Positions 1 to 64,000 of a stretch of DNA of 64,000 nucleotides are shown here, piece by piece. The notes under the pieces were generated by a model that saw only the letters and a program-made list of their open reading frames with translations, ran no database searches and was not told where the DNA came from. Positions within the stretch are counted from its first letter, which is position 1, and every line of letters starts with the position of its first letter. The stretch spans positions 186,001 through 250,000 of the forward strand of contig VERI01000002.1 of assembly GCA_018882785.1 (NCBI GenBank), in the 5' to 3' direction. This DNA comes from Burkholderiaceae bacterium. GTDB taxonomy: Bacteria; Pseudomonadota; Gammaproteobacteria; Burkholderiales; Burkholderiaceae_A. The position numbers and the translations under genes are program-made.

Positions 1-405
1 CTGCAGGCCAGCTCTTTGGGCTTTGCCAAGCCACAGGATGTGACCGTCTTTCATCCTCAGGAGCTGCTCTATGCCGCGCTACGCACGGCCCGCCAGCGGG
101 CAGATATCGGTGCGCCGCCTCCGATTCCAAGGCCAGTGCCCGTATCCGGAAGGACAGGTATCGCCAACCTATCACTGATGCTTGTGAATATGCATGAAGG
201 AAAAATGATCAGCGATCACGACTACAAGGTTGCCCATGCGGTCGCAACAGCCCTGTGCGGTGGCGATATCGACGCGGGAACCATGGTCGATGAGCAATGG
301 TTGATCCGATTAGAACGGCAGCTCTTCATGGATTTACTCAAGACTCCCGAAACCCAGGCCCGGATTGAACACATGCTGGCCACGGGCAAACCCCTGCGTA
401 ATTAG
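1..405 (+). CDS. 3-hydroxyacyl-CoA dehydrogenase/enoyl-CoA hydratase (FadN/FadB-like), C-terminal fragment
   Basis: The frame is open from base 1, so this is the 3' end of a longer gene cut by the window edge; the TTG at 16 in the ORF track is not a real start. The tail, ending ERQLFMDL...RIEHMLATGKPLRN, matches the C-terminus of the FadN-type fusion proteins that hydrate 2-enoyl-CoA and oxidise 3-hydroxyacyl-CoA in beta-oxidation. It lies 16 bp before a thiolase gene and then fadD, the usual order for a fatty-acid oxidation operon. The catalytic domains are outside the window, so the assignment rests on the tail sequence and context. Confidence 0.75.
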   Translation: MQASSLGFAKPQDVTVFHPQELLYAALRTARQRADIGAPPPIPRPVPVSGRTGIANLSLMLVNMHEGKMISDHDYKVAHAVATALCGGDIDAGTMVDEQWLIRLERQLFMDLLKTPETQARIEHMLATGKPLRN

Positions 406-421
406 ATCAAGGCCGCACATC

Positions 422-1621
422 ATGAACAATCAGCGTCAAGAAGCCTTTGTTGTATCCGCAAAGCGGCTGCCTGTAGGAAAGAAAAACGGCCGCCTTAAAT
501 CCACGCGGCCAGACGACCTGCTGGCGGCAGCGATTCAAGCCTGCCTGGCCGGCCTCGATAACCTGGATCGCAACGCAATCGAAGATGTGATCGTCGGCTG
601 TGCCATGCCAGAGGCTGAACAAGGCATGAATATGGCGCGCATTGGACTGCTGCTTGCGGGACTCCCACAGTCTGTACCTGGCATCACCATCAATCGCTTT
701 TGTGCATCCGGCCTGCAGGCCGTGGCCGATGCCGCCGCCCGTATTCAGCTGGGCCAGGCAGACCTGATGATCGCCGCAGGCGCGGAGTCGATGAGTGCGA
801 TGCCGCAGATCATGGGCAATAAGATTGCGATGAATCCCGCCATCTTTGAGCAGAGCGAACATCTCGGTATCGCATTTGGAATGGGCATGACCGCAGAAAA
901 CGTTGCCCGTCAGTGGGCCATCTCCCGCGAGGACCAGGATCTATTCGCCCTGAACTCTCATACCAAGGCCTGCACTGCGATCCATGCAGGTGAGTTTTCA
1001 CAGGAGCTGACTCCCTTTGAGGTGATCTCTCATCTGCCGGACCCAGACAGTGCCCGGGTGAACATTCAGCGTCACCAGATGACCCAGGATGAAGGCCCAA
1101 GGGCGGATACGGCATTGGAGCGACTATCGGCGCTCAGACCTGTATTTCATGCCAAGGGATCGGTCACCGCCGGTAATTCCTCGCAGATGTCGGACGGCGC
1201 AGCGGCCTTATTGCTCGCATCAGCGTCTGCCATCAAGACCTTCGGACTCACGCCGATTGCCCGATTTGTCTCGTACGCTGTTGCTGGGGTACCGCCAGAG
1301 GTCATGGGAATTGGTCCGGTTGCAGCAATCCCAAAGGCCCTGCAGCGTGCAGGACTTCAAGCCAGTGATGTTGGCTGGATAGAGCTCAACGAAGCGTTCG
1401 CGGCCCAGGCGCTTGCAGTGATCCGGGAATGCCAGCTCGACCCCGCCATTGTTAACCCACTTGGCGGCGCGATTGCTGCAGGCCACCCGCTCGGCGCGAC
1501 AGGTGCCATTCGCTCTTGTACTGCCATCCACGGTGCCCGAAGGCATCGAAAACCCTACTCTATGGTGAGCATGTGTATCGGCACAGGCATGGGAGCGGCA
1601 GGTATATTTGAAACACTATAA
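422..1621 (+). CDS. Acetyl-CoA C-acyltransferase (3-ketoacyl-CoA thiolase)
   Basis: Thiolase of 399 aa, a normal length. It carries out the last beta-oxidation step, CoA-dependent cleavage of 3-ketoacyl-CoA. The acylated cysteine is C94 in NRFCASGLQ; the C-terminal motifs GGAIAAGHPLGATGA and CIGTGMGAAG supply the catalytic His and second Cys. The longer ORF from 365 overlaps the upstream gene; ATG 422, preceded by an AAGG, gives the standard thiolase N-terminus (AFVVSAKRLPVGK). It sits between the FadN-like gene and fadD and is probably co-transcribed. Whether it prefers long or short chains cannot be read from the sequence, so no fadA/fadI symbol is given. Confidence 0.9.
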   Translation: MNNQRQEAFVVSAKRLPVGKKNGRLKSTRPDDLLAAAIQACLAGLDNLDRNAIEDVIVGCAMPEAEQGMNMARIGLLLAGLPQSVPGITINRFCASGLQAVADAAARIQLGQADLMIAAGAESMSAMPQIMGNKIAMNPAIFEQSEHLGIAFGMGMTAENVARQWAISREDQDLFALNSHTKACTAIHAGEFSQELTPFEVISHLPDPDSARVNIQRHQMTQDEGPRADTALERLSALRPVFHAKGSVTAGNSSQMSDGAAALLLASASAIKTFGLTPIARFVSYAVAGVPPEVMGIGPVAAIPKALQRAGLQASDVGWIELNEAFAAQALAVIRECQLDPAIVNPLGGAIAAGHPLGATGAIRSCTAIHGARRHRKPYSMVSMCIGTGMGAAGIFETL

Positions 1622-1638
1622 AAGTTCAGGAGACCGTG

Positions 1639-3294
1639 ATGGAAAAACTCTGGGTCAATCAGTATCCGCAGGGCGTTCCCGCCGACATTGACCTGAATCG
1701 GATCACTTCGGTAGCCGATTTCCTGCTGGAGGCATGCCAGGAGTTCGCCTCAAAGACTGCCTATATCAGCATGGGCAAATCCATCACCTATCAGCAGCTC
1801 AACGATCAGAGCCGGATTTTTGCCCAGCATCTGCAGTCCATTGGCGTGCGCAAGGGCGATCGGGTCGCGCTGATGATGCCCAATGTGCTGCAGTATCCCA
1901 TCACCCTATTTGGCACCCTGCGGGCAGGGGCCGTGGTGGTCAACTGCAATCCGCTCTATACGCCCAGAGAACTCGAGCACCAGCTGGCAGACTCCGGAGC
2001 AACGGTGATTGTGATTCTGGAAAACTTTGCCCATACACTTGAGCAGGTGATCGGCAAGACCCAGGTTCGGCATGTGATTGTCACGCCCCTCGGTGAGATG
2101 CTGGGCGCGAAGGGCCACATCGTGAACTTCGTGGTTCGAAAGATAAAAAAATTAGTCCCGGCATGGAATCTTCCGCAGGCCATTAGCCTGAATCAGGCCC
2201 TTGCGTCTGGAAACGGTAAGCCGTTCACCAAGCCACAGCTCACGCCTGATGACGTTGCCTTTCTGCAGTACACAGGCGGCACAACAGGAATATCCAAGGG
2301 GGCCATCCTGACCCATCGAAACATCTGTGCCAACGTCCTGCAGGCAGAAGCATGGATTAAGCCAGTGGTCCGTCGCGGCGAGGAATTTATCATCACCGCG
2401 TTGCCGCTCTATCACATCTTTGCGCTTACCGCGAACTGCCTCACGTTTCTACGCATCGGCGCCCAGAACTTGTTAATTGCGAATCCGCGGGATATTCCAA
2501 ATTTCGTCAAGGAATGGGCCAAGTATCCGGTCACAGTATTTACCGCGGTCAACACCCTGTTTAATGCCTTACTCAATAACCCAGACTTTCTGAAGCTCAA
2601 TTTTTCAACCATGCGGGTGACATTGGGCGGTGGCATGGCGGTACAACGGCCCGTCGCAGAACGCTGGCGCTCGGTGACTGGCTGCGCCTTATCGCAGGCC
2701 TATGGCCTGACCGAAACATCACCTGCGGCGACCATCAATCCACTGATTGATATTCCTTTCTCCGGATCCATCGGTCTGCCAATTTCATCAACCGAGGTCT
2801 CAATTCGTGATGACCAAGGGACAGCGCTGCCGCTTGGGGAAGTCGGCGAGATCTGTATCCGCGGGCCGCAGGTAACACCGGGCTACTGGGGAAGGCCAGA
2901 CGAGACCGCCAAGATCTTTTTTCCAGATGGCTTCTTAAAGACCGGGGATATGGGCTATATCGACCCACAGGGGTATGTCTTTTTGGTGGACCGGAAAAAG
3001 GACATGATTCTGGTCTCCGGATTTAACGTCTACCCCAATGAAGTCGAGGAGGTCGTCGCGATGCATCCGGCGGTCCGAGAGGTTGCGGCAATCGGTGTGG
3101 CCGATGAGCAAACCGGAGAGGCCGTCAAACTCTTCGTCGCCGCATCGGATCCATCACTGACCAAGGAAGCGATAATCGAACACTGCAAGGAATACCTGAC
3201 CAACTACAAGGTGCCCAAGCAGATTGAGTTTAGGCCAGAGCTGCCAAAAACCAATGTTGGAAAGATTCTTCGTCGGGCGCTCCGAGACGGCTAA
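1639..3294 (+). CDS. fadD: Long-chain-fatty-acid--CoA ligase
   Basis: Adenylate-forming ligase of 551 aa that activates fatty acids to acyl-CoA through an acyl-AMP. The N-terminus (MEKLWVNQYPQGVPADI) is typical of proteobacterial FadD. The P-loop-like motif YTGGTTGISKGA is near residue 212, GLTETSP near 355, and the hinge/fatty-acyl signature DRKKDMILVSGFNVYP near 455; the catalytic C-terminal Lys lies in KTNVGKILRR. ATG 1639 follows a CAGGAGA ribosome-binding site and is preferred over the GTG one codon upstream. It is the third gene of the beta-oxidation run and converges on fpr. Confidence 0.93.
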   Translation: MEKLWVNQYPQGVPADIDLNRITSVADFLLEACQEFASKTAYISMGKSITYQQLNDQSRIFAQHLQSIGVRKGDRVALMMPNVLQYPITLFGTLRAGAVVVNCNPLYTPRELEHQLADSGATVIVILENFAHTLEQVIGKTQVRHVIVTPLGEMLGAKGHIVNFVVRKIKKLVPAWNLPQAISLNQALASGNGKPFTKPQLTPDDVAFLQYTGGTTGISKGAILTHRNICANVLQAEAWIKPVVRRGEEFIITALPLYHIFALTANCLTFLRIGAQNLLIANPRDIPNFVKEWAKYPVTVFTAVNTLFNALLNNPDFLKLNFSTMRVTLGGGMAVQRPVAERWRSVTGCALSQAYGLTETSPAATINPLIDIPFSGSIGLPISSTEVSIRDDQGTALPLGEVGEICIRGPQVTPGYWGRPDETAKIFFPDGFLKTGDMGYIDPQGYVFLVDRKKDMILVSGFNVYPNEVEEVVAMHPAVREVAAIGVADEQTGEAVKLFVAASDPSLTKEAIIEHCKEYLTNYKVPKQIEFRPELPKTNVGKILRRALRDG

Positions 3295-3348
3295 CCCTGT
3301 CGTGGCGGACCCGCCAAGAGCCCTGGGCGCGATGCTCGGGGCCAAAGA

Positions 3349-4125
3349 CTACTTCTCAACAAACGCACGCTCAAATACATAGTCGCCAGGATTGCCCAGG
3401 CTAGGCGAGACTTTGAATCCTCTGGCATCAAGCATCTCAGCAGTCTCTTTCAGCATGGCTGGGCTGCCACAGATCATGGCCCGATCGACCGCAGGATCTA
3501 AAGCCGGCAGGCCAATATCAACAAAAAGCTGGCCCGACTGAATCGCCGTCGTTAGCCGGCCAGTGTGGGTGAATGCCTCGCGCGTAACGGTAGGGTAATA
3601 GATCAACTGCTCACGCACCATGTCGCCCAGAAACTCATGCTGCGGAAGTTCGTGTCGCAGGTAGTCGCCGTAGGCAAGCTCACTCACCGTGCGCACACCG
3701 TGGATTAGGACGACTTTTTCAAATCGTTCATAGGTTTCCGGATCACGAACAATGCTCATAAACGGAGCAAGCCCAGTCCCTGTGCTGAATAAATAGAGAT
3801 GCTTACCGGAATTCAGGTCATCCAGAACCAGGGTGCCCACCGACTTCTCGCTCACCAGGATAGAGTCACCGACCTGAATGCCCTGAAGCCGAGAGGTCAG
3901 CGGCCCATCGGGCACTTTGATGCTCAGAAACTCAAGATGCTCCTCATAATTGGGGCTGACCACGCTATAGGCCCGCACAAGAGGTTTACCGTCGACCTCC
4001 AGGCCGATCATGAGAAAGTGGCCATTACGAAAGCGCAAACCCGAACGACGCGTGGTCGTGAAACTAAACAGGCTCTCATTCCAATGGTGCACACTGAGTA
4101 CTGTCTCTTTGTGATACTTCGACAT
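3349..4125 (-). CDS. fpr: Ferredoxin--NADP+ reductase
   Basis: FAD protein of 258 aa, the size of bacterial subclass-I FPRs. It moves electrons between NADPH and ferredoxin/flavodoxin in the cytoplasm. The FAD-binding motif RAYSVVSP is near residue 50, the NADP-binding GTGLAPFMSI near 115, a second nucleotide motif AMICGSP near 218, and the C-terminus FVEK is that of Azotobacter-type FPRs. GGAG lies 7 nt before the ATG. The start is 2 nt past the stop of the upstream MBL gene, so both are likely on one transcript. FPRs of this type often serve oxidative-stress or Fe-S repair electron supply; nothing here shows its partner. Confidence 0.93.
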   Translation of the reverse strand: MSKYHKETVLSVHHWNESLFSFTTTRRSGLRFRNGHFLMIGLEVDGKPLVRAYSVVSPNYEEHLEFLSIKVPDGPLTSRLQGIQVGDSILVSEKSVGTLVLDDLNSGKHLYLFSTGTGLAPFMSIVRDPETYERFEKVVLIHGVRTVSELAYGDYLRHELPQHEFLGDMVREQLIYYPTVTREAFTHTGRLTTAIQSGQLFVDIGLPALDPAVDRAMICGSPAMLKETAEMLDARGFKVSPSLGNPGDYVFERAFVEK

Positions 4126-4127
4126 CC

Positions 4128-4760
4128 CTACTCTCCGACAAATGGGTTGGAGCGGCGCTCCTCGCCGAACGTGCTCATCGGCCCGTGCCCCGGCACAAAC
4201 TCAATGTCATCTCCCAAGGGAAATAATTTTTTTCGGATCGAATCGATCAATTGCTGGTGATTGCCACGCGGGAAATCCGTCCTGCCGATCGAACCCGCAA
4301 ACAATACATCACCCACAAAGGCCAGCCGATTCTTTGGATGCACAAACACCACATGGCCAGGCGTATGTCCCGGACAGTGGATGACGTTCATGACCTCCTC
4401 GCCAACACAGACCGTGTCGCCATCTTCCAGCCAACGATCCGGCTCAAAGCCTTCCGCACCGGGCATGCCAAACATCATGCCCTGAGTCTTTAACTGATCA
4501 ATCCAGAACTGATCATCCCGATGGGGGCCTTCGATTGGGACCCCAAGCTGCCTAGCGAGCGTCCCCGCCTGGCCACAATGATCGATATGCCCATGGGTGA
4601 GCAAAATCTTTTCAATCGTGACATTGGCCTCGCGGGCAACCGCCTCCAGATGATCGATATCGCCACCCGGATCAATGAACGCTGCCCGCTGGGTCAGCGG
4701 GCAGATGACCAGTGAGCAGTTTTGCTGAAATGCCGTGACCGGAAAAATCTCAAATTGCAT
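4128..4760 (-). CDS. MBL-fold metallohydrolase (GloB/YcbL-like)
   Basis: Protein of 210 aa with the metallo-beta-lactamase metal motif THGHIDHCGQ (HxHxDH) and downstream metal ligands in HCPGHTPGH and FVPGHG. The glyoxalase-II-like group hydrolyses thioesters; small single-domain members of this sort are YcbL-like. The ORF-track start at 4859 runs into the upstream ppk2 gene; the ATG at 4760 gives the family N-terminus MQFEIFPVTAFQQNC and leaves a 28 bp gap. It is followed 2 nt later by fpr. The substrate is unknown; S-lactoylglutathione is possible, but the C-terminal glutathione-binding domain of true GloB is absent. Confidence 0.85.
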   Translation of the reverse strand: MQFEIFPVTAFQQNCSLVICPLTQRAAFIDPGGDIDHLEAVAREANVTIEKILLTHGHIDHCGQAGTLARQLGVPIEGPHRDDQFWIDQLKTQGMMFGMPGAEGFEPDRWLEDGDTVCVGEEVMNVIHCPGHTPGHVVFVHPKNRLAFVGDVLFAGSIGRTDFPRGNHQQLIDSIRKKLFPLGDDIEFVPGHGPMSTFGEERRSNPFVGE

Positions 4761-4788
4761 CGGGCCATTATCGCAGATGGCCCGAATC

Positions 4789-5763
4789 TCACAGAATCGC
4801 GCTGCCCTCGGTATTGGGCCCCTCACCCTGTTCATAAACGACATGTGCCCGGCCAACAATCAGCGGGTCAAGGCGTCCAATCTGGGCGATATCCTTTTTC
4901 GCGTAAGGCAGGCGATGCAATACATAACGCATTGCATTCAGTCGGGCCCGCTTTTTACAATCGCTCTTGATCACCGTCCAGGGGGAATCCGCAGTATCTG
5001 TTTCGCAGAACATCGCCTCTTTGGCGAGGGTGTACTCCTTCCATTTATTGAGCGACTGTTTATCGATCGGACTCAGCTTCCAGTGCTTTAAGGGGTGCAC
5101 CTCGCGCTCTTTGAACCGCCGACGCTGCTCCTTCTGGCTCACGGAGAACCAGAATTTAATTAGATGGGTGCCGCTGCGAACCAGATGACGCTCAAACTCC
5201 GGTGCCTGTCGCATGAACTCATGGTATTCCGCATCCGTACAGAATCCCATTACCCGTTCCACGCCTGCGCGGTTATACCAGCTACGATCAAACAGCACGA
5301 TCTCACCTGCCGTGGGCAGATGCTGAACATATCGTTGGAAATACCACTGGCCACGCTCTGATTCACTCGGCTTTTCTAAGGCGACGACGCGCGCACCACG
5401 CGGATTGAGGTGCTCCATAAACCGCTTGATGGTGCCCCCCTTGCCGGCGGCATCCCGGCCCTCAAACAGAATCACCACGCGCTGACCCGTGCCCTTGACC
5501 CATGCCTGAAGCTTGAGCAGCTCGACCTGAAGCTTGTATTTCTCGGCCTCGTAGACGGATCGTCTCAACAGATTCTTGTAAGGATAGACACCCTTATGCC
5601 AGCCGGGATCAAGCTCTTCATCCGGATTGACGATGGGTTTCGGCTTGGCCCGAGCGGATGCGGCTGATCGATCGGAGACAAGTTCCGGAATGCGCTGTTC
5701 GTTCAGGTCTGAGAGCCGATTCTCCATGCGGACTGGCCGAATTTTTTTCACTTGTTTTTCCAT
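4789..5763 (-). CDS. ppk2: Polyphosphate kinase 2
   Basis: PPK2-family enzyme of 324 aa, which transfers phosphate between polyphosphate and nucleotides. The Walker A region FEGRDAAGKGGTIKRF is at residues 100-115 and the Walker B/lid region FDRSWYNRAGVERV near 160-172. The first 55 residues are a charged extension typical of longer single-domain PPK2s. GGAG lies 8 nt before the ATG. The gene is followed by the MBL hydrolase and fpr on the same strand. Whether it makes GTP/ATP or polyphosphate depends on PPK2 class, which I cannot settle by eye. Confidence 0.92.
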   Translation of the reverse strand: MEKQVKKIRPVRMENRLSDLNEQRIPELVSDRSAASARAKPKPIVNPDEELDPGWHKGVYPYKNLLRRSVYEAEKYKLQVELLKLQAWVKGTGQRVVILFEGRDAAGKGGTIKRFMEHLNPRGARVVALEKPSESERGQWYFQRYVQHLPTAGEIVLFDRSWYNRAGVERVMGFCTDAEYHEFMRQAPEFERHLVRSGTHLIKFWFSVSQKEQRRRFKEREVHPLKHWKLSPIDKQSLNKWKEYTLAKEAMFCETDTADSPWTVIKSDCKKRARLNAMRYVLHRLPYAKKDIAQIGRLDPLIVGRAHVVYEQGEGPNTEGSAIL

Positions 5764-5890
5764 GTGATGTACTCCGGAAATTGCCCATCCCCGGAGCCCC
5801 TGTCTGTAAGGTCAATACGCCTATTGTGCTCCCGCAGGGGACTCACCGGCATGGGAGAACTTTGAACTGAATCAAGGTTTTTGCGGAGAT

Positions 5891-6217
5891 CTACATCGAC
5901 GAAGCGTCACGGATACGATGCATGCTCTGAATGTCCACCACCCAGACCAGGCCATCACCAATCTGTCCGGTCTGGCAGGCATCGATCAGGGCGGTGCGAA
6001 TGGTCTCCACCATATCGGGCTCCACCAGCACACAGACCATGACCTTATCGGTAAAGTCGGTCAGTTCATCTCTCACTGAACGCTTATCAACCGCCGAGGG
6101 GGCGGTGAAGCCTTTGACATTAAATACCGTCACCCCCGGAAAGTTGGGAATCGCCCGCAGGGCATCACGCAACCGTGACAGACGGCTGGGGCGAATGATG
6201 GCGCGGATTTCTTTCAT
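5891..6217 (-). CDS. PII-like protein linked to a heavy-metal RND pump (PII-NG type)
   Basis: Protein of 108 aa with the PII fold pattern: KEIRAIIRPSRLSRLRDALRA at the start, a T-loop-like region around residues 35-55, and a C-terminal GDGLVWVVDI segment matching the IGDGKIFV region of GlnB. The uridylylated Tyr and the surrounding GlnB signature are not present. PII paralogues of this new group are known to sit beside CusA/CzcA genes, as here, 20 bp after the pump. It is a trimeric ligand sensor by family, but its ligand and target are undefined. GGAG lies 9 nt before ATG. Confidence 0.82.
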   Translation of the reverse strand: MKEIRAIIRPSRLSRLRDALRAIPNFPGVTVFNVKGFTAPSAVDKRSVRDELTDFTDKVMVCVLVEPDMVETIRTALIDACQTGQIGDGLVWVVDIQSMHRIRDASSM

Positions 6218-6237
6218 CGTTCATGTCTCCTGCGGGC

Positions 6238-9200
6238 TTAAGCCTCTTGGGGTTCATCATCAAACCAGCGATACAGCGTTGGCAGCACTACCAATGTCAG
6301 TAGCGTCGAGGAAATTAGACCACTGATCACCACGATGGCCAACGGCCGCTGCACTTCCGACCCGGGACCGGCCGCAAACAGAAAGGGGACCAGGCCCAGC
6401 AGGGCAACGGTGGCCGTCATCATCACCGGACGAAACCGCTGAACACATCCCTCACGGACCGCCTCGGCAACGGCCATGCCATCCTGGCGAAATTTCCGAA
6501 TACAGCTGACCAGAACCACGCCATTGAGCACCGCGATACCCCATAACGCGATAAACCCAACAGAGGCTGGAAGGCTTAGATACTCTCCAGTGACGAAAAG
6601 CCCAATGACACCCCCGATTGAGGCAAAGGGCAGCACCATAATGATCAGACTGGCCAGCTTGACCGAATTAAAAAGCAAAAAGAGCAGGAAAAAAATTGCT
6701 GCAATTGTTAATGGCACGATGATGGACAGGGTGTCCATCGCCCGCTCCAGATTCTCAAACTGGCCACCAAACTTAAAGTAATAGCCCTGCGGCAGTTTCA
6801 ACTCCTTGGTGAGACGCTGCTGGACCTCTTCAACAAATCCGCCCAGATCACGGCCGTCGACATTCGCGCCCACCACAACACGACGCTTACCCCACTCGCG
6901 GCTGACCTGGGCCGGGCCGTCGATCAATTGAATCTTGGCCACGGTCGAAAGGGGCACCTGCGCACCATTCGAGGTACGCAAGAGCGTGTTGCCGATATCC
7001 TCAATCGATTCACGGAACCGCTGAGGAAAACGGACCTGGATACCGTACCGTCGCTCACCCTCATAGAGGGTTGTCACCTCTTTACCGCCAATCGCAGTCT
7101 CAATCAGAGTCTGTACATCCGCAACATTGAGGCCATAACGGGCGATGGTATTGCGATCAATATCGACCGTTAAAAACTGCTGCCCGGAGAGCCGCTCGAC
7201 GCGGATATCCCGCGCACCCCGAACGCTACGAACGACCTTCGCGACCTGCTCGGAGAGCTGCCGCAGTTCATTGAGATCATCTCCAAAAATCTTGATACCC
7301 AACTGGGAACGAACTCCCGTCAGCATTTCGTCGACACGCTGTGCGATCGGCTGAGAGATCACCACCTGCACACCCGGGATCGCCGAGAGCCTCTTTCGAA
7401 TGTCCTCTTCAATCTCTTGCTGATCCCGATCCGAATCCGGATCGATGAGGGCAACTGGGGTCGATTCATTCGGTCCGGCCGGATCCGCTGGGGACTCACC
7501 CCGGCCCAAGGGAGAAACGACACTCTTCACCCCGGGAACCTCTGCCACCATCTTCATGGCGACCATTTCCAGTCGAATCGATTCATCCAGGGAGATACTC
7601 GGTACACGAATGACCTGAGGTGTCAGCGCCCCTTCCTTCATGATGGGCATAAAAGACTTCCCAAGAAACGGGAAAAGAAGCAATGAGAGGACCAGCAGGC
7701 CAACCGCCACCGCAAGCGTCTTGCGTCCCTGCTGGGTGGCGCGATCGAGCAGATCAAGATAGTGACGCTTCAGATAGGCAATCGCCTTGGTATCGTGGTC
7801 TGCGCCGCCTTTTAGGAAGTATGAGCACAGGACGGGTGAGAGGGTTAACGACACCACCAAAGACACGGTGAGGGCGACCGCAATGGTAATGGCCAGCGGC
7901 GAAAACATCTTGCCCTCGATACCCTGTAAGGTCATCAGCGGCAAAAACACAAGGACAATAATCACGATACCAAAGATCGTGGGCGTGGCTACCTCAGTGG
8001 TGGCCTCGAATACGGTCCGCACCCGCTCGCCGATGCTCTTGCCGGCCTTGCCCAGCTTATGAAATACATTTTCCACCACCACAACGGTGGCATCGACCAT
8101 CAGCCCAATGGCAATCGCCAGGCCCCCAAGGGACATCAGGTTTGCCGATATCCCGTAGCGATTCATGATGATGAAAGTGGTGAGCGGCGCAATGATCAAG
8201 GTGGCCACCACGATCAGACTTGAACGCACATCGCCCAGAAATATGAACAACACCAATACAACTAAAAAAATGCCTTCGATAAGCACTTTTCCAACGGTCC
8301 ACAAGGCCGCATCCACGAGATCCGTCCGGTCGTAAAACGGCACAATCTTGAGCCCATCGGGCAGCATCCCGGAGCCATTGATCTCGTTAACCCGCTCTTT
8401 GACACGCGACACAACCTGCTTGGCATTGCCCCCGCGAATCATCATGACAATTCCACCAGCGCTCTCGGTATGCCCACCTTTAATCAGGGCCCCCTGACGG
8501 ACTTCGCTGCCAATCTGGACCCGGGCGACGTCGCGGACGAATACGGGAACGCCACTCTGTTCTTTCAGAACAATATTGTTGATATCGTCGATCGTACGGA
8601 TCAGGCCTACAGCACGCACGAGAAACTGCTCGGATCCCTGGGGCAGAATCCCGCCGCTGGCGTTGGAATTATTTGCTGAGATTGAATTGACCACCTGCTG
8701 CATGGTCAGGTTAAAGTGCCGCAGCCGGCCCGGGTCAATCTTGACCTGAAATTGTTTGACCAGTCCGCCATAGGAATTAATTTCGGCCACTCCAGGGATC
8801 GAGCGCAGCATCGGACGCACCACCCAGTCCTGCAGGGTTCGACGCTCCATCAACTCTTCGGCAGTCAGCTCGCGCTTTCCGTCATCGGGCCGTTCAATCG
8901 TGTACTGGAATACCTCGCCCAGGCCTGTTGAGACCGGGCCCAGCACTGGCACAACGCCGTCTGGCATACGGGTACTGACCTCAATGAGCCGCTCAGTAAC
9001 CAGCTGGCGAGCAAAGTAGACATCCGTTTTGTCTGTGAAGACCAGAGTAATAATCGACAGACCGCTGCGATTTAAAGACCGCATTTCGGTTAGCCCCGGC
9101 AGGCCCGTCATCGCGATCTCCAGCGGCACCGTAATAAATCGCTCGATCTCCTCAGGAGAGCGGCCAGGCGCTTCGGTCGCGATCTGCACCTGAATATTGG

Positions 9201-9327
9201 TCACATCCGGAAATGCATCTACGGACAGGCGCATCGACTCACGCAGCCCAAAGCCACATAGCGCCAGGGCAATCACGACGACCACCAGACGCTGGCTGAG
9301 TGCCGAACGAATCAATGACGGAATCAA
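6238..9327 (-). CDS. Heavy-metal efflux RND transporter, CusA/CzcA family
   Basis: Inner-membrane proton-driven pump of 1029 aa, the usual HME-RND length. The N-terminal TM segment (VVVVIALALCGFGLRESM) is followed by FPDVTNIQVQI, and a second hydrophobic half begins near residue 330. The TM4 charged motif reads AIGLMVDATVVVVEN: the AIG...D...EN pattern resembles Cu/Ag (CusA) pumps more than the DFG...DG...EN of Zn/Co/Cd pumps, so monovalent metal export is a reasonable guess. The start is TTG with AGGAG 7 nt upstream. It lies between the adaptor gene and the PII-like gene in one operon. Confidence 0.92.
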   Translation of the reverse strand: MIPSLIRSALSQRLVVVVIALALCGFGLRESMRLSVDAFPDVTNIQVQIATEAPGRSPEEIERFITVPLEIAMTGLPGLTEMRSLNRSGLSIITLVFTDKTDVYFARQLVTERLIEVSTRMPDGVVPVLGPVSTGLGEVFQYTIERPDDGKRELTAEELMERRTLQDWVVRPMLRSIPGVAEINSYGGLVKQFQVKIDPGRLRHFNLTMQQVVNSISANNSNASGGILPQGSEQFLVRAVGLIRTIDDINNIVLKEQSGVPVFVRDVARVQIGSEVRQGALIKGGHTESAGGIVMMIRGGNAKQVVSRVKERVNEINGSGMLPDGLKIVPFYDRTDLVDAALWTVGKVLIEGIFLVVLVLFIFLGDVRSSLIVVATLIIAPLTTFIIMNRYGISANLMSLGGLAIAIGLMVDATVVVVENVFHKLGKAGKSIGERVRTVFEATTEVATPTIFGIVIIVLVFLPLMTLQGIEGKMFSPLAITIAVALTVSLVVSLTLSPVLCSYFLKGGADHDTKAIAYLKRHYLDLLDRATQQGRKTLAVAVGLLVLSLLLFPFLGKSFMPIMKEGALTPQVIRVPSISLDESIRLEMVAMKMVAEVPGVKSVVSPLGRGESPADPAGPNESTPVALIDPDSDRDQQEIEEDIRKRLSAIPGVQVVISQPIAQRVDEMLTGVRSQLGIKIFGDDLNELRQLSEQVAKVVRSVRGARDIRVERLSGQQFLTVDIDRNTIARYGLNVADVQTLIETAIGGKEVTTLYEGERRYGIQVRFPQRFRESIEDIGNTLLRTSNGAQVPLSTVAKIQLIDGPAQVSREWGKRRVVVGANVDGRDLGGFVEEVQQRLTKELKLPQGYYFKFGGQFENLERAMDTLSIIVPLTIAAIFFLLFLLFNSVKLASLIIMVLPFASIGGVIGLFVTGEYLSLPASVGFIALWGIAVLNGVVLVSCIRKFRQDGMAVAEAVREGCVQRFRPVMMTATVALLGLVPFLFAAGPGSEVQRPLAIVVISGLISSTLLTLVVLPTLYRWFDDEPQEA

Positions 9328-9331
9328 GGCA

Positions 9332-10531
9332 CTACTCCTGCGCGCGCTTGCGTTCGTTGTTTAAGTGAAAGGCACCCTTGATAACGATCTCTGTACCTAC
9401 CGGCAGCCCGCCCAGTACCGGCCGCACACTCTCATTGACCGGCGGGCCAAGCTCAACGGACGTCAATGTCCAGATGTTGTCAGCCTTCCGAACAAAGACA
9501 TGGTCTTTGTCTGTCTCGCGAACCACCGCCTCAATCGGCACCACTGCAGTGCTGCTTGCATCACCCTGTATACGCATATTGACGAGCATCGAGGGCTTGA
9601 GGTCACGGCCAGGATTGTCGATCACAGAACGAAGGGTGACCGTGCGGGTCTCTGGTGAAATGGTGTCACCGACAACGGAAATTTTCGCCTTGATTTTCCT
9701 GTTGCGCAGTGCCGGGACTTCAATCTCAACCGCCTGCCCCGGACGGACATAGCGGGCCGTCTGCTCAGGGATCTGCCCGACCACCCAGACCCTGCTCAGA
9801 TCCGCGACGGTAAACAGCGGATCGCCCGGCGTGGCGACCTGCCCCTGGCTGACCTTGCGCTCAATCACGACCCCGCTTTGTGTCGCCGAAATCCCCACGC
9901 TGGGGTTTAACACCCCATCTTTGCGCAGGGCATCGATCATTGCGGATGACATGCCCATCAGTGCAAGTTGATCGCCTGCTGCACGCGACTCTGCCCGCGC
10001 AATATTCAGCTCTGACTCGCGACGCTGAAGCTCAGCAGTGCCAATGACATCTGCCTTCACCAGAACCTGAGCCCGCTCAACGGCCCGCTCCGCCTGGGTA
10101 AACGACGCATTGGCTCGAAGAAAAGCCACCTGCGCCTGCGTCAGCTCGGGACTGGCAAGACTGGCCAGCGGCTGACCGGAGGCCACACGATCACCCACCT
10201 CTGCCAACACATTGGTCACACGGCCCAACACGGAGGCACCGATGCGCGTCACCAAACGCTCATCGGGCTGGATCGTTCCCGAGACCTCCACCACGCGGGA
10301 TAGGTCGGCAACCTCGACCTTACCGGTTGTGAAATAACTCTGCATCTCCGGCTTAATCGCCACATCCCGGACATCCAGCTTCGGCCCAGAGGAGGCCGTC
10401 TGCTGCTCACTTGAACAGCCGGCGAGCACAATCGCCGCCGAGACTATTACGATTCGGCCGCTGCGGCGAGGCCAGATCAAGAACCTAGCGACGGCCCGCA
10501 ACACACGATAGAAAAATCGCGAATCGATCAT
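9332..10531 (-). CDS. Efflux RND periplasmic adaptor (membrane fusion) subunit, lipoprotein
   Basis: Protein of 399 aa that bridges the RND pump and the outer-membrane channel. A hydrophobic segment ends in the lipobox LAGC (C39), indicating lipid anchoring in the inner membrane; the long 38-residue leader suggests the true start may be internal. The HlyD-like barrel/lipoyl region (VSGTIQPDERLVTRIG ... GVVIERKVSQGQVATPGD) and a coiled-coil hairpin (residues about 130-200) follow. Its ATG overlaps the stop of the outer-membrane gene by 4 bp (ATGA), implying translational coupling. Confidence 0.9.
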   Translation of the reverse strand: MIDSRFFYRVLRAVARFLIWPRRSGRIVIVSAAIVLAGCSSEQQTASSGPKLDVRDVAIKPEMQSYFTTGKVEVADLSRVVEVSGTIQPDERLVTRIGASVLGRVTNVLAEVGDRVASGQPLASLASPELTQAQVAFLRANASFTQAERAVERAQVLVKADVIGTAELQRRESELNIARAESRAAGDQLALMGMSSAMIDALRKDGVLNPSVGISATQSGVVIERKVSQGQVATPGDPLFTVADLSRVWVVGQIPEQTARYVRPGQAVEIEVPALRNRKIKAKISVVGDTISPETRTVTLRSVIDNPGRDLKPSMLVNMRIQGDASSTAVVPIEAVVRETDKDHVFVRKADNIWTLTSVELGPPVNESVRPVLGGLPVGTEIVIKGAFHLNNERKRAQE

Positions 10532-11883
10532 TCATTTCCCCGGGATACAAAACTGGCCGCTAGCCGATCCAGATTGATCCTGGCTGACTGAAGTTCAAAC
10601 CGGGCCTGGATAAGATCCGCACGCACCGAGCGCAGCACACGCTGGGCATCTAACACTTCCAAAATACCCCGCTCGCCAAACCGATAGGCTGCCTCAGCAA
10701 CCCGCAATGCAGCCTCTGCCTCTGGTATCGCGCCTCGGCCCAATGCCTCGACCGATGCACGCGCCATCTCATAGGACTTCCAGGCGATCAGGACGCGCTG
10801 ACGCATCTCCAGTGTCGCCCCGTCGAGCCGGGTCTGGGCCCGCGCCCGCTCAGCGCTGGCCTCTGCCACAGGCCCCTGACGCTGATCAAAAATCGGAATC
10901 TGAATACTGGCCCCGGTCATGGTCTGACGAATCTCAGGATCGCGCATCTCAACATAACGAAGCTCGACTCCCGGCAGCCGTCCGGCCTTGGCAAGACTCA
11001 CGTTGGCATCAGCACGCTCCACTAGCGCGCGCAATGCGGCGAGCTCGGGATTCTTCGATACGGCCTTCTGTATGAGTTCATCGAAGACCAGCGGCTGGGC
11101 CTCATCGGAGAGCCTGCCCTGCAGCGACCACCGCTCGGGCAGACGTCCGGCAGCAAGCCGATTAATTGCGATTGCAGCCTGCTCGGCCTTAATAGACGCA
11201 CTGACTTGACGTTGACGGGCGCTGATAATCTCCGCATCGGCCTTGATCAGCTCAAATCGCGGTGCCTCTCCGGTCTCTACTCTGAGCCTGACCCGATCGC
11301 GAATCTGCTCAAGCAGTCGGACAGACTCCTTTGCGGCGAGCTCCTCTTCCAAACGCAAAAGCAACTCGAATGCCTTTGTCCGAACCTCCGCAACCAGATT
11401 ATTTCGAACGAGCTGAAGTTCCTGGCCTGCCGCCTCAGATCCGGCAGAAGCGCCAGAGACTCTCGCACTTCGCAAAAAAGGATTTTCAATCAGCTGGGAA
11501 ACACCCCGGACTTCAACGCGTCCAGAGGCCGCAGTGCTCAGGGGCCGCTGAACATTGTCACCTGAAGAGACCTCGATGCGCGGATTCGGAAACGCACGGG
11601 CTGTACTCACCGAAGCCGCAGCGGCCTCGCGCTGACGGATCGCAGCCAACAAATCGGTGTTGTGCTGAATCACGATCGCTGTGATCTGATCAATGGTCAA
11701 AGACGCACCTGTCCCAAGCTCCGCCGACACCACTGGGAGTGGCCTTACCGCCAGGCTGACGCCAATCAGTAAGAGGCCACACCACCACAACCGTAGGGTC
11801 CGCAGGCGAAGCGTTCGGAGGGAAACAGAAGACATCACACTATCCATAGATATAAGTTTTGTTGATGGACTTCCACCGGGCAC
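10528..11883 (-). CDS. Outer-membrane efflux protein, TolC/CzcC family
   Basis: Outer-membrane channel of 451 aa for the heavy-metal pump, first gene of the operon. A hydrophobic signal region (LWWCGLLLIGVSLAV...VVSA) ends near residue 54; the mature part shows two TolC-type helical repeats rich in Ala, Arg and Glu (for example residues 95-240 and 270-440). The GTG start at 11883 has AAAGGA 7 nt upstream; internal ATGs at 11847 and 11835 have no ribosome-binding site. The order outer-membrane protein, adaptor, pump, PII is the same as in czcCBA/cusCBA-type operons. Confidence 0.88.
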   Translation of the reverse strand: MPGGSPSTKLISMDSVMSSVSLRTLRLRTLRLWWCGLLLIGVSLAVRPLPVVSAELGTGASLTIDQITAIVIQHNTDLLAAIRQREAAAASVSTARAFPNPRIEVSSGDNVQRPLSTAASGRVEVRGVSQLIENPFLRSARVSGASAGSEAAGQELQLVRNNLVAEVRTKAFELLLRLEEELAAKESVRLLEQIRDRVRLRVETGEAPRFELIKADAEIISARQRQVSASIKAEQAAIAINRLAAGRLPERWSLQGRLSDEAQPLVFDELIQKAVSKNPELAALRALVERADANVSLAKAGRLPGVELRYVEMRDPEIRQTMTGASIQIPIFDQRQGPVAEASAERARAQTRLDGATLEMRQRVLIAWKSYEMARASVEALGRGAIPEAEAALRVAEAAYRFGERGILEVLDAQRVLRSVRADLIQARFELQSARINLDRLAASFVSRGNE

Positions 11884-11915
11884 CGTCAGTTCCTTTCGGC
11901 AACAATGAATTACCC

Positions 11916-11937
11916 AAAAACCCCGTTGACCCTGGGG
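11916..11937 (-). terminator. Weak candidate intrinsic terminator after the DUF2237 gene
   Basis: Read on the minus strand, CCCC and GGGG arms flank a 9-nt loop and are followed by TTTTT. The stem is short (4 bp), so termination would be inefficient. It separates the DUF2237 gene from the efflux operon. Confidence 0.3.
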
Positions 11938-11960
11938 CCATCAGGAATGAGCGATGCAGG

Positions 11961-12329
11961 CTAAGCGGTCTGAAGCGCGTGGTACTCGAGATCTGCGAGC
12001 GCAATCACCTCCAGTGCCCGCGCATGCGTTGATTCGAGAATCACCGGAGGCGCCACACCGGCCTCGGCAGCCTCGCGCCAGCGTGCGGCACAGAGACACC
12101 ACCGGTCCCCAGGACTCAGCCCGGGAAACAGAAACTCTGGATTGGGCGTTGAGAGGTCGTTGCCCCGGGATTTGGAGAAGGAGAGAAATTGCTCGGTCAT
12201 CTGCGCGCACACCGTGTGACTGCCGTAGTCTTCGGCAGAGGTGTTGCAACAGCCATCCCGAAAAAATCCGGTGACCGGATCAAGACTGCATGGAACGAGG
12301 GGGCCACCCAGTACATTTTTCGCACTCAC
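11961..12329 (-). CDS. DUF2237 family protein
   Basis: Conserved protein of 122 aa with no known function. Nearly the whole chain fits the DUF2237 pattern: NVLGGPLVPCS at the start, GFFRDGCCNT, GSHTVCAQMT, FLSFSKSRGNDLSTP and GDRWCLCAARWREA, with five conserved cysteines. The GTG start has GGAGGG 6 nt upstream. It is 34 bp downstream of the rubrerythrin/Fe-S/DUF3501 operon on the same strand and could be its last gene. The cysteine pattern suggests metal or redox chemistry, but that is only a guess. Confidence 0.88.
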   Translation of the reverse strand: MSAKNVLGGPLVPCSLDPVTGFFRDGCCNTSAEDYGSHTVCAQMTEQFLSFSKSRGNDLSTPNPEFLFPGLSPGDRWCLCAARWREAAEAGVAPPVILESTHARALEVIALADLEYHALQTA

Positions 12330-12363
12330 GGTAGACCCTCCTCTTGTGTAGAAACCCGCTAGT

Positions 12364-12948
12364 TTAAGCGAGATCCTTTACCAGTGAGGCACGGGTCTCG
12401 GCTGGCACCGGGTCGAGCACCACCGAGTAGTTCGGATGGTCCACACCCATGGACAGGCCTACGCCGTACTTCAATGCGCCCGCCATATCTTCATCAAGCT
12501 CGAACCGCATGAAGTGCACGGAGGAGGTTTTCTCCTCGTTCTCACGATCAAGATCCTCGTCTGCAATTGCAAACACCTTGTCGCGGCCCTCGACCTGAAC
12601 CCAGACGCGGTCTTCCACACCTTTTAGCTTGGCGAGCTCAACCTTCCGGACTGCGGGATCGGAGTATTCGATCATCATCGTGCATTTAAAGTTTCGGCCG
12701 TCTGGAATGAGCGGGTTATAGGCGTCGAGCTCATCCTGAATCCCTGATTCTTCGAATGTTTTTTCGATTCTCAACATTTCCTGGATCTGATAGCGAATGG
12801 TTTTTTCATCCTCGAAAAAGAGGGTGATGTGCTGGCCAAGGGCGACCTGACGAATCCGCTTGTGTGCAATCACTTCCTGCCGGAACTGATTGCGAATCCG
12901 CGCGTAGTGCTCAAGTGTCCAGAGTGAATCCCGTGAAATCTGTGCCAT
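12364..12948 (-). CDS. DUF3501 family protein
   Basis: Protein of 194 aa, soluble, acidic, with no recognised catalytic motif. It matches DUF3501, a family found together with rubrerythrin and a CCG-domain Fe-S oxidoreductase. Typical segments are RFEL-type repeats and the LGQHITLFFEDEKTIRYQIQ region near residue 40. The second ATG (12948) has GGAG 7 nt upstream and is preferred over 12954, which would place the GGAG too close. It follows the Fe-S gene by 24 bp, so it is probably a functional partner in peroxide or oxygen defence. Confidence 0.85.
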   Translation of the reverse strand: MAQISRDSLWTLEHYARIRNQFRQEVIAHKRIRQVALGQHITLFFEDEKTIRYQIQEMLRIEKTFEESGIQDELDAYNPLIPDGRNFKCTMMIEYSDPAVRKVELAKLKGVEDRVWVQVEGRDKVFAIADEDLDRENEEKTSSVHFMRFELDEDMAGALKYGVGLSMGVDHPNYSVVLDPVPAETRASLVKDLA

Positions 12949-12972
12949 GTTCATTCTCCATCAACTCCTTCA

Positions 12973-14334
12973 TCAATATCCGTAGGCCCGTGCCAATAAC
13001 GACAACGGGTGCGCAACTTTTCCATCGGCCTTGCCGGCCATTCCCTGCTCAATGTGATGCCCCGCAAGCTGGCAGTCCGACGCAACCACATCGGGCTCGC
13101 CCCCTTGGCCACCGTTGGCCTTCGGGTGTTCCGCCATCTGACGGAATACGGGCCTGCCAATTTTCATGGCGATCTCATGAAACTCTTTTTTCACGCCCCA
13201 GGTGCCCGCGTGGCCTGAACAACGCTCGACCGTATTGACGGCAGTGTCCGGCACCATCTCCAGCATCTCGCGTGTCTTTTGGCCAACGTTTTGCACACGC
13301 AGGTGACAGGCGATGTGATACGACACATTGCCGAGCCCCTGCTTGAAATCGGTTTTGAGCAGGCCGTCCTTGTGACGATTCACAAAGTACTCAAACGGAT
13401 CCACCATCGCCGCCTTCACTGCCTGCGCGTCCGGATCATTGGGAAACATCAGTGGTATTTCCTGCTTGAACATCAGCGTGCAAGAAGGAATCGGCGTCAT
13501 GATGGCGTAGCCGTCGCGGGCAAGCCTGGCGAGCACAGGAAGATTTTGTCTGGCCAAGGCCTCTACTGACTCCAGATCTCCGAGCTCGAGCTTGGGCATG
13601 CCACAGCAGGCCTGCTTCTCCACCACGACATAAGGGATGTCGTTGTGCTGGAGGACCTTGATCAGGTCATGGCCAATTCCTGGCTCGTTCCAATTCACAT
13701 AGCAGGTTGAGTAGATCGCCACCTTGCCAGCCGTCTTCGCACCCGCCTTCACCGGCAGACTGGCCGAAGGCCGCGCCGATTTCTCAAAGGAAGTCGGTGC
13801 AAACTCAGGCAGCCAGGCGTCCTTGTGAACACCGATCATCTTTTCACCTAAAGCGCGGGCGGTTTTATTCTGCGATAAGGCATTGACCGCCTGAACAACG
13901 ATAGGAATCGATGCAAGTTTCCCATTTGCAGATGTGTTAGACAGCACCGAATCACGAAACTTCGTCGGGGTGCCTTTCTTGAACTGAATCGCCTTGGCCC
14001 GAAGCATCAGATGCGGAAAATCCAGGTTCCAAGGATGGGGAGGAACGTAGGGGCACTTGGTCATGTAACAGACATCGCAGAGATAGCACTGGTCGACCAC
14101 CTCCCAATACTTCTCTTTCGGCACACCGTCCATCTCGCCAGTCGGACCTTCGTCGATCAGATCGAACAGCCGTGGAAATGAGTTACACAAACTGACACAG
14201 CGGCGACAGCCATGGCATATGTCGAATACCCGCTCCATTTCCTTGAAGCAAGACTCTTCGTCATAGAACTCTTTGTTCTTCCAGTCGATCGGGTGCCGCG
14301 TGGGCGCCTCCAGGGATCCTTCTCTTGTCGACAT
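12973..14334 (-). CDS. CCG-domain Fe-S oxidoreductase (GlpC/HdrD-like)
   Basis: Protein of 453 aa with two N-terminal cubane-binding motifs, CHGCRRCVSLC (near residue 40) and CYLCDVCYMTKCP (near 82), followed by cysteine-rich domains containing CCGMPKLELG (near 242) and CSGHAGTWGVK (near 375). This is the layout of heterodisulfide-reductase-D/GlpC-related electron carriers. It has no flavin domain, so it needs a partner. It lies between rubrerythrin and DUF3501 on one transcript, which suggests it feeds electrons to the peroxidase. The ATG has AAGAG 7 nt upstream. Confidence 0.88.
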   Translation of the reverse strand: MSTREGSLEAPTRHPIDWKNKEFYDEESCFKEMERVFDICHGCRRCVSLCNSFPRLFDLIDEGPTGEMDGVPKEKYWEVVDQCYLCDVCYMTKCPYVPPHPWNLDFPHLMLRAKAIQFKKGTPTKFRDSVLSNTSANGKLASIPIVVQAVNALSQNKTARALGEKMIGVHKDAWLPEFAPTSFEKSARPSASLPVKAGAKTAGKVAIYSTCYVNWNEPGIGHDLIKVLQHNDIPYVVVEKQACCGMPKLELGDLESVEALARQNLPVLARLARDGYAIMTPIPSCTLMFKQEIPLMFPNDPDAQAVKAAMVDPFEYFVNRHKDGLLKTDFKQGLGNVSYHIACHLRVQNVGQKTREMLEMVPDTAVNTVERCSGHAGTWGVKKEFHEIAMKIGRPVFRQMAEHPKANGGQGGEPDVVASDCQLAGHHIEQGMAGKADGKVAHPLSLLARAYGY

Positions 14335-14428
14335 CGCTTGACTCTTTCGGTTGGTTGACGGAAAACACCCGCTCCACAGGGCCCCATGTGACCGAGGCCC
14401 TGCAGATCAGATGCTTATGTGCACTGAC

Positions 14429-14851
14429 TTAGGCTGCGAGCGCCTCAAGTGCCTTCTGGAACTTGTTGGCGTGGGACCGCTCAGCCTTCGCAAGGGTCTC
14501 AAACCAATCGGCAATCTCGTCAAACCCTTCGGCTCGGGCATCCTTCGCCATGCCGGGGTACATGTCGGTGTACTCGTGGGTCTCGCCTGCAACCGCTGAC
14601 TTGAGGTTGGAAGCGGAGTCGCCAATCGGCATGTCCGTTGCGGGATCACCCACCTGGGCCAGATAGTCCAGATGGCCGTGTGCATGGCCCGTCTCTCCCT
14701 CTGCGGTCGAGCGGAACAGCGCAGCGACTTCGGTATAGCCCTCGACGTCGGCCTTGTTTGCGAAATACAGGTAACGACGATTGGCCTGGCTCTCACCGGC
14801 GAAGGCATCTTTCAGATGCTGGTGAGTTTTGGTTCCTTTCAGTTGAGGCAT
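14429..14851 (-). CDS. Rubrerythrin (erythrin domain only)
   Basis: Di-iron protein of 140 aa in the ferritin-like fold that reduces hydrogen peroxide. Two metal-binding helices are visible: [11 protein letters not shown] with the later [10 protein letters not shown], and [21 protein letters not shown] with AERSHANKF. The C-terminal rubredoxin domain of classical rubrerythrin is missing, so electrons must come from elsewhere, plausibly the downstream Fe-S oxidoreductase. AGGAG lies 8 nt before ATG. It is the first gene of the operon, and the upstream spacer carries strong palindromes (see 14992-15017). Confidence 0.92.
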
Positions 14852-14991
14852 GCGAACTTCTCCTTTTGATTAACAAAAACGCAACGGGAACTGCACCGGT
14901 GCCCCCGACCGCCCTTCCCAACGGGGGAAGAGGATCAGCGAACAAGGTGCATCCTAGGGCCCCCGATTAGACGTGTCCAATTGAAAGTTTC

Positions 14992-15017
14992 TTTATCATT
15001 GATAAAAACAATCAATG
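14992..15017. promoter_or_regulatory. Overlapping palindromes in the rubrerythrin-amidase divergent spacer (candidate operator)
   Basis: Two perfect inverted repeats overlap: TTTATCA-T-TGATAAA (14992-15006, a 7-1-7 palindrome) and CATTGAT-N7-ATCAATG (14997-15017). The surroundings are GC-rich, so the AT-rich block stands out. The 7-1-7 form is that of Fur/PerR-family sites, although the base sequence is not a canonical Fur box. It is about 140 bp upstream of rubrerythrin and 60 bp upstream of the amidase, so it could serve either gene. Confidence 0.45.
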
Positions 15018-15077
15018 GACGTCTAGGGCAGGTGGTGGACAAACTAACCCGGAAAGATGCTAGGGAGACCCCCTAAA

Positions 15078-16622
15078 ATGTGGTCTATGACCAAGGCCAA
15101 ACAACCCCCTTCACGGACCCCAAAAGCCCATCCATTGGCCTCTCCACTTGGCCTTCCAACGGTCGGGGACACCCGACGTAGTCTGGTTTCCGGCGAAATG
15201 TCCTGCCGAGACGTCCTTCAGCAGCACTGCGATGTGATCAGCGCCCTGAACCCCGAACTAAATGCCCTGCCCACGCTGTGCCTGGAGCGGGCTGATGCCG
15301 AAGCCCGGCAATTAGACAAAGTGCTGGTGGCCCAACGCCAGGGCAAGACAACCACCCCCGTCGGACCCCTGACGGGAATGCCCTACTGCGCCAAGGATAT
15401 GTTTGATACAGAGGGGGTGCGGACCACCTATGGCAGCCCCCTTTTTGCCGGCCAGATCCCAACGCGAGACGCCGAAATCGTCCGTCGAATTCGCCAGTCG
15501 GGAGCCCTCCTGCTCGGAAAATCCAACACCCCCGAGTTTGCGGCTGGCTCACAGACCTTCAATCGCGTATTCGGTGCAACCCGCAACCCATGGAATCCGC
15601 AGCTCACCTGCGGTGGCTCCACGGGCGGTGGTGCGGTGGCCCTGGCTACTGGCATGGTGATCCTGGCGGACGGATCTGACCTGGCGGCATCGCTGCGTAA
15701 CCCGGCAAGCTTCTGCGCGGTCGCGGGACTGCGGCCATCGAGCCATCTCGAGCCGCGTCTGCAGACCGGATCATCACCCTTTAACACCCTGAGCATGGTG
15801 GGGCCGATGGCCCGAAGCGTTGCCGATCTGCGTGAACTCTTTCTCGCAATCTTTGACCCATCGGGCTGCGCGCCCACGCGCACGCTGGCCGACTGGCAGG
15901 CCATGCGCGAGGCCCAGGCGAAGGCCCGGCGGAGCGCCCAACGACAAGGCCGTGCAAAAAAGATCCGTCTCGGCTGGTCGCCCAACTGGGGCGGCCTTCC
16001 CGTGCAAGACGCGGTGAACGGCCAGATGTCTGCCTGCGCGGATCAACTCTCCGCATCCGGGGTCACGCTTGTGACCGCATTTCCATCACTTCCCGATACG
16101 CGCGAAGCATTTCTTACGCTTCGCGGACTATTTTTTGTTGCTGAATTTGGCGATCTGTATACACATCATCGCGACGCGCTAAAAGACACCATCATCTGGA
16201 ATATTGAGCAAGGACTAAAACTATCCGCCTCAGATATCGCGAAAGCCGAGCGGATCCGTGCAGCCACCCGCGCATGCCTGGAGGACTTCATGCGCACCCA
16301 CGAACTGGACGCCATCGCCGGCCCCACCAATCAGGTGCTCCCTTTTGACCTGGAGACTCCGTATATCCAGGAAATCGATGGGCATCCACTGGCCACTTAC
16401 ATCGACTGGCTTGCCTCGAACTTCATATTCTCTGTCGCGGGACTGCCCGCAATGTCGTTGCCAGGTGGTTTTGCGCGTGACCCGAAAACCGCATCGATGC
16501 TACCGGTTGGGCTTCAGCTCATCGGCCGCTGGTCTGATGACATTGCACTCATGGATATCGCAGAGATAATAGAGGCCCATCTGTTGCTATTAAATGCGGG
16601 ATTCACTCCACCGAACTGCTAA
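15078..16622 (+). CDS. Amidase-signature family hydrolase
   Basis: Amidase of about 514 aa. The Ser-cisSer-Lys triad can be placed: Lys in MPYCAKDMF, cis-Ser in GGSTGGGAVALA, and the nucleophile Ser exactly 24 residues later in LAASLRNPA. The loop around the nucleophile is AAS rather than the common GGS, so the substrate pocket is unusual. No GatA-type neighbours (gatB/C) are present, so it is not the tRNA amidotransferase. The ATG at 15078 has GGGAG 10 nt upstream; the longer start at 15057 has no usable ribosome-binding site. The substrate is unknown. Confidence 0.85.
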   Translation: MWSMTKAKQPPSRTPKAHPLASPLGLPTVGDTRRSLVSGEMSCRDVLQQHCDVISALNPELNALPTLCLERADAEARQLDKVLVAQRQGKTTTPVGPLTGMPYCAKDMFDTEGVRTTYGSPLFAGQIPTRDAEIVRRIRQSGALLLGKSNTPEFAAGSQTFNRVFGATRNPWNPQLTCGGSTGGGAVALATGMVILADGSDLAASLRNPASFCAVAGLRPSSHLEPRLQTGSSPFNTLSMVGPMARSVADLRELFLAIFDPSGCAPTRTLADWQAMREAQAKARRSAQRQGRAKKIRLGWSPNWGGLPVQDAVNGQMSACADQLSASGVTLVTAFPSLPDTREAFLTLRGLFFVAEFGDLYTHHRDALKDTIIWNIEQGLKLSASDIAKAERIRAATRACLEDFMRTHELDAIAGPTNQVLPFDLETPYIQEIDGHPLATYIDWLASNFIFSVAGLPAMSLPGGFARDPKTASMLPVGLQLIGRWSDDIALMDIAEIIEAHLLLLNAGFTPPNC

Positions 16623-16668
16623 TACCAGATCTACGATCACCAATCCGCAAATCCAATAACACCCCGTC

Positions 16669-17352
16669 ATGAGCAGCACAATGTCCAACCCCCAGCGGCT
16701 TGCTAACCTGAGAAAAGATTATGCGCAGGCCGCACTCGATGTGGCCGATGTTGCCGCCGACCCGGTGATTCAATTTGAACAGTGGTTCCAGGAGGCCATG
16801 CGTGCAGAGGTGCTGGAGCCCAATGCCATGACCTTATGCACGGTGGATCCCAATGGGCGGCCATCGGGAAGAATCGTTCTGATCAAGGGTATTGATCAGA
16901 ACGGCATCAGCTTCTTTACGAACTATCAGAGCAGAAAAGGACAAGCCCTGGCTGCACACCCCTTTGCCAGTCTGGTGTTTTTCTGGCCCGAACTGGAGCG
17001 TCAGGTCCGCATCGATGGCAGCGTGGAAAAACTGCCCGACACCGAATCCGAGGAATATTTCCGCTCCCGGCCCCTGCCGAGCCGCCTGGGTGCCTGGGCC
17101 TCACCCCAAAGCGAAGTAATTCCCAACCGTGAGTGGCTTGAGGTTCGGCAGCAGAATCTGCAGGAGGCCTTCCCTGCAGAGTCATCCCTTGATCCGCCAC
17201 GGCCTGCCCATTGGGGTGGCTATCAGCTCTGCCCAGATGAATTCGAATTCTGGCAAGGCCGCCCGTCACGACTGCACGACCGCATTCGATATCGGCGCAC
17301 CAAGGAATGGTCAAAGCCCGCGACGTGGCTGATTGAACGCCTGGCACCCTGA
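16669..17352 (+). CDS. pdxH: Pyridoxamine 5'-phosphate oxidase
   Basis: FMN enzyme of 227 aa making pyridoxal 5'-phosphate from PNP or PMP, a normal PdxH length. Motifs: [20 protein letters not shown] near residue 45, [11 protein letters not shown] near 83, [11 protein letters not shown] near 135, and the C-terminal signature [15 protein letters not shown] with RLAP at the end. Two in-frame ATGs (16669, 16681) are possible; neither has a strong ribosome-binding site. It lies 46 bp after the amidase on the same strand, with no evident functional link. Confidence 0.95.
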
Positions 17353-17357
17353 GCCAA

Positions 17358-17383
17358 CTGCAGCACCAGACTGCAGCACCAGA
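17358..17383 (+). repeat. Tandem 13-bp direct repeat, two copies
   Basis: CTGCAGCACCAGA occurs twice head to tail just after the pdxH stop codon. The copies are identical. It probably arose by slippage and lies in the short convergent spacer between pdxH and msrA. Confidence 0.7.
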
Positions 17384-17439
17384 CGAGGCTGGCTGAACCA
17401 CAGGACCACAGCCCGCGCTGGCGGTTTAAAACGATGTCC

Positions 17440-18009
17440 TCAGGCCTGAAGTGCGCTGAATTCCGCTTTCGCCTTTGCGACTTTGGGCGCCACGACAAAC
17501 ATGCAATAGCCCTGGCCCGGATGTCGACGAAAATAATCATGATGCTCAGGCTCGGCCGGCCAGAACACATGCTCAGTTGCCTGCGAAGGGGCGCCCGTCG
17601 CAACATCAAAGGCTGCAGCCAACTGCGTGACAATAGGATTTGAAAATGACGGTCGCATCGTGTGGATCATCTGCTCCGAGGCAGTCATCTGATCTGCATT
17701 CAGTGCGAAGATTACCGATCGATACTGCGGACCAACGTCATTGCCCTGTCGATCACGCGTTGTCGGATCGTGAATCGCGAAAAATACGGTTAACAGGGTG
17801 GGGTAATCAATCACTGCCGGATCGAACTCGATACGCACCACCTCCGCATGACCTGTGTTCTTGCCGCAGACCTGCTCATAGCTGGGCCTGGCGACATGGC
17901 CACCCATATAGCCCGACATCACGGCTGTGACACCCCGAAGCCCCTGAAAAACCGCCTCCAGGCACCAAAAACATCCACCGCCGAAAATTGCACTCTGTCG
18001 ACCTGACAT
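17440..18009 (-). CDS. msrA: Peptide-methionine (S)-S-oxide reductase
   Basis: MsrA of 189 aa, which repairs oxidised methionine. The catalytic cysteine is C13 in GGGCFWCLEA; GYMGGHVARPSYEQVCGKNTGHAEVV and FFAIHDPTTRDRQGNDVGPQYRS are the standard substrate-pocket blocks. The ATG at 18009 has GAGG 6 nt upstream and is preferred over the adjacent TTG at 18012. It is a single gene, convergent with pdxH and divergent from the rhodanese gene. Confidence 0.95.
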   Translation of the reverse strand: MSGRQSAIFGGGCFWCLEAVFQGLRGVTAVMSGYMGGHVARPSYEQVCGKNTGHAEVVRIEFDPAVIDYPTLLTVFFAIHDPTTRDRQGNDVGPQYRSVIFALNADQMTASEQMIHTMRPSFSNPIVTQLAAAFDVATGAPSQATEHVFWPAEPEHHDYFRRHPGQGYCMFVVAPKVAKAKAEFSALQA

Positions 18010-18155
18010 CAAACACCTCTTTCAAACGAATTTCGGATCCTGAACAGTCCCGCCTAAAAATTGACGTATCCTGAAGTCTCGCGCGGAAAAACCAGTATCG
18101 TCGCTGCAACGGTCCGGCCCGCGCTTTTACCCATTAATCATGTATCGAGTTTGCC

Positions 18156-19214
18156 ATGAACGCCGCAACCCCCCTACCGCTGCCTCTCCAAAAGACCCCA
18201 CGTCTCGGAGGCATCGCCGCCCTGATGACCGCTGGCCTGATCAGCCTATGGATGGCGATTACGTGCACGAGCGTCTCTGCCCAGCCATTGGATGCCGTAT
18301 CCCCACTGATAACGCCGCAGGCCTTGAAGGTGTTGATTGATAAAAAAGCCAACCTGCTTATTCTCGATATTCGGGAACTGATGCAAGGCGATGGAAAAAC
18401 ACCGAACTACGATGCCGGCCATATTCCCGGCGCCATTGCTGCCCCCTACTCATCGATCCGCGGCCCGGAGAAAAATCCCGGTGAAGTGCTCTCCGACGGG
18501 GAATTCACGCGACTATTTCAGGGCTGGGGTGTCACCCCCGATGCACACATCATCATTGCACCTGTGGGATCAGATGCAAGTGATTTCGGTGGTGCTGCAC
18601 GGCTGTTCTGGACGTTTCATCTTGCCGGTCTGAAAAGGGTCTCCATCCTGGAGGGCGGACTCGGCGCCTGGGGGGCGCTGGGCTATCCTCTGGAAACGAA
18701 AAAAGCCTCGATTACGCCCAGCAACATCACAATCAAGCTTGACCGTAGCCAGATCGTCACGACCCGCGACATTGAACAGCTGTTGAAATCAAAAACCAGT
18801 AACGCGAAAAAATTTGTGCTCAACGACTCACGACCTGAGGACTACTTTCTCGGAGAAGACAAACACTCCTCCGCCCCGCGGGCCGGCACACTGCCAGGCG
18901 CAAAGCATCTCGATCACGAGGAGTGGTTTCAGATCAACACCAGCAGGCTTCAGCCCAAGGTCCAGCTCGAATCCATCGCGAAAGGTGCTGGCCTGATCGG
19001 AGACGACGACGTGATCACCTTCTGTAATACAGGCCACTGGAGCGCAACAACCTGGTTTGTAATGACCCAGCTCCTCGGCAAGCAGAATGTGCGGCTCTAC
19101 CCGGAGTCGACTGTGGGCTGGTCCAAAAGCCGTAATCCGATGGATAACGAACCCTCCCGCGCTTCGGTACTCAAGCAGCAGCTCAAGGACTCGATCGACA
19201 ATTTAAAGAAATAA
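18156..19214 (+). CDS. Periplasmic tandem-domain rhodanese (sulfurtransferase)
   Basis: Protein of 352 aa with a signal peptide (hydrophobic stretch around residues 19-36, likely cleavage after VSA near 42). Two rhodanese domains follow. The first (about 50-190) has APVGSDASD where an active-site loop would be and lacks the Cys, so it is structural. The second (about 200-325) carries the catalytic C290 in CNTGHWSA. This is the thiosulfate-sulfurtransferase layout. The stop codon abuts the ATG of the YeeE/YedE transporter, so the rhodanese probably handles sulfur in the periplasm for import. Confidence 0.9.
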   Translation: MNAATPLPLPLQKTPRLGGIAALMTAGLISLWMAITCTSVSAQPLDAVSPLITPQALKVLIDKKANLLILDIRELMQGDGKTPNYDAGHIPGAIAAPYSSIRGPEKNPGEVLSDGEFTRLFQGWGVTPDAHIIIAPVGSDASDFGGAARLFWTFHLAGLKRVSILEGGLGAWGALGYPLETKKASITPSNITIKLDRSQIVTTRDIEQLLKSKTSNAKKFVLNDSRPEDYFLGEDKHSSAPRAGTLPGAKHLDHEEWFQINTSRLQPKVQLESIAKGAGLIGDDDVITFCNTGHWSATTWFVMTQLLGKQNVRLYPESTVGWSKSRNPMDNEPSRASVLKQQLKDSIDNLKK

Positions 19215-20351
19215 ATGCGACGTCTGCTGCTCATCCTGCCAGCCGTTCTCGGATGGCTCGCCATCACCTGGTTCGCCGGAATCCGCTCCGGACTGCTGCT
19301 ATTGCTGGGATTGGGATTTGGTGCGGCCCTGAGCGGTGCACGATTCGGATTCACGACAGGCTGGAGAAACCTGATCACACAGCGTGATCCGTGGGGCATG
19401 GTGGGCCAGATGGTCCTGGTCGCACTCTGCGCCCTGCTGGCCTTTCCACTGCTTCACAATTTTCAAGATGAAATCGTGGGTGCGGTTGCACCGATTACCT
19501 GGAGCCTCGTGATTGGCGCCCTCGTGTTTGGCTTTTCCATGCAACTGGCCGATGGCTGCGGATCGGGCACGATGTATAAGGCGGGCGCCTCCTCACCAAC
19601 GTCGTGGGCAGCCCTTCCCGGATTCATCACCGGTAGTTTTCTCGGTGCCTCGCATTTATCCGCATGGACCCATCTGGGCGGCCCACTGGAATTTATTGAT
19701 GGTGCTTCATCGAAACAGCCAACGGATCTGATCGAGATATTCGGAATACAGTCCGCACTGCTCATCACCCTTGGCCTATGCGTGGCCGTCGCAGTCATCA
19801 GCATCGCCGTTTCCGCCCGTGAACATCGGACCAAAGCCCAACAGCTTCCGTCGATCGCACCGCGGTGGCTGTGGGGTGCAATCGCAATTGCCGTGCTGTA
19901 TGCGCTTCATCTGATCGTCGCCGGGCAGCCATGGGGCGTGGTGTACGGCCTTGGACTCTGGGGAGCCAAGGCATTTAGTGCGCTCGGCCTGGATCTCAGT
20001 GCAGATGCGTTCTGGGGTATCGCTCCGCATGCCGATCGGCTGATCGAGCCCGTGCTCTGGGATGTCACATCGGTCACGAATATTGGTTTGCTCTACGGTG
20101 CCCTGATCGCCGACCGATGGCATCAGCCCAAATCCGTGGCAACCCCTTGGCCTTCAGCATCTCAGCTCGTTATTGGCGTTCTGGCAGGCCTGGCCATGGG
20201 ATATAGCTCGCGGCTGGCCTTTGGCTGCAACGTCGGTGCATATCTGGGGGGCATTGCATCCGCAAGCCTGCATGGCTGGGTCTGGTTTGCCTTCGCATTT
20301 ATCGGTTCTATCTTCGGCGTGCGCGCACGCATTCGGGCAAACATCGTATGA
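19215..20351 (+). CDS. YeeE/YedE family sulfur-compound transporter
   Basis: Multi-pass membrane protein of 378 aa with about nine or ten hydrophobic segments. The two conserved cysteines of the family are present: C115 in ADGCGSGTMYKAG and C338 in AFGCNVGAYLGG. Characterised members (TsuA) import thiosulfate by passing it along such cysteines. It starts immediately after the rhodanese stop, and a 50-codon ORF overlaps its stop codon, so three genes form one unit. Thiosulfate or a persulfide-like species is the likely cargo. Confidence 0.88.
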   Translation: MRRLLLILPAVLGWLAITWFAGIRSGLLLLLGLGFGAALSGARFGFTTGWRNLITQRDPWGMVGQMVLVALCALLAFPLLHNFQDEIVGAVAPITWSLVIGALVFGFSMQLADGCGSGTMYKAGASSPTSWAALPGFITGSFLGASHLSAWTHLGGPLEFIDGASSKQPTDLIEIFGIQSALLITLGLCVAVAVISIAVSAREHRTKAQQLPSIAPRWLWGAIAIAVLYALHLIVAGQPWGVVYGLGLWGAKAFSALGLDLSADAFWGIAPHADRLIEPVLWDVTSVTNIGLLYGALIADRWHQPKSVATPWPSASQLVIGVLAGLAMGYSSRLAFGCNVGAYLGGIASASLHGWVWFAFAFIGSIFGVRARIRANIV

Positions 20352-20500
20352 CCCGCGGCGTCATCCTATTTTGGTCGATCGCGATTGCACTGATTGCGCT
20401 GGATCAGCGCTACAGTCCGGTCGCCTTTCGGGTGGAGCCCCCTGCCCTGGCCATCGGCAGCGGCGAAATTTCAAGCAGCGGACACTGCTCAGGCCGTTAA
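20348..20500 (+). CDS. Small hypothetical protein coupled to the YeeE/YedE gene
   Basis: A 50-aa ORF, too short for the ORF track. Its ATG overlaps the transporter stop as ATGA, the hallmark of translational coupling. The product has one hydrophobic segment (residues 5-18, VILFWSIAIALIAL) and a Gly/Ser-rich tail with a single cysteine (C47 in SSGHCSGR). It could be a membrane-anchored or exported partner of the rhodanese/YeeE pair, with the cysteine as a sulfur carrier. I do not recognise the family; coding status rests on the overlap, clean ORF and composition. Confidence 0.6.
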   Translation: MTRGVILFWSIAIALIALDQRYSPVAFRVEPPALAIGSGEISSSGHCSGR

Positions 20501-20552
20501 GTCGCGCTTCATGTCCATTTTCTGTATCTGCATGCATTAAGGAGCGTTCTTT

Positions 20553-21038
20553 ATGTCCATTCTTTCGATTCTGATGAAGTCAGAACCCGATGAACCGGCC
20601 TCGGGGCCTCAGCCGGACTGCCCGCTCTGCGCCGCCACCGACGAGGCTGTCATCTGGCGGGGGGCATTCTGGCGACTGATTGATGTTCGACAGCCGGAAT
20701 ATCCCGGCTATATCCGGCTGGTGTTGAACCGGCATGTGACCGAGCTATCGTGGCTGGCCAAGCCTGAGCATGATCAGCTTTTCAAACTGCTGCTGGCCAT
20801 CGACGAGTTGATGCGTAAAGAACTGAGGCCGCAAAAAATCAATATCGCCAGCCTGGGCAACCAGACGCCCCACATGCACTGGCACATCATTCCAAGGTGG
20901 CAGGATGACCCACACTTTCCGCAGTCCATCTGGTCATCACCCCAACGCGAGCTGATCCGCCCGCCGGACGAGCGACAGCAGGCCGTAGCACGTTTGTTTG
21001 AAAAACTTCCGAAGATCTGCACGAAAACCGTCTACTAG
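20553..21038 (+). CDS. HIT family protein
   Basis: Histidine-triad hydrolase of 161 aa. The catalytic motif is HMHWHIIPRW with H107, H109 and H111. A CPLC pair at residues 23-26, typical of longer HIT proteins, may bind zinc with later residues. The family cleaves nucleoside phosphoramidates or dinucleotides; this subgroup is uncharacterised. AGGAG lies 8 nt before ATG. It follows the sulfur-transport unit by 52 bp and converges on the sua5 gene. Confidence 0.88.
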   Translation: MSILSILMKSEPDEPASGPQPDCPLCAATDEAVIWRGAFWRLIDVRQPEYPGYIRLVLNRHVTELSWLAKPEHDQLFKLLLAIDELMRKELRPQKINIASLGNQTPHMHWHIIPRWQDDPHFPQSIWSSPQRELIRPPDERQQAVARLFEKLPKICTKTVY

Positions 21039-21081
21039 TATCGGCCGCCATCCATCGGCACCGTGCAGCACACCACCCTGC

Positions 21082-22122
21082 CTAATGGCGAGAGGCGCAG
21101 GCGCGTTGCAGACGATCCCGGACCGCCTCCCAGACAACATCATCGGGTGGCTGCTCGATCACCAGCAGATCCGCCTTCTTTAGATCCGCATCATGCAGGC
21201 ATGCATACAGAATCCGTGCGTACTGCTCAGGCTGCTGGGGCATCGGCCAGACCTCAGTGCCGGGAAGCGGATGTTCCAGCGTTGAGCAGGTGAGGCAGAT
21301 GATGACTGCGTTCGGGCTATCCGATCGCAGGTCCTGGATGGTTCGAAAAAGATCATCATGGGCAACCAGACGCGCATCGGCACGCGGCGCATAGTGAGAC
21401 TCCAGAGCGCCCGACACCCTGGGGATCGCCGCCTGCTTGGGCGCAGCCAAAAGCGAAGCCTCGGCGACACCCAACGCCTCGGCAAGATGCCGTCGGCTAA
21501 TCCCGCCCGGCCGCAGCACGCGGGGACTGCCCGTGCTGAGGTCCACGATCGTGGATTCAACGCCGATATCGCACTGCCCGCCATCAAGGATCAGGTCCTG
21601 CGGTCCAAGCCACGATGCCAGACCCTGAATCACATGGGCTGCGCATGTCGGACTCACCGCGCCAAAACGATTGGCCGATGGCGCAGCAATCACACCACTT
21701 CCAATACGCCCAAACGCGATCAGAAGTTCACGCGCCACCGGATGGGCAGGCATTCGAATGCCCACGGTGTCCTGACCGCCGCAGACCAGCTCTGGCACAT
21801 GGGCGGCGCGCGGAAGAATCACGGTCAGGGGTCCGGGCCAAAAGATTTCCGCTAGCCGTTGTGCCAGGTCGGGCCAGTGGGCAGCCAGTGTGCGCGCATG
21901 GCCAACATCCCCCACATGCAGAATCACCGGATGATCTGCGGGGCGGCCCTTTGCCTGAAAAATACGCATGACAGCAGCGGGGGAGAGGCCATCGGCGCCA
22001 AGTCCGTAAACGGTTTCAGTAGGAAAAGCGACCAGATGCCCCTGTGCCAATCTCTGGGCCGCATCTTCGATCGCGCCCGTCTGACCGGGGACAACAAAAA
22101 GATTTTTTTTAGGCCAGACCAT
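21082..22122 (-). CDS. L-threonylcarbamoyladenylate synthase, two-domain Sua5 type
   Basis: Enzyme of about 346 aa that makes threonylcarbamoyl-AMP for the tRNA t6A37 modification. The YrdC domain occupies about 15-205 (LVAFPTETVYGLGADG, PADHPVILHV, STIVDLSTGSPRVLRPG) and a C-terminal Sua5 domain follows (SGALESHYAPRADARLV). The ATG at 22122 overlaps the purK stop by 14 bp; the ORF-track start at 22164 would extend deeper into purK. It is the last gene of the tkt-to-sua5 run. Confidence 0.9.
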   Translation of the reverse strand: MVWPKKNLFVVPGQTGAIEDAAQRLAQGHLVAFPTETVYGLGADGLSPAAVMRIFQAKGRPADHPVILHVGDVGHARTLAAHWPDLAQRLAEIFWPGPLTVILPRAAHVPELVCGGQDTVGIRMPAHPVARELLIAFGRIGSGVIAAPSANRFGAVSPTCAAHVIQGLASWLGPQDLILDGGQCDIGVESTIVDLSTGSPRVLRPGGISRRHLAEALGVAEASLLAAPKQAAIPRVSGALESHYAPRADARLVAHDDLFRTIQDLRSDSPNAVIICLTCSTLEHPLPGTEVWPMPQQPEQYARILYACLHDADLKKADLLVIEQPPDDVVWEAVRDRLQRACASRH

Positions 22123-23251
22123 CGCCAACATCCAAGCCAAGAATGTCAGCCACAATCCGAGCACGCGTCAGGGCCTCGTCCATGGATCCGCCCAGACAGG
22201 TGACATGGGCCATCTTGCGGCCGACACGGGGGTCGCTTTTTCCGTAAAGATGGACATAAACATCGGGCTGCGCACGCACGGCCTCCCAATCTGGCTCCAC
22301 TGGAGATGCCGATGACTTAAACCAGGCATCACCAAGAACATTCAGCATGATGGCGCAGGACTTCAGTCCAGTGTCTCCCAGAGGTCGGCCAGAGCAGATC
22401 CGAACCTGCTGCTCAAACTGACTCGTCTCACAGGCCTCAATAGTGTAGTGGCCGCTGTTATGTGGCCGTGGTGCAATTTCATTGACGATGAGCCTGCCGC
22501 CCGAGAGAACAAAAAACTCCACGCACAGCACACCCACGTACGCCAAAGACTGCGCGATCTGGCGCGCTGCCTGACAGGCCTGCTCTGCAACGGCTGACGA
22601 GACCGCGGCGGGAACCCGTGTCACCGCGAGAATGCCATGACGATGGGTGTTTTCGCCGACAGGAAACACCGCGAGCGCACCCTGCTGATCCCGCGCACAG
22701 ATAACGGAAATCTCACGTTCTAGCGGTAAACGTTTCTCTAATACGCAGGCCACTGATCCCATCGACTGCCATGCGGCTCTCGCCTGTGCCGCAGTGTCCA
22801 CCTTGTGCTGGCCTTTGCCGTCGTAGCCAAGACGTGCAGACTTGAGAATTCCTGGAAAGAGACTTTCCTCAAGATCATCAAAGTCATCGAGTCGTGAGAT
22901 CACGGCATGGGGTGCTACATCGATACCGCAGGACACGATAAATTGCTTCTCGTCGATGCGATCTTGCGCAACCGCCACACTGCGCGCATCCGGCATGGTG
23001 CGGCCATGACGGGCGAGAAAGCGCAACGACTCGGCCGGTACGTTCTCAAACTCTGTGGTGAAGACCTGGGCTGACGCTGAGAGTTGGCCCAGCCCATCCG
23101 AATCGGTATAGGGACTACAGATCACCTGGTCGGCAATCTGGGCAGCAGGCCCCTGGGCATCGGGGTCCAGCACCACCACCCGTTCTCCCAGCGCATGGGC
23201 CGCCTGGATCATCATACGGCCCAGCTGACCACCGCCCAACAATCCAATCAT
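22109..23251 (-). CDS. purK: N5-carboxyaminoimidazole ribonucleotide synthase
   Basis: ATP-grasp enzyme of 380 aa, normal for PurK. It converts AIR, ATP and bicarbonate to N5-CAIR. The N-terminus [21 protein letters not shown] is the family signature; YDGKGQHKV and the late [18 protein letters not shown] are ATP-grasp core motifs. Its ATG overlaps the stop of the PurC-PurE fusion (ATGA), so N5-CAIR synthesis is coupled to the mutase that uses it. The presence of purK implies the fused PurE is the class I mutase. Confidence 0.95.
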
Positions 23252-24624
23252 GTGCTGCCGAGCGATGCATTCATGGAATGGGCGGCCTGGGTCTGCTGAA
23301 GTCTGAAGGCGGCGAGACGCTCTCTCAAATGCGCATCGTTACCGGCCAGGGTAGCAATCAAATGCAAGGCGGCATTCGCAGCGCCCGCCTCACCAATTGC
23401 AAAGGTTGCCACCGGAATTCCTTTCGGCATCTGAACGATCGAGTACAACGAGTCCTCTCCCCGCAGATACTTCGATGGAACGGGAACGCCAAACACGGGC
23501 ACAGTCGTCTTCGCGGCGAGCATTCCGGGCAGATGGGCCGCACCTCCGGCGCCCGCGATAATCCCCCGCAGGCCGCGCGCCTGTGCTGCCTCGGCATAGG
23601 CATACAAGGTGTCGGGCATGCGGTGGGCAGAGACCACTCGTGCCTCGTGCGGAATACCAAATTGATCAAGGATCGCTACCGCATGACGCATCACCTCCCA
23701 GTCAGACTGCGATCCCATGACAACTCCCACCACCGGCAGTCGGACACCCGCTATTCGAAACAAGGCCTCCCGATACTTTTCTGCCGTCTGTTCCACCACA
23801 TGATCGGGCAGTGGCGGCGCAGGAGGCGCCTTATTCCAGTCGAGGGTTTCCAGATAGTCCCGAATAAACTGTTTATCAAAACTCGGCGGGCTGATCCCCT
23901 CGCGATAGCCGTCTGCCGGCCAAAACCGTGATGAATCGGCGGTAAGGACCTCGTCCATCAGGTGAAGCACACCTTTTTTATCCAGGCCAAACTCGAATTT
24001 GGTATCCGCAATGATGATGCCCTGCTGTAAGGCATAGTCGCTCGCCTCTTTGTAGAGCCTGAGGCTGACATCACGGATCTTGGTCGCCAGCGGTTTGCCG
24101 ATCTGGCGAACCATTTCCTCAAAGCTGATGTTTTCATCATGGGCGCCGGCCTCGGCCTTGTGCGCGGGCGTAAAAATTGGCTCAGGCAGTCGGGCGGCAA
24201 GTTTTAATTTTTTTGGCAGTTTGATGCCACAGACAGCACCGGTCTGCTGATAGTCCTTCCACCCGGACCCAATCAGATAGCCTCGTACGACTGCCTCGAC
24301 CGGGACAGGTTTTAGCCGTTTCACGACAGATGCCCGGCCACGCACCTGCTCGACCTCGGACTGGGAGACAACCGACTCGGGATCAATACCGGTGAGATGA
24401 TTCGGAATCACCCGGGCCAGTCGCGAGAACCAGAAATCCGATAGCCTTGTGAGCACCACACCTTTATCCGGAATCGGACGGCCCATGATGACATCGAAGG
24501 CAGATAGCCGGTCAGTTGCCACCATCAGCAGCTTGTCTTTGCCAACAGCGTAAATATCTCGGACCTTACCCCGAGAGACCAACGACAAGGATCGGATCTG
24601 GCTGTGGAGTTTTGCAGAGGACAT
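23248..24624 (-). CDS. purC-purE: PurC-PurE fusion: SAICAR synthase + N5-CAIR mutase
   Basis: Single 458-aa ORF. Residues 1-295 are SAICAR synthase ([43 protein letters not shown]); residues 297-458 are class I PurE ([35 protein letters not shown]). The junction [19 protein letters not shown] is in frame with no stop. In related Burkholderiales the two genes are, as far as I know, separate and adjacent. The fused enzymes are consecutive steps (PurE then PurC) although PurC is N-terminal, the same order as animal PAICS, where the PurE half is class II. An internal restart at the GTG codons near residue 298 is possible but not needed. Confidence 0.92.
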
Positions 24625-24644
24625 GGGGGCGGCCGCCGTTCGAG

Positions 24645-25709
24645 TTAGACAACAGTCTGAGAAAGTGCGCCAGAGGTGTAACGCCGTGCAATCTCCGACA
24701 TCGATACCGGCACAATCTTGCTGGCCTGACCGGCCGCACCGAACTGCTGGTAGCGGTCCATGCAGATTTTTTTAGCCGCTGCACGGGCAGGTTTGAGGAA
24801 ATCGCGCGGATCAAACTTGGAGGGGTCTTCGGCCATCGTCTTGCGAATGGCTGCGGTCATTGCCAGACGGATGTCTGTGTCGATATTGATCTTCCGAACC
24901 CCATATTTAATGGCTTCTTGAATCTCTTCAACCGGCACGCCATAGGTCTCTTTGATTGCGCCGCCATATTGACGAATTTCAGCAAGAATTTCCTGCGGAA
25001 CAGAGGATGACCCATGCATCACCAGATGCGTATTGGGAATACGTTTGTTGATCTCTTTAATTCGATCGATCGCCAAAATATCGCCCGTCGGTTTGCGCGT
25101 GAATTTATATGCCCCATGGCTGGTGCCAATCGCGATTGCCAAGGCATCAAGCTGTGTCCGCTTCACAAAATCCGCCGCCTGCTCAGGGTCGGTCAACAGC
25201 TGATCCCGCGTCATGGTGGCCTCGGTGCCGTGTCCGTCTTCCTTGTCACCCTTCATGGTCTCCAAGGACCCCAGGCAGCCCAGCTCCCCCTCGACAGTCA
25301 CACCCGTGGCATGGGCCATATCGACCACCGTCTTGGTAACGGCCACGTTGTAGTCGTAGCTGGCGATTGTTTTACCGTCGGCCTCAAGAGAGCCATCCAT
25401 CATCACGCTGGAAAATCCGAGCGCGATCGCGCCCTTGCAGACATCCGGACTCTGGCCGTGATCCTGATGCATCACGATTGGAATATGGGGATAGGCCTCA
25501 ATGGCCGCCTGAATCAGATGCTTCAAAAAGGGCTCCCCGGCATATTTACGGGCGCCTGCCGAGCCCTGCATGATCACCGGTGCATCGACCTCGGCGGCGG
25601 CCTCCATGATGGCCTGAACCTGCTCTAAGTTATTCACATTAAAGGCCGGAATGCCGTACCCATTCTCCGCTGCGTGATCGAGCAACTGTCTCATCGATAC
25701 CAAGGGCAT
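24645..25709 (-). CDS. fba: Fructose-bisphosphate aldolase, class II
   Basis: Zinc aldolase of 354 aa, the Calvin-type (CbbA-like) class II size. Metal and substrate motifs: [20 protein letters not shown] near residue 80 and [10 protein letters not shown] near 142, and [10 protein letters not shown] near 197. It interconverts fructose-1,6-bisphosphate with the triose phosphates. A strong AAGGAG lies 7 nt before the ATG. It is placed between pyk and the purine genes, as in many Burkholderiales. Confidence 0.95.
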
Positions 25710-25749
25710 AACTTATCTCCTTACTTGCACAAGCTACTTTTTAACTGAG

Positions 25750-27228
25750 TTAATTACGTGTTGGCTGCACACGGGCAATCGCCTTGCTGCCTGAGCGGGG
25801 GTTGGCCGTGACCCGAACAATTTTCATCGTGTTGGTTCCACCCGACTGTCCGATGGGCTCGCCGATCGTAATGATGAGCAAATCCCCTGCTGCAACGACA
25901 CCCTCATCGACCAGGCGCTGCTCTGCCTCGCGCAGGATTTCCTCGCGCTCACGCGAGTGGTAATCAAAAAACACAGGAGTTACATCGCGATACAGGGCCA
26001 TGCGACGACGGCTCACCTGCGCCGGTGTTAGGGCATAGATCGGCACACCAGAATTCAGCCTAGACATCCACAAGGCTGTTGATCCGGACTCTGTGAGCGC
26101 AGCAATCGCCTTGACCTGGAGATGGCGCGCGGTAAACAACGATGCCATTGCAATCGACTGGTCCACACGATCAAACGTTCGGTGAAGAAAGTCGGTGTCC
26201 AGCGTAATCGGATCGGATTTCTCTGCCTCGAGACAGATACGGGCCATGGCCTGCACGGTCTGCACCGGAAAGCTGCCACTGGCAGTCTCGGCCGACAGCA
26301 TGACGGCATCGGATCCATCGAGTACGGCATTGGCCACATCCGATACCTCGGCACGGGTTGGCACCGGCGCGTGAATCATCGACTCCATCATCTGGGTCGC
26401 CGTGATGGTCACGCGATTCGATTCTCGGGCCATCCGAATCATCCGCTTTTGTAATGCGGGAACAGCTGCATCGCCAACCTCGACGGCAAGGTCGCCGCGG
26501 GCCACCATGATTGCATCCGATGCATCAATGATCTCTTGCAGATTTTCAATCGCCTCGACCCGCTCGATTTTGGCCACAATCGCGGCGCTCGCCCCCGCCG
26601 CCTGCAACAGTCGACGGGCAAGCGTAAGATCGGCTGCATCCTTTGGAAAGGACACCGCCAGAAAATCCGCCTGCAGCTCAGCGGCCACTCGAATATCGGC
26701 CATGTCCTTCTCAGTAAGTGCGGGCGCAGACAGTCCGCCACCGAGCCGATTGATACCTTTGCGGTCTGAAAGTACCCCGCCTTCAAGCACCGTGCAGCGG
26801 ATGGTCCTGGCCGATACCTGATCAACCCGCATCGACATCTGGCCATCATTGAGCAGCAGCGTATCGCCGGCAGCAACATCGTTGACCAGTTCCTTGTAAT
26901 CCAGGCCAACATGCTGCTCATCCCCGAGCTCACAATCCAGATCAAAGACAAATGGCGCGCCCGATGCCAGCGTCACCTTGCCTTGGGCGAACCGGCCCAC
27001 ACGAATCTTGGGGCCCTGGAGATCGACAAGGATTCCCACATCAGCGCCGAGACGCTCTGCAGTCGACCGGACCAAGGCCGCGCGATCACGATGATCTTGC
27101 GCGGTTCCGTGGGAAAAATTTAGTCGCACCACATTGACGCCAGATTCAACAAGCTTTTGAATCATTTCCGGCGAAGAAGTCGCCGGGCCAAGTGTTGCCA
27201 CGATTTTGGTGGCACGGGGAAGCGTCAC
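25750..27228 (-). CDS. pyk: Pyruvate kinase
   Basis: Glycolytic enzyme of 492 aa. N-terminal RATKIVATLGPATSS and NVVRLNFSHG, and the central MVARGDLAVEVGD...ITATQMMESM signature, are canonical; the C-terminal allosteric domain is present. The ORF-track start (27306) would run 58 bp into gap, so I place the start at GTG 27228, which has GGGAG 10 nt upstream and gives MTLPRATKIVATLG. It lies 20 bp after gap. Confidence 0.94.
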   Translation of the reverse strand: MTLPRATKIVATLGPATSSPEMIQKLVESGVNVVRLNFSHGTAQDHRDRAALVRSTAERLGADVGILVDLQGPKIRVGRFAQGKVTLASGAPFVFDLDCELGDEQHVGLDYKELVNDVAAGDTLLLNDGQMSMRVDQVSARTIRCTVLEGGVLSDRKGINRLGGGLSAPALTEKDMADIRVAAELQADFLAVSFPKDAADLTLARRLLQAAGASAAIVAKIERVEAIENLQEIIDASDAIMVARGDLAVEVGDAAVPALQKRMIRMARESNRVTITATQMMESMIHAPVPTRAEVSDVANAVLDGSDAVMLSAETASGSFPVQTVQAMARICLEAEKSDPITLDTDFLHRTFDRVDQSIAMASLFTARHLQVKAIAALTESGSTALWMSRLNSGVPIYALTPAQVSRRRMALYRDVTPVFFDYHSREREEILREAEQRLVDEGVVAAGDLLIITIGEPIGQSGGTNTMKIVRVTANPRSGSKAIARVQPTRN

Positions 27229-27248
27229 GATGCGGGAACTCCCAAGGG

Positions 27249-28265
27249 TTAGCGGGCAGCCATTAAGGCGACCGTAGTGTCTAACATCCGGTTCGAAAAT
27301 CCCCACTCGTTGTCATACCAGGAGAGGACCTTCACCAGCCGACCATCCGGCGATACGCGGGTCTGCGTTGAGTCAAAAATACTGGAGCGGGGGTCGTGAT
27401 TAAAATCAATCGACACCAGCGGATCCGTGTTGTATCCGAGAACGCCCTTCAGGGGGCCTTCGGCAGCCTGCTTCATCATGGCATTGACCTCGTCGACGCT
27501 GGTTGCTTTTTTTGCGACGAAACTCAGATCCACCACCGACACATTAATTGTCGGAACGCGCATGGCAAACCCATCGAGCTTGCCATTCAGTTCGGGCAGC
27601 ACCAGCCCCACTGCGGCCGCTGCACCGGTCTTGGTCGGAATCATCGACATCGTGGCCGATCGGGCCCGGCGAAGATCCTCATGGTAGACATCGGTCAGCA
27701 CCTGATCATTGGTGTAGGCGTGGATTGTGGTCATCAGTCCACTCTCAATCCCAATCTTTTCATGGAGCACCTTGACGACGGGCGCCAGACAGTTGGTGGT
27801 ACACGAGGCATTCGAGATCACCGTGTCAGCGGCCTTCAGCACACCCTGGTTTACACCATAGACCACCGTCGCATCGACATCCTTGCCACCCGGTGCAGAG
27901 ATGATGACCTTCTTGGCACCCCCACGCAGGTGGGCCGACGCCTTTTCCTTGCTGGTGAAAAATCCGGTGCACTCCATCACAACATCAACGCCGAGTTCGC
28001 CCCAGGGAAGTTCGGCAGGATTACGGTTCGCAAGCACGCGAATACGATCACCATTGACCACCATATCGCTGCCATCGACCGCCACGGTACCGGGAAACTT
28101 GCCATGGGCCGTGTCATATCGGGTGAGATGGGCATTGGTATTGGGATCACCGAGATCATTGATGGCCACAATCTGGATGTCATGCCGCTTTCCGCCCTCG
28201 TAGTGGGCCCGCAGCACATTGCGTCCGATACGTCCATACCCATTGATTGCGACTTTGATCGTCAT
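27249..28265 (-). CDS. gap: Glyceraldehyde-3-phosphate dehydrogenase, type I
   Basis: NAD-dependent enzyme of 338 aa. The Rossmann start is [16 protein letters not shown]; the catalytic cysteine lies in [12 protein letters not shown] (near residue 157) and the partner His in TIHAYTNDQ. The C-terminal [12 protein letters not shown] is standard. GGAG lies upstream of ATG. Position between tkt and pyk fits the betaproteobacterial glycolytic cluster. NAD versus NADP preference cannot be judged with certainty. Confidence 0.96.
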
Positions 28266-28316
28266 TGCCTCTCTCTCCTGATTAAACTAAATCGTGCATT
28301 ACGTGATCGTGACGGC

Positions 28317-30362
28317 CTAACGGCCAAGAACCGCGTTTGCCGTTGCAACGAGGGCATCGGCAGTAATTCCAAAATGCTGAAATAGCTGCGCAGCCGGTGC
28401 GGACTCGCCAAAACGATCCAGCCCAAGGACTGCATCCGGCTGGTACTTCCACCAGACATCGGTCACGCCTGCCTCGACGGCTACCCGCGGCACCTCGGCG
28501 GGCAGCACGGACGCCTTATAGTCTGCGGTCTGCTGATCAAATACGGTCGTCGATGGTATCGATACCACCCGAACCCGGACCCCCTGCTCGCGAAGATGGC
28601 CCGCTGCCTGCACCGCAAGTGAGAGCTCAGACCCAGTCGCCATCAACACAATCTGCGGCCGACGATCAGAAGAGAGAACATAGGCCCCTTTGGCGATATC
28701 CGCAGCAGAGGCTGCGTCACGCACCTGCGGTGGCAGGTTTTGACGGGACAATAAAAGCGCCGAGGGGCCATCCCCCCGCCTGAGCGCCTCGGCCCAGGCG
28801 ACAGCGGTCTCCACCGCATCGGCAGGCCGCCAGACATGCAGATTCGGGATCAGACGCAGCGATGCGGGATGCTCCACGGGCTGATGGGTGGGGCCATCTT
28901 CCCCGAGCCCGATGGAGTCATGGGTAAACACATGCACCACACGCAGCCGCATCAGTGCAGCCATACGAATCGCATTGCGGCTGTAATCGGAAAATGTCAG
29001 AAACGTTCCACCGTAGGGAATAAATCCACCGTGCAGGGCGACACCATTCATGACAGCGGCCATGCCGAACTCGCGCACGCCGTAGTTGATGTGCTCGCCT
29101 GCTGTCATGGCACCCTGCGCATTCACCCGAAGCGATGCCACCCCTTTCCAGTTGGTCAGGTTCGATCCCGTGAGATCAGCAGAGCCGCCGAGCAGGCCAG
29201 GCACGCGCGGGCCCAGATCATCGAGCACGATCTGCGATGCCTTTCGACTGGCTACTGTTAATTGTTCTGATGTAAGCCGGGCAATCAGGGCCTCGGTCCG
29301 GGCGGAAAAATCAGCGGGAAGATCACCTTTCATGCGACGTATGAACGCTGCCGCCTGCTGGGGAAATGCTTTTTTATACCGGGCAAAGAGATCATTCCAT
29401 TCGGACTCGCGTCGCGCGCCCTCCTGCCGGGCATCCCACAGCGACACAACGTCCCGCGGGATCTCAAAAGGCGCATAAGGCCAGTCCATTGCCTGTCGCG
29501 TGAGCGCAATTTCCTCTTCGCCCAGGGCCTCGCCGTGGGCCTTCGCAGTATTCACACGATTCGGCGAACCCTTCCCGATCTGGGTCTTGCAGATGATCAA
29601 CGTTGGCGCAAATCGGCCGTCATGACCTTCCACCGCCCAGCGCCGTGCCTGGGCAATAGCGTCACTCACTGCCTGCGCGTCATGGCCATCCACCGGACCG
29701 ATCACATGCCAGCCATACGCAAGAAAACGCTGCCGGGTGTCATCACGAAACCAGGCATCTACCTGACCATCAATTGAGATTCCGTTGTCGTCATAAAGCG
29801 CAATTAACTTTGACAGCCCCCAGACGCCTGCCAACGAGCAGGCCTCATGGGAGACGCCCTCCATCAGGCAGCCATCGCCCAGAAATACATAGGTGTTGTG
29901 ATCCACAACATCAAAGCCGGGCTGATTGAATTGCGCGGCGAGCAGCCGCTCGGCAAGTGCCATACCCACTGCATTGGTAATCCCCTGGCCCAGCGGACCG
30001 GTGGTGGTCTCCACTCCTGGGGTCACCCCCACCTCGGGGTGGCCAGGCGTCTTCGAGTGCAGCTGACGAAAATTCTTAATTTCCTGAATCGGCAGGTCAT
30101 AGCCCGCTAAATGCAGCAGGCTGTAGAGCAGCATCGAACCATGGCCATTGGAGACCACAAAACGATCACGATCCGCCCAATGCGGATTGCGAGGACTATG
30201 CTTTAAGTGACATGCCCATAAGGCGACAGCCATGTCAGCCATGCCCATCGGCATGCCGGGGTGGCCAGAATTGGCCTTCTGCACGGCATCCATCGACAAG
30301 GCACGAATTGCATTGGCCATCAGGGCCGAATCGCGGGGAAGATCAGAGGCGGGGAATTGCAT
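28317..30362 (-). CDS. tkt: Transketolase
   Basis: TPP enzyme of 681 aa of the pentose phosphate pathway. Motifs: [16 protein letters not shown] at residue 30, the TPP motif [13 protein letters not shown]...[10 protein letters not shown] (about 160-195), the pyrimidine-domain STHDSIG-equivalent [20 protein letters not shown] (about 473), and the C-terminal domain. It is the first gene of the long minus-strand run (tkt, gap, pyk, fba, purCE, purK, sua5). The 200 bp spacer to rsmE must carry its promoter, but I see no convincing -35/-10 pair. Confidence 0.96.
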
Positions 30363-30562
30363 GGCGGGTTCCGTTTAAGAGACTTGAGGAAAAACACCCA
30401 AAGACTCTAGGTTTCGAAATTCTTCAGTTAAAGTCATGAATCCTGATGGTTATGTTCAGAGGCGCTGACCTGCCCCCGCCCTGCCCGGCCTGAGACAGTC
30501 ATTCCGTCGATCCGCCGCAGAATCGTCGATTTTACCCCCCTCCCACGACCGACCAACCCGCC

Positions 30563-31291
30563 ATGCTGCCCCGTATCCTGACCGAAGCGCTCGAGCCGGG
30601 CCGCCTTACGCTGAGCGCTGCCAACAGCCATCATCTCAGCGTGGTACTGCGGGCCAGACCGGGCGATCGAATTGTGATTTTTGATGGCCATGGCCGGGAG
30701 GGCCAGGCGGTGATTGTGAGCGCCGACAAGGCAGCGGCTGTAGTCGAAGTAGGCGCCGTGGAGACCATCACCCGCGAATCCCCACAGATCATCACCGTAG
30801 TTCAAGCCCTGTGCACAGGGGACAAAATGGACTGGGTGGTGCAGAAATCCACTGAGCTCGGTGCCGCCCGGATCATCCCCGTTGCAGCCGCCCGCAGCGT
30901 CTTAAAACTCGATCCCGCGCGCGCAAAAAAACGCATGGAGCACTGGTCCGCAATCGCTGCATCAGCGGCAGCACAATGCGGCCGCACACGGGTGCCCGAG
31001 ATCAGCCCCCTGATGTCGGTCAACGAAGCAATCGCCGACTGGCAGTCACAGCCCGTCCCGAAGACCGGCTGGATTCTCGATCCATGTTCGCCGGAACGTC
31101 TATCCACAGCAGCCATGCATGGCCCGATCACGCTCATGATTGGGCCGGAAGCCGGCTGGACCGATCAGGAGGAATCTCTCGCCCAATCGGCCGGGATCAA
31201 AGGGGTTCAGCTCGGGCCGCGAATTCTGCGCACCGAGACGGTGGCGGCAGCAGTGCTTGCCGCAGTCGCACTCAGATGCGGCGAGTTCTAA
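30563..31291 (+). CDS. rsmE: 16S rRNA m3U1498 methyltransferase
   Basis: SPOUT-class methyltransferase of 242 aa. The knot-forming motifs LMIGPEAGWTDQE and LGPRILRTETVAAAVLAA near the C-terminus are diagnostic; the N-terminal PUA-like part includes HHLSVVLRARPGD. It methylates U1498 of the small-subunit rRNA. It is divergent from tkt and monocistronic. No clear ribosome-binding site precedes the ATG. Confidence 0.94.
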   Translation: MLPRILTEALEPGRLTLSAANSHHLSVVLRARPGDRIVIFDGHGREGQAVIVSADKAAAVVEVGAVETITRESPQIITVVQALCTGDKMDWVVQKSTELGAARIIPVAAARSVLKLDPARAKKRMEHWSAIAASAAAQCGRTRVPEISPLMSVNEAIADWQSQPVPKTGWILDPCSPERLSTAAMHGPITLMIGPEAGWTDQEESLAQSAGIKGVQLGPRILRTETVAAAVLAAVALRCGEF

Positions 31292-31318
31292 CGTCTTGCA
31301 AGACACGTTGTGGTGACA

Positions 31319-31837
31319 CTAGCCGAGTAACCCCAGGCCACCGATCACCGCACCCGCCGCGATCAGCAGCACCGGGGCGATCCGCGTGACCACGGTCAGC
31401 ATCGCCGTGATCACCACCAGCGCGAGTACGCCAATCTCACCCCACCAGGATTCCGAGAGAATCCAGGCGGTCGCCAGCATGAGCGCGATCACCACAGGAG
31501 CAAGTCCCTCGCGCAGTGCCCGCATCCAGACAGTATCGCTGCGGCTAAGGCTCAGCCGATTCACCATGAGTGTCAGCACCGCAGATGGCGCCATCACACC
31601 GACGGTGGTGGCAAACGCCCCCCATGGGCCCATCGCCTGCCAGCCCAGTACAGTGACAAAGAGGATATTCGGCCCAGGGGCTGACTGGGCAATCGCAATG
31701 GATGAGGTGAACTGCGCATCGGTCAGCAGCCCGGTCTCAGAGACCATGTAACGATGCATTTCTGGCGCCAGAGAGATGGCCCCACCGGTTGCCAGAAGGG
31801 ACAGCATCAGAAAATGGATCAGCAGATCAAAAAGCAT
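31319..31837 (-). CDS. Chromate transporter, short-chain subunit 2
   Basis: Membrane protein of 172 aa, one half of a split CHR transporter. The signature QSAPGPNILFVTVLGW matches the PGP motif of ChrA. The ATG at 31837 overlaps the stop of the partner gene (TGATG) and gives the family N-terminus MLFDLLIHFLMLSLLATGG; the longer start at 31864 is less likely. Split pairs act together as a heterodimer; the substrate may be chromate or another oxyanion. Confidence 0.85.
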   Translation of the reverse strand: MLFDLLIHFLMLSLLATGGAISLAPEMHRYMVSETGLLTDAQFTSSIAIAQSAPGPNILFVTVLGWQAMGPWGAFATTVGVMAPSAVLTLMVNRLSLSRSDTVWMRALREGLAPVVIALMLATAWILSESWWGEIGVLALVVITAMLTVVTRIAPVLLIAAGAVIGGLGLLG

Positions 31838-32385
31838 CAGACCGAACGCCGCATTTGCCACCATCTCAAGAGAAACGACGGCAGTCCCAGCGCAAGAAGC
31901 ACCATGCCCAACGGCTTATGCATCACCGCAATCAATAGAAAAACGCCAAGACCGATCAGCCATCCCCCCCGATAGTGGCCCTGGGTTCGACAGAGCCTGA
32001 GACCCATTCCGGCGATGAGTCCGACCGACACCGCACTCATACCCAGCAGAATGCGTCGCGTGATCTCCAGTTCGGCATACGTCTGATACACCAGCGTCAA
32101 CAACAGAACGATCACAGTGGGAAAGGCCATCATTCCGGCAAACGCCGCTACCGCGCCGCGCAGGCCAAAGAATCGATCGCCCACCATCAATGCCAAATTC
32201 ACGATATTCGGGCCCGGCAATGACTGCGCAATTGCCAGCGATTCAACAAACTCCTTCGGGGTCATCCATCGCCGGTGATGCACCAGTACCCGCTCTGCAA
32301 TCGGCAACACGCCGCCAAAGCCCTGCAGGGCCATGCGCGTGAACGTCCAAAACAAATCAGAGGGTGACGCTGGTCTTTCGATCAC
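31837..32385 (-). CDS. Chromate transporter, short-chain subunit 1
   Basis: Membrane protein of 182 aa, the other half of the CHR pair, with FTRMALQGFGGVLP near the start and the QSLPGPNIVNLALMVG signature near residue 55. It starts with GTG that overlaps the maeB stop (GTGA), so it is translationally coupled to malic enzyme. This linkage looks positional rather than functional. Two half-size genes replace the fused ChrA found in many other bacteria. Confidence 0.86.
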   Translation of the reverse strand: MIERPASPSDLFWTFTRMALQGFGGVLPIAERVLVHHRRWMTPKEFVESLAIAQSLPGPNIVNLALMVGDRFFGLRGAVAAFAGMMAFPTVIVLLLTLVYQTYAELEITRRILLGMSAVSVGLIAGMGLRLCRTQGHYRGGWLIGLGVFLLIAVMHKPLGMVLLALGLPSFLLRWWQMRRSV

Positions 32386-34658
32386 GAACGGACATTGGCA
32401 TCCAGCACGGTGAGCGCTGTCATATTGACAATTCGACGCACTGTTGCGGATGAGGTCAGGATGGCCACCGGTGACTTACAGCCCAGAAGCACAGGCCCAA
32501 TCGCGATGTTATTACCGGCAGCAGTCTTCAGCAGGTTATAAGCGATGTTTGCCGCATCAATGGTCGGGCATACCAACAGATTGGCCTCCCCCACCAGGGT
32601 CGAACGGGGCATGATCGCGCGGCGCAGCTCGGCATCCAAGGCAATATCGCCATGCATCTCACCATCAATATTGAGATCAGGAGTCTTGTGACGCACGAGA
32701 TCCAAGACACGACGCATCTTCTCTGCCGATGGCGTCGCACTGCTGCCGAAATTGGAATGCGAAAGCAGGGCGACACGTGGCTCGATTCCGATACGCCGCA
32801 TTTCCTCGGCCGCCATCAGGGTGATCTCCGCCAGCTGTTCTGCGCTTGGATCTGCATTGACGTGGGTATCCACAATCGCCACCGAGCGCTTGGGCAGGAT
32901 CAACAGGTTCATCGCAGCATAGGTCATGGTGCCTGGCCGATGGCCCAGTACCTGGTCCACATAATGGAGATGCAGGGCGTGGCTGCCGAAGGTGCCGCAG
33001 ATCATGCCATCGGCCTCACCACGATGAATCATCATTGCACCGATCAAGGTGTGGCGACGACGCATCTCGAGCTTGGCATACTGCTCGGTAACGCCTTTAC
33101 GCTCGGTCATGTGGTGATAGGTTTCCCAATACTGCCGATAGCGGGGATCTGACTCCGGGTTGATCAGTTCAAAATCAACGCCGGCACGAATCCGCAGGCC
33201 AAAGCGTTCGATTCGACTTTCAAGCACGCTTGGCCGGCCCACCAGGATCGGCCGCGCAAGCCCCTCATCCACCACGACCTGAACGGCCCGCAGCACGCGC
33301 TCTTCTTCGCCCTCGGCATAGACGATACGGTTTTTGGAGGCACGCTTCGCAGCCGAGAAGATGGGCTTCATGAAGTTGCCCGAGTGATAGACAAATTCCT
33401 GCAGGCGATCGACATATGCATCGAAATCCGCAATCGGCCGGGTGGCCACACCACTGTCGGCAGCCGCCTTGGCCACCGCCGGCGCAATCTTCACAATCAG
33501 CCGAGGGTCAAACGGTTTGGGAATCAGATACTCGGGACCAAACGATAGTGCGCCGCTGCCATAGGCGGCCGAGACCACCTCGCTCTGCTCGGCCCGGGCG
33601 AGCTCGGCCACCGCATGCACTGCTGCCAATTCCATCGCACGCGTGATCGTCGTCGCACCCGAATCAAGCGCGCCACGGAAAATAAACGGAAAACACAACA
33701 CATTATTGACCTGGTTGGGATAATCGGTGCGTCCCGTGGCAACAATCGCATCGTCACGCACCGCCTTGACATCCTCGGGCAGGATCTCCGGGTCGGGATT
33801 GGCCAGCGCAAAAATCAATGGCCGCTTGGCCATTGTGGCGACCATCTCTTTTTTCAGAACACCACCAGCGGAAAGTCCGAGAAAGACATCCGCATCACGA
33901 ATTATCTCGGCCAGACTCCGGGCATCTGTTTTCTGGGCGAACCGGGCCTTCTCTGGATCCATCAGCTCGACACGGCCCTCGTAGACCACACCCGCAAGAT
34001 CCGACACCCAAATGTTCTGCTTCGGCAGGCCCAGATCCAACAACAGATCCAGGCAGGCAAGGGCCGCCGCGCCGGCACCCGAGACCACGAGCTTGATGTC
34101 CTTAATATCTTTCCCAACAACCGTCAGGCCGTTGACCAGTGCCGCGCCCACCACGATGGCCGTTCCATGCTGGTCATCGTGGAAGACCGGAATCTTCATC
34201 CGCTCGCGCAGCTTGCGCTCGACGTAAAAACAATCTGGCGCCTTGATGTCCTCGAGGTTGACGCCGCCAAAGGTGGGCTCAAGGGCAGCAACAATATCGA
34301 CGATTCGATCAACATTGGTCTCATTGATCTCAAGATCAAACACATCGATGCCTGCAAACTTTTTAAAGAGAACGCCCTTGCCTTCCATGACCGGCTTGGC
34401 GGCAAGGGGGCCAATATTTCCGAGTCCCAGCACGGCCGTGCCGTTGGTGATCACGGCGACCAGGTTGCCGCGCGAGGTATACCGAAATGCATTGAGGGGA
34501 TCTTTAACAATTTCCTCACAGGCGGCAGCCACCCCTGGCGAATAAGCGAGCGCCAGGTCGCGCTGATTGACCAGCTGTTTGGTGGGTGTTACCGAGATTT
34601 TTCCAGGGGTGCCGCTCTCGTGATACTCAAGCGCCTGCTGTCGAAGCTGCGGATCCAT
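32382..34658 (-). CDS. maeB: NADP-dependent malic enzyme with C-terminal phosphotransacetylase-like domain
   Basis: Protein of 758 aa, the MaeB length. Residues about 1-430 are malic enzyme ([56 protein letters not shown]); about 430-758 are a PTA-like domain that regulates activity rather than transferring acetyl groups. It decarboxylates malate to pyruvate and makes NADPH. The downstream chromate-transporter genes overlap its stop. Confidence 0.95.
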
Positions 34659-34712
34659 GGCCCACCCCGTTTGATGTCATTCGAAGAACTGGATTATCCC
34701 ACGACCCTATCG

Positions 34713-37700
34713 TCAGTCCCTATCCGCAGATGCACATTCATCCTCGGGGGTGACATCCAGGGCGTAGGCAATCACCTGCGCGACATGCCGCGACTCACGC
34801 CGTGCCGCATCACGAATCTGATGTCGGCATGAAAACCCGTCCGCCACAATCCATGCGTCCTCCGGCGTGGTCCGCACGGCGGGCAAGAGCGATGCCTCTG
34901 CCATCGCGAGCGAGGACACCAAATGCTGTGCCTCATAGCCAAAACTACCCGCCATGCCACAACAGCTGCTCTCAATTAAGTCCGGCGTCGCCCCCACCGA
35001 GGTCAGCGCCTCCAGGGTGGGCGAAATCGCACCCAATGCCTTCTGATGACAATGGCCGTGCACCCGGATCATCGGTAATGGCCGTCTGCGGATGCCTTCG
35101 GCACGCGCCCGGCCAGCCGCCATCCACCATTCCTCAAACAACATCGCCTGTTGCGCAAGTCTGTCCGCCCTCGGGCCAAGCCGCATGACCTTCCACTCAT
35201 CACGCATGCTAAGAAGACAAGATGGCTCTAAGCCCACTACCGGGACCCCACGATCAATCGCAGGGGCCAGCGCCTGCAATGTCTCGTTGGCCATCACCCG
35301 GGCGGCTTCAATCATGCCGACCGACAGATGGGTCCGGCCACAGCACAAAGGCTTTCCTGCTGCCGCCCCGGACAGAAATACCTTAAACCCCAGGCGACGC
35401 ATCACAGAAAACGCCGCATGCAGGTGTTCGGGCTCATAGGCATTATTAAACGTATCCGCCCAAAGAATCACGTCACAGTCATCGATGCCAACAGGCTTGT
35501 CCACATCAGGAGCAGATGCAAGACCCACCGAGAGATCACCTGAGGATGCCGGCTGCGCCAACGACGATTTGAACGCGGATCTTGCAAACGTATCACGACG
35601 CCATACCGGCAACGGCCGTTCAGCCGCGATGCCCAGCCATTTCTCACCCAATGCGCGCATCAATGCGCTGCGGTTACGCAGATTCAATAGGCCCGCAAGC
35701 AATGGAATATTGGCAACCCGTTGCGCCAAAAAAGGCAGCGCCGCAATCATCCGATCCTTGCGGGAGAATCCCGCACGTCGTCCGACCTGATAGGCGGCCT
35801 CGATCTTCATGCGGGCCATATCGACGCCAGTGGGACACTCGCGCTTACATCCTTTACAACCCACGCAGAGTTCTAATGCATCCCGGACCGCAGAGGACTG
35901 CCAGGCGGATGCGCCGAGCTGCCCGCTGAGTGCAAGTCTCAGCGTATTGGCCCTTCCGCGGACCGAATGCTGCTCATCGCGGGTGATGCGGTAACTCGGG
36001 CACATCGTCCCAGCATCAAATTTTCTGCAATGGCCATTGTTGTTGCACATCTCGACCGCCTTGGAGAATCCAAGCGCCGGGTCGTTTCCCGCGCCCGCCG
36101 CCGAGACCGCTATGCCAAAGCTGCCAGGCTCTCCTGTGCGCGAGGGATCGTTATCAACATTCCAGGCTGACCAGTCCAGCCCTGTCGGCATCGATTCAAC
36201 CTGATACCGCGGCGAGAACCGAAACAACGACGCATCGTCCATTTTCGAGCAGTGCACGATCTTGCCCGGATTCATCCGATTGTCAGGATCAAAGGCGGCC
36301 TTCACCTGCTCGAAGGCATGCGTGATCCGATCTCCGAATTGCCATCGCACCCATTCACTTCGGACCAGGCCATCGCCGTGCTCACCAGAGAATGCGCCTT
36401 TGTAACGCCTGACGAGTGCGGCTGCTTCCTCTGCGATCGCACGCATTTTCTGAGCACCATCACGCCGCATATCCAGAATCGGCCGAACATGCAGAGTGCC
36501 CACTGATGCATGCGCATACCACGTGCCCTGGGTGCCATGCCGCGCAAACACCTCAGTCAGCTGCGCCGTGTAATCCGCGAGATGCTCGAGCGGAACCGCA
36601 CAGTCTTCGATAAAGGAGACAGGTTTGCCGTCACCCTTGAGCGACATCATGATGTTGAGACCCGCCTTTCGTACCTCCCAGAGCGCTGTCTGCGCGCGCG
36701 CATCGGCCAGCGGGACCACCGAGCCCGGCAGGCCAAGATCGGCCATCAGCCGCTCCAGATCATGCAGACCGCGGTCCGCAACTGCAGAATCTTCGTGGGC
36801 GAATTCCACCAGCAGCAGGGCATCGGTCGGCCTGCCAAGGGTCTGTGTGAGTGCAGCCTCGATCACCGGCGCAAACACCGGATTGGCACGTGACAGTTCA
36901 ATCATTGTTCGGTCCACAAGCTCTACTGCGATTGGCTTGAGATCGACAATATGGCGTGTCATTGTCATCGCCTGATGAAAGCTCGGAAAATTCACGACAC
37001 CCAGCCGCTTGTTCTTGGGCAGCGGTGAAAGCTTCAACTTCAGCGACTCAAAATAGCCAAGGGTTCCCTCCGAGCCCACCAGCAGCTGCGCGAAGTTCAC
37101 CCGATGACGCTCAGCCTCAGCGCAATAGGGGCGCTCGCTCTGGGGGTAAAACACATCCAGGTTATATCCCCCAACACGACGCATCACCTTCGGCCAGAGT
37201 TCGGCGATGTCTTCCCGAACCGATTCAGCAATCTGAAATAAACGCGGAATCAATGTGTTTAAACGCGCATTGGACAGACGCATGTCCCCGCCATCACCGA
37301 ATGATCCGAAGTAGGCCCGCGTTCCATCTGCCAACACGGCATCCAGGCCCGCAACGTTGTGGACCATGTTGCCGTAATAAAGCGATCGGGAGCCGCAGGA
37401 GTTATTGCCCGCCATCCCGCCGATGGTGCACTGGGCAGCGGTCGATACGTCTACTGGAAACCAGACCCCATGGGGCTTGAGCTGCGCGTTTAACTGATCG
37501 AGCACCATGCCGGGCTGTACCGTCACGGTCATCGCATCCAGATCAAGCGAGAGCAGTCGATTGAGATATTTACTGTTATCAATCACCAGGGCCTCGCCCA
37601 CCGTCTGGCCACACTGCGAGGTTCCCGCGCCGCGGGGCAGGACGGGCAGCCCCAGATCACGCGCAATGTCGAGCGCGACACGGGCATCAAGATCGGTCTT

Positions 37701-37925
37701 GGGGATTGCTACCCCAATCGGCATCACCTGATAGATCGAGGCGTCCGTGGCATAGCGTCCGCGTGATGCATGATCCATCAGCACGTCGCCCTGCATCTCC
37801 CTGCCCAGACGGGCCGCCAGCTGACTTCGGGCATTGGCAGACTGCAGATTGCCGGAGAGAAACGCGCGCCGGCCGGCACTGGGGTTCGACATAACTCGCT
37901 GGGACATGGGATGTTGATCTACCAT
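34713..37925 (-). CDS. FAD-linked oxidase/Fe-S oxidoreductase fusion (YdiJ-like, D-2-hydroxyacid dehydrogenase)
   Basis: Large cytoplasmic oxidoreductase, about 1070 aa. The N-terminal half is a VAO-type FAD domain (LPRGAGTSQCGQTVG, IGGMAGNNSCGSRSL), followed by the FAD-oxidase C domain (FSGEHGDGLVRSEWV); the last 400 residues hold a ferredoxin-like motif CVGCKGCKRECP and CCG-type cysteine domains (CCGRTHLS, SSCCGMAGSFGYEA). YdiJ-type enzymes oxidise D-2-hydroxy acids. The longest ORF (to 37994) overlaps the divergent aminotransferase start at 37969, so an internal start (ATG 37925, 37922 or 37907) is likely; none has a clear ribosome-binding site. Confidence 0.85.
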   Translation of the reverse strand: MVDQHPMSQRVMSNPSAGRRAFLSGNLQSANARSQLAARLGREMQGDVLMDHASRGRYATDASIYQVMPIGVAIPKTDLDARVALDIARDLGLPVLPRGAGTSQCGQTVGEALVIDNSKYLNRLLSLDLDAMTVTVQPGMVLDQLNAQLKPHGVWFPVDVSTAAQCTIGGMAGNNSCGSRSLYYGNMVHNVAGLDAVLADGTRAYFGSFGDGGDMRLSNARLNTLIPRLFQIAESVREDIAELWPKVMRRVGGYNLDVFYPQSERPYCAEAERHRVNFAQLLVGSEGTLGYFESLKLKLSPLPKNKRLGVVNFPSFHQAMTMTRHIVDLKPIAVELVDRTMIELSRANPVFAPVIEAALTQTLGRPTDALLLVEFAHEDSAVADRGLHDLERLMADLGLPGSVVPLADARAQTALWEVRKAGLNIMMSLKGDGKPVSFIEDCAVPLEHLADYTAQLTEVFARHGTQGTWYAHASVGTLHVRPILDMRRDGAQKMRAIAEEAAALVRRYKGAFSGEHGDGLVRSEWVRWQFGDRITHAFEQVKAAFDPDNRMNPGKIVHCSKMDDASLFRFSPRYQVESMPTGLDWSAWNVDNDPSRTGEPGSFGIAVSAAGAGNDPALGFSKAVEMCNNNGHCRKFDAGTMCPSYRITRDEQHSVRGRANTLRLALSGQLGASAWQSSAVRDALELCVGCKGCKRECPTGVDMARMKIEAAYQVGRRAGFSRKDRMIAALPFLAQRVANIPLLAGLLNLRNRSALMRALGEKWLGIAAERPLPVWRRDTFARSAFKSSLAQPASSGDLSVGLASAPDVDKPVGIDDCDVILWADTFNNAYEPEHLHAAFSVMRRLGFKVFLSGAAAGKPLCCGRTHLSVGMIEAARVMANETLQALAPAIDRGVPVVGLEPSCLLSMRDEWKVMRLGPRADRLAQQAMLFEEWWMAAGRARAEGIRRRPLPMIRVHGHCHQKALGAISPTLEALTSVGATPDLIESSCCGMAGSFGYEAQHLVSSLAMAEASLLPAVRTTPEDAWIVADGFSCRHQIRDAARRESRHVAQVIAYALDVTPEDECASADRD

Positions 37926-37968
37926 CATAGATCGGCCGGCCCGGCCCACCCCATTCGGAGTTTCATCC

Positions 37969-39213
37969 ATGAAGCGCGACCCCAACAATGCCATTCACGC
38001 GGCCATCAATCCGCGGGCCACACTGAATCGAATCGGCCAAGGCCGTCATTTCCTGCAGATCCCAGGACCTTCGAACGTACCGGATCGGGTCCTGCGGGCA
38101 ATCGACTTTCCCACCATCGATCATCGTGGGCCTGAGTTCCAGCAGCTTGGTCGGCGCATCCTAGAGGCCATCAAGCCCATCTTTGGGACCACCCAGCCGG
38201 TGATGATCTACGCTGCCTCGGGCACAGGTGCCTGGGAGGCAGCACTGGTCAACACCTTGAACGCCGGGGACCAGGTGCTCATGGTGGAGACAGGCCACTT
38301 CGCAACGCTGTGGAAAAAACTCGCTGAGAAACTCGGACTTAAGACCGAATTCATCCCGGGGGACTGGCGGCACGGTGTGGACTGCAGGCAGTTGGAATCT
38401 CGGCTGAAAGAGGACCCGACCCACAGCATTAAAGCGGTCTGTGTCGTGCATAACGAAACCTCTACAGGGGTGCTCTCCGATATCGCGGCTGTGCGACGGG
38501 CCATCGATGCCGCCCACCATCCCGCCCTGCTGATGGTGGACACCATCTCGTCGGTGGGAAGCGTTGAGTTCAGACATGATGAATGGGGGGTGGATGTCAC
38601 CATCGGCAGCTCTCAGAAAGGCATGATGCTGCCCCCGGGCATTTCATTTAACGCGGTGAGCGAAAAAGCCATTGCGGCGAGTCATCAATCCACCCTGCCC
38701 AAGGCCTATTGGGGATGGGAAGAAATGCTGGTTGCAAACCGCTCCGGTTTTTTCCCGACGACACCTGCGACCAATCTTCTCTACGGCCTCGCGGAGGCCT
38801 TGGACATGATGTTTGAGGAAGGACTGCCCAATATTTATGCCCGCCATCAACGCCATGCGGAGGCAACACGCCGGGCGGTGCGCGCATGGGGGTTGGAGAT
38901 TCTGTGCCAGAACCCCGCAGAGTACAGCCCGGTGCTGACCGCAGCTGTCATGCCCAAACGTTCAGATGGCCAGCATTTCGATGCCGACGCATTTCGTCAG
39001 CTGGTGCTTGAGCGCTTCAACATGTCACTCGGCATGGGGCTTGCAAAACTGCAGGGCTGGGTCTTTCGCATTGGGCACCTGGGCGACTTCAACGATCTCA
39101 GCCTCATCGGGACGCTTGGCGGTGTTGAGATGGGACTGGCGGCGGCCGGAATTCCCCACCAAAAAGGTGGCGTGCAGGCCGCAATTGACTATCTGGCCGA
39201 GCAGGCGCGCTAA
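37969..39213 (+). CDS. Serine-glyoxylate/alanine-glyoxylate-type aminotransferase
   Basis: PLP enzyme of 414 aa, class V fold. The PLP-binding lysine is K217 in GSSQKGMMLPPG; the N-terminal IPGPSNVPDRVLRAID and YAASGTGAWEA, and DTISSVGSVEF, are the family blocks. Serine-glyoxylate aminotransferases convert serine to hydroxypyruvate and glyoxylate to glycine. GGAG lies 8 nt before ATG. It is transcribed divergently from the YdiJ-like dehydrogenase, and both could handle hydroxypyruvate/glycerate or glycolate-type acids. Substrate pair not certain. Confidence 0.88.
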   Translation: MKRDPNNAIHAAINPRATLNRIGQGRHFLQIPGPSNVPDRVLRAIDFPTIDHRGPEFQQLGRRILEAIKPIFGTTQPVMIYAASGTGAWEAALVNTLNAGDQVLMVETGHFATLWKKLAEKLGLKTEFIPGDWRHGVDCRQLESRLKEDPTHSIKAVCVVHNETSTGVLSDIAAVRRAIDAAHHPALLMVDTISSVGSVEFRHDEWGVDVTIGSSQKGMMLPPGISFNAVSEKAIAASHQSTLPKAYWGWEEMLVANRSGFFPTTPATNLLYGLAEALDMMFEEGLPNIYARHQRHAEATRRAVRAWGLEILCQNPAEYSPVLTAAVMPKRSDGQHFDADAFRQLVLERFNMSLGMGLAKLQGWVFRIGHLGDFNDLSLIGTLGGVEMGLAAAGIPHQKGGVQAAIDYLAEQAR

Positions 39214-39216
39214 GCC

Positions 39217-39882
39217 CTACGCAAGCACCCGGCCAACCGCAGCCGCCTGGATTCGCTCCCGAGTCTGAAGCACCCGCTGTGGATATTCGGTTGGCTGCTC
39301 AACCGCGCCGACATAGGCGCGTAGGGCAGCCATTTCCGAACCAAATCGATCTAAGTATTCCCGCAGGATCTGGGCGCCAACCTGCATGTTGACCCAAGGA
39401 TCCAGGGCCAGCTTCTCCCCGCCAAAGGCTTTGAGCTTATCGGCGTGGGCCTTCGGCATGATCTGCATCAGGCCGACCGCACCCATATTGCTCTCGGCCA
39501 AGGGATTAAAAGCCGATTCAATGGAAATCACGGCCAGCAGGAGATGGGGGTCCAGCCGATAGGTCGCGGCGGTCTCGTAACTGGCCGCCACGAGCTGCTC
39601 AATCGCCCCCATCGCCACCCGGTGTCGGCTTGCAATCCATCTTGCCACCCTGCGCTGCTCCACCGTCAGGTTGGTCGGCAGGATGGTGTAGACCGAATTC
39701 ATCTGCCGGGGAGATAAAGCCTCCAGGGCAAGACCGCTCCAGGCGCCGAGCCGAGCCCGACCGGCATCCGTCAGTAGGGTCGACAGTGCCAATAAGGCCA
39801 GGACAATAAAGGTAGTGGTCCGCTGCTTAAGCGACTCCCACCCCTGCATGACGGTGGGACTGGTGATGTTCGGATCGGTCAT
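39217..39882 (-). CDS. Lytic transglycosylase, SLT domain
   Basis: Protein of 221 aa. A hydrophobic segment (TFIVLALLALSTLL, residues 24-37) is a signal anchor, so it acts in the periplasm. The SLT catalytic Glu is E122 in AVISIESAFNP, followed by GAVGLMQIMP. These enzymes cleave peptidoglycan glycan strands with 1,6-anhydro-muramic ends. It converges with the aminotransferase gene 3 bp away, and lies 75 bp downstream of the PBP4 gene on the same strand. Confidence 0.88.
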   Translation of the reverse strand: MTDPNITSPTVMQGWESLKQRTTTFIVLALLALSTLLTDAGRARLGAWSGLALEALSPRQMNSVYTILPTNLTVEQRRVARWIASRHRVAMGAIEQLVAASYETAATYRLDPHLLLAVISIESAFNPLAESNMGAVGLMQIMPKAHADKLKAFGGEKLALDPWVNMQVGAQILREYLDRFGSEMAALRAYVGAVEQPTEYPQRVLQTRERIQAAAVGRVLA

Positions 39883-39957
39883 GGGCCGATTGGAACACAG
39901 GCCACCCGCCCCTGCAATCTATAAAAAAACTTTAAAAATCAATTACTTATATACAAC

Positions 39958-41460
39958 CTAGTGGTAAGTGTAGGCCCACTTAATCAGGGAGTCCATGGCC
40001 TGTTTGGATTTGCCGGCCTGGGGGTCATTGACCACCGCCACAAACACGACCCAGCGCCCCTCGGCGGATCGGATGTAGCCGGCCAGCGCCCGCACGTCAT
40101 CCAACGTCCCGGTCTTCAGCCAGGCCCTTCCCTCTAGAACGCTGTTGCGCATCCGATGCCGCACCGTCCCCTCAATGCCCACCGCGGGCAGTGTCTCCAC
40201 CCATGCCTGGGCGTCCGGGCCCACCAGGGCGTCGGCGAGCAGCCTTGCCAGACTCCGGGCCGAGATTCGCTCCTCGCGGCTCAGACCCGAACCGTTATCC
40301 ATGACAAGCTCGGGAAACACCAGACCCCGGGATGCCAGAAACGCCTTCACGGCAAGCCGTGACTCCTGACGGGTGGCCGGCCTGCCTTCGGCCGCCGACA
40401 GATTGAGAAACAACTGGCGGGTCATGGGGTTGTTGCTCAGCTTATTGATATCCGCGACAAGCTCAATCAGGGGCCGCGGCGACTCCCACTGCACCAGCGT
40501 GCGGGCATGGTCCGGAGTGGTGCCCGTCTGCAGCTTGACCTTCATCACACCGCCGACGGCCTCCCATGCAGAACGAAATGCCGTCATTGCAAACCGTGCG
40601 TGATCCATCACGCTGACATAAAAATCCACGCCATTGCACTGTTTGCCCATCACGCCACTTACAAAGAGCTTGGGCTCTGCGCCCTTTTCCGCGGCATCCA
40701 TACGGGCAGAGACCCGACTGCGCGCACAGCCTCCATCCACCAGCTGTATCTTTTGATGAACCTCCTGTTCACGCAAACGCGGTTCCGTGACAACCCGTAC
40801 ACGCCGGCCGCCCTCCGACCATACGGATACTTTTACCGACTTAAAGTTGACCATCGCCGCATGGGGGCCGACGTTGTATGTTGAAAAGGGACGTCCATCA
40901 AACAGGCCTGGATCGACCTCGGGCTCATTGAAACGCGAACCATCAACCACAAGCGTTCCCTCAATGCGCTCGATGCCCATCGACTTTAAGCGTGTCGCAA
41001 TCTCTGCGAGATCCTCCACCACCAGCTTGGGGTCGCCACCACCCTGAAAAAATAGGTCTCCCCGAAGGATTCCAGCCTCTAGACGGCCAGTGGTTGCAAT
41101 TCTGGTCTGATGGCGAAACTGTGGCCCAAGCAGGCCCAATGCAGCACGTGTGGTCACGAGCTTCATCACCGAAGCCGGATTCACAGGCATATCAGTGTTT
41201 AACCCAATGCCATTAATGACAGGGCCCATCACCACCACGGGCGGCAGGGGAATAATGGCCACCGCCCAGGCGCTGTCGGGAAGGCCACTGGCGGAGAGTT
41301 CTTTTTTTACCTCAGCAGGCAGCGACGAAAACTTCACGATCGGCGTAAACTGCGCGGTCGCCGCGCAGGGTCCGATCATGGCGAGGAAAAAAATAAATGG
41401 GCGTGCTTTTAGGATCACTTCGTGCGATATTTTGTCAAAGATTTTGGAGACAGCCGTCAT
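39958..41460 (-). CDS. dacB: D-alanyl-D-alanine carboxypeptidase/endopeptidase (PBP4 type)
   Basis: Protein of about 500 aa. Penicillin-binding motifs are present: SVMK at 97-100 (nucleophile Ser97), DNGSGLSREE and KTGTLDDVRAL. A signal peptide ends near ATA at residue 36. It trims peptidoglycan peptides in the periplasm. The ORF-track ATG at 41460 overlaps the start codon of the divergent zinc-finger gene; GTG at 41418 would also leave a good signal peptide. The next gene on the strand is the lytic transglycosylase, consistent with a wall-remodelling pair. Confidence 0.9.
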   Translation of the reverse strand: MTAVSKIFDKISHEVILKARPFIFFLAMIGPCAATAQFTPIVKFSSLPAEVKKELSASGLPDSAWAVAIIPLPPVVVMGPVINGIGLNTDMPVNPASVMKLVTTRAALGLLGPQFRHQTRIATTGRLEAGILRGDLFFQGGGDPKLVVEDLAEIATRLKSMGIERIEGTLVVDGSRFNEPEVDPGLFDGRPFSTYNVGPHAAMVNFKSVKVSVWSEGGRRVRVVTEPRLREQEVHQKIQLVDGGCARSRVSARMDAAEKGAEPKLFVSGVMGKQCNGVDFYVSVMDHARFAMTAFRSAWEAVGGVMKVKLQTGTTPDHARTLVQWESPRPLIELVADINKLSNNPMTRQLFLNLSAAEGRPATRQESRLAVKAFLASRGLVFPELVMDNGSGLSREERISARSLARLLADALVGPDAQAWVETLPAVGIEGTVRHRMRNSVLEGRAWLKTGTLDDVRALAGYIRSAEGRWVVFVAVVNDPQAGKSKQAMDSLIKWAYTYH

Positions 41461-41719
41461 GGCACTTGAGAAAAATGAAAATTACTTTGAGCTGACCGAT
41501 GACAGCGATCGCGCCTCTGCCATCGAGGCCCAGTTCAACGAAGATGCCCTAGAAGAGGCGCGCCGTAAAATCGCACCCGAAACCAGTCCAGATTTCGACG
41601 GTAAACACTGCATTGAGTGCGGCGAAAAGATCCCGTCTGCCCGACTCAAACTCGGAAAAATCCGCTGCATCGACTGCCAGACCCTTCGGGAGCAGAAGAC
41701 CCGCTTCTTCGGCGGCTAG
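41459..41719 (+). CDS. TraR/DksA C4-type zinc-finger protein, short form
   Basis: Protein of 86 aa. The zinc site is CIECGEKIPSARL...CIDCQTL, the DksA/TraR C4 finger. The first half is acidic with no coiled-coil finger, so it is a short TraR/YbiI-like form rather than full DksA (about 150 aa). Such proteins act at RNA polymerase or have unknown roles. The ATG at 41459 follows GGAG by 9 nt; the ORF-track start at 41150 is a shadow inside dacB. It sits upstream of groES with its own short spacer. Confidence 0.82.
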   Translation: MALEKNENYFELTDDSDRASAIEAQFNEDALEEARRKIAPETSPDFDGKHCIECGEKIPSARLKLGKIRCIDCQTLREQKTRFFGG

Positions 41720-41722
41720 CCC

Positions 41723-41745
41723 CCCTAGGCGGATCGAACCTAGGG
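41723..41745 (+). other. Hairpin after the zinc-finger gene
   Basis: CCCTAGG and CCTAGGG arms (7 bp) enclose a 9-nt loop 3 nt after the stop codon. No U-tract follows, so it is either a weak terminator or an RNA-stabilising stem. It separates the gene from the groES promoter. Confidence 0.35.
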
Positions 41746-41772
41746 TAAACCCGTAAATTTCCTCGGCCAAGC

Positions 41773-41802
41773 CTTGAAAAAGGATTTGTCCGCCCCTACT
41801 AT
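41773..41802 (+). promoter_or_regulatory. groES promoter with overlapping sigma-70 and sigma-32 elements
   Basis: TTGAAA at 41774-41779 and TACTAT at 41797-41802 are 17 bp apart and fit a sigma-70 promoter. CTTGAAA at 41773-41779 with CCCCTACT at 41793-41800, 13 bp apart, fits the sigma-32 consensus. The predicted start site falls inside the CIRCE element directly downstream. Confidence 0.7.
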
Positions 41803-41828
41803 TAGCACTCAAGAGCGGTGAGTGCTAA
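41802..41828 (+). promoter_or_regulatory. CIRCE operator (HrcA binding site)
   Basis: TTAGCACTC, nine bases, then GAGTGCTAA: a perfect match to the CIRCE consensus. It lies over the predicted transcription start of groES-groEL, 115 bp before the groES ATG, so HrcA would block initiation until heat shock. Confidence 0.95.
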
Positions 41829-41943
41829 CAGCGCCCCGAGTCCCTCCGGGCTGCCTTCTGGCACGGATCCTCCCTTCCGGCCCCAGAAGCAGTACCGCTC
41901 GACACCCTTGTTTAAATGTCTCTTTAGGAATGGAGTTCTCAAC

Positions 41944-43933
<1,990 letters not shown>

Positions 43934-44014
43934 AACCCACATTCAAGGTGGACCGGGGCCCCATCCGTTCAGCAACACTGGCTCCGGTTGCATTGAATGT
44001 CTCCTTTGTTTTGA

Positions 44015-44043
44015 GCCCCGCGGCAACGCGGGGCTTTTTTCTT
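44015..44043 (+). terminator. Rho-independent terminator of groES-groEL
   Basis: GCCCCGC and GCGGGGC arms (7 bp, GC-rich) enclose a 6-nt loop and are followed at once by a run of T residues. It lies just before pyrF. Confidence 0.92.
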
Positions 44044-44056
44044 TATGATCGTCGGT

Positions 44057-44884
44057 ATGAATTTTTTCGGCCGACTTCAACATGCCTGGCAGCATCAGCA
44101 ATCCATGCTGTGTGTGGGCCTAGATCCAGATCCCGCAAAGTTTCCTTCTCCGCTTAAATCGCTTCTCCAGCGCGATCCGCTCGCGGCAATCGAGGCCTTC
44201 TGCGTCGGCATCATGGAGGCCACCGCCGCCTATGCCTGCGCATTTAAACCACAGATCGCCTATTTCGCCTCAAGTGGCGCTGAGCGCGTGCTCGAAAAAC
44301 TCGCGATACTATGCCGCGATCGCTATCCGCACCATGTCTGGGTGCTGGATGCAAAACGTGGCGATATCGGATCCACCGCGGAGCACTACGCCAAAGAGGC
44401 CTACGATCGCTATCTCGCAGATGCCGTGACCGTTAACCCCTATATGGGCACCGATAGCCTTGCGCCCTATCTCCGGTATGAGGGCCGTGGCATCTTTGTA
44501 CTGTGCCGCACCTCTAATCCTGGTGGCGATGATTTTCAAATGCTCGACGTCCATGGCCATCCGCTTTACCTAGAGGTCGCCAGGCAGGCATCGCAACGCT
44601 GGAATCAACACCAACAGGCGGGCCTGGTCATTGGGGCCACTTATCCCCGGGAAATTCAGGCTGTTCGGAACATAGCACCAGAGCTGCCGTTTTTGATTCC
44701 TGGAATTGGCGCCCAAGGCGGTGATCTGATCGCCACGGTGAAGGCGGGCCGCAATGCCTCCGGTGGCATGCTCATCAACTCATCGCGGGCGATTCTTTAC
44801 GCCAGCAGCCAAGACGACTGGCAGGATCAGGCCGCCGCCGTCGCGCGCAGCACGCGTGATGACATCAATGCGGTACCCAACTGA
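44057..44884 (+). CDS. pyrF: Orotidine 5'-phosphate decarboxylase, type 2
   Basis: Pyrimidine-pathway enzyme making UMP, about 275 aa (the longer type-2 form). The active-site motif DAKRGDIGSTAEHYA is near residue 96; LCVGLDPDPAKFP near 19 is the phosphate/ribose region, and FLIPGIGAQGGD near 215 completes the barrel. ATG 44057 gives the usual N-terminus NFFGRLQHAWQ; an in-frame ATG at 44045 abuts the terminator T-tract and is less likely. Confidence 0.93.
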   Translation: MNFFGRLQHAWQHQQSMLCVGLDPDPAKFPSPLKSLLQRDPLAAIEAFCVGIMEATAAYACAFKPQIAYFASSGAERVLEKLAILCRDRYPHHVWVLDAKRGDIGSTAEHYAKEAYDRYLADAVTVNPYMGTDSLAPYLRYEGRGIFVLCRTSNPGGDDFQMLDVHGHPLYLEVARQASQRWNQHQQAGLVIGATYPREIQAVRNIAPELPFLIPGIGAQGGDLIATVKAGRNASGGMLINSSRAILYASSQDDWQDQAAAVARSTRDDINAVPN

Positions 44885-44941
44885 CACGCCGCCGAACCAA
44901 TCCCCTCGACACACCGTTTACGAAAGACCATCGCCCCACAG

Positions 44942-45754
44942 ATGAATGCCTCTCCCCCCATTGCGTCGGCATCCGCCTTGATTGCCCGTCCGGCAGACAG
45001 CTCGGGGGCGTGGGCCCTGCTGCATAAGGAGACCATGCGCTTTGTAAAGGTGCATCTGCAGACGATTCTCGCGCCGGTGATCTCCAGCCTGCTCTTTTTA
45101 TTGATCTTTTCTTATCTGCTCGAGGGGCGGGTCGAACCCCATCCTGGCATCAGCTATGCCGCATTCCTGGTGCCTGGACTGGTCATGATGACACTGCAAC
45201 AGAATGCTTTTGCGAACACGTCATCGAGCATCACCCAAAGCAAGATGACCGGCAACCTGGTGTTTTTGCTGCTGTCGCCGATGCGGCCCTGGGAATGGTT
45301 CATTGGCTATATCGGTGGTGCCGTCCTTCGGGGGCTGGCCTGCGGTCTTGGTGTATGGCTGGTTGCAGTTCTCTTTGTGCCTGGCACCCTGCACTCACTG
45401 ATCTGGGTCGTCGTATTTGGACTGCTGGCCTGCATCGTGCTGGCTACACTGGGATTTATCGCCGGACTCTGGGCGGAAAAGTGGGATCACGTCTCCGTAT
45501 TTCAAAACTTTCTGATCAATCCCCTGACCATGCTGGCGGGGGTGTTCTATTCGGTCCAGCAGCTGCCACCGCTTTGGCAGGCCATTAGCCATGCGAATCC
45601 ATTTTTCTATCTGATTGACGGATTTCGTTACGGCGTATTCGGCGTCGCCGACGTCTCGCCCTGGATGAGCCTGGCCATCTCCGGATCCTGTGCCCTCCTG
45701 CTCACCCTGCTGACCCTCAGGCTCATCTCGATCGGCTGGCGCATCCGGGGCTAG
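44942..45754 (+). CDS. ABC-2 type transporter permease (YadH/NodJ-like)
   Basis: Membrane protein of 270 aa with six hydrophobic segments (for example SSLLFLLIFSYLL, LACGLGVWLVAVLFV, LLACIVLATLGFIAGL). ABC-2 features are LVPGLVMMTLQQNAF near residue 77 and AGVFYSVQQLPPLWQ near 200, the latter like the CFYDLRMLPP block of exporter permeases. It is convergent with a second permease, 15 bp away, that has its own ATPase. No ATPase gene lies beside it on its own strand. Confidence 0.85.
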   Translation: MNASPPIASASALIARPADSSGAWALLHKETMRFVKVHLQTILAPVISSLLFLLIFSYLLEGRVEPHPGISYAAFLVPGLVMMTLQQNAFANTSSSITQSKMTGNLVFLLLSPMRPWEWFIGYIGGAVLRGLACGLGVWLVAVLFVPGTLHSLIWVVVFGLLACIVLATLGFIAGLWAEKWDHVSVFQNFLINPLTMLAGVFYSVQQLPPLWQAISHANPFFYLIDGFRYGVFGVADVSPWMSLAISGSCALLLTLLTLRLISIGWRIRG

Positions 45755-45769
45755 ACCCAGAACAACGCT

Positions 45770-46534
45770 TTAGCTGCGAAAACGCCGACGTGTGAGCGCA
45801 AGCGCGATACCCCAGGCCAGCAACGAATAGCCTGCAATCACCAGCACAGGCATCGCAACCTGCTCTGGCCAGCGATCTAGAAATAACGGCCTGATCAGCC
45901 CGACTGCCTGGGTCAAGGGCAGCCACTCAGACAACGACTGCACCCACAACGGCAGCTGCTCCCGAGGGAAAAACACCCCGCTTAAAAACATCATGGGCGT
46001 CAGGAACAGGGTGAAGTAATAGGTAAAGAAATCATAGCCCTTGGCCAGGGCTGTGAAGATCAGCCCGATACAGCTAAACATGATGCCCACTGCAAAAAGA
46101 ATCGGCCAGACCAATAGCAGCTTCCATGAATGGCTAATGCCCAGGGCAAGCATCACCCCTAAAATGACCGTTACCGAAAACAGCGATTTAAATGCAGCCC
46201 ATAGCATTTCGGCCAGAAGCACATCATCCAGACGGATCGGTGCATTCATGATCCCATCCCAGGTTTTTTGTACATGCATTCGTGAAAATGCCGAATACAA
46301 GGCCTCAAACGTGGCTGCATTCATTGCGCTCATACAAATTGAGCCGCTTGCCAGAAACACCAGATAGGCAACGGGTTCGCCCTGATACACCACCTCACCC
46401 ACCAGGGCGCCCATGCCATAGCCGAAGGCCACAAGCCACATCAAGGGTTCAGCAATATTCGCAATCAGGCTGGGCACCATGAGCTTGCGCCAGACCAGAA
46501 AATTCCGACGAAATACGGGCCACCACCGCATCAT
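45770..46534 (-). CDS. ABC-2 type transporter permease (NodJ-like)
   Basis: Membrane protein of 254 aa with six hydrophobic segments. The [17 protein letters not shown] block near residue 190 and [15 protein letters not shown] near 80 are those of NodJ/DrrB-type exporters. Its ATG overlaps the stop of the ATPase gene by 4 bp, so the two form one transporter. The substrate is unknown; this class exports drugs, lipids or polysaccharide-related molecules. Confidence 0.88.
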
Positions 46535-47466
46535 GCGCCCTCCCGAATCTGTCGGCCCGTGAGCTTGAGAAACAAATCCTCCAGATTGGCAGGCCGATGC
46601 AGCGTGCGAAGATCCCTGCGAGGCTCAAGCGCCGCAAGCAATGCATGGGCATCCTGGGTGTAGAAAAATACCGTCTCTCCGCTGACTTCCACCCGCTGTG
46701 CATGGGCCGCAAGGGGGCTCTCCGCCAATTGGCGTGGATCCGCACCATAGGCCTCGACTACATCGGGCTCCAGGTGCGCCTGAATCAGATCACGCGGCTG
46801 GCCCTCGGCGATTTTCTTTCCGTGGTCAATGATCAAAAGCCGATCGCAGAGTCGCTCCGCCTCATCCATAAAATGGGTGGTGAGCAAAATCGATTTGCCT
46901 TGGCCGAGCAGTTTTAACAAACGCTCCCACATCAGGTGGCGTGCCTGTGGATCCAGGCCGGTCGTAGGCTCATCCAACATCAGCAACTGTGGATCATTGA
47001 TCAATGCCCGCGCCAGCGACAGCCGACGTTTCATGCCGCCAGAGAGTTCTCCTGGCCGCGACTCCGCCTTGTGGGTAAGGGCTGCAAAATCCAGCAGAAC
47101 AGGAATCCTCGCCCGAATATCCGCATCCCGCATGCCAAAGTAACGGCCATAGACCAGCAGGTTTTCCGCGCAATTGAAATCAGGATCCAGGGCATCGAAC
47201 TGGCTCACCACACCCACCCTGGCCTTAATGGCCAGGGCCTCCTGGGGCATGGGCAAGCCAAAAAGTTCGATCTCGCCGCTATCGGGCAGACTCAGCCCCA
47301 GGCACATGCGAAACGTCGTGGTCTTGCCCGCACCGTTAGGGCCGATCACCCCGAGACATTCGCCCGGATGGAGTTCAAACGACAGGTCATCGACCACCGG
47401 CTGATCGCCAAAACGTTTGGACACCCGGGACACACGAAGCTGAGGTTCACGCACAAGACATTCCAT
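46531..47466 (-). CDS. ABC transporter ATP-binding protein (NodI/DrrA-like)
   Basis: ATPase of 311 aa. Walker A is [10 protein letters not shown] (near 42-51), the signature [15 protein letters not shown] (near 142), Walker [13 protein letters not shown] (near 161), with a C-terminal extension of about 90 residues typical of NodI/DrrA. It is translationally coupled to the downstream permease. GTG at 47454 with GGAA upstream is an alternative start. Could also energise the convergent permease at 44942. Confidence 0.92.
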
Positions 47467-47603
47467 ACAAAACGGATCGCATCATCAAACCCCGCACTGC
47501 ACATGACCGCCAGCGGGGGCCGCCGACATCCAGAAAACCCCTAGTGTGCCAGGCATTACCCCGACAAGCCTGAGGCATATACTTGGGCCAGGGAGAACCA
47601 TCA

Positions 47604-48461
47604 GTGTCAACAGCAATTCGACTGGTACACGGTGAATTCGGCAGGATCGCGCTGCTCAGAATGGATGCAGCCCTGGTCACACATGCCCATCATCACTGCC
47701 ATATTCTGATCAAAGCGGGCGGGCCGGATGCTGCCTTTCGGGTGGGCGAGACCCATGCCCCGATTACCGATGCCAATGCGGTGCTCATCAACGCCTGGGA
47801 GCCTCACTCGTATCTCAACGACAGTAACAATCCCGAGCCCACCATCATCCTTGCGCTCTACCTGGAGCCCAACTGGCTGAGCAAGTTTTCGCCCAAAATC
47901 GGCCTTACGCTCTACCCGAAGTTTTTTGAGCGTGCATGCTCTGCATTGCTGCCCAACCAAAAGAAACTCATCGAAACAATCGTCATGGAACTCTGGTGGT
48001 CGGACAGCGTCTGCCAGGACCAGCTCGAGCCTATGCTCGCCGATCTCAGCCTCTCATTTCTCGAGGGCTCCGACAGCGCTTTGCGGCAATACGCCCATTT
48101 TTACGGCCAGGGCAAGAGCTTCATGGACCCGCGCATTCGCCGGGCGATCGCCTTACTGAGAGAAGATCCCGAACTGTCATCTGATATTGGCAAGCTTGCG
48201 CAGCGGGTACAGCTGTCGCGCTCCCACTTCTTTGAACTGTTTCGCCGTTGCACGGGGCTGTCTCCGATCGTCTACGCCAATGCATTAAAAATGGAACAGG
48301 CCTTTCATCGGCTCGCAGAGACGAACCAGCCCATCGACGAGATCAGCGCAGGGCTGGGATTTTCTGCCCAGAGCCATTTCACACGATTCTTCAAGCAGCA
48401 CCAGGGGGTTGTGCCGAGCCATTACCGCCGTCAGCTCGAGTCCACAAAAATTCGGACGTAG
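47604..48461 (+). CDS. AraC family transcriptional regulator
   Basis: Regulator of about 285 aa. The N-terminal half is cupin-like with HAHHHCHILIKAGG near residue 31, a ligand-sensing region. The C-terminal pair of helix-turn-helix motifs is clear: SSDIGKLAQRVQLSRSHFFELFRR and PIDEISAGLGFSAQSHFTRFFK. The GTG at 47604 has GGGAG 8 nt upstream and is preferred over TTG 47583. It precedes the ligase/crotonase pair on the same strand by 130 bp and is the obvious local regulator of that pair. Confidence 0.9.
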   Translation: MSTAIRLVHGEFGRIALLRMDAALVTHAHHHCHILIKAGGPDAAFRVGETHAPITDANAVLINAWEPHSYLNDSNNPEPTIILALYLEPNWLSKFSPKIGLTLYPKFFERACSALLPNQKKLIETIVMELWWSDSVCQDQLEPMLADLSLSFLEGSDSALRQYAHFYGQGKSFMDPRIRRAIALLREDPELSSDIGKLAQRVQLSRSHFFELFRRCTGLSPIVYANALKMEQAFHRLAETNQPIDEISAGLGFSAQSHFTRFFKQHQGVVPSHYRRQLESTKIRT

Positions 48462-48471
48462 CGGTAAATCT

Positions 48472-48493
48472 CCAGATTCGAAGCGGGATCTGG
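48472..48493 (+). promoter_or_regulatory. Inverted repeat upstream of the ligase promoter (candidate operator)
   Basis: CCAGAT, ten bases, then ATCTGG. It ends 15 bp upstream of the predicted -35 box, the right place for an activator site. AraC proteins more often bind direct repeats, so this is tentative. Confidence 0.35.
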
Positions 48494-48508
48494 GGGCGGT
48501 GGAGCCTA

Positions 48509-48536
48509 TTGGACGGGCCGGGGAAGCGCGTACACT
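48509..48536 (+). promoter_or_regulatory. Candidate sigma-70 promoter of the ligase-crotonase operon
   Basis: TTGGAC at 48509-48514 and TACACT at 48531-48536 with a 16-bp spacer. The transcription start would be near 48543, giving a leader of about 50 nt before the GTG at 48592. A slightly short spacer suits an activated promoter. Confidence 0.45.
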
Positions 48537-48591
48537 TTCAAAAAAATATATGCGGCCCAATCGCTGAAAATGTCCCGTATGCGGAACCATC

Positions 48592-50139
48592 GTGTTTGAC
48601 CTCGGCAGAACCTTTCTCCAATCCGTAGAGCGGGATCCGCACCGGGTCGGGCTGGTGGCCAGCGACTGTCGGCTGTCTTATCAGGAATGGGCAGGCCAGA
48701 TCGGTGCGCTGCAGGCCTATCTTCGAAAGGCTGGATTACGCCGGGGCGATCGGCTGCTCACCGTCTTACAGAATCGTCACCAGGCCGCCACTATCCACTG
48801 GGCCTGCCAGGCGAGCGGCATCATGATCGTGCCCGTTAATTGGCGGTCGAAGCCGGAGGAAATCAGTTTCTTTGTCGATAACGCCGAGGTCCGCTTCGCC
48901 TTCGTTGAACCCATCTCCGCCGAAAACTTTCTGGCCAGTGATGCGGCAAAGAAAATCCCCTATGTGCTGTGCGCCGGTGATGGCGCAAAGCGGCCATCTG
49001 ATGGGGATAGTTTTGAAGACATCGTCGGGCATCCGGCAACACTCTCGGCCGATGCCAGCCCAGAGGATTGGTCGGTCATGCTGTATACGTCGGGCACCAC
49101 AGGAAAGCCCAAGGGTGTGCCGAGACGACAGCGGGCCGAGCGCGCCGCTGCACTTGCCCATATCGCCCAGAATCAATATCGCATGCACGAAACCACCATC
49201 GGTGTGATGCCGCTCTACCACACCATGGGTGTGCGCTCCATGCTTGCCCTGTGCATGATCAACGGCACTTTTGTCACCTTTCCGCGCTGGAATCCTGAGC
49301 AGTTTATCGACACCATAGAACAGGAGCGTGTCACACATCTCTATCTTGTTCCGACGCTTTATCACGACATGCTGGCCTCGCCCGCCTTTGCGTCGCAGCG
49401 TATTCGATCGGTAACCAAACTCGGATTTGCGGGTGCCCCGATGCATGACGCGTTGCTGCTGAAGCTTCAGCAAACCTTTCAGCCCGAACTCTTTGTTAAT
49501 CATTACGGCTCAAGCGAGATCTATACCTACTCGATTAATCAGCGGGCCGTCGAAAAACCGGGCAGCGCCGGACGGGCCGGCCTCAACGCCCGCCTGCGTG
49601 TCGTCCGCTTCGATGACAGTGGCCATCGGGCCACCGCCGATGATCGCTGCGCCCCTGGCGAGGAAGGGCAAATCATTTGTGATTTTGCGGGCGATGAGGC
49701 ATTCGAAGGGTACTGGAAACGGCCCGAGGTCAATGAAAAGTCTATTCGTGATGGCTGGTTTTTTACCGGAGACACCGGACTCTTTGATCAGGATGGTGAG
49801 CTTTTCGTCACCGGCCGGGTCGATGACATGATCATATCGGGTGGCGAAAATATCTCGCCTGTCGAGATTGAGTCCGTCTTATCCTTGCATCCCGGTGTCG
49901 ACGAGGTCGCCGTTGCAGGTCTGCATGATGATCGGCTCGGACAGAAGGTGGTTGCATTTATTCGGCCATCAAATGGCCGACTGAGCGCAGAAGTGCTCGA
50001 TACCCATTGCAGAACCTCTGATCTCATGAATTTCAAACGACCCAGAGAATATGTCTTTGTGAAAGAAATTCCTAAATCTCCCGTTGGCAAGATTCTTCGG
50101 CGCAAACTGGTGGCCGGTGAGTTCGACAAACTAGACTAG
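48592..50139 (+). CDS. Acyl-CoA ligase, candidate 2-furoyl-CoA synthetase-like (HmfD-type)
   Basis: Adenylate-forming ligase of 515 aa. YTSGTTGKPKGVPRR is the phosphate loop (near 163-177), NHYGSSEIYTYS the A5-like motif (near 303), and SPVGKILRRKLV holds the catalytic Lys. The GTG start has GGAA 5 nt upstream; no ATG is in frame nearby. Its partner 23 bp downstream is a crotonase that resembles HmfE. The pair with an AraC gene recalls the furoate clusters, where HmfD activates 2-furoate with CoA. Aryl or heteroaryl acid substrate is likely; furoate is a hypothesis. Confidence 0.8.
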   Translation: MFDLGRTFLQSVERDPHRVGLVASDCRLSYQEWAGQIGALQAYLRKAGLRRGDRLLTVLQNRHQAATIHWACQASGIMIVPVNWRSKPEEISFFVDNAEVRFAFVEPISAENFLASDAAKKIPYVLCAGDGAKRPSDGDSFEDIVGHPATLSADASPEDWSVMLYTSGTTGKPKGVPRRQRAERAAALAHIAQNQYRMHETTIGVMPLYHTMGVRSMLALCMINGTFVTFPRWNPEQFIDTIEQERVTHLYLVPTLYHDMLASPAFASQRIRSVTKLGFAGAPMHDALLLKLQQTFQPELFVNHYGSSEIYTYSINQRAVEKPGSAGRAGLNARLRVVRFDDSGHRATADDRCAPGEEGQIICDFAGDEAFEGYWKRPEVNEKSIRDGWFFTGDTGLFDQDGELFVTGRVDDMIISGGENISPVEIESVLSLHPGVDEVAVAGLHDDRLGQKVVAFIRPSNGRLSAEVLDTHCRTSDLMNFKRPREYVFVKEIPKSPVGKILRRKLVAGEFDKLD

Positions 50140-50162
50140 AACACGAAAGGATCGACGCTTCT

Positions 50163-50969
50163 ATGGCTACCCTTCAACATCCCCTGGCAGACGCCCTCAG
50201 CAGTCTTGATGGGTTCCGCATCGATATTCAAGAAGGTCAACAACGTGCGGATATCGTGCTGTGCCGGCCGCCCTTCAACATCATCAGCATGGGCCAGCGA
50301 GATCAACTCAGGGCCGCCTTTGAGGCCCTGGATGCCGACCCCCGTGTCCGCATCATCGTGTTGCGGGCAGAGGGCGAACACTTTTCGAGTGGCGGTGACA
50401 TCAGGGGATTCCTCGAGGCCTCGCCCGAGCATGTCTCTAAACTCGCCTGGAATATTGCTGCCCCGGCCCGCTGTTCCAAGCCCGTGATCGCCGCCAACCA
50501 GGGCTACTGCTTTGGCGTTGGATTTGAGATATCACTGGCCTGCGATTTCAGAATCTGCACCGACACCACCTTATATGCGCTGCCCGAGCAGAAGCTCGGT
50601 CAGATTCCGGGGTCCGGCGGATCGGCACGTCTGCAAAAAATTGTTGGCATCACACGCACCAAAGATATCGTGATGCGATCCAGACGCATCCCTGGCGCCC
50701 AGGCCTATGACTGGGGAGTCGCGACCGAATATGTACCCACTCAGGATCTCGGCGCAACCGTCGATGCCCTGGTGAAGGAACTTCTGTCTTTCTCGCCGCT
50801 GGCCCAACGCACTGCAAAGCGTCTGCTGAATGAAACCGAGGATGCACTGCTCACCACGGCGATCGAGCTAGAGGGCCACTGTTACAGCCGGCTGCGCACA
50901 TCGGATGACTTCCGCGAGGGCGTAGAGGCGTTTCACCAGAAACGGCCGGCAGGGTTTAAAGGCAGTTAG
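50163..50969 (+). CDS. Crotonase-family protein, candidate 2-oxoglutaryl-CoA hydrolase (HmfE-like)
   Basis: Protein of 268 aa. Crotonase-fold motifs: GEHFSSGGDIRGFLE (oxyanion hole), GVGFEISLACDFR and YALPEQKLGQIPGSGG. Both glutamates equivalent to the catalytic pair of enoyl-CoA hydratase are present (in GFEIS and PEQKL). The N-terminal LADALSSLDGFRIDI block and a close ligase neighbour resemble HmfE, which cleaves 2-oxoglutaryl-CoA at the end of furoate catabolism. Hydratase activity cannot be excluded. It ends 3 bp from the convergent amidase. Confidence 0.78.
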   Translation: MATLQHPLADALSSLDGFRIDIQEGQQRADIVLCRPPFNIISMGQRDQLRAAFEALDADPRVRIIVLRAEGEHFSSGGDIRGFLEASPEHVSKLAWNIAAPARCSKPVIAANQGYCFGVGFEISLACDFRICTDTTLYALPEQKLGQIPGSGGSARLQKIVGITRTKDIVMRSRRIPGAQAYDWGVATEYVPTQDLGATVDALVKELLSFSPLAQRTAKRLLNETEDALLTTAIELEGHCYSRLRTSDDFREGVEAFHQKRPAGFKGS

Positions 50970-50972
50970 TCG

Positions 50973-52331
50973 TCAGGCCCGCAGGCTGGCATCTCTGCGC
51001 AAGACCGGCTCTAATGCCTGGGCGATGGCAAGAAGCTTTTCGTCATTGCCGGCAGGCCCCACGATCATGAATCCCGTTGGCGCTGAGCCGGGATCATGAT
51101 TCGGAATCGACACCGCACAGCCATCCAGAAAATTAAAGGTGCCCGGGTTTCGTAACATCAATGCGTTCACCCGAAAAAATTCATCATCGCTGGCGAGATC
51201 GGCAATCCGCGGTGCCACCAGGGGAACGGTGGGCATTACCCATGCGTCCAGCATGGCGGACTCCCGCAGAAACTGCGATCGGCACGATGCCCGGATCCGT
51301 TGCACCTGAATCAGTTTGGTCGCCGTAACATCGCGGCCGCGGCCAATCCGCGCAGCGACACGAACATCCATGCGATGCTGCGGCTGGGACACCAATAATC
51401 CAAACTCGGAGAATGCCTCAGAGCTCACCATGGTCGGCTGCCCCTCGCATCCAACAGCATCCTGAACTGCCTGACTATGCAGATCGGTGAGCACGGCGCC
51501 CGCAGCAGACAGGGCAGAAAGTGAGCGGGCATAGTTTTCCGCGACATGCTGATCCAGTCCATCGCAGACGAGATTCGTGAGCACGCCCAATCTCAGGCCG
51601 TTGATACTGGAGATTTCCGGATGCGGTGTACTCACACTGGCAAGCACACGGTCCACGTGTCGAATGCAATCCATCGACTGGCTGATCACACCCGCAGAGT
51701 CAAGACTCCGCGAGAGCGCCAGCACGCCTTGCAGACTGTAGCGATCGGCAGTCGGCTTGTAACCCACCAGGCCGTTTAAGGCAGCGGGAATCCGTATCGA
51801 ACCACCGGTATCTGATCCCAACGCCGCGTGCACCATGCCGTCTGCAACACTGATCGCGCCGCCCGAGGTTGATCCGCCAGGAATGCGCTGAGCGCTACGT
51901 TCAAAGGCATTGCTGGGCGTACCATAATGCGGATTAATGCCGATGCCCGAATAGGCACACTCGGTCATGTTGGTGCGGCCCATCAGAATCGCGCCCGCTG
52001 CCCGAAGCCGAGCTACCAAGACCGAGTCTTTGACTGCAGGGGCAGACCTTGCAGCGATTTCCACAGAACCGGCTGTGGTTTTTTCTCCTGCGACATCAAA
52101 CAGATCTTTAATCGACACCGTCACGCCTGCCAGAGCGCCCATCGGCAGGCTCTCCCGACAGGCATCCAGCCAGCGCGCTGTCAGACGGGATGCCTCGGAA
52201 TTGGATGAGATGAAGGCACGCGGGCCCTCACCCTGCGGATCAAGAATTTTCTGCAGCGACTCCTCGACAACCTCTTGCGCTGAACGCCCACCGGTTAGAA
52301 ACCGTTGTACCGCGATACCAATCCGATCCAA
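50973..52331 (-). CDS. Amidase-signature family hydrolase
   Basis: Amidase of 452 aa with the intact triad: Lys in VSIKDLFDV, cis-Ser in GGSTSGGAISVA and the nucleophile 24 residues on in TGGSIRIPA. It is the last gene of the minus operon hpaB-like, flavin reductase, DUF2848, cupin, amidase, so it probably hydrolyses an amide formed during breakdown of a nitrogen-containing substrate. The TTG start has AGGA 7 nt upstream, and the gap to the cupin gene is 9 bp. GatB/C are absent. Confidence 0.86.
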   Translation of the reverse strand: MDRIGIAVQRFLTGGRSAQEVVEESLQKILDPQGEGPRAFISSNSEASRLTARWLDACRESLPMGALAGVTVSIKDLFDVAGEKTTAGSVEIAARSAPAVKDSVLVARLRAAGAILMGRTNMTECAYSGIGINPHYGTPSNAFERSAQRIPGGSTSGGAISVADGMVHAALGSDTGGSIRIPAALNGLVGYKPTADRYSLQGVLALSRSLDSAGVISQSMDCIRHVDRVLASVSTPHPEISSINGLRLGVLTNLVCDGLDQHVAENYARSLSALSAAGAVLTDLHSQAVQDAVGCEGQPTMVSSEAFSEFGLLVSQPQHRMDVRVAARIGRGRDVTATKLIQVQRIRASCRSQFLRESAMLDAWVMPTVPLVAPRIADLASDDEFFRVNALMLRNPGTFNFLDGCAVSIPNHDPGSAPTGFMIVGPAGNDEKLLAIAQALEPVLRRDASLRA

Positions 52332-52340
52332 GTCTAAGTC

Positions 52341-52727
52341 CTAGCGATCTTCAGGATCGAAGTAATGGATCTCCAGCAGCAGGCAGCCCTTCTCAGACTT
52401 GAAGGGACCATGCGGCGTGCCGGGCGGGCGGCATGCATAGGTGCCAGGCTCAAAGCGTTCGCCTCCTTGACCATTGGCGTCATTGCCCACGATCAAATCG
52501 CCGCTGACCAGATAGACCTCTTCCCAGTACTCGTGGACAAAAGGCGCAGTGGTATAGACGCCCGGCTCAAACTTCAGATGACGCGTTCTCGAGCCGCGTT
52601 TTCCCGCCTCGTCTAAGGAGCCGGCAAGAATCTGCTGCTGAATACCCTTGGGGTATCCGGGTGGGGTTTCCCATCCTTTGCTCAGATCTACCTTATGAAA
52701 CTCTTTCCACTCTTTTTGAAGTGCCAT
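52341..52727 (-). CDS. Cupin-domain protein
   Basis: Small cupin of 128 aa. The two cupin motifs are visible as YTTAPFVHEYWEEVYLVSGD (with H and E metal ligands) and PGTPHGPFKSEKGCLLLEIHYF. ATG 52727 follows AAGGGGGG. Cupins this size can be ring-cleaving dioxygenases, isomerases or sensors. Its place between DUF2848 and the amidase indicates a step in the same catabolic route, but the reaction is unknown. Confidence 0.82.
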   Translation of the reverse strand: MALQKEWKEFHKVDLSKGWETPPGYPKGIQQQILAGSLDEAGKRGSRTRHLKFEPGVYTTAPFVHEYWEEVYLVSGDLIVGNDANGQGGERFEPGTYACRPPGTPHGPFKSEKGCLLLEIHYFDPEDR

Positions 52728-52741
52728 CACAACCCCCCTTA

Positions 52742-53416
52742 TTAATCGACAATCGGCAGCGACTCGGCTGCATACTGATGACGCAGCGAACGGCCACTGA
52801 CAGGATCATGGAGTTCGATTTCAAATAACTCCCCGCCCGCGATTTCTCCCATCACTGCATGCGTTCCACAAAACATGGCGGTGCCCGCCGGCAGCTGCGT
52901 GCCGCCGGTGTAGCGTTCAATCAGATCCTCTGGCCGACGCATACGCGACACGGGCCCTTCCTGATAGAGGCGCCGCTGCCCTCCTGCCGTGACCCAAGAC
53001 CGCGTCACGAGCTGATCCCAGTGAGACTGAAGCACAGCCATAGGCCAGACCTCTGGACCGATCGGCTTCGGACACATCTGCTTGGATACCGTCACGCCAT
53101 AGGCCTCGACCTTTCGGTCTGTATGGTCGGAACCAATGCCCACGAAAAGCCCCTGCGCCAGGGACAACAGGACCACCTCGACCTCGCCACTGGAATCCTG
53201 TCCAGCCACCTGGACACGGACCGATGTCGTCAGTCGATCTGCAGACACACGATAAAACGATGGAACATTTTTCGGGCGGGCAACACCGATGGCCTCGAGC
53301 TCCGCGATATGGTGCTCGACTGCCGCACTATCACGTCCGGTCCATCCGGCAATCACCAACTGCTCGATAGATGCCTCGAGTGGCCGACCCTCGGAGCTCA
53401 GCGCAAGTTTCACCAT
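52742..53416 (-). CDS. DUF2848 family protein (FAH-like fold)
   Basis: Protein of 224 aa matching DUF2848, a family related to fumarylacetoacetate hydrolases. Characteristic blocks are the N-terminal LVIAGWTGRDSAAVEHHI, FVGIGSDHTDRKVEAYG (probable acidic metal ligands) and the C-terminal MFCGTHAVMGEIAG. FAH-like enzymes cleave carbon-carbon bonds or decarboxylate ring-fission products. GGAG lies 9 nt before ATG. It is the third gene of the monooxygenase operon; its exact reaction is unknown. Confidence 0.86.
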   Translation of the reverse strand: MVKLALSSEGRPLEASIEQLVIAGWTGRDSAAVEHHIAELEAIGVARPKNVPSFYRVSADRLTTSVRVQVAGQDSSGEVEVVLLSLAQGLFVGIGSDHTDRKVEAYGVTVSKQMCPKPIGPEVWPMAVLQSHWDQLVTRSWVTAGGQRRLYQEGPVSRMRRPEDLIERYTGGTQLPAGTAMFCGTHAVMGEIAGGELFEIELHDPVSGRSLRHQYAAESLPIVD

Positions 53417-53469
53417 GATTAATTGCTCCGCTTTATTCAGAAAACATCGATGCAGAAAATTTGATTTGG

Positions 53470-54021
53470 CTATGACCAGCTATGACTGCCATAGTCGTAG
53501 CCGGATGATACATCAATGGACTCCGCAGGCAGCACCGATGCGCCACGCAGATAGGTTCCGTAATTGCTGCGAAAGAAAAGCAACGGCTCTGCATCTGCAC
53601 CCGCATGACAATGGGTGACCCGGCCCACATAGATCACATGATCTCCACCGGGATAGCTGAACTCCAGGTCACACTCAATGCTCGCCAATGCCTGCTCGAG
53701 TCGGGCCAGACCATTGCGGGCGCGAACGACAGGAATCCCCTGCCAGTCGGCAGTCGATGGACGGGCAAACCGGTTCGATACATCCTGCTGGGTATACGAC
53801 AGGATATTCACCACAAATTTTTTACTCTCCGCAAATATCGGAGTGATGTTTGAAGAAAGCCCCATGGAGAAGAGCACCAACGGCGGATCAAGAGAGACCG
53901 ACCCAAACGAGCTGACGGTAACACCGACATCTCGGCCATCTGACGTGGCCGTGGTGATCATTGCCACACCGGTGGCATAACGGCCAAGGATCTGCCGAAA
54001 AGTCCGTGAATCGATGGTCAA
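53470..54021 (-). CDS. Flavin reductase (HpaC-like small component)
   Basis: Protein of 183 aa in the FMN-binding split-barrel flavin reductase family. RYATGVAMITTATSDG, VTVSSFGSVSLDPPLVLFSM and FAESKKFVVNIL are diagnostic. It supplies reduced FAD/FMN to the partner monooxygenase. The start is TTG with GGGGA 5 nt upstream. It follows the HpaB-like gene after an 82-bp spacer with a hairpin, and is thus the second gene of the operon. Confidence 0.92.
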   Translation of the reverse strand: MTIDSRTFRQILGRYATGVAMITTATSDGRDVGVTVSSFGSVSLDPPLVLFSMGLSSNITPIFAESKKFVVNILSYTQQDVSNRFARPSTADWQGIPVVRARNGLARLEQALASIECDLEFSYPGGDHVIYVGRVTHCHAGADAEPLLFFRSNYGTYLRGASVLPAESIDVSSGYDYGSHSWS

Positions 54022-54061
54022 TAGTTTCCCCGGATGTATCGTGTCATCGCATCGACGAGGC

Positions 54062-54082
54062 CGCCCATCTATCTGATGGGCG
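54062..54082 (-). other. Hairpin between monooxygenase and flavin-reductase genes
   Basis: CGCCCATC and GATGGGCG (8 bp) enclose a 5-nt loop in the 82-bp intercistronic spacer. No U-tract follows on the minus strand. It may trim or stabilise the mRNA so that the large and small components are made at different levels. Confidence 0.5.
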
Positions 54083-54103
54083 CTCGCCGATCAATTCGCT
54101 CAC

Positions 54104-55612
54104 CTAGGCTGCCGCCTTTACCGGATTGGATGTCACCGGTGCAGGAGATGCGGCTGTCTGCTGGGCCGGCAGGCCATACCCCCCCAGGAATCGATCCACT
54201 GCGCCAAGGGCGCGCTGCCAGTTATAGGTGCGATAGGCATGGCCACGGGTCACCATTGTGGCGCCGGAATAAAACATCTCGTATTGAAGATGTCGCGAAC
54301 CAAATTCCGAGCCCACCGCATCCCATGCAAGCTTAAAGAGCTTTACGCGCCCCAGGCTATCGGTCGCAGGCGATTTCTGTGACTGCTGAATCACCGAAGC
54401 GATCTCGGGATTTGCAAAGTCGTCTGCAGACGACGGCAGCATAATCATGCCTCCACCGGACAACTCCCGGATGCTGGCAATAAACTTTGGATACAGCTGC
54501 TGGGTCAGCACGTTTGCGGCGTAAAGGCGCTGGCCATTGGGCACATAGTATTCACCGACCTGTCGGCCGCTGGCTTCCATGGCCTCCACCAGTCCCTCGA
54601 CCATGGATACCTCGGCAGCCATCTGGCCCAGGGTCTCCACCACGGGCGGGAAGGCAATAATGCCGTTGGTCTCGGCGACTTTGCGCGCAATCCCCAACAG
54701 GAACCGCATCTTCACCATGAATCGAATCTGACACTGATAATTCTGATAGACATGGGCGGGCGTGGCGTGCCACTGCTTGCCAGCCATCTCGGGGCTGCGG
54801 ATCGTAAAGACACGATCCCAGGGAACCTTTACCTCATCGAAATACAGCACTGCATCGTTCTCGTCATAACGACTGGATAGCGGATTATCAAAGACATCAC
54901 CGCTCTGGGCCTCATATGACTTGCGTGACAACATCTTCAGGCCCTTGGTCGCCAGCGGAATTGCAAAGCTGTAAGACAGCGGCTCTTCACCGGCTTTCAG
55001 CGGCTGAATAGTAGAAACAAACACTTCGTTTGCCATTGGACAGCCCGTGCCCAACATTTTGCTGCCCTTGATGGTGATGCCCTCGTGGTCTTCATCCACG
55101 ATCTTTGCAATCAGGTCCTCGGACTGCCCGCCCGCTGTCTTACTGCGGTCGGCCTGAGGATTGATGATCACGTAGGTCAGGTAGAGGTCGTTATCCCGCG
55201 CATGCTCGTAGTACGCCTTCAGATTGTTGGCGTAACGATCCCCATGTTCTTTAAACACATCCAGCCCCATCACCATACCGCCCAGCATGGAGCCGACGTG
55301 ATCGGGGGATCGTCCGAGAAAACCATTGTGCTGTTCGGCCCATGACTCCAGCGCCCGCCGACGCTGAACAAGCTCAGCATAGCTCTTGGGCAGCTGCCAG
55401 GTCCGGTTGACGCGATCCCCGGTTTTCGGTGATTCAAAGGTCATGAGATCCAGATTCTCTGGACGGGCCTGAAAGTCATACAGACTGCAGACCGATCGAA
55501 TCGATTCCGCAAAGGCGGGATGACTCACGTGATCCGTCACGACCTTGCCATCGATATAGATGGCCCGGCCATCTTGAAGACTACGGAAGTGTGCTGCGCC
55601 GTCTTTTACCAT
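54104..55612 (-). CDS. FADH2-dependent monooxygenase, 4-hydroxyphenylacetate 3-hydroxylase (HpaB) family
   Basis: Oxygenase of 502 aa, HpaB-family length, acyl-CoA-dehydrogenase-like fold. Typical blocks are LTYVIINPQADRSK (near 158), GITIKGSKMLGTGCPMANEV (near 182), PWDRVFTIRS (near 262) and the C-terminal FGSRHLQYEMFYSG. With the reductase it hydroxylates an aromatic or heteroaromatic ring. The tail after residue 480 is Ala/Pro/Thr-rich and unusual. GGGGGAG lies 6 nt before ATG; a GC-rich hairpin is in its leader. The substrate is unknown; HpaB itself acts on 4-hydroxyphenylacetate, but no meta-cleavage genes are nearby. Confidence 0.9.
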   Translation of the reverse strand: MVKDGAAHFRSLQDGRAIYIDGKVVTDHVSHPAFAESIRSVCSLYDFQARPENLDLMTFESPKTGDRVNRTWQLPKSYAELVQRRRALESWAEQHNGFLGRSPDHVGSMLGGMVMGLDVFKEHGDRYANNLKAYYEHARDNDLYLTYVIINPQADRSKTAGGQSEDLIAKIVDEDHEGITIKGSKMLGTGCPMANEVFVSTIQPLKAGEEPLSYSFAIPLATKGLKMLSRKSYEAQSGDVFDNPLSSRYDENDAVLYFDEVKVPWDRVFTIRSPEMAGKQWHATPAHVYQNYQCQIRFMVKMRFLLGIARKVAETNGIIAFPPVVETLGQMAAEVSMVEGLVEAMEASGRQVGEYYVPNGQRLYAANVLTQQLYPKFIASIRELSGGGMIMLPSSADDFANPEIASVIQQSQKSPATDSLGRVKLFKLAWDAVGSEFGSRHLQYEMFYSGATMVTRGHAYRTYNWQRALGAVDRFLGGYGLPAQQTAASPAPVTSNPVKAAA

Positions 55613-55645
55613 GCTGTTCTCCCCCGAGAGTGATTGCCGCCTTTA

Positions 55646-55663
55646 CAGCCGCAGGCGCGGCTG
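55646..55663 (-). other. GC-rich hairpin in the monooxygenase leader
   Basis: CAGCCGC and GCGGCTG (7 bp) enclose a 4-nt loop 34-51 bp upstream of the HpaB-like ATG. It could modulate translation or termination. The AT-rich promoter region lies just beyond (55666-55697), including TAACTAGGTTAAC, a possible MarR site. Confidence 0.4.
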
Positions 55664-55709
55664 GGGCTAAAATACATAACTAGGTTAACAAAATAGGGCG
55701 CCCTGTTCA

Positions 55710-56297
55710 ATGGCCAAAATCCACGTTTCCAGATCAGGTATTCATGCCGGGTTTTCCTCGCCGTTGTCCGTCTCCCGGCCCGAGCTGCTCGATGAGGACG
55801 GCACGTCTGACCGACGATTTCGACAACTTATCTATGACCTGTCTGTGGCCGGCAATCAGCTTGGACTGGCCAGAAAGCTTCTGGCGGCCCAGCTCGGCGT
55901 CACTCCGCCGCGCTACAACATTCTGATGGTGGTGGCCCAATATCAGGGCCGGCAAGGCGTGAGTGTGAGCGAGGTCGCCCGCCACCTCCATGTCTCTACG
56001 GCCCACATTACCAATCAGGTGAAATTTCTAGAAAAGAAAAAATGGCTTGTCACGGCACCCAACCCGGAAGACGGCAGAAGCCGTCTGATGCGAATCGACC
56101 CCAGCCAGGAGTCCCGGCTCACCGGCCTGGCCAAGCACCTGCACCGAGTCAACGATGACCTGTTCGGCGGACTCAACCGCCGCGACTTTCAGTCCCTTAG
56201 CCGTCTGCTGACGCAATTGGTCGAAGATTTTGAGCAGGCACTCAACCGACTGGCCACAGGTCCGGCGAAAAAACGCCGGCCTAAATCATCTCCTTGA
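55710..56297 (+). CDS. MarR family transcriptional regulator
   Basis: Winged-helix regulator of 195 aa, long for MarR because of about 45 extra N-terminal residues. The DNA-binding part is GVSVSEVARHLHVSTAHITNQVKFLEKKKWL, followed by the wing NPEDGRSRLMRI. It is divergent from the monooxygenase operon, as HpaR is from hpa genes, and its stop overlaps the 3' end of the second ligase by 17 bp. It probably represses the flanking operons until a phenolic or CoA-thioester ligand appears. The ribosome-binding site is poor. Confidence 0.88.
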   Translation: MAKIHVSRSGIHAGFSSPLSVSRPELLDEDGTSDRRFRQLIYDLSVAGNQLGLARKLLAAQLGVTPPRYNILMVVAQYQGRQGVSVSEVARHLHVSTAHITNQVKFLEKKKWLVTAPNPEDGRSRLMRIDPSQESRLTGLAKHLHRVNDDLFGGLNRRDFQSLSRLLTQLVEDFEQALNRLATGPAKKRRPKSSP

Positions 56298-57810
56298 GCT
56301 TAAAGCGCATGACCTTGCCGGAGCCCGTCCGGGGAATGGTCTCCACGCTGGCTAATGTTGCAGGCACTTTGTAAGAAGAAATCTGACCACGCAGAAACTC
56401 CAACAAGGCGGATTCGTCCACCGACTGCCCCGCCCGCGGCACATAGAAAAGTGCGGGCACTTCACCGAGATGGGCGTGCGGCAGTCCCACCGCCGCACAA
56501 TCCAATAGCGCTGGAAATTTCAGGGCAGCCTCTTCAATCTCTCCCGGTGCAATATTCTGTCCACCACGAATAATCAATTCCTTCAGCCGCCCGGTAATCA
56601 CCAGAAAGCCATTTGGATCGGCCTTGGCAAGGTCGCCTGTGCGATACCAGCCGTCCCCCATCGCCTTATCGGTCTCCTCCGGTTTATTGTGATAACCCAG
56701 CATGAGATTCGGTCCTCGGACCACGAGCTCGCCTTCTTCCTCTGGACCGCAATCCCGACGTGACTCAGGATGCAGAATACGTACCGCAACCCCTGGAACC
56801 GGCAGGCCACAGTACCCGGGCCGGCGGCTCGAACGGGGCGAATTCAAGGTCACCATGGTCGCGGTCTCCGTAATGCCGTAGCCATCGACTAAGGTCACAC
56901 CGGAGCGCTCCTCAAAACGCCGGTTAAGCTCAGCCTGCATGATGGCACCGGCGGAGATGCACAAACGCAGCCCCTTGAATTGAAATGCAGTGTCTGACTG
57001 CGCACCCTCCAGCAGGTAATGAAACATGGTCGGCACGCCCGGCATCAGCGTAAATTCCCCCGTACCGATTAGACGCATCGCCTCTGCGGTGGAGTAGCGC
57101 TCCATAATGTATTCCGTCGCGCCAACCGCCAGAATTGCCAGCACCGAAAGATTGAGCGCATAGGAGTGAAACAATGGTAGCGGCGATAGCACCACATCCC
57201 GTTCATTCAAACCCGCGATGGGAATCCAGCAGGCGCCCACCACCCATAGCATGGAGCGTGCACTAAGACGCACCCCCTTGGCCCTGCCAGTGGTGCCTGA
57301 GGTGTACACAATGTAGGCAGCCCCGTCGATATCTTGAGGATCACGTGGCGCCCTTGTGGTGGGCCTGGCCACAATATCTTCGTAACAGCTAAATCCCTCA
57401 GCAGCTGCCCCAACCGACATGAACGTCAAGCCCTCGGGGAGTCCCTGGGCCTGAAGGGTGGCAATCTTCTCGGCAGTGGAGATCACCAATCGGGTTTCAG
57501 AGTCCCGCAGCCGGTAATCGACCTCGCCATGGGCGGCATCAAAAGAGATCGGTACCGCCACCAGGCCAGCACGCGCAAGCGCCAGGCAGCTCACCACCCA
57601 GGGCACTGAATTAGGCAACAGCAGCGCAACCCGATCTCCAGGCGCCAGCCCCGCATCTGCCAATGCCACTGCCAGCGCAGCCGTCTGCTTGGCAAGGTCG
57701 CCATAACTGATCGATATAGCCGCATCCCGCCAGGCACAATGATTCGGCCGAGATTGCGCATGGCGCCGAATCAATTCGGGAATGGGAACAATGACCTCTG
57801 TATGAATCAT
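56281..57810 (-). CDS. Acyl-CoA ligase (class I adenylate-forming)
   Basis: Ligase of 509 aa. YTSGTTGRAKGVRLS (near 172) is the phosphate loop, VDGYGITETATMV the A5 motif, TGRLKELIIRGGQNIAPGEIEE the hinge, and TGSGKVMRFKL holds the catalytic Lys. GGAG lies 8 nt before ATG. It is the last gene of the seven-gene molybdenum-hydroxylase operon. A second CoA ligase in the island implies either a different acid or a second activation step. Its closest characterised relative cannot be told by eye. Confidence 0.87.
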   Translation of the reverse strand: MIHTEVIVPIPELIRRHAQSRPNHCAWRDAAISISYGDLAKQTAALAVALADAGLAPGDRVALLLPNSVPWVVSCLALARAGLVAVPISFDAAHGEVDYRLRDSETRLVISTAEKIATLQAQGLPEGLTFMSVGAAAEGFSCYEDIVARPTTRAPRDPQDIDGAAYIVYTSGTTGRAKGVRLSARSMLWVVGACWIPIAGLNERDVVLSPLPLFHSYALNLSVLAILAVGATEYIMERYSTAEAMRLIGTGEFTLMPGVPTMFHYLLEGAQSDTAFQFKGLRLCISAGAIMQAELNRRFEERSGVTLVDGYGITETATMVTLNSPRSSRRPGYCGLPVPGVAVRILHPESRRDCGPEEEGELVVRGPNLMLGYHNKPEETDKAMGDGWYRTGDLAKADPNGFLVITGRLKELIIRGGQNIAPGEIEEAALKFPALLDCAAVGLPHAHLGEVPALFYVPRAGQSVDESALLEFLRGQISSYKVPATLASVETIPRTGSGKVMRFKLKEMI

Positions 57811-57831
57811 GCGGCGCTCTCCGGGCCCAGG

Positions 57832-58587
57832 TTATACCATTGAAAAACCACCATTGACACTCATCACCTGACCGGTGATCCATCCCGCCTGATCGGACGC
57901 AAGAAATGCGACAAGCGGTGCAACATCAGCAGGCTCACCAATACGACGGATCGCATAGTTACGAAGAATCTTTTCCTTGTTGGTCTCAAGCCATACAGGA
58001 TCGGTGTGATCGGTATTGATCAGCCCGAGTGAGATGACATTGGCGGTGATGTTGTGCCGCCCCATCTCCTTGGCCAAAGATTTGGTCAACGAGATCACAC
58101 CCCCGCGGGAGGCTGCCGTCACCGATAACGATGCCTCGCCAACACGGGCCGAATCGCCACACAGGCTAATTACCCTCCCGGATCCCTGCCTCGCCATATG
58201 CGGCAGGGCTGCCCGGCAGGTATGAATCACACCATACAGCCCAACGCCAATCTGGCTTTGCCAATCCTGTTCGGTTGTCTCCAGAAATTTCCTTGGGATT
58301 ACCAGGCCGGCGTTATTGACCAGCACATCAATGCGGCCCCACTGAGAGACGACGGCCTCGACCATTGTGGTGGCGTCCGAAAACTTGGATACGTCTCCCG
58401 CAACAGCGATTGCATCTCCCTTTGCGGCACGAATCTCTTTCACCAGGGCATCGGCCTCGGCTGCTGCACTTCGATAATTAATCGCAACCTTGGCGCCCGC
58501 CTTGGCGAGATGCCGGACAATCTCGCGGCCCACACCGCGTGCACTTCCAGTCACCAATGCGACTTTTCCTTGCATCTCTGTTGTCAT
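57832..58587 (-). CDS. Short-chain dehydrogenase/reductase-fold protein with degenerate catalytic residues
   Basis: SDR-fold protein of 251 aa. The cofactor motifs are intact: VTGSARGVGREI (12-23) and NNAG (91-94). The catalytic tetrad is not: the usual N of the DVNLxG block is G (GVGLYG), the Ser position reads SLCGD, and YxxxK is replaced by T157 and R161 (SVTAASRGGV). The rest (TKSLAKEMGRHNITANVISLG) follows FabG-type SDRs. It may bind NAD(P) without classical reduction, act as an isomerase or lyase, or be regulatory. GGGAGAG precedes ATG. Confidence 0.85.
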   Translation of the reverse strand: MTTEMQGKVALVTGSARGVGREIVRHLAKAGAKVAINYRSAAAEADALVKEIRAAKGDAIAVAGDVSKFSDATTMVEAVVSQWGRIDVLVNNAGLVIPRKFLETTEQDWQSQIGVGLYGVIHTCRAALPHMARQGSGRVISLCGDSARVGEASLSVTAASRGGVISLTKSLAKEMGRHNITANVISLGLINTDHTDPVWLETNKEKILRNYAIRRIGEPADVAPLVAFLASDQAGWITGQVMSVNGGFSMV

Positions 58588-58598
58588 CTCGACTCTCC

Positions 58599-60971
58599 CT
58601 ATGAATGACTTGCCAATAAAGACTGATATGCCTCACAGGACTGCAGCGACTCGAAGAGCCGTTGCGGCGTCGCGGGAAGCTCCTGAATGCCGACCCCAAA
58701 ACCGGACAAGGCATCACTGATTGCGTTCGCAATCGCAGCTGGCGCACCGATCGTTCCGCCCTCTCCCACACCACGAAAGCCGCCAAGGGTCGACGGCGAC
58801 TGGGTATCGAGGTGAACAATCTCCAGATTTGGCACTTCGGGTGCCGACGGCACCAGATAGTCGGCAAGACTTGCGGTCTGCAGCTGTCCGGTCTCATCAT
58901 AAAAAACCTCTTCGAATAATGCCGCCCCAATACCTTGGGCAACGGCACCACGAATCTGCCCTTCGACCAACATCGGATTGATCATCTGGCCACAGTCCTC
59001 CGCTACAACATAGGCCTGTATCTCGACTGCAAGGGTCACTGGATCAATCTCCACCTGAACCATATGGGTCGCAGACGATGTGGTGCCAAACACCGGGTCG
59101 TAGACCGCAGAAACCGAAAGCTCCACCCGGAGCTCCTCCGGAAGATTGACCTGGGTATAGACCCGCCGAGCAATCGTATGAAAACTCAGTCGCTCATTTG
59201 TCTGACGGTGAATGACCGTACTGTCGAGAACATCACACTGATCGGGTGTTGTCTGCATGGCGTGGGCTGCAACGTTCAGCAGCCGCTCCCGCAGCTCACG
59301 GCCCGCCTTTAAGGCAGCGCCACCGCTGAGCACTGCGCTTCGGCTGGCATAGCTGCCAGTGCTGTAGGGCACCGCAGACGTATCACCCACCACAATTGTG
59401 ATGTCATCAAGACAGGCCCCGGTCGCATCAGCAACGACCTGCGCCAGTATGGTCTCGTGGCCCTGGCCGTGGGATGCGCAGCCAAATGCAGCGGTTAGCC
59501 TGCCTGTGGAGTCTAGCGTCAGGCAGCAGGTATCTGTGCCGGTATTAATCGGCATTCCGGGAGACGCAGAAATCCGCGAGCCAATTCCGGTGAGCTCTGC
59601 ATATGACGCCACACCAATTCCCACCAGCCTGCCGGTCTCACGTGCCCGCTGCTGCTCACGCCGACGATGGTCATAGTCGAATCGGAGGGCTGCTGCTGCG
59701 ATGCCCTCTTGGAATGCAGATCGATCCCAGACAATTCCGCTGCCAGTTCTAAATGGAAACTCATCCGGGTTGATGAGGTTTTTTTGCCGAAATACGACAG
59801 GGTCAAGTCCCACACGTGCAGCGGCCATATCCATCAGCCGCTCCATCACAAATGTCGAAATCGGCCGGCCAACACCCCGATACGGGCCCGCAGGTGCCTT
59901 AGGCGTGGCCACTGCACGGGCTGACCCCTGATAGTTGGTAATACGATACGGACCCGGCATAAAACTAATCGCCTGCACCGGTTCGATACCTGCAGTCCAG
60001 GGATAAATCGAGTAGGCACCGACATCACCCGTGACCTTGGCACGCAGCGCAAGAATGCTGCCATCGGCCGCAACCGCAAGTTCCGCATCCACGACCTCAT
60101 CAAATGCCTGGCTGGTGGCAAGCAGATCCTCCATTCGGTCGCCCGTCCATTTCACGGTCCGCCCGAGCTTGACCGCGAGTGCGCTCACGAGGAGTTCCTC
60201 CGGATAAACAGATGTCTTGCCGCCAAAGCCCCCACCCACATCCGGTGCGATCACAGTGATCTGAATACCCGGAAGTCGGACGAATTCTGCAATCGCATCC
60301 TTGACGATACCGGGTACCTGGGTCGAGCTGGTCAGCCGCAGCTGGCGACGGCCCGCATCGAATTCAGCAAAACATGCACGATTCTCCAGTGCAACGGGTG
60401 TCTTACGACGAAACCGAAAACGTCCACCAACTGTGTGGTCTGCATCCGCAAAGCCTTGCGTCGGATCACCCCGAACAAACTCGCGAGAGACCAGTACATT
60501 ACTGGACAGTTCAGGATGCAGAATCGGTGCCTGCTCGGCGGCAGCACGCTCGGGATCATGCTCGGCGTCAAGCGGCTCAAGTTCTAACTGAATCGCCTCA
60601 AGCGCATCTTCAGCACGGTAGCGATCCACAGCCGCAACCACAACCACTGGCTCACCCACATAACGCACCACATCGACAGCCAGTGCAGGCATCTGTGTGG
60701 GCTGATAATGCAGCATTTTTGAAGGCGCAACCATGGGCGCGATCCAATCATGGATGTCCTCTGCCGTCACGACTGTGAACACGCCAGGCATCGCTCGGGC
60801 TGCCGAAACATCCAGACGTATGATTCGGGCATAGGCTGCGGGGCTTCGCAGAACTGCCAGATGGAGCGCCTGGCGAACAGGGTGGTCATCCGTGTACTGC
60901 CCGCGCCCGGTCAGCAGCCGCAGGTCTTCCCGTCGCAGTACCGACTGGCCAATCTTAGAATCAGAATTCAT
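58599..60971 (-). CDS. Molybdenum hydroxylase large subunit (xanthine dehydrogenase/CoxL family)
   Basis: Molybdopterin-binding subunit of 790 aa. N-terminal VLRREDLRLLTGRGQYTDD is the CoxL-family start; VGGGFGGKTSVYPEE, GPYRGVGRPIS and CASHGQGHETILAQ line the Mo site, and the catalytic Glu is in FRGVGEGGTIG. The CODH-specific AYRCSFR loop is absent, so it is not carbon monoxide dehydrogenase. It hydroxylates an aldehyde or heteroaromatic carbon with water. ATG 60971 has GGAA 6 nt upstream and is preferred over GTG 60983, which overlaps the MBL stop. Confidence 0.92.
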   Translation of the reverse strand: MNSDSKIGQSVLRREDLRLLTGRGQYTDDHPVRQALHLAVLRSPAAYARIIRLDVSAARAMPGVFTVVTAEDIHDWIAPMVAPSKMLHYQPTQMPALAVDVVRYVGEPVVVVAAVDRYRAEDALEAIQLELEPLDAEHDPERAAAEQAPILHPELSSNVLVSREFVRGDPTQGFADADHTVGGRFRFRRKTPVALENRACFAEFDAGRRQLRLTSSTQVPGIVKDAIAEFVRLPGIQITVIAPDVGGGFGGKTSVYPEELLVSALAVKLGRTVKWTGDRMEDLLATSQAFDEVVDAELAVAADGSILALRAKVTGDVGAYSIYPWTAGIEPVQAISFMPGPYRITNYQGSARAVATPKAPAGPYRGVGRPISTFVMERLMDMAAARVGLDPVVFRQKNLINPDEFPFRTGSGIVWDRSAFQEGIAAAALRFDYDHRRREQQRARETGRLVGIGVASYAELTGIGSRISASPGMPINTGTDTCCLTLDSTGRLTAAFGCASHGQGHETILAQVVADATGACLDDITIVVGDTSAVPYSTGSYASRSAVLSGGAALKAGRELRERLLNVAAHAMQTTPDQCDVLDSTVIHRQTNERLSFHTIARRVYTQVNLPEELRVELSVSAVYDPVFGTTSSATHMVQVEIDPVTLAVEIQAYVVAEDCGQMINPMLVEGQIRGAVAQGIGAALFEEVFYDETGQLQTASLADYLVPSAPEVPNLEIVHLDTQSPSTLGGFRGVGEGGTIGAPAAIANAISDALSGFGVGIQELPATPQRLFESLQSCEAYQSLLASHS

Positions 60972-60982
60972 CAGCAGTTCCA

Positions 60983-61744
60983 CTACTCATACGCCAACGC
61001 CCCAGTGCGCAAGGTGTCCCACTGTACGGGATCATGGCCACACAACACGGTATAGCCCTGAGACTGAATCCGGCGTAATTCTGCAAGCGATGCAGTCAGT
61101 AACTCCGGATTCCAGGTATTGCGCGGAATAATTTCGCCCAGCAGATGCTCTGACATCGGCACGCAGTCCGATGCAAGCACGAAACGATCACCGCTCTCGA
61201 GATGCACCAATGCTGCCGTCATGCCAGGCGTGTGCCCGGGAACCGGCAACAGAATCAGCCGGCCATCGCCGAAGATATCGACCGACTCTGAAAATGGTCG
61301 AATCGATGTGCCCTCTGCCCAGTCTTCAGAAAAAATACCTTGGGCCAGGGCATCGGGCCGACGGGCGTATTCCAACTCCTGCGCATGGGCTCTGACCTCG
61401 GCACGACGGAAGAACCGATTACAGCCGCAGTGATCCGTATGCAGATGGGAATTGATCACCAGATCAATGTCATCGGGCGTCAGCCCAAGTTCCGCCAGTT
61501 GGTCAATCAGATTGTCCTCAGGCCGTCCAACGGGCGTCATGAATTTTGCAAGCCCTCCCCACCGGGCCTCTGGTTCAGTGACGACCGCAGGATGGCATCC
61601 CGTATCAAACAGAACGTTTCCGCGCGGATGGCGCAACAGATAACAATTGACAGGCAGCCGCATTTTTTCCGCACGGTCCGCATCCGGATAGAACACCGAT
61701 CGACGCATCTGCAGAAATCCACCGGTAAGAACATGCATGCGCAT
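60983..61744 (-). CDS. MBL-fold hydrolase, N-acyl-homoserine-lactonase-like
   Basis: Protein of 253 aa with the metal motif SHLHTDHCGC (H100, H102, D104, H105) and VPGHTPGM and LASDC later ligands, matching the AiiA/AttM lactonase group. The ATG overlaps the stop of the 2Fe-2S subunit gene (TAATG). It lies inside the molybdenum-hydroxylase operon, between small and large subunits, so it more likely opens a pathway lactone than quenches quorum signals. In the furoate route, 5-hydroxyfuroyl-CoA tautomerises to an enol-lactone, which would be a fitting substrate. Confidence 0.87.
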   Translation of the reverse strand: MRMHVLTGGFLQMRRSVFYPDADRAEKMRLPVNCYLLRHPRGNVLFDTGCHPAVVTEPEARWGGLAKFMTPVGRPEDNLIDQLAELGLTPDDIDLVINSHLHTDHCGCNRFFRRAEVRAHAQELEYARRPDALAQGIFSEDWAEGTSIRPFSESVDIFGDGRLILLPVPGHTPGMTAALVHLESGDRFVLASDCVPMSEHLLGEIIPRNTWNPELLTASLAELRRIQSQGYTVLCGHDPVQWDTLRTGALAYE

Positions 61745-62274
61745 TATTTACTCTCCGAGTGTGGCTTCGCACAGGCCATCACCGCCTGCACGATGCCCTG
61801 ATAGCCCGTGCATCGGCATAGATTGCCAGACAACAGATCCCGAATCTGCGCCTCATCTGCGTTGGGATAGCGCTCCACAATTTCACTGGCTGTCATCAGC
61901 ATCCCCGGGGTGCAAAATCCACACTGCAGTCCGTGACATTCACGAAACGCCTGCTGCAACGGATTTAACTGATCTGGCGATCCCAGCGCCTCAACCGTCT
62001 GAATCGATAAACCATTGGCCTGCACAGCCAGCATGAGACAGGCGCGCATCGAAACCCCATCCACCAGAATCGTGCAGGCACCACAGACACCGTGCTCGCA
62101 GCCGACATGTGTTCCCGTAAGGCCCAGCGTATGCCGAAGAAAATCTGACAGCAGAAGACGCGGCTCCACGCGTCGCTCGATGACCTCGCCATTGACGATC
62201 ACCCAGAGATCATGAAGCTCTGTCTGCCCATCGCCAGTCGACGGAGAGAGTTGTAACGCTGGTTCCGAATTCAT
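61744..62274 (-). CDS. Molybdenum hydroxylase small subunit, 2Fe-2S protein
   Basis: Protein of 176 aa with two 2Fe-2S clusters. The plant-type cluster is GCEHGVCGACTILVDG plus a downstream C; the second is CGFCTPGMLM and CRCTGYQGIVQA. It passes electrons from the Mo site to FAD. GGGAG lies 4 nt before ATG. The first 25 residues are a short extension not typical of CoxS. It sits between the FAD subunit and the lactonase-like gene. Confidence 0.95.
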   Translation of the reverse strand: MNSEPALQLSPSTGDGQTELHDLWVIVNGEVIERRVEPRLLLSDFLRHTLGLTGTHVGCEHGVCGACTILVDGVSMRACLMLAVQANGLSIQTVEALGSPDQLNPLQQAFRECHGLQCGFCTPGMLMTASEIVERYPNADEAQIRDLLSGNLCRCTGYQGIVQAVMACAKPHSESK

Positions 62275-62289
62275 AGATCTCCCATCCTC

Positions 62290-63189
62290 TCAATGTGTCG
62301 CCGCATGGGATTGGCCCCCTGAGGTGCCATGAAGATCTGAGGCTTCTGCCAGACAGCGCGCCACCAAGGATCTCGCAAGGTGACGCCGGAACTGCGCCGA
62401 TGCCTGTCGGTCATTCATCAGATCCATATCACCGCAAATATCCGCAGAACACTCGCGAATCAGCTGATCACTTGGCCGTTGACCCCTGAGCGCACTCTCG
62501 AGATCGGTCAGACGAAACGCACGATCCATTACACCCATCAGTCCGACCCGCGCCGACCGAATCTGTTGCCCATCAAAATCCAGAATGACCGCGCAGGCGG
62601 CCATGGCGAAGTCCCCCGGACGGCGAGATACTTCCTGAAACACGGCACGATGGCCCTTCGGCAAGGCGGGAAACCTCACCTGAATAATCATCTCGTCTTC
62701 TTGCAGATCCGTGGTCAGCGGGCCAAGGAAAAAATCATTCGCTGCGACCCGACGATCTCCACGCACGGAACTCAGTGTCAGCTCCGCCTCGAGTAAGACC
62801 GCCAACAAGGCCCACTCCGCCGCAGGATCTGCATGGGCAAGGCTGCCCCCGATCGTGCCGCGATTACGAATGGCCAGGTGGGCAACATGCCGCAACGCCT
62901 GCGGAATAATTGGCCAGCCTGTCGCCGCAAGGGGCGACTCGATCATCGCGTTATGCCGCATACGGGCGCCGCAGATCAGGCCGCCCTGGCTATCTTGGGT
63001 CAAGGTTTCAAGCTCCAACAGGCGCCCAATATCAATGACGACACCTGGCTGCACCACTCGAAAATTCATCATCGGAATCAGGCTCTGGCCGCCAGCGATA
63101 ATCTTGGCCGATCCCACATGGGCCGACAACATCTGCCGGGCCTCCGCCAGCGTCTCGGGAACGAGATAGCGAAATAACGGTGGCTTCAC
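62290..63189 (-). CDS. Molybdenum hydroxylase medium subunit, FAD-binding
   Basis: FAD-binding subunit of 299 aa (CoxM family). The two flavin motifs are AGGQSLIPMMNFR (near 31) and RGTIGGSLAHADPAAEW (near 112). The start is GTG with AGGGG 8 nt upstream, 2 nt past the stop of the crotonase gene. With the 2Fe-2S and Mo subunits it forms a heterotrimeric hydroxylase. Confidence 0.93.
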   Translation of the reverse strand: MKPPLFRYLVPETLAEARQMLSAHVGSAKIIAGGQSLIPMMNFRVVQPGVVIDIGRLLELETLTQDSQGGLICGARMRHNAMIESPLAATGWPIIPQALRHVAHLAIRNRGTIGGSLAHADPAAEWALLAVLLEAELTLSSVRGDRRVAANDFFLGPLTTDLQEDEMIIQVRFPALPKGHRAVFQEVSRRPGDFAMAACAVILDFDGQQIRSARVGLMGVMDRAFRLTDLESALRGQRPSDQLIRECSADICGDMDLMNDRQASAQFRRHLARSLVARCLAEASDLHGTSGGQSHAATH

Positions 63190-63191
63190 CC

Positions 63192-64000
63192 CTAAGACCC
63201 CTGAAACCTCGGCGTACGTTTCTCTAAAAATGCCTGCCGTCCCTCGCGATAGTCCTGGCTATCGCTCGCCTGGCGAATTCTTCGTTCAGCCTCGGCAGCA
63301 TCAAGCCCAGCGAGAGACAGCGCCATCGAGTTCAGCATGAACTTTGCCCCTGACTGGGTCAGAGGGGCCTGCTGAATCATCTGTTGCGCAAAACGGCGTG
63401 CTGCCGCCATCGGGTCCTGTGCCAGCGGTGCCGGACGGCGCTTAAACCAGCCCAGCCAGCCTGCGCTGTCGCTGGGTGTCGCTTCCTCCCGGTGATCAAT
63501 AAACCCCCAGCGCAGGGCATCGTCTGCACCGAACCGTTGTGCTGAAAATAAAATTTGCTTGGCCCGCGTCACACCCACGAGGGCCAGAAGCTTCGCGGTC
63601 CCATTAACGCCATAGACGATCGAAAGCCTTCCAGCGGGGATTCCGAAGACAGCATCCGCGGCCGCCATTCGAAAGTCACACGACATGGCCAGATGCGCGC
63701 CACCGCCCAGGCAATAGCCCGAGATCACAGCAATCGTGGGCTTGGGCAGTTGGAAGATCGCCGAACAGCAGGCGTCCACCGCAACTTCATAGTCTCTGCT
63801 TTGCTGTGCGTTATCGCGGACTGACTCAAATTCCGCGATATCGGCACCCGCACAGAAATTTCCTCCTGCCCCAGTCAGAATCACCACACGCACCTGTCTG
63901 TCTTTACCCAGATCGTCGAAGATCTGAGCAAGACGCTTCCACATCTGCAGGCTCATCGCGTTTTTCACGGCAGGACGATTCAGGGTCACGATGGCCATGC
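63192..64000 (-). CDS. Crotonase-family protein (partial at window edge)
   Basis: Enoyl-CoA hydratase/isomerase-fold protein, 268 codons in the window; the true start lies beyond base 64000 because the chain begins at AIVTLNRPAVKNAM, normally preceded by 10-20 residues. The oxyanion-hole block GAGGNFCAGADIAEFE is present. The two catalytic glutamates of true hydratases are not: the positions read GGGAHLAMSC and FGIPAGRLSI (His and Ala). A 15-residue insertion (WFKRRPAPLAQDP) is also odd. So it is probably not a simple enoyl-CoA hydratase. It is the first visible gene of the seven-gene operon. Confidence 0.85.
   Translation of the reverse strand, partial: MAIVTLNRPAVKNAMSLQMWKRLAQIFDDLGKDRQVRVVILTGAGGNFCAGADIAEFESVRDNAQQSRDYEVAVDACCSAIFQLPKPTIAVISGYCLGGGAHLAMSCDFRMAAADAVFGIPAGRLSIVYGVNGTAKLLALVGVTRAKQILFSAQRFGADDALRWGFIDHREEATPSDSAGWLGWFKRRPAPLAQDPMAAARRFAQQMIQQAPLTQSGAKFMLNSMALSLAGLDAAEAERRIRQASDSQDYREGRQAFLEKRTPRFQGS

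Follow-up and report, generated by a model that had tools for sequence, protein, structure and literature searches.

The window, by which we mean the whole 64,000-nucleotide stretch of DNA analysed, contains an SDR gene within a run of minus-strand genes in the order crotonase, xanthine dehydrogenase (XDH) medium subunit, XDH small subunit, AttM-like lactonase, XDH large subunit, SDR and CoA ligase, with intergenic gaps of -1 to 21 bp. The features of this operon and its surroundings are as follows.

48592 to 50969, plus strand: a second acyl-CoA ligase and a second crotonase, with homologues (53% and 62% identical) in the SDR operon of the related locus L147
55710 to 56297, plus strand: MarR-type regulator, convergent with the operon
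56281 to 57810, minus strand: AMP-forming acyl-CoA ligase, next downstream of the SDR gene after a 21-bp gap; an orthologue lies beside the SDR gene in most relatives
57832 to 58587, minus strand: SDR-fold protein without the N/S/Y/K tetrad (G116, G144, T157 and R161 at these positions; GDSARVGEA at residues 144–152)
58599 to 60983, minus strand: xanthine dehydrogenase-family molybdopterin large subunit; the closest NCBIfam models, CODH group 5 and glyceraldehyde dehydrogenase alpha, both score below cut-off
60983 to 61744, minus strand: metallo-beta-lactamase-fold lactonase, AttM/BlcC-like, with an HLHTDH motif, between the XDH small and large subunit genes
61744 to 62274, minus strand: [2Fe-2S] small subunit of the molybdenum hydroxylase
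62290 to 63189, minus strand: FAD-binding medium subunit of the molybdenum hydroxylase
63192 to 63998, minus strand: crotonase/enoyl-CoA hydratase family protein, whose frame runs past the window as a CoxG–crotonase fusion of 463 aa

Upstream on the same contig, past the window, lie the CoxG domain to which the operon's crotonase is fused and genes for a thioesterase, an iron-containing alcohol dehydrogenase and a branched-chain-type ABC transporter. A CoxG–crotonase fusion is located at L142 1192–2583, and a second molybdenum hydroxylase cluster is also found past the window (L142 10738–15105, minus strand), with a large subunit of 1012 aa that is apparently fused to CoxG. It is possible that the MarR-type protein regulates the SDR operon. 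The minus-strand set at 50973–55612, comprising an HpaB-type monooxygenase, a flavin reductase, a DUF2848-like protein (named by eye, with no NCBIfam match), a cupin-like protein and an amidase that scores above the PRK07056 subfamily cut-off, is probably a separate catabolic unit.

The SDR gene reads from an ATG at 58587 to 57832 on the minus strand, the one detail that the first-pass annotation lacked, and encodes 251 aa. Its tetrad columns were set by aligning the window protein to 31 ordinary SDRs from a scan of genome contigs with generic NNAG patterns, which returned ordinary SDRs only and served solely as an outgroup. Position 116 is Asn and position 144 Ser in 30 of these 31 proteins, and position 157 is Tyr and position 161 Lys in all of them; the window protein has Gly, Gly, Thr and Arg, respectively, and hence lacks the catalytic tetrad of classical SDRs. 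The first-pass annotation had read all four positions as replaced, with Gly for Asn and T157...R161 for YxxxK, and the alignment agrees; its "Cys/Gly" for the Ser position narrows to G144, with C143 being the adjacent residue. The cofactor motifs TGSARGVG (residues 13–20, matching TGxxxGxG) and NNAG (91–94) are present. An AlphaFold model (mean pLDDT 95.5) adopts the Rossmann SDR fold, and FabG structures are its closest counterparts in the PDB, with about 1.0 Å and a TM-score of 0.93, among them Listeria monocytogenes FabG (4jro; 1.0 Å over 247 columns). Since the model superposes so closely on FabG, a shift of the tetrad to other residues is not plausible, and the 31-SDR alignment likewise rejects it; the structural comparison proposed with the original annotation therefore upholds the assignment. 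Nor is Y118 or Y211 likely to be a relocated Tyr, as both occur in sister sequences whose catalytic Tyr and Lys are intact. By family scores, the protein matches Pfam adh_short_C2 (199 bits), while its best NCBIfam model, FabG TIGR01830, yields 214.8 bits against an equivalog cut-off of 297.75; none of the NCBIfam models shown is matched above its curated cut-off.

Is this a lone, decaying FabG? Taken by itself, the loss of catalytic residues would be compatible with a functionless mutant copy, the outcome named beforehand as refuting the annotation, but 20 orthologues with 50–57% identity, found in Hyphomicrobiales and on their plasmids, also lack the Tyr and Lys. On plasmids, tblastn recovered full-length relatives (52–57% identity) in Aminobacter, Agrobacterium, Sinorhizobium, Rhizobium and Bradyrhizobium. 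Of 398 Hyphomicrobiales genomes, 9 matched a seven-sequence profile with E values of 1e-112 or better, and in a phylum-wide draw the next SDRs appeared only at about 1e-68. In the tree the window protein groups with its 20 orthologues in a single clade (support 100/97), which is nested next to L002 and the L125/L139/L140 group, SDRs in which Tyr and Lys are intact (support for the larger group 98/91). In all 21 members the Ser position is Gly, the Lys position is Arg and Tyr is absent (Ala in 14, Thr in 3, Val in 3, Gly in 1); the Asn position holds Cys in 16, Gly in 3 and Asn in 2. Given the shared Ser-to-Gly and Lys-to-Arg replacements and the missing Tyr, a single loss of the three residues at the base of the clade is the simplest account. 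Ratios of dN/dS between rhizobial orthologues of 0.03–0.14 indicate that the gene has been under strong purifying selection since these residues were lost. Together with the intact frames and operon gaps of -1 to 21 bp, the profile search, the tree and these ratios lead us to reject decay, which we regard as extremely improbable. A kept function, as the first-pass annotation suggested, is borne out by the many orthologues, the selection and the conserved operon, and the protein probably does a related job by different chemistry.

The annotated members of the clade carry the names "3-oxoacyl-ACP reductase" or "SDR family oxidoreductase". One apparent second copy, L136 (at a contig end, G652 C166), was discarded as a chimera with unknown residues, its N-terminal part as in L132 and its C-terminal part from another SDR; the gene lies at two contig ends of one assembly. 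The SDR had no match at 1e-40 in any of the 25 genomes of the window's own genus or family, and the gene is therefore probably accessory there and horizontally acquired.

What has taken the place of the tetrad? Thr is not conserved: a search for orthologues with the same T/R pair, as first proposed, finds R161 invariant and position 157 unconstrained, so that T157 is no replacement catalyst and was rejected as a candidate. Residues that are invariant in the clade and not so in ordinary SDRs include Q112, Y118, G144, D145, S146, R148, E151, L154, R161 and R177, and further L187, H194, D196, Y211, W236 and S243. None of the five sister sequences that bear Tyr and Lys has G144, S146, R161, H194 or D196. 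The sister clade of L125, L139 and L140 (ISDAGRAGEAGLEVYSGAK) has a D-x-x-R-x-G loop in common with the clade, whose own family motif on the loop after strand 5 is GDS[SA]R[IV]GE[AS]; the two sister-clade loci mapped by script, L153 and L155, lie in ligase–SDR–crotonase clusters. The new invariants fall on this loop, on the YxxxK helix and on the segment after the PG motif, regions that jointly line the substrate pocket of SDRs, and G144, S146, E151, L187, H194 and D196 are predicted to be placed around it.

The nucleotide site gives a mixed picture. Like FabG and classical SDRs, the clade has the fold, NNAG, D65 and most of the nucleotide site; it differs in lacking N/S/Y/K, in having Leu for the Pro of the PG motif and in the new H194, S146 and D196. 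The cofactor-contact residues T13, G14, R17, G20, N37, D65, NNAG, G188 and T192 are invariant in 21 of 21 members, which argues for NADP(H) binding and against a dead protein, and R161, which is likewise invariant and corresponds to Lys in the sister clade, may continue to bind the nicotinamide ribose. The annotated retention of the NAD motifs stands for the window copy but not in full for the clade, because G18, the middle Gly of TGxxxGxG, is Gly only there and Asp in the other 20 members. This Asp might disturb the pyrophosphate site and so speaks against an NADP(H) reductase, as may the change of P187 to Leu in all members.

One alternative is a non-redox enzyme on the SDR fold (a hydratase, isomerase, lyase or hydrolase), comparable to the halohydrin dehalogenases, in which an SDR became a cofactor-free enzyme; the group S146/H194/D145/D196/R161 would then provide acid–base or nucleophilic catalysis. 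Halohydrin dehalogenases have an S-x12-Y-x3-R triad and a T-x4-F/Y-x-G loop and lack a nicotinamide cofactor site (PMC4989007). The clade resembles them in its Arg at the Lys position, with equal spacing, and in its altered glycine loop, the middle Gly being replaced where they carry Phe or Tyr (PMC4989007). The catalytic Ser of HheC is contacted by the residue two positions further on (PMC4989007); S146 is the equivalent of that residue and, like H194 and D196, is newly invariant. However, the window SDR reads G-x12-T-x3-R, lacking both the Ser and the Tyr that halohydrin dehalogenases require and keep, and has Gly (Asp in orthologues) at the F/Y position. The clade also keeps NNAG, D65, R17 and T192 invariant, whereas the dehalogenases have no nicotinamide site, and G18 persists in the window copy. 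We consider a non-redox role unlikely.

With four catalytic positions gone, a Tyr position that drifts freely among Ala, Thr, Val and Gly and an intact fold (pLDDT 95.5), the protein could also be a pseudoenzyme, a dead SDR that acts as a subunit, structural or regulatory, of either an active SDR or a different enzyme of the operon. The bbs operon reportedly encodes both subunits of such a pair, and BbsC is said to have its active SDR partner there. Where PMC10818641 cites it (doi 10.1111/febs.16216), BbsC is the inactive SDR subunit of the BbsCD heterotetramer, which would make inactive SDR subunits a precedent, likewise in an operon for CoA-dependent degradation. Unlike bbs, the plasmid operons of the clade that carry annotation have no second SDR annotated beside the clade SDR. 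The invariance of the cofactor residues and of the new pocket motif also weighs against this explanation, which strikes us as rather unlikely.

We tentatively favour a third possibility, in which the SDR uses NADPH to reduce the C=C bond of an intermediate, either an enoyl-CoA or a butenolide. The analogy is with PECR and DECR, which reduce trans-2-enoyl-CoA and, with NADPH, dienoyl-CoA, respectively (PMC10288848). Human PECR (PDB 1yxm) has VHSGAARAG aligned at the YxxxK site, and in PDB 6lln, a protein of citronellol catabolism, the sequence there is GHSGAARSG; both are of the form [ST]xxxR. The window SDR (T157-AAS-R161) conforms to the [ST]xxxR or [ST]xxxK pattern of the PECR/DECR type and the clade reads A/T/V/G-xxx-R, in a similar CoA-thioester context. 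The lineages are separate, however, and the loop sequence after strand 5 is different. When the tree was extended with a PECR-like SDR and with a second T..R family, it showed three separate losses of Tyr and no common descent with PECR-like SDRs, whose representative L118 3139–4020 lies far from the clade but on a long branch; such independent loss would count against the analogy. That SDR (minus strand; HTCAARAG) is related to 6lln and 1yxm and adjoins a crotonase gene. The second family with a T..R pair at YxxxK, represented by L004 1489–2256 and L023 (PTSVTRAAGL), has the motif PTS[IV][ST]RAAGL; the best PDB relative of L004 is 6jh7, also without Tyr and Lys at those columns. A further parallel is SimC7, described as an NADPH-dependent SDR with Ser-Ile-His in place of Tyr/Lys, in which the substrate assists and makes the triad dispensable for reduction (PMC5039031); SimC7 differs in keeping the Ser and in its polyketide substrate. 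The suggestion that the protein does not perform classical reduction holds in that its residues exclude Tyr/Lys carbonyl reduction, but it does not imply an absence of reduction, as PECR and DECR illustrate, and the cofactor residues are conserved.

If C=C reduction is correct, the clade would have dropped the Ser/Tyr/Lys proton relay while keeping the NADP(H) site, and hydride would be delivered to the activated C=C of an enoyl-CoA or of an unsaturated lactone or butenolide. The catalytic Tyr would be unnecessary, with the substrate's own enolate or new pocket residues standing in.

The neighbourhood suggests where such a step might fit. The SDR gene sits in what its gene content indicates is a conserved catabolic operon for a carboxylic acid, and rhizobial plasmids carry the same gene set, mostly with an added succinate-semialdehyde dehydrogenase (SSADH); the Bradyrhizobium version has no thioesterase, iron-containing alcohol dehydrogenase or SSADH nearby. 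At L150 (G832) the SDR, ligase, lactonase, crotonase, thioesterase, iron-containing alcohol dehydrogenase and SSADH are present, with no XDH match within the 20 kb taken. Among the 398 genomes searched, the lactonase occurs in all nine that bear the SDR and in only four others, which have no SDR of the clade genome-wide at 1e-60 and no ligase or XDH large-subunit match near the lactonase. L172, L173 and L174 combine an AttM-like lactonase with weak XDH medium and small subunit matches, with no XDH large subunit, ligase or SDR nearby; judged by this content, theirs is a different lactonase-containing cluster. A literature search on SDRs without YxxxK and on the operon returned no description of the operon.

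Two described pathways resemble its halves. Furoate degradation proceeds through a ligase, a molybdenum dehydrogenase, a lactone and a thioesterase (hmfABCDE; PMC6678421), and its described architecture shares the logic of ligase, molybdenum hydroxylase and thioesterase. In blcABC, butyrolactone is converted via hydroxybutyrate to succinic semialdehyde (PMC5924552), a lactone-to-semialdehyde route mirrored by the lactonase, iron-containing alcohol dehydrogenase and SSADH. Neither includes an SDR as described (PMC6678421, PMC5924552), whereas the window operon combines both sets. A C=C reductase would join the furoate-like half to the butyrolactone-like half; CoA-ester formation, the crotonases and the lactonase in the operon also appear to favour it. 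In the envisaged sequence, a carboxylic acid would be activated by the CoA ligase and then ring-hydroxylated by the molybdenum enzyme toward a lactone, the hydroxylated five-membered ring tautomerising to the unsaturated form. The SDR would saturate the C=C of this lactone, and the AttM-like lactonase would open the saturated ring to a 4-hydroxy acid, which the thioesterase, the iron-containing alcohol dehydrogenase and, in rhizobia, SSADH could convert to succinate. Taken as a whole, and with the reaction type left broader, we cautiously suggest that the clade is an undescribed SDR subfamily with a rebuilt site (GDS[SA]R[IV]GE loop, R161, H194 and D196), which may catalyse C=C reduction or a non-redox step in an undescribed pathway; this would start from a heterocyclic carboxylic acid, pass through hydroxylation by the molybdenum enzyme and a lactone stage, and end in 4-hydroxybutyrate and succinate.

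Few enzyme superfamilies are larger than the SDRs, in which reductase activity is usually predicted from the Tyr/Lys pair. By alignment and phylogeny the family described here is coherent and its tetrad replacement is confirmed. A clade in which this replacement is clean, complete, conserved and tied to one operon constitutes a defined test case for a fold gaining other chemistry. It also marks a catabolic pathway found on plasmids of rhizobia; several of these plasmids are typed as conjugative.
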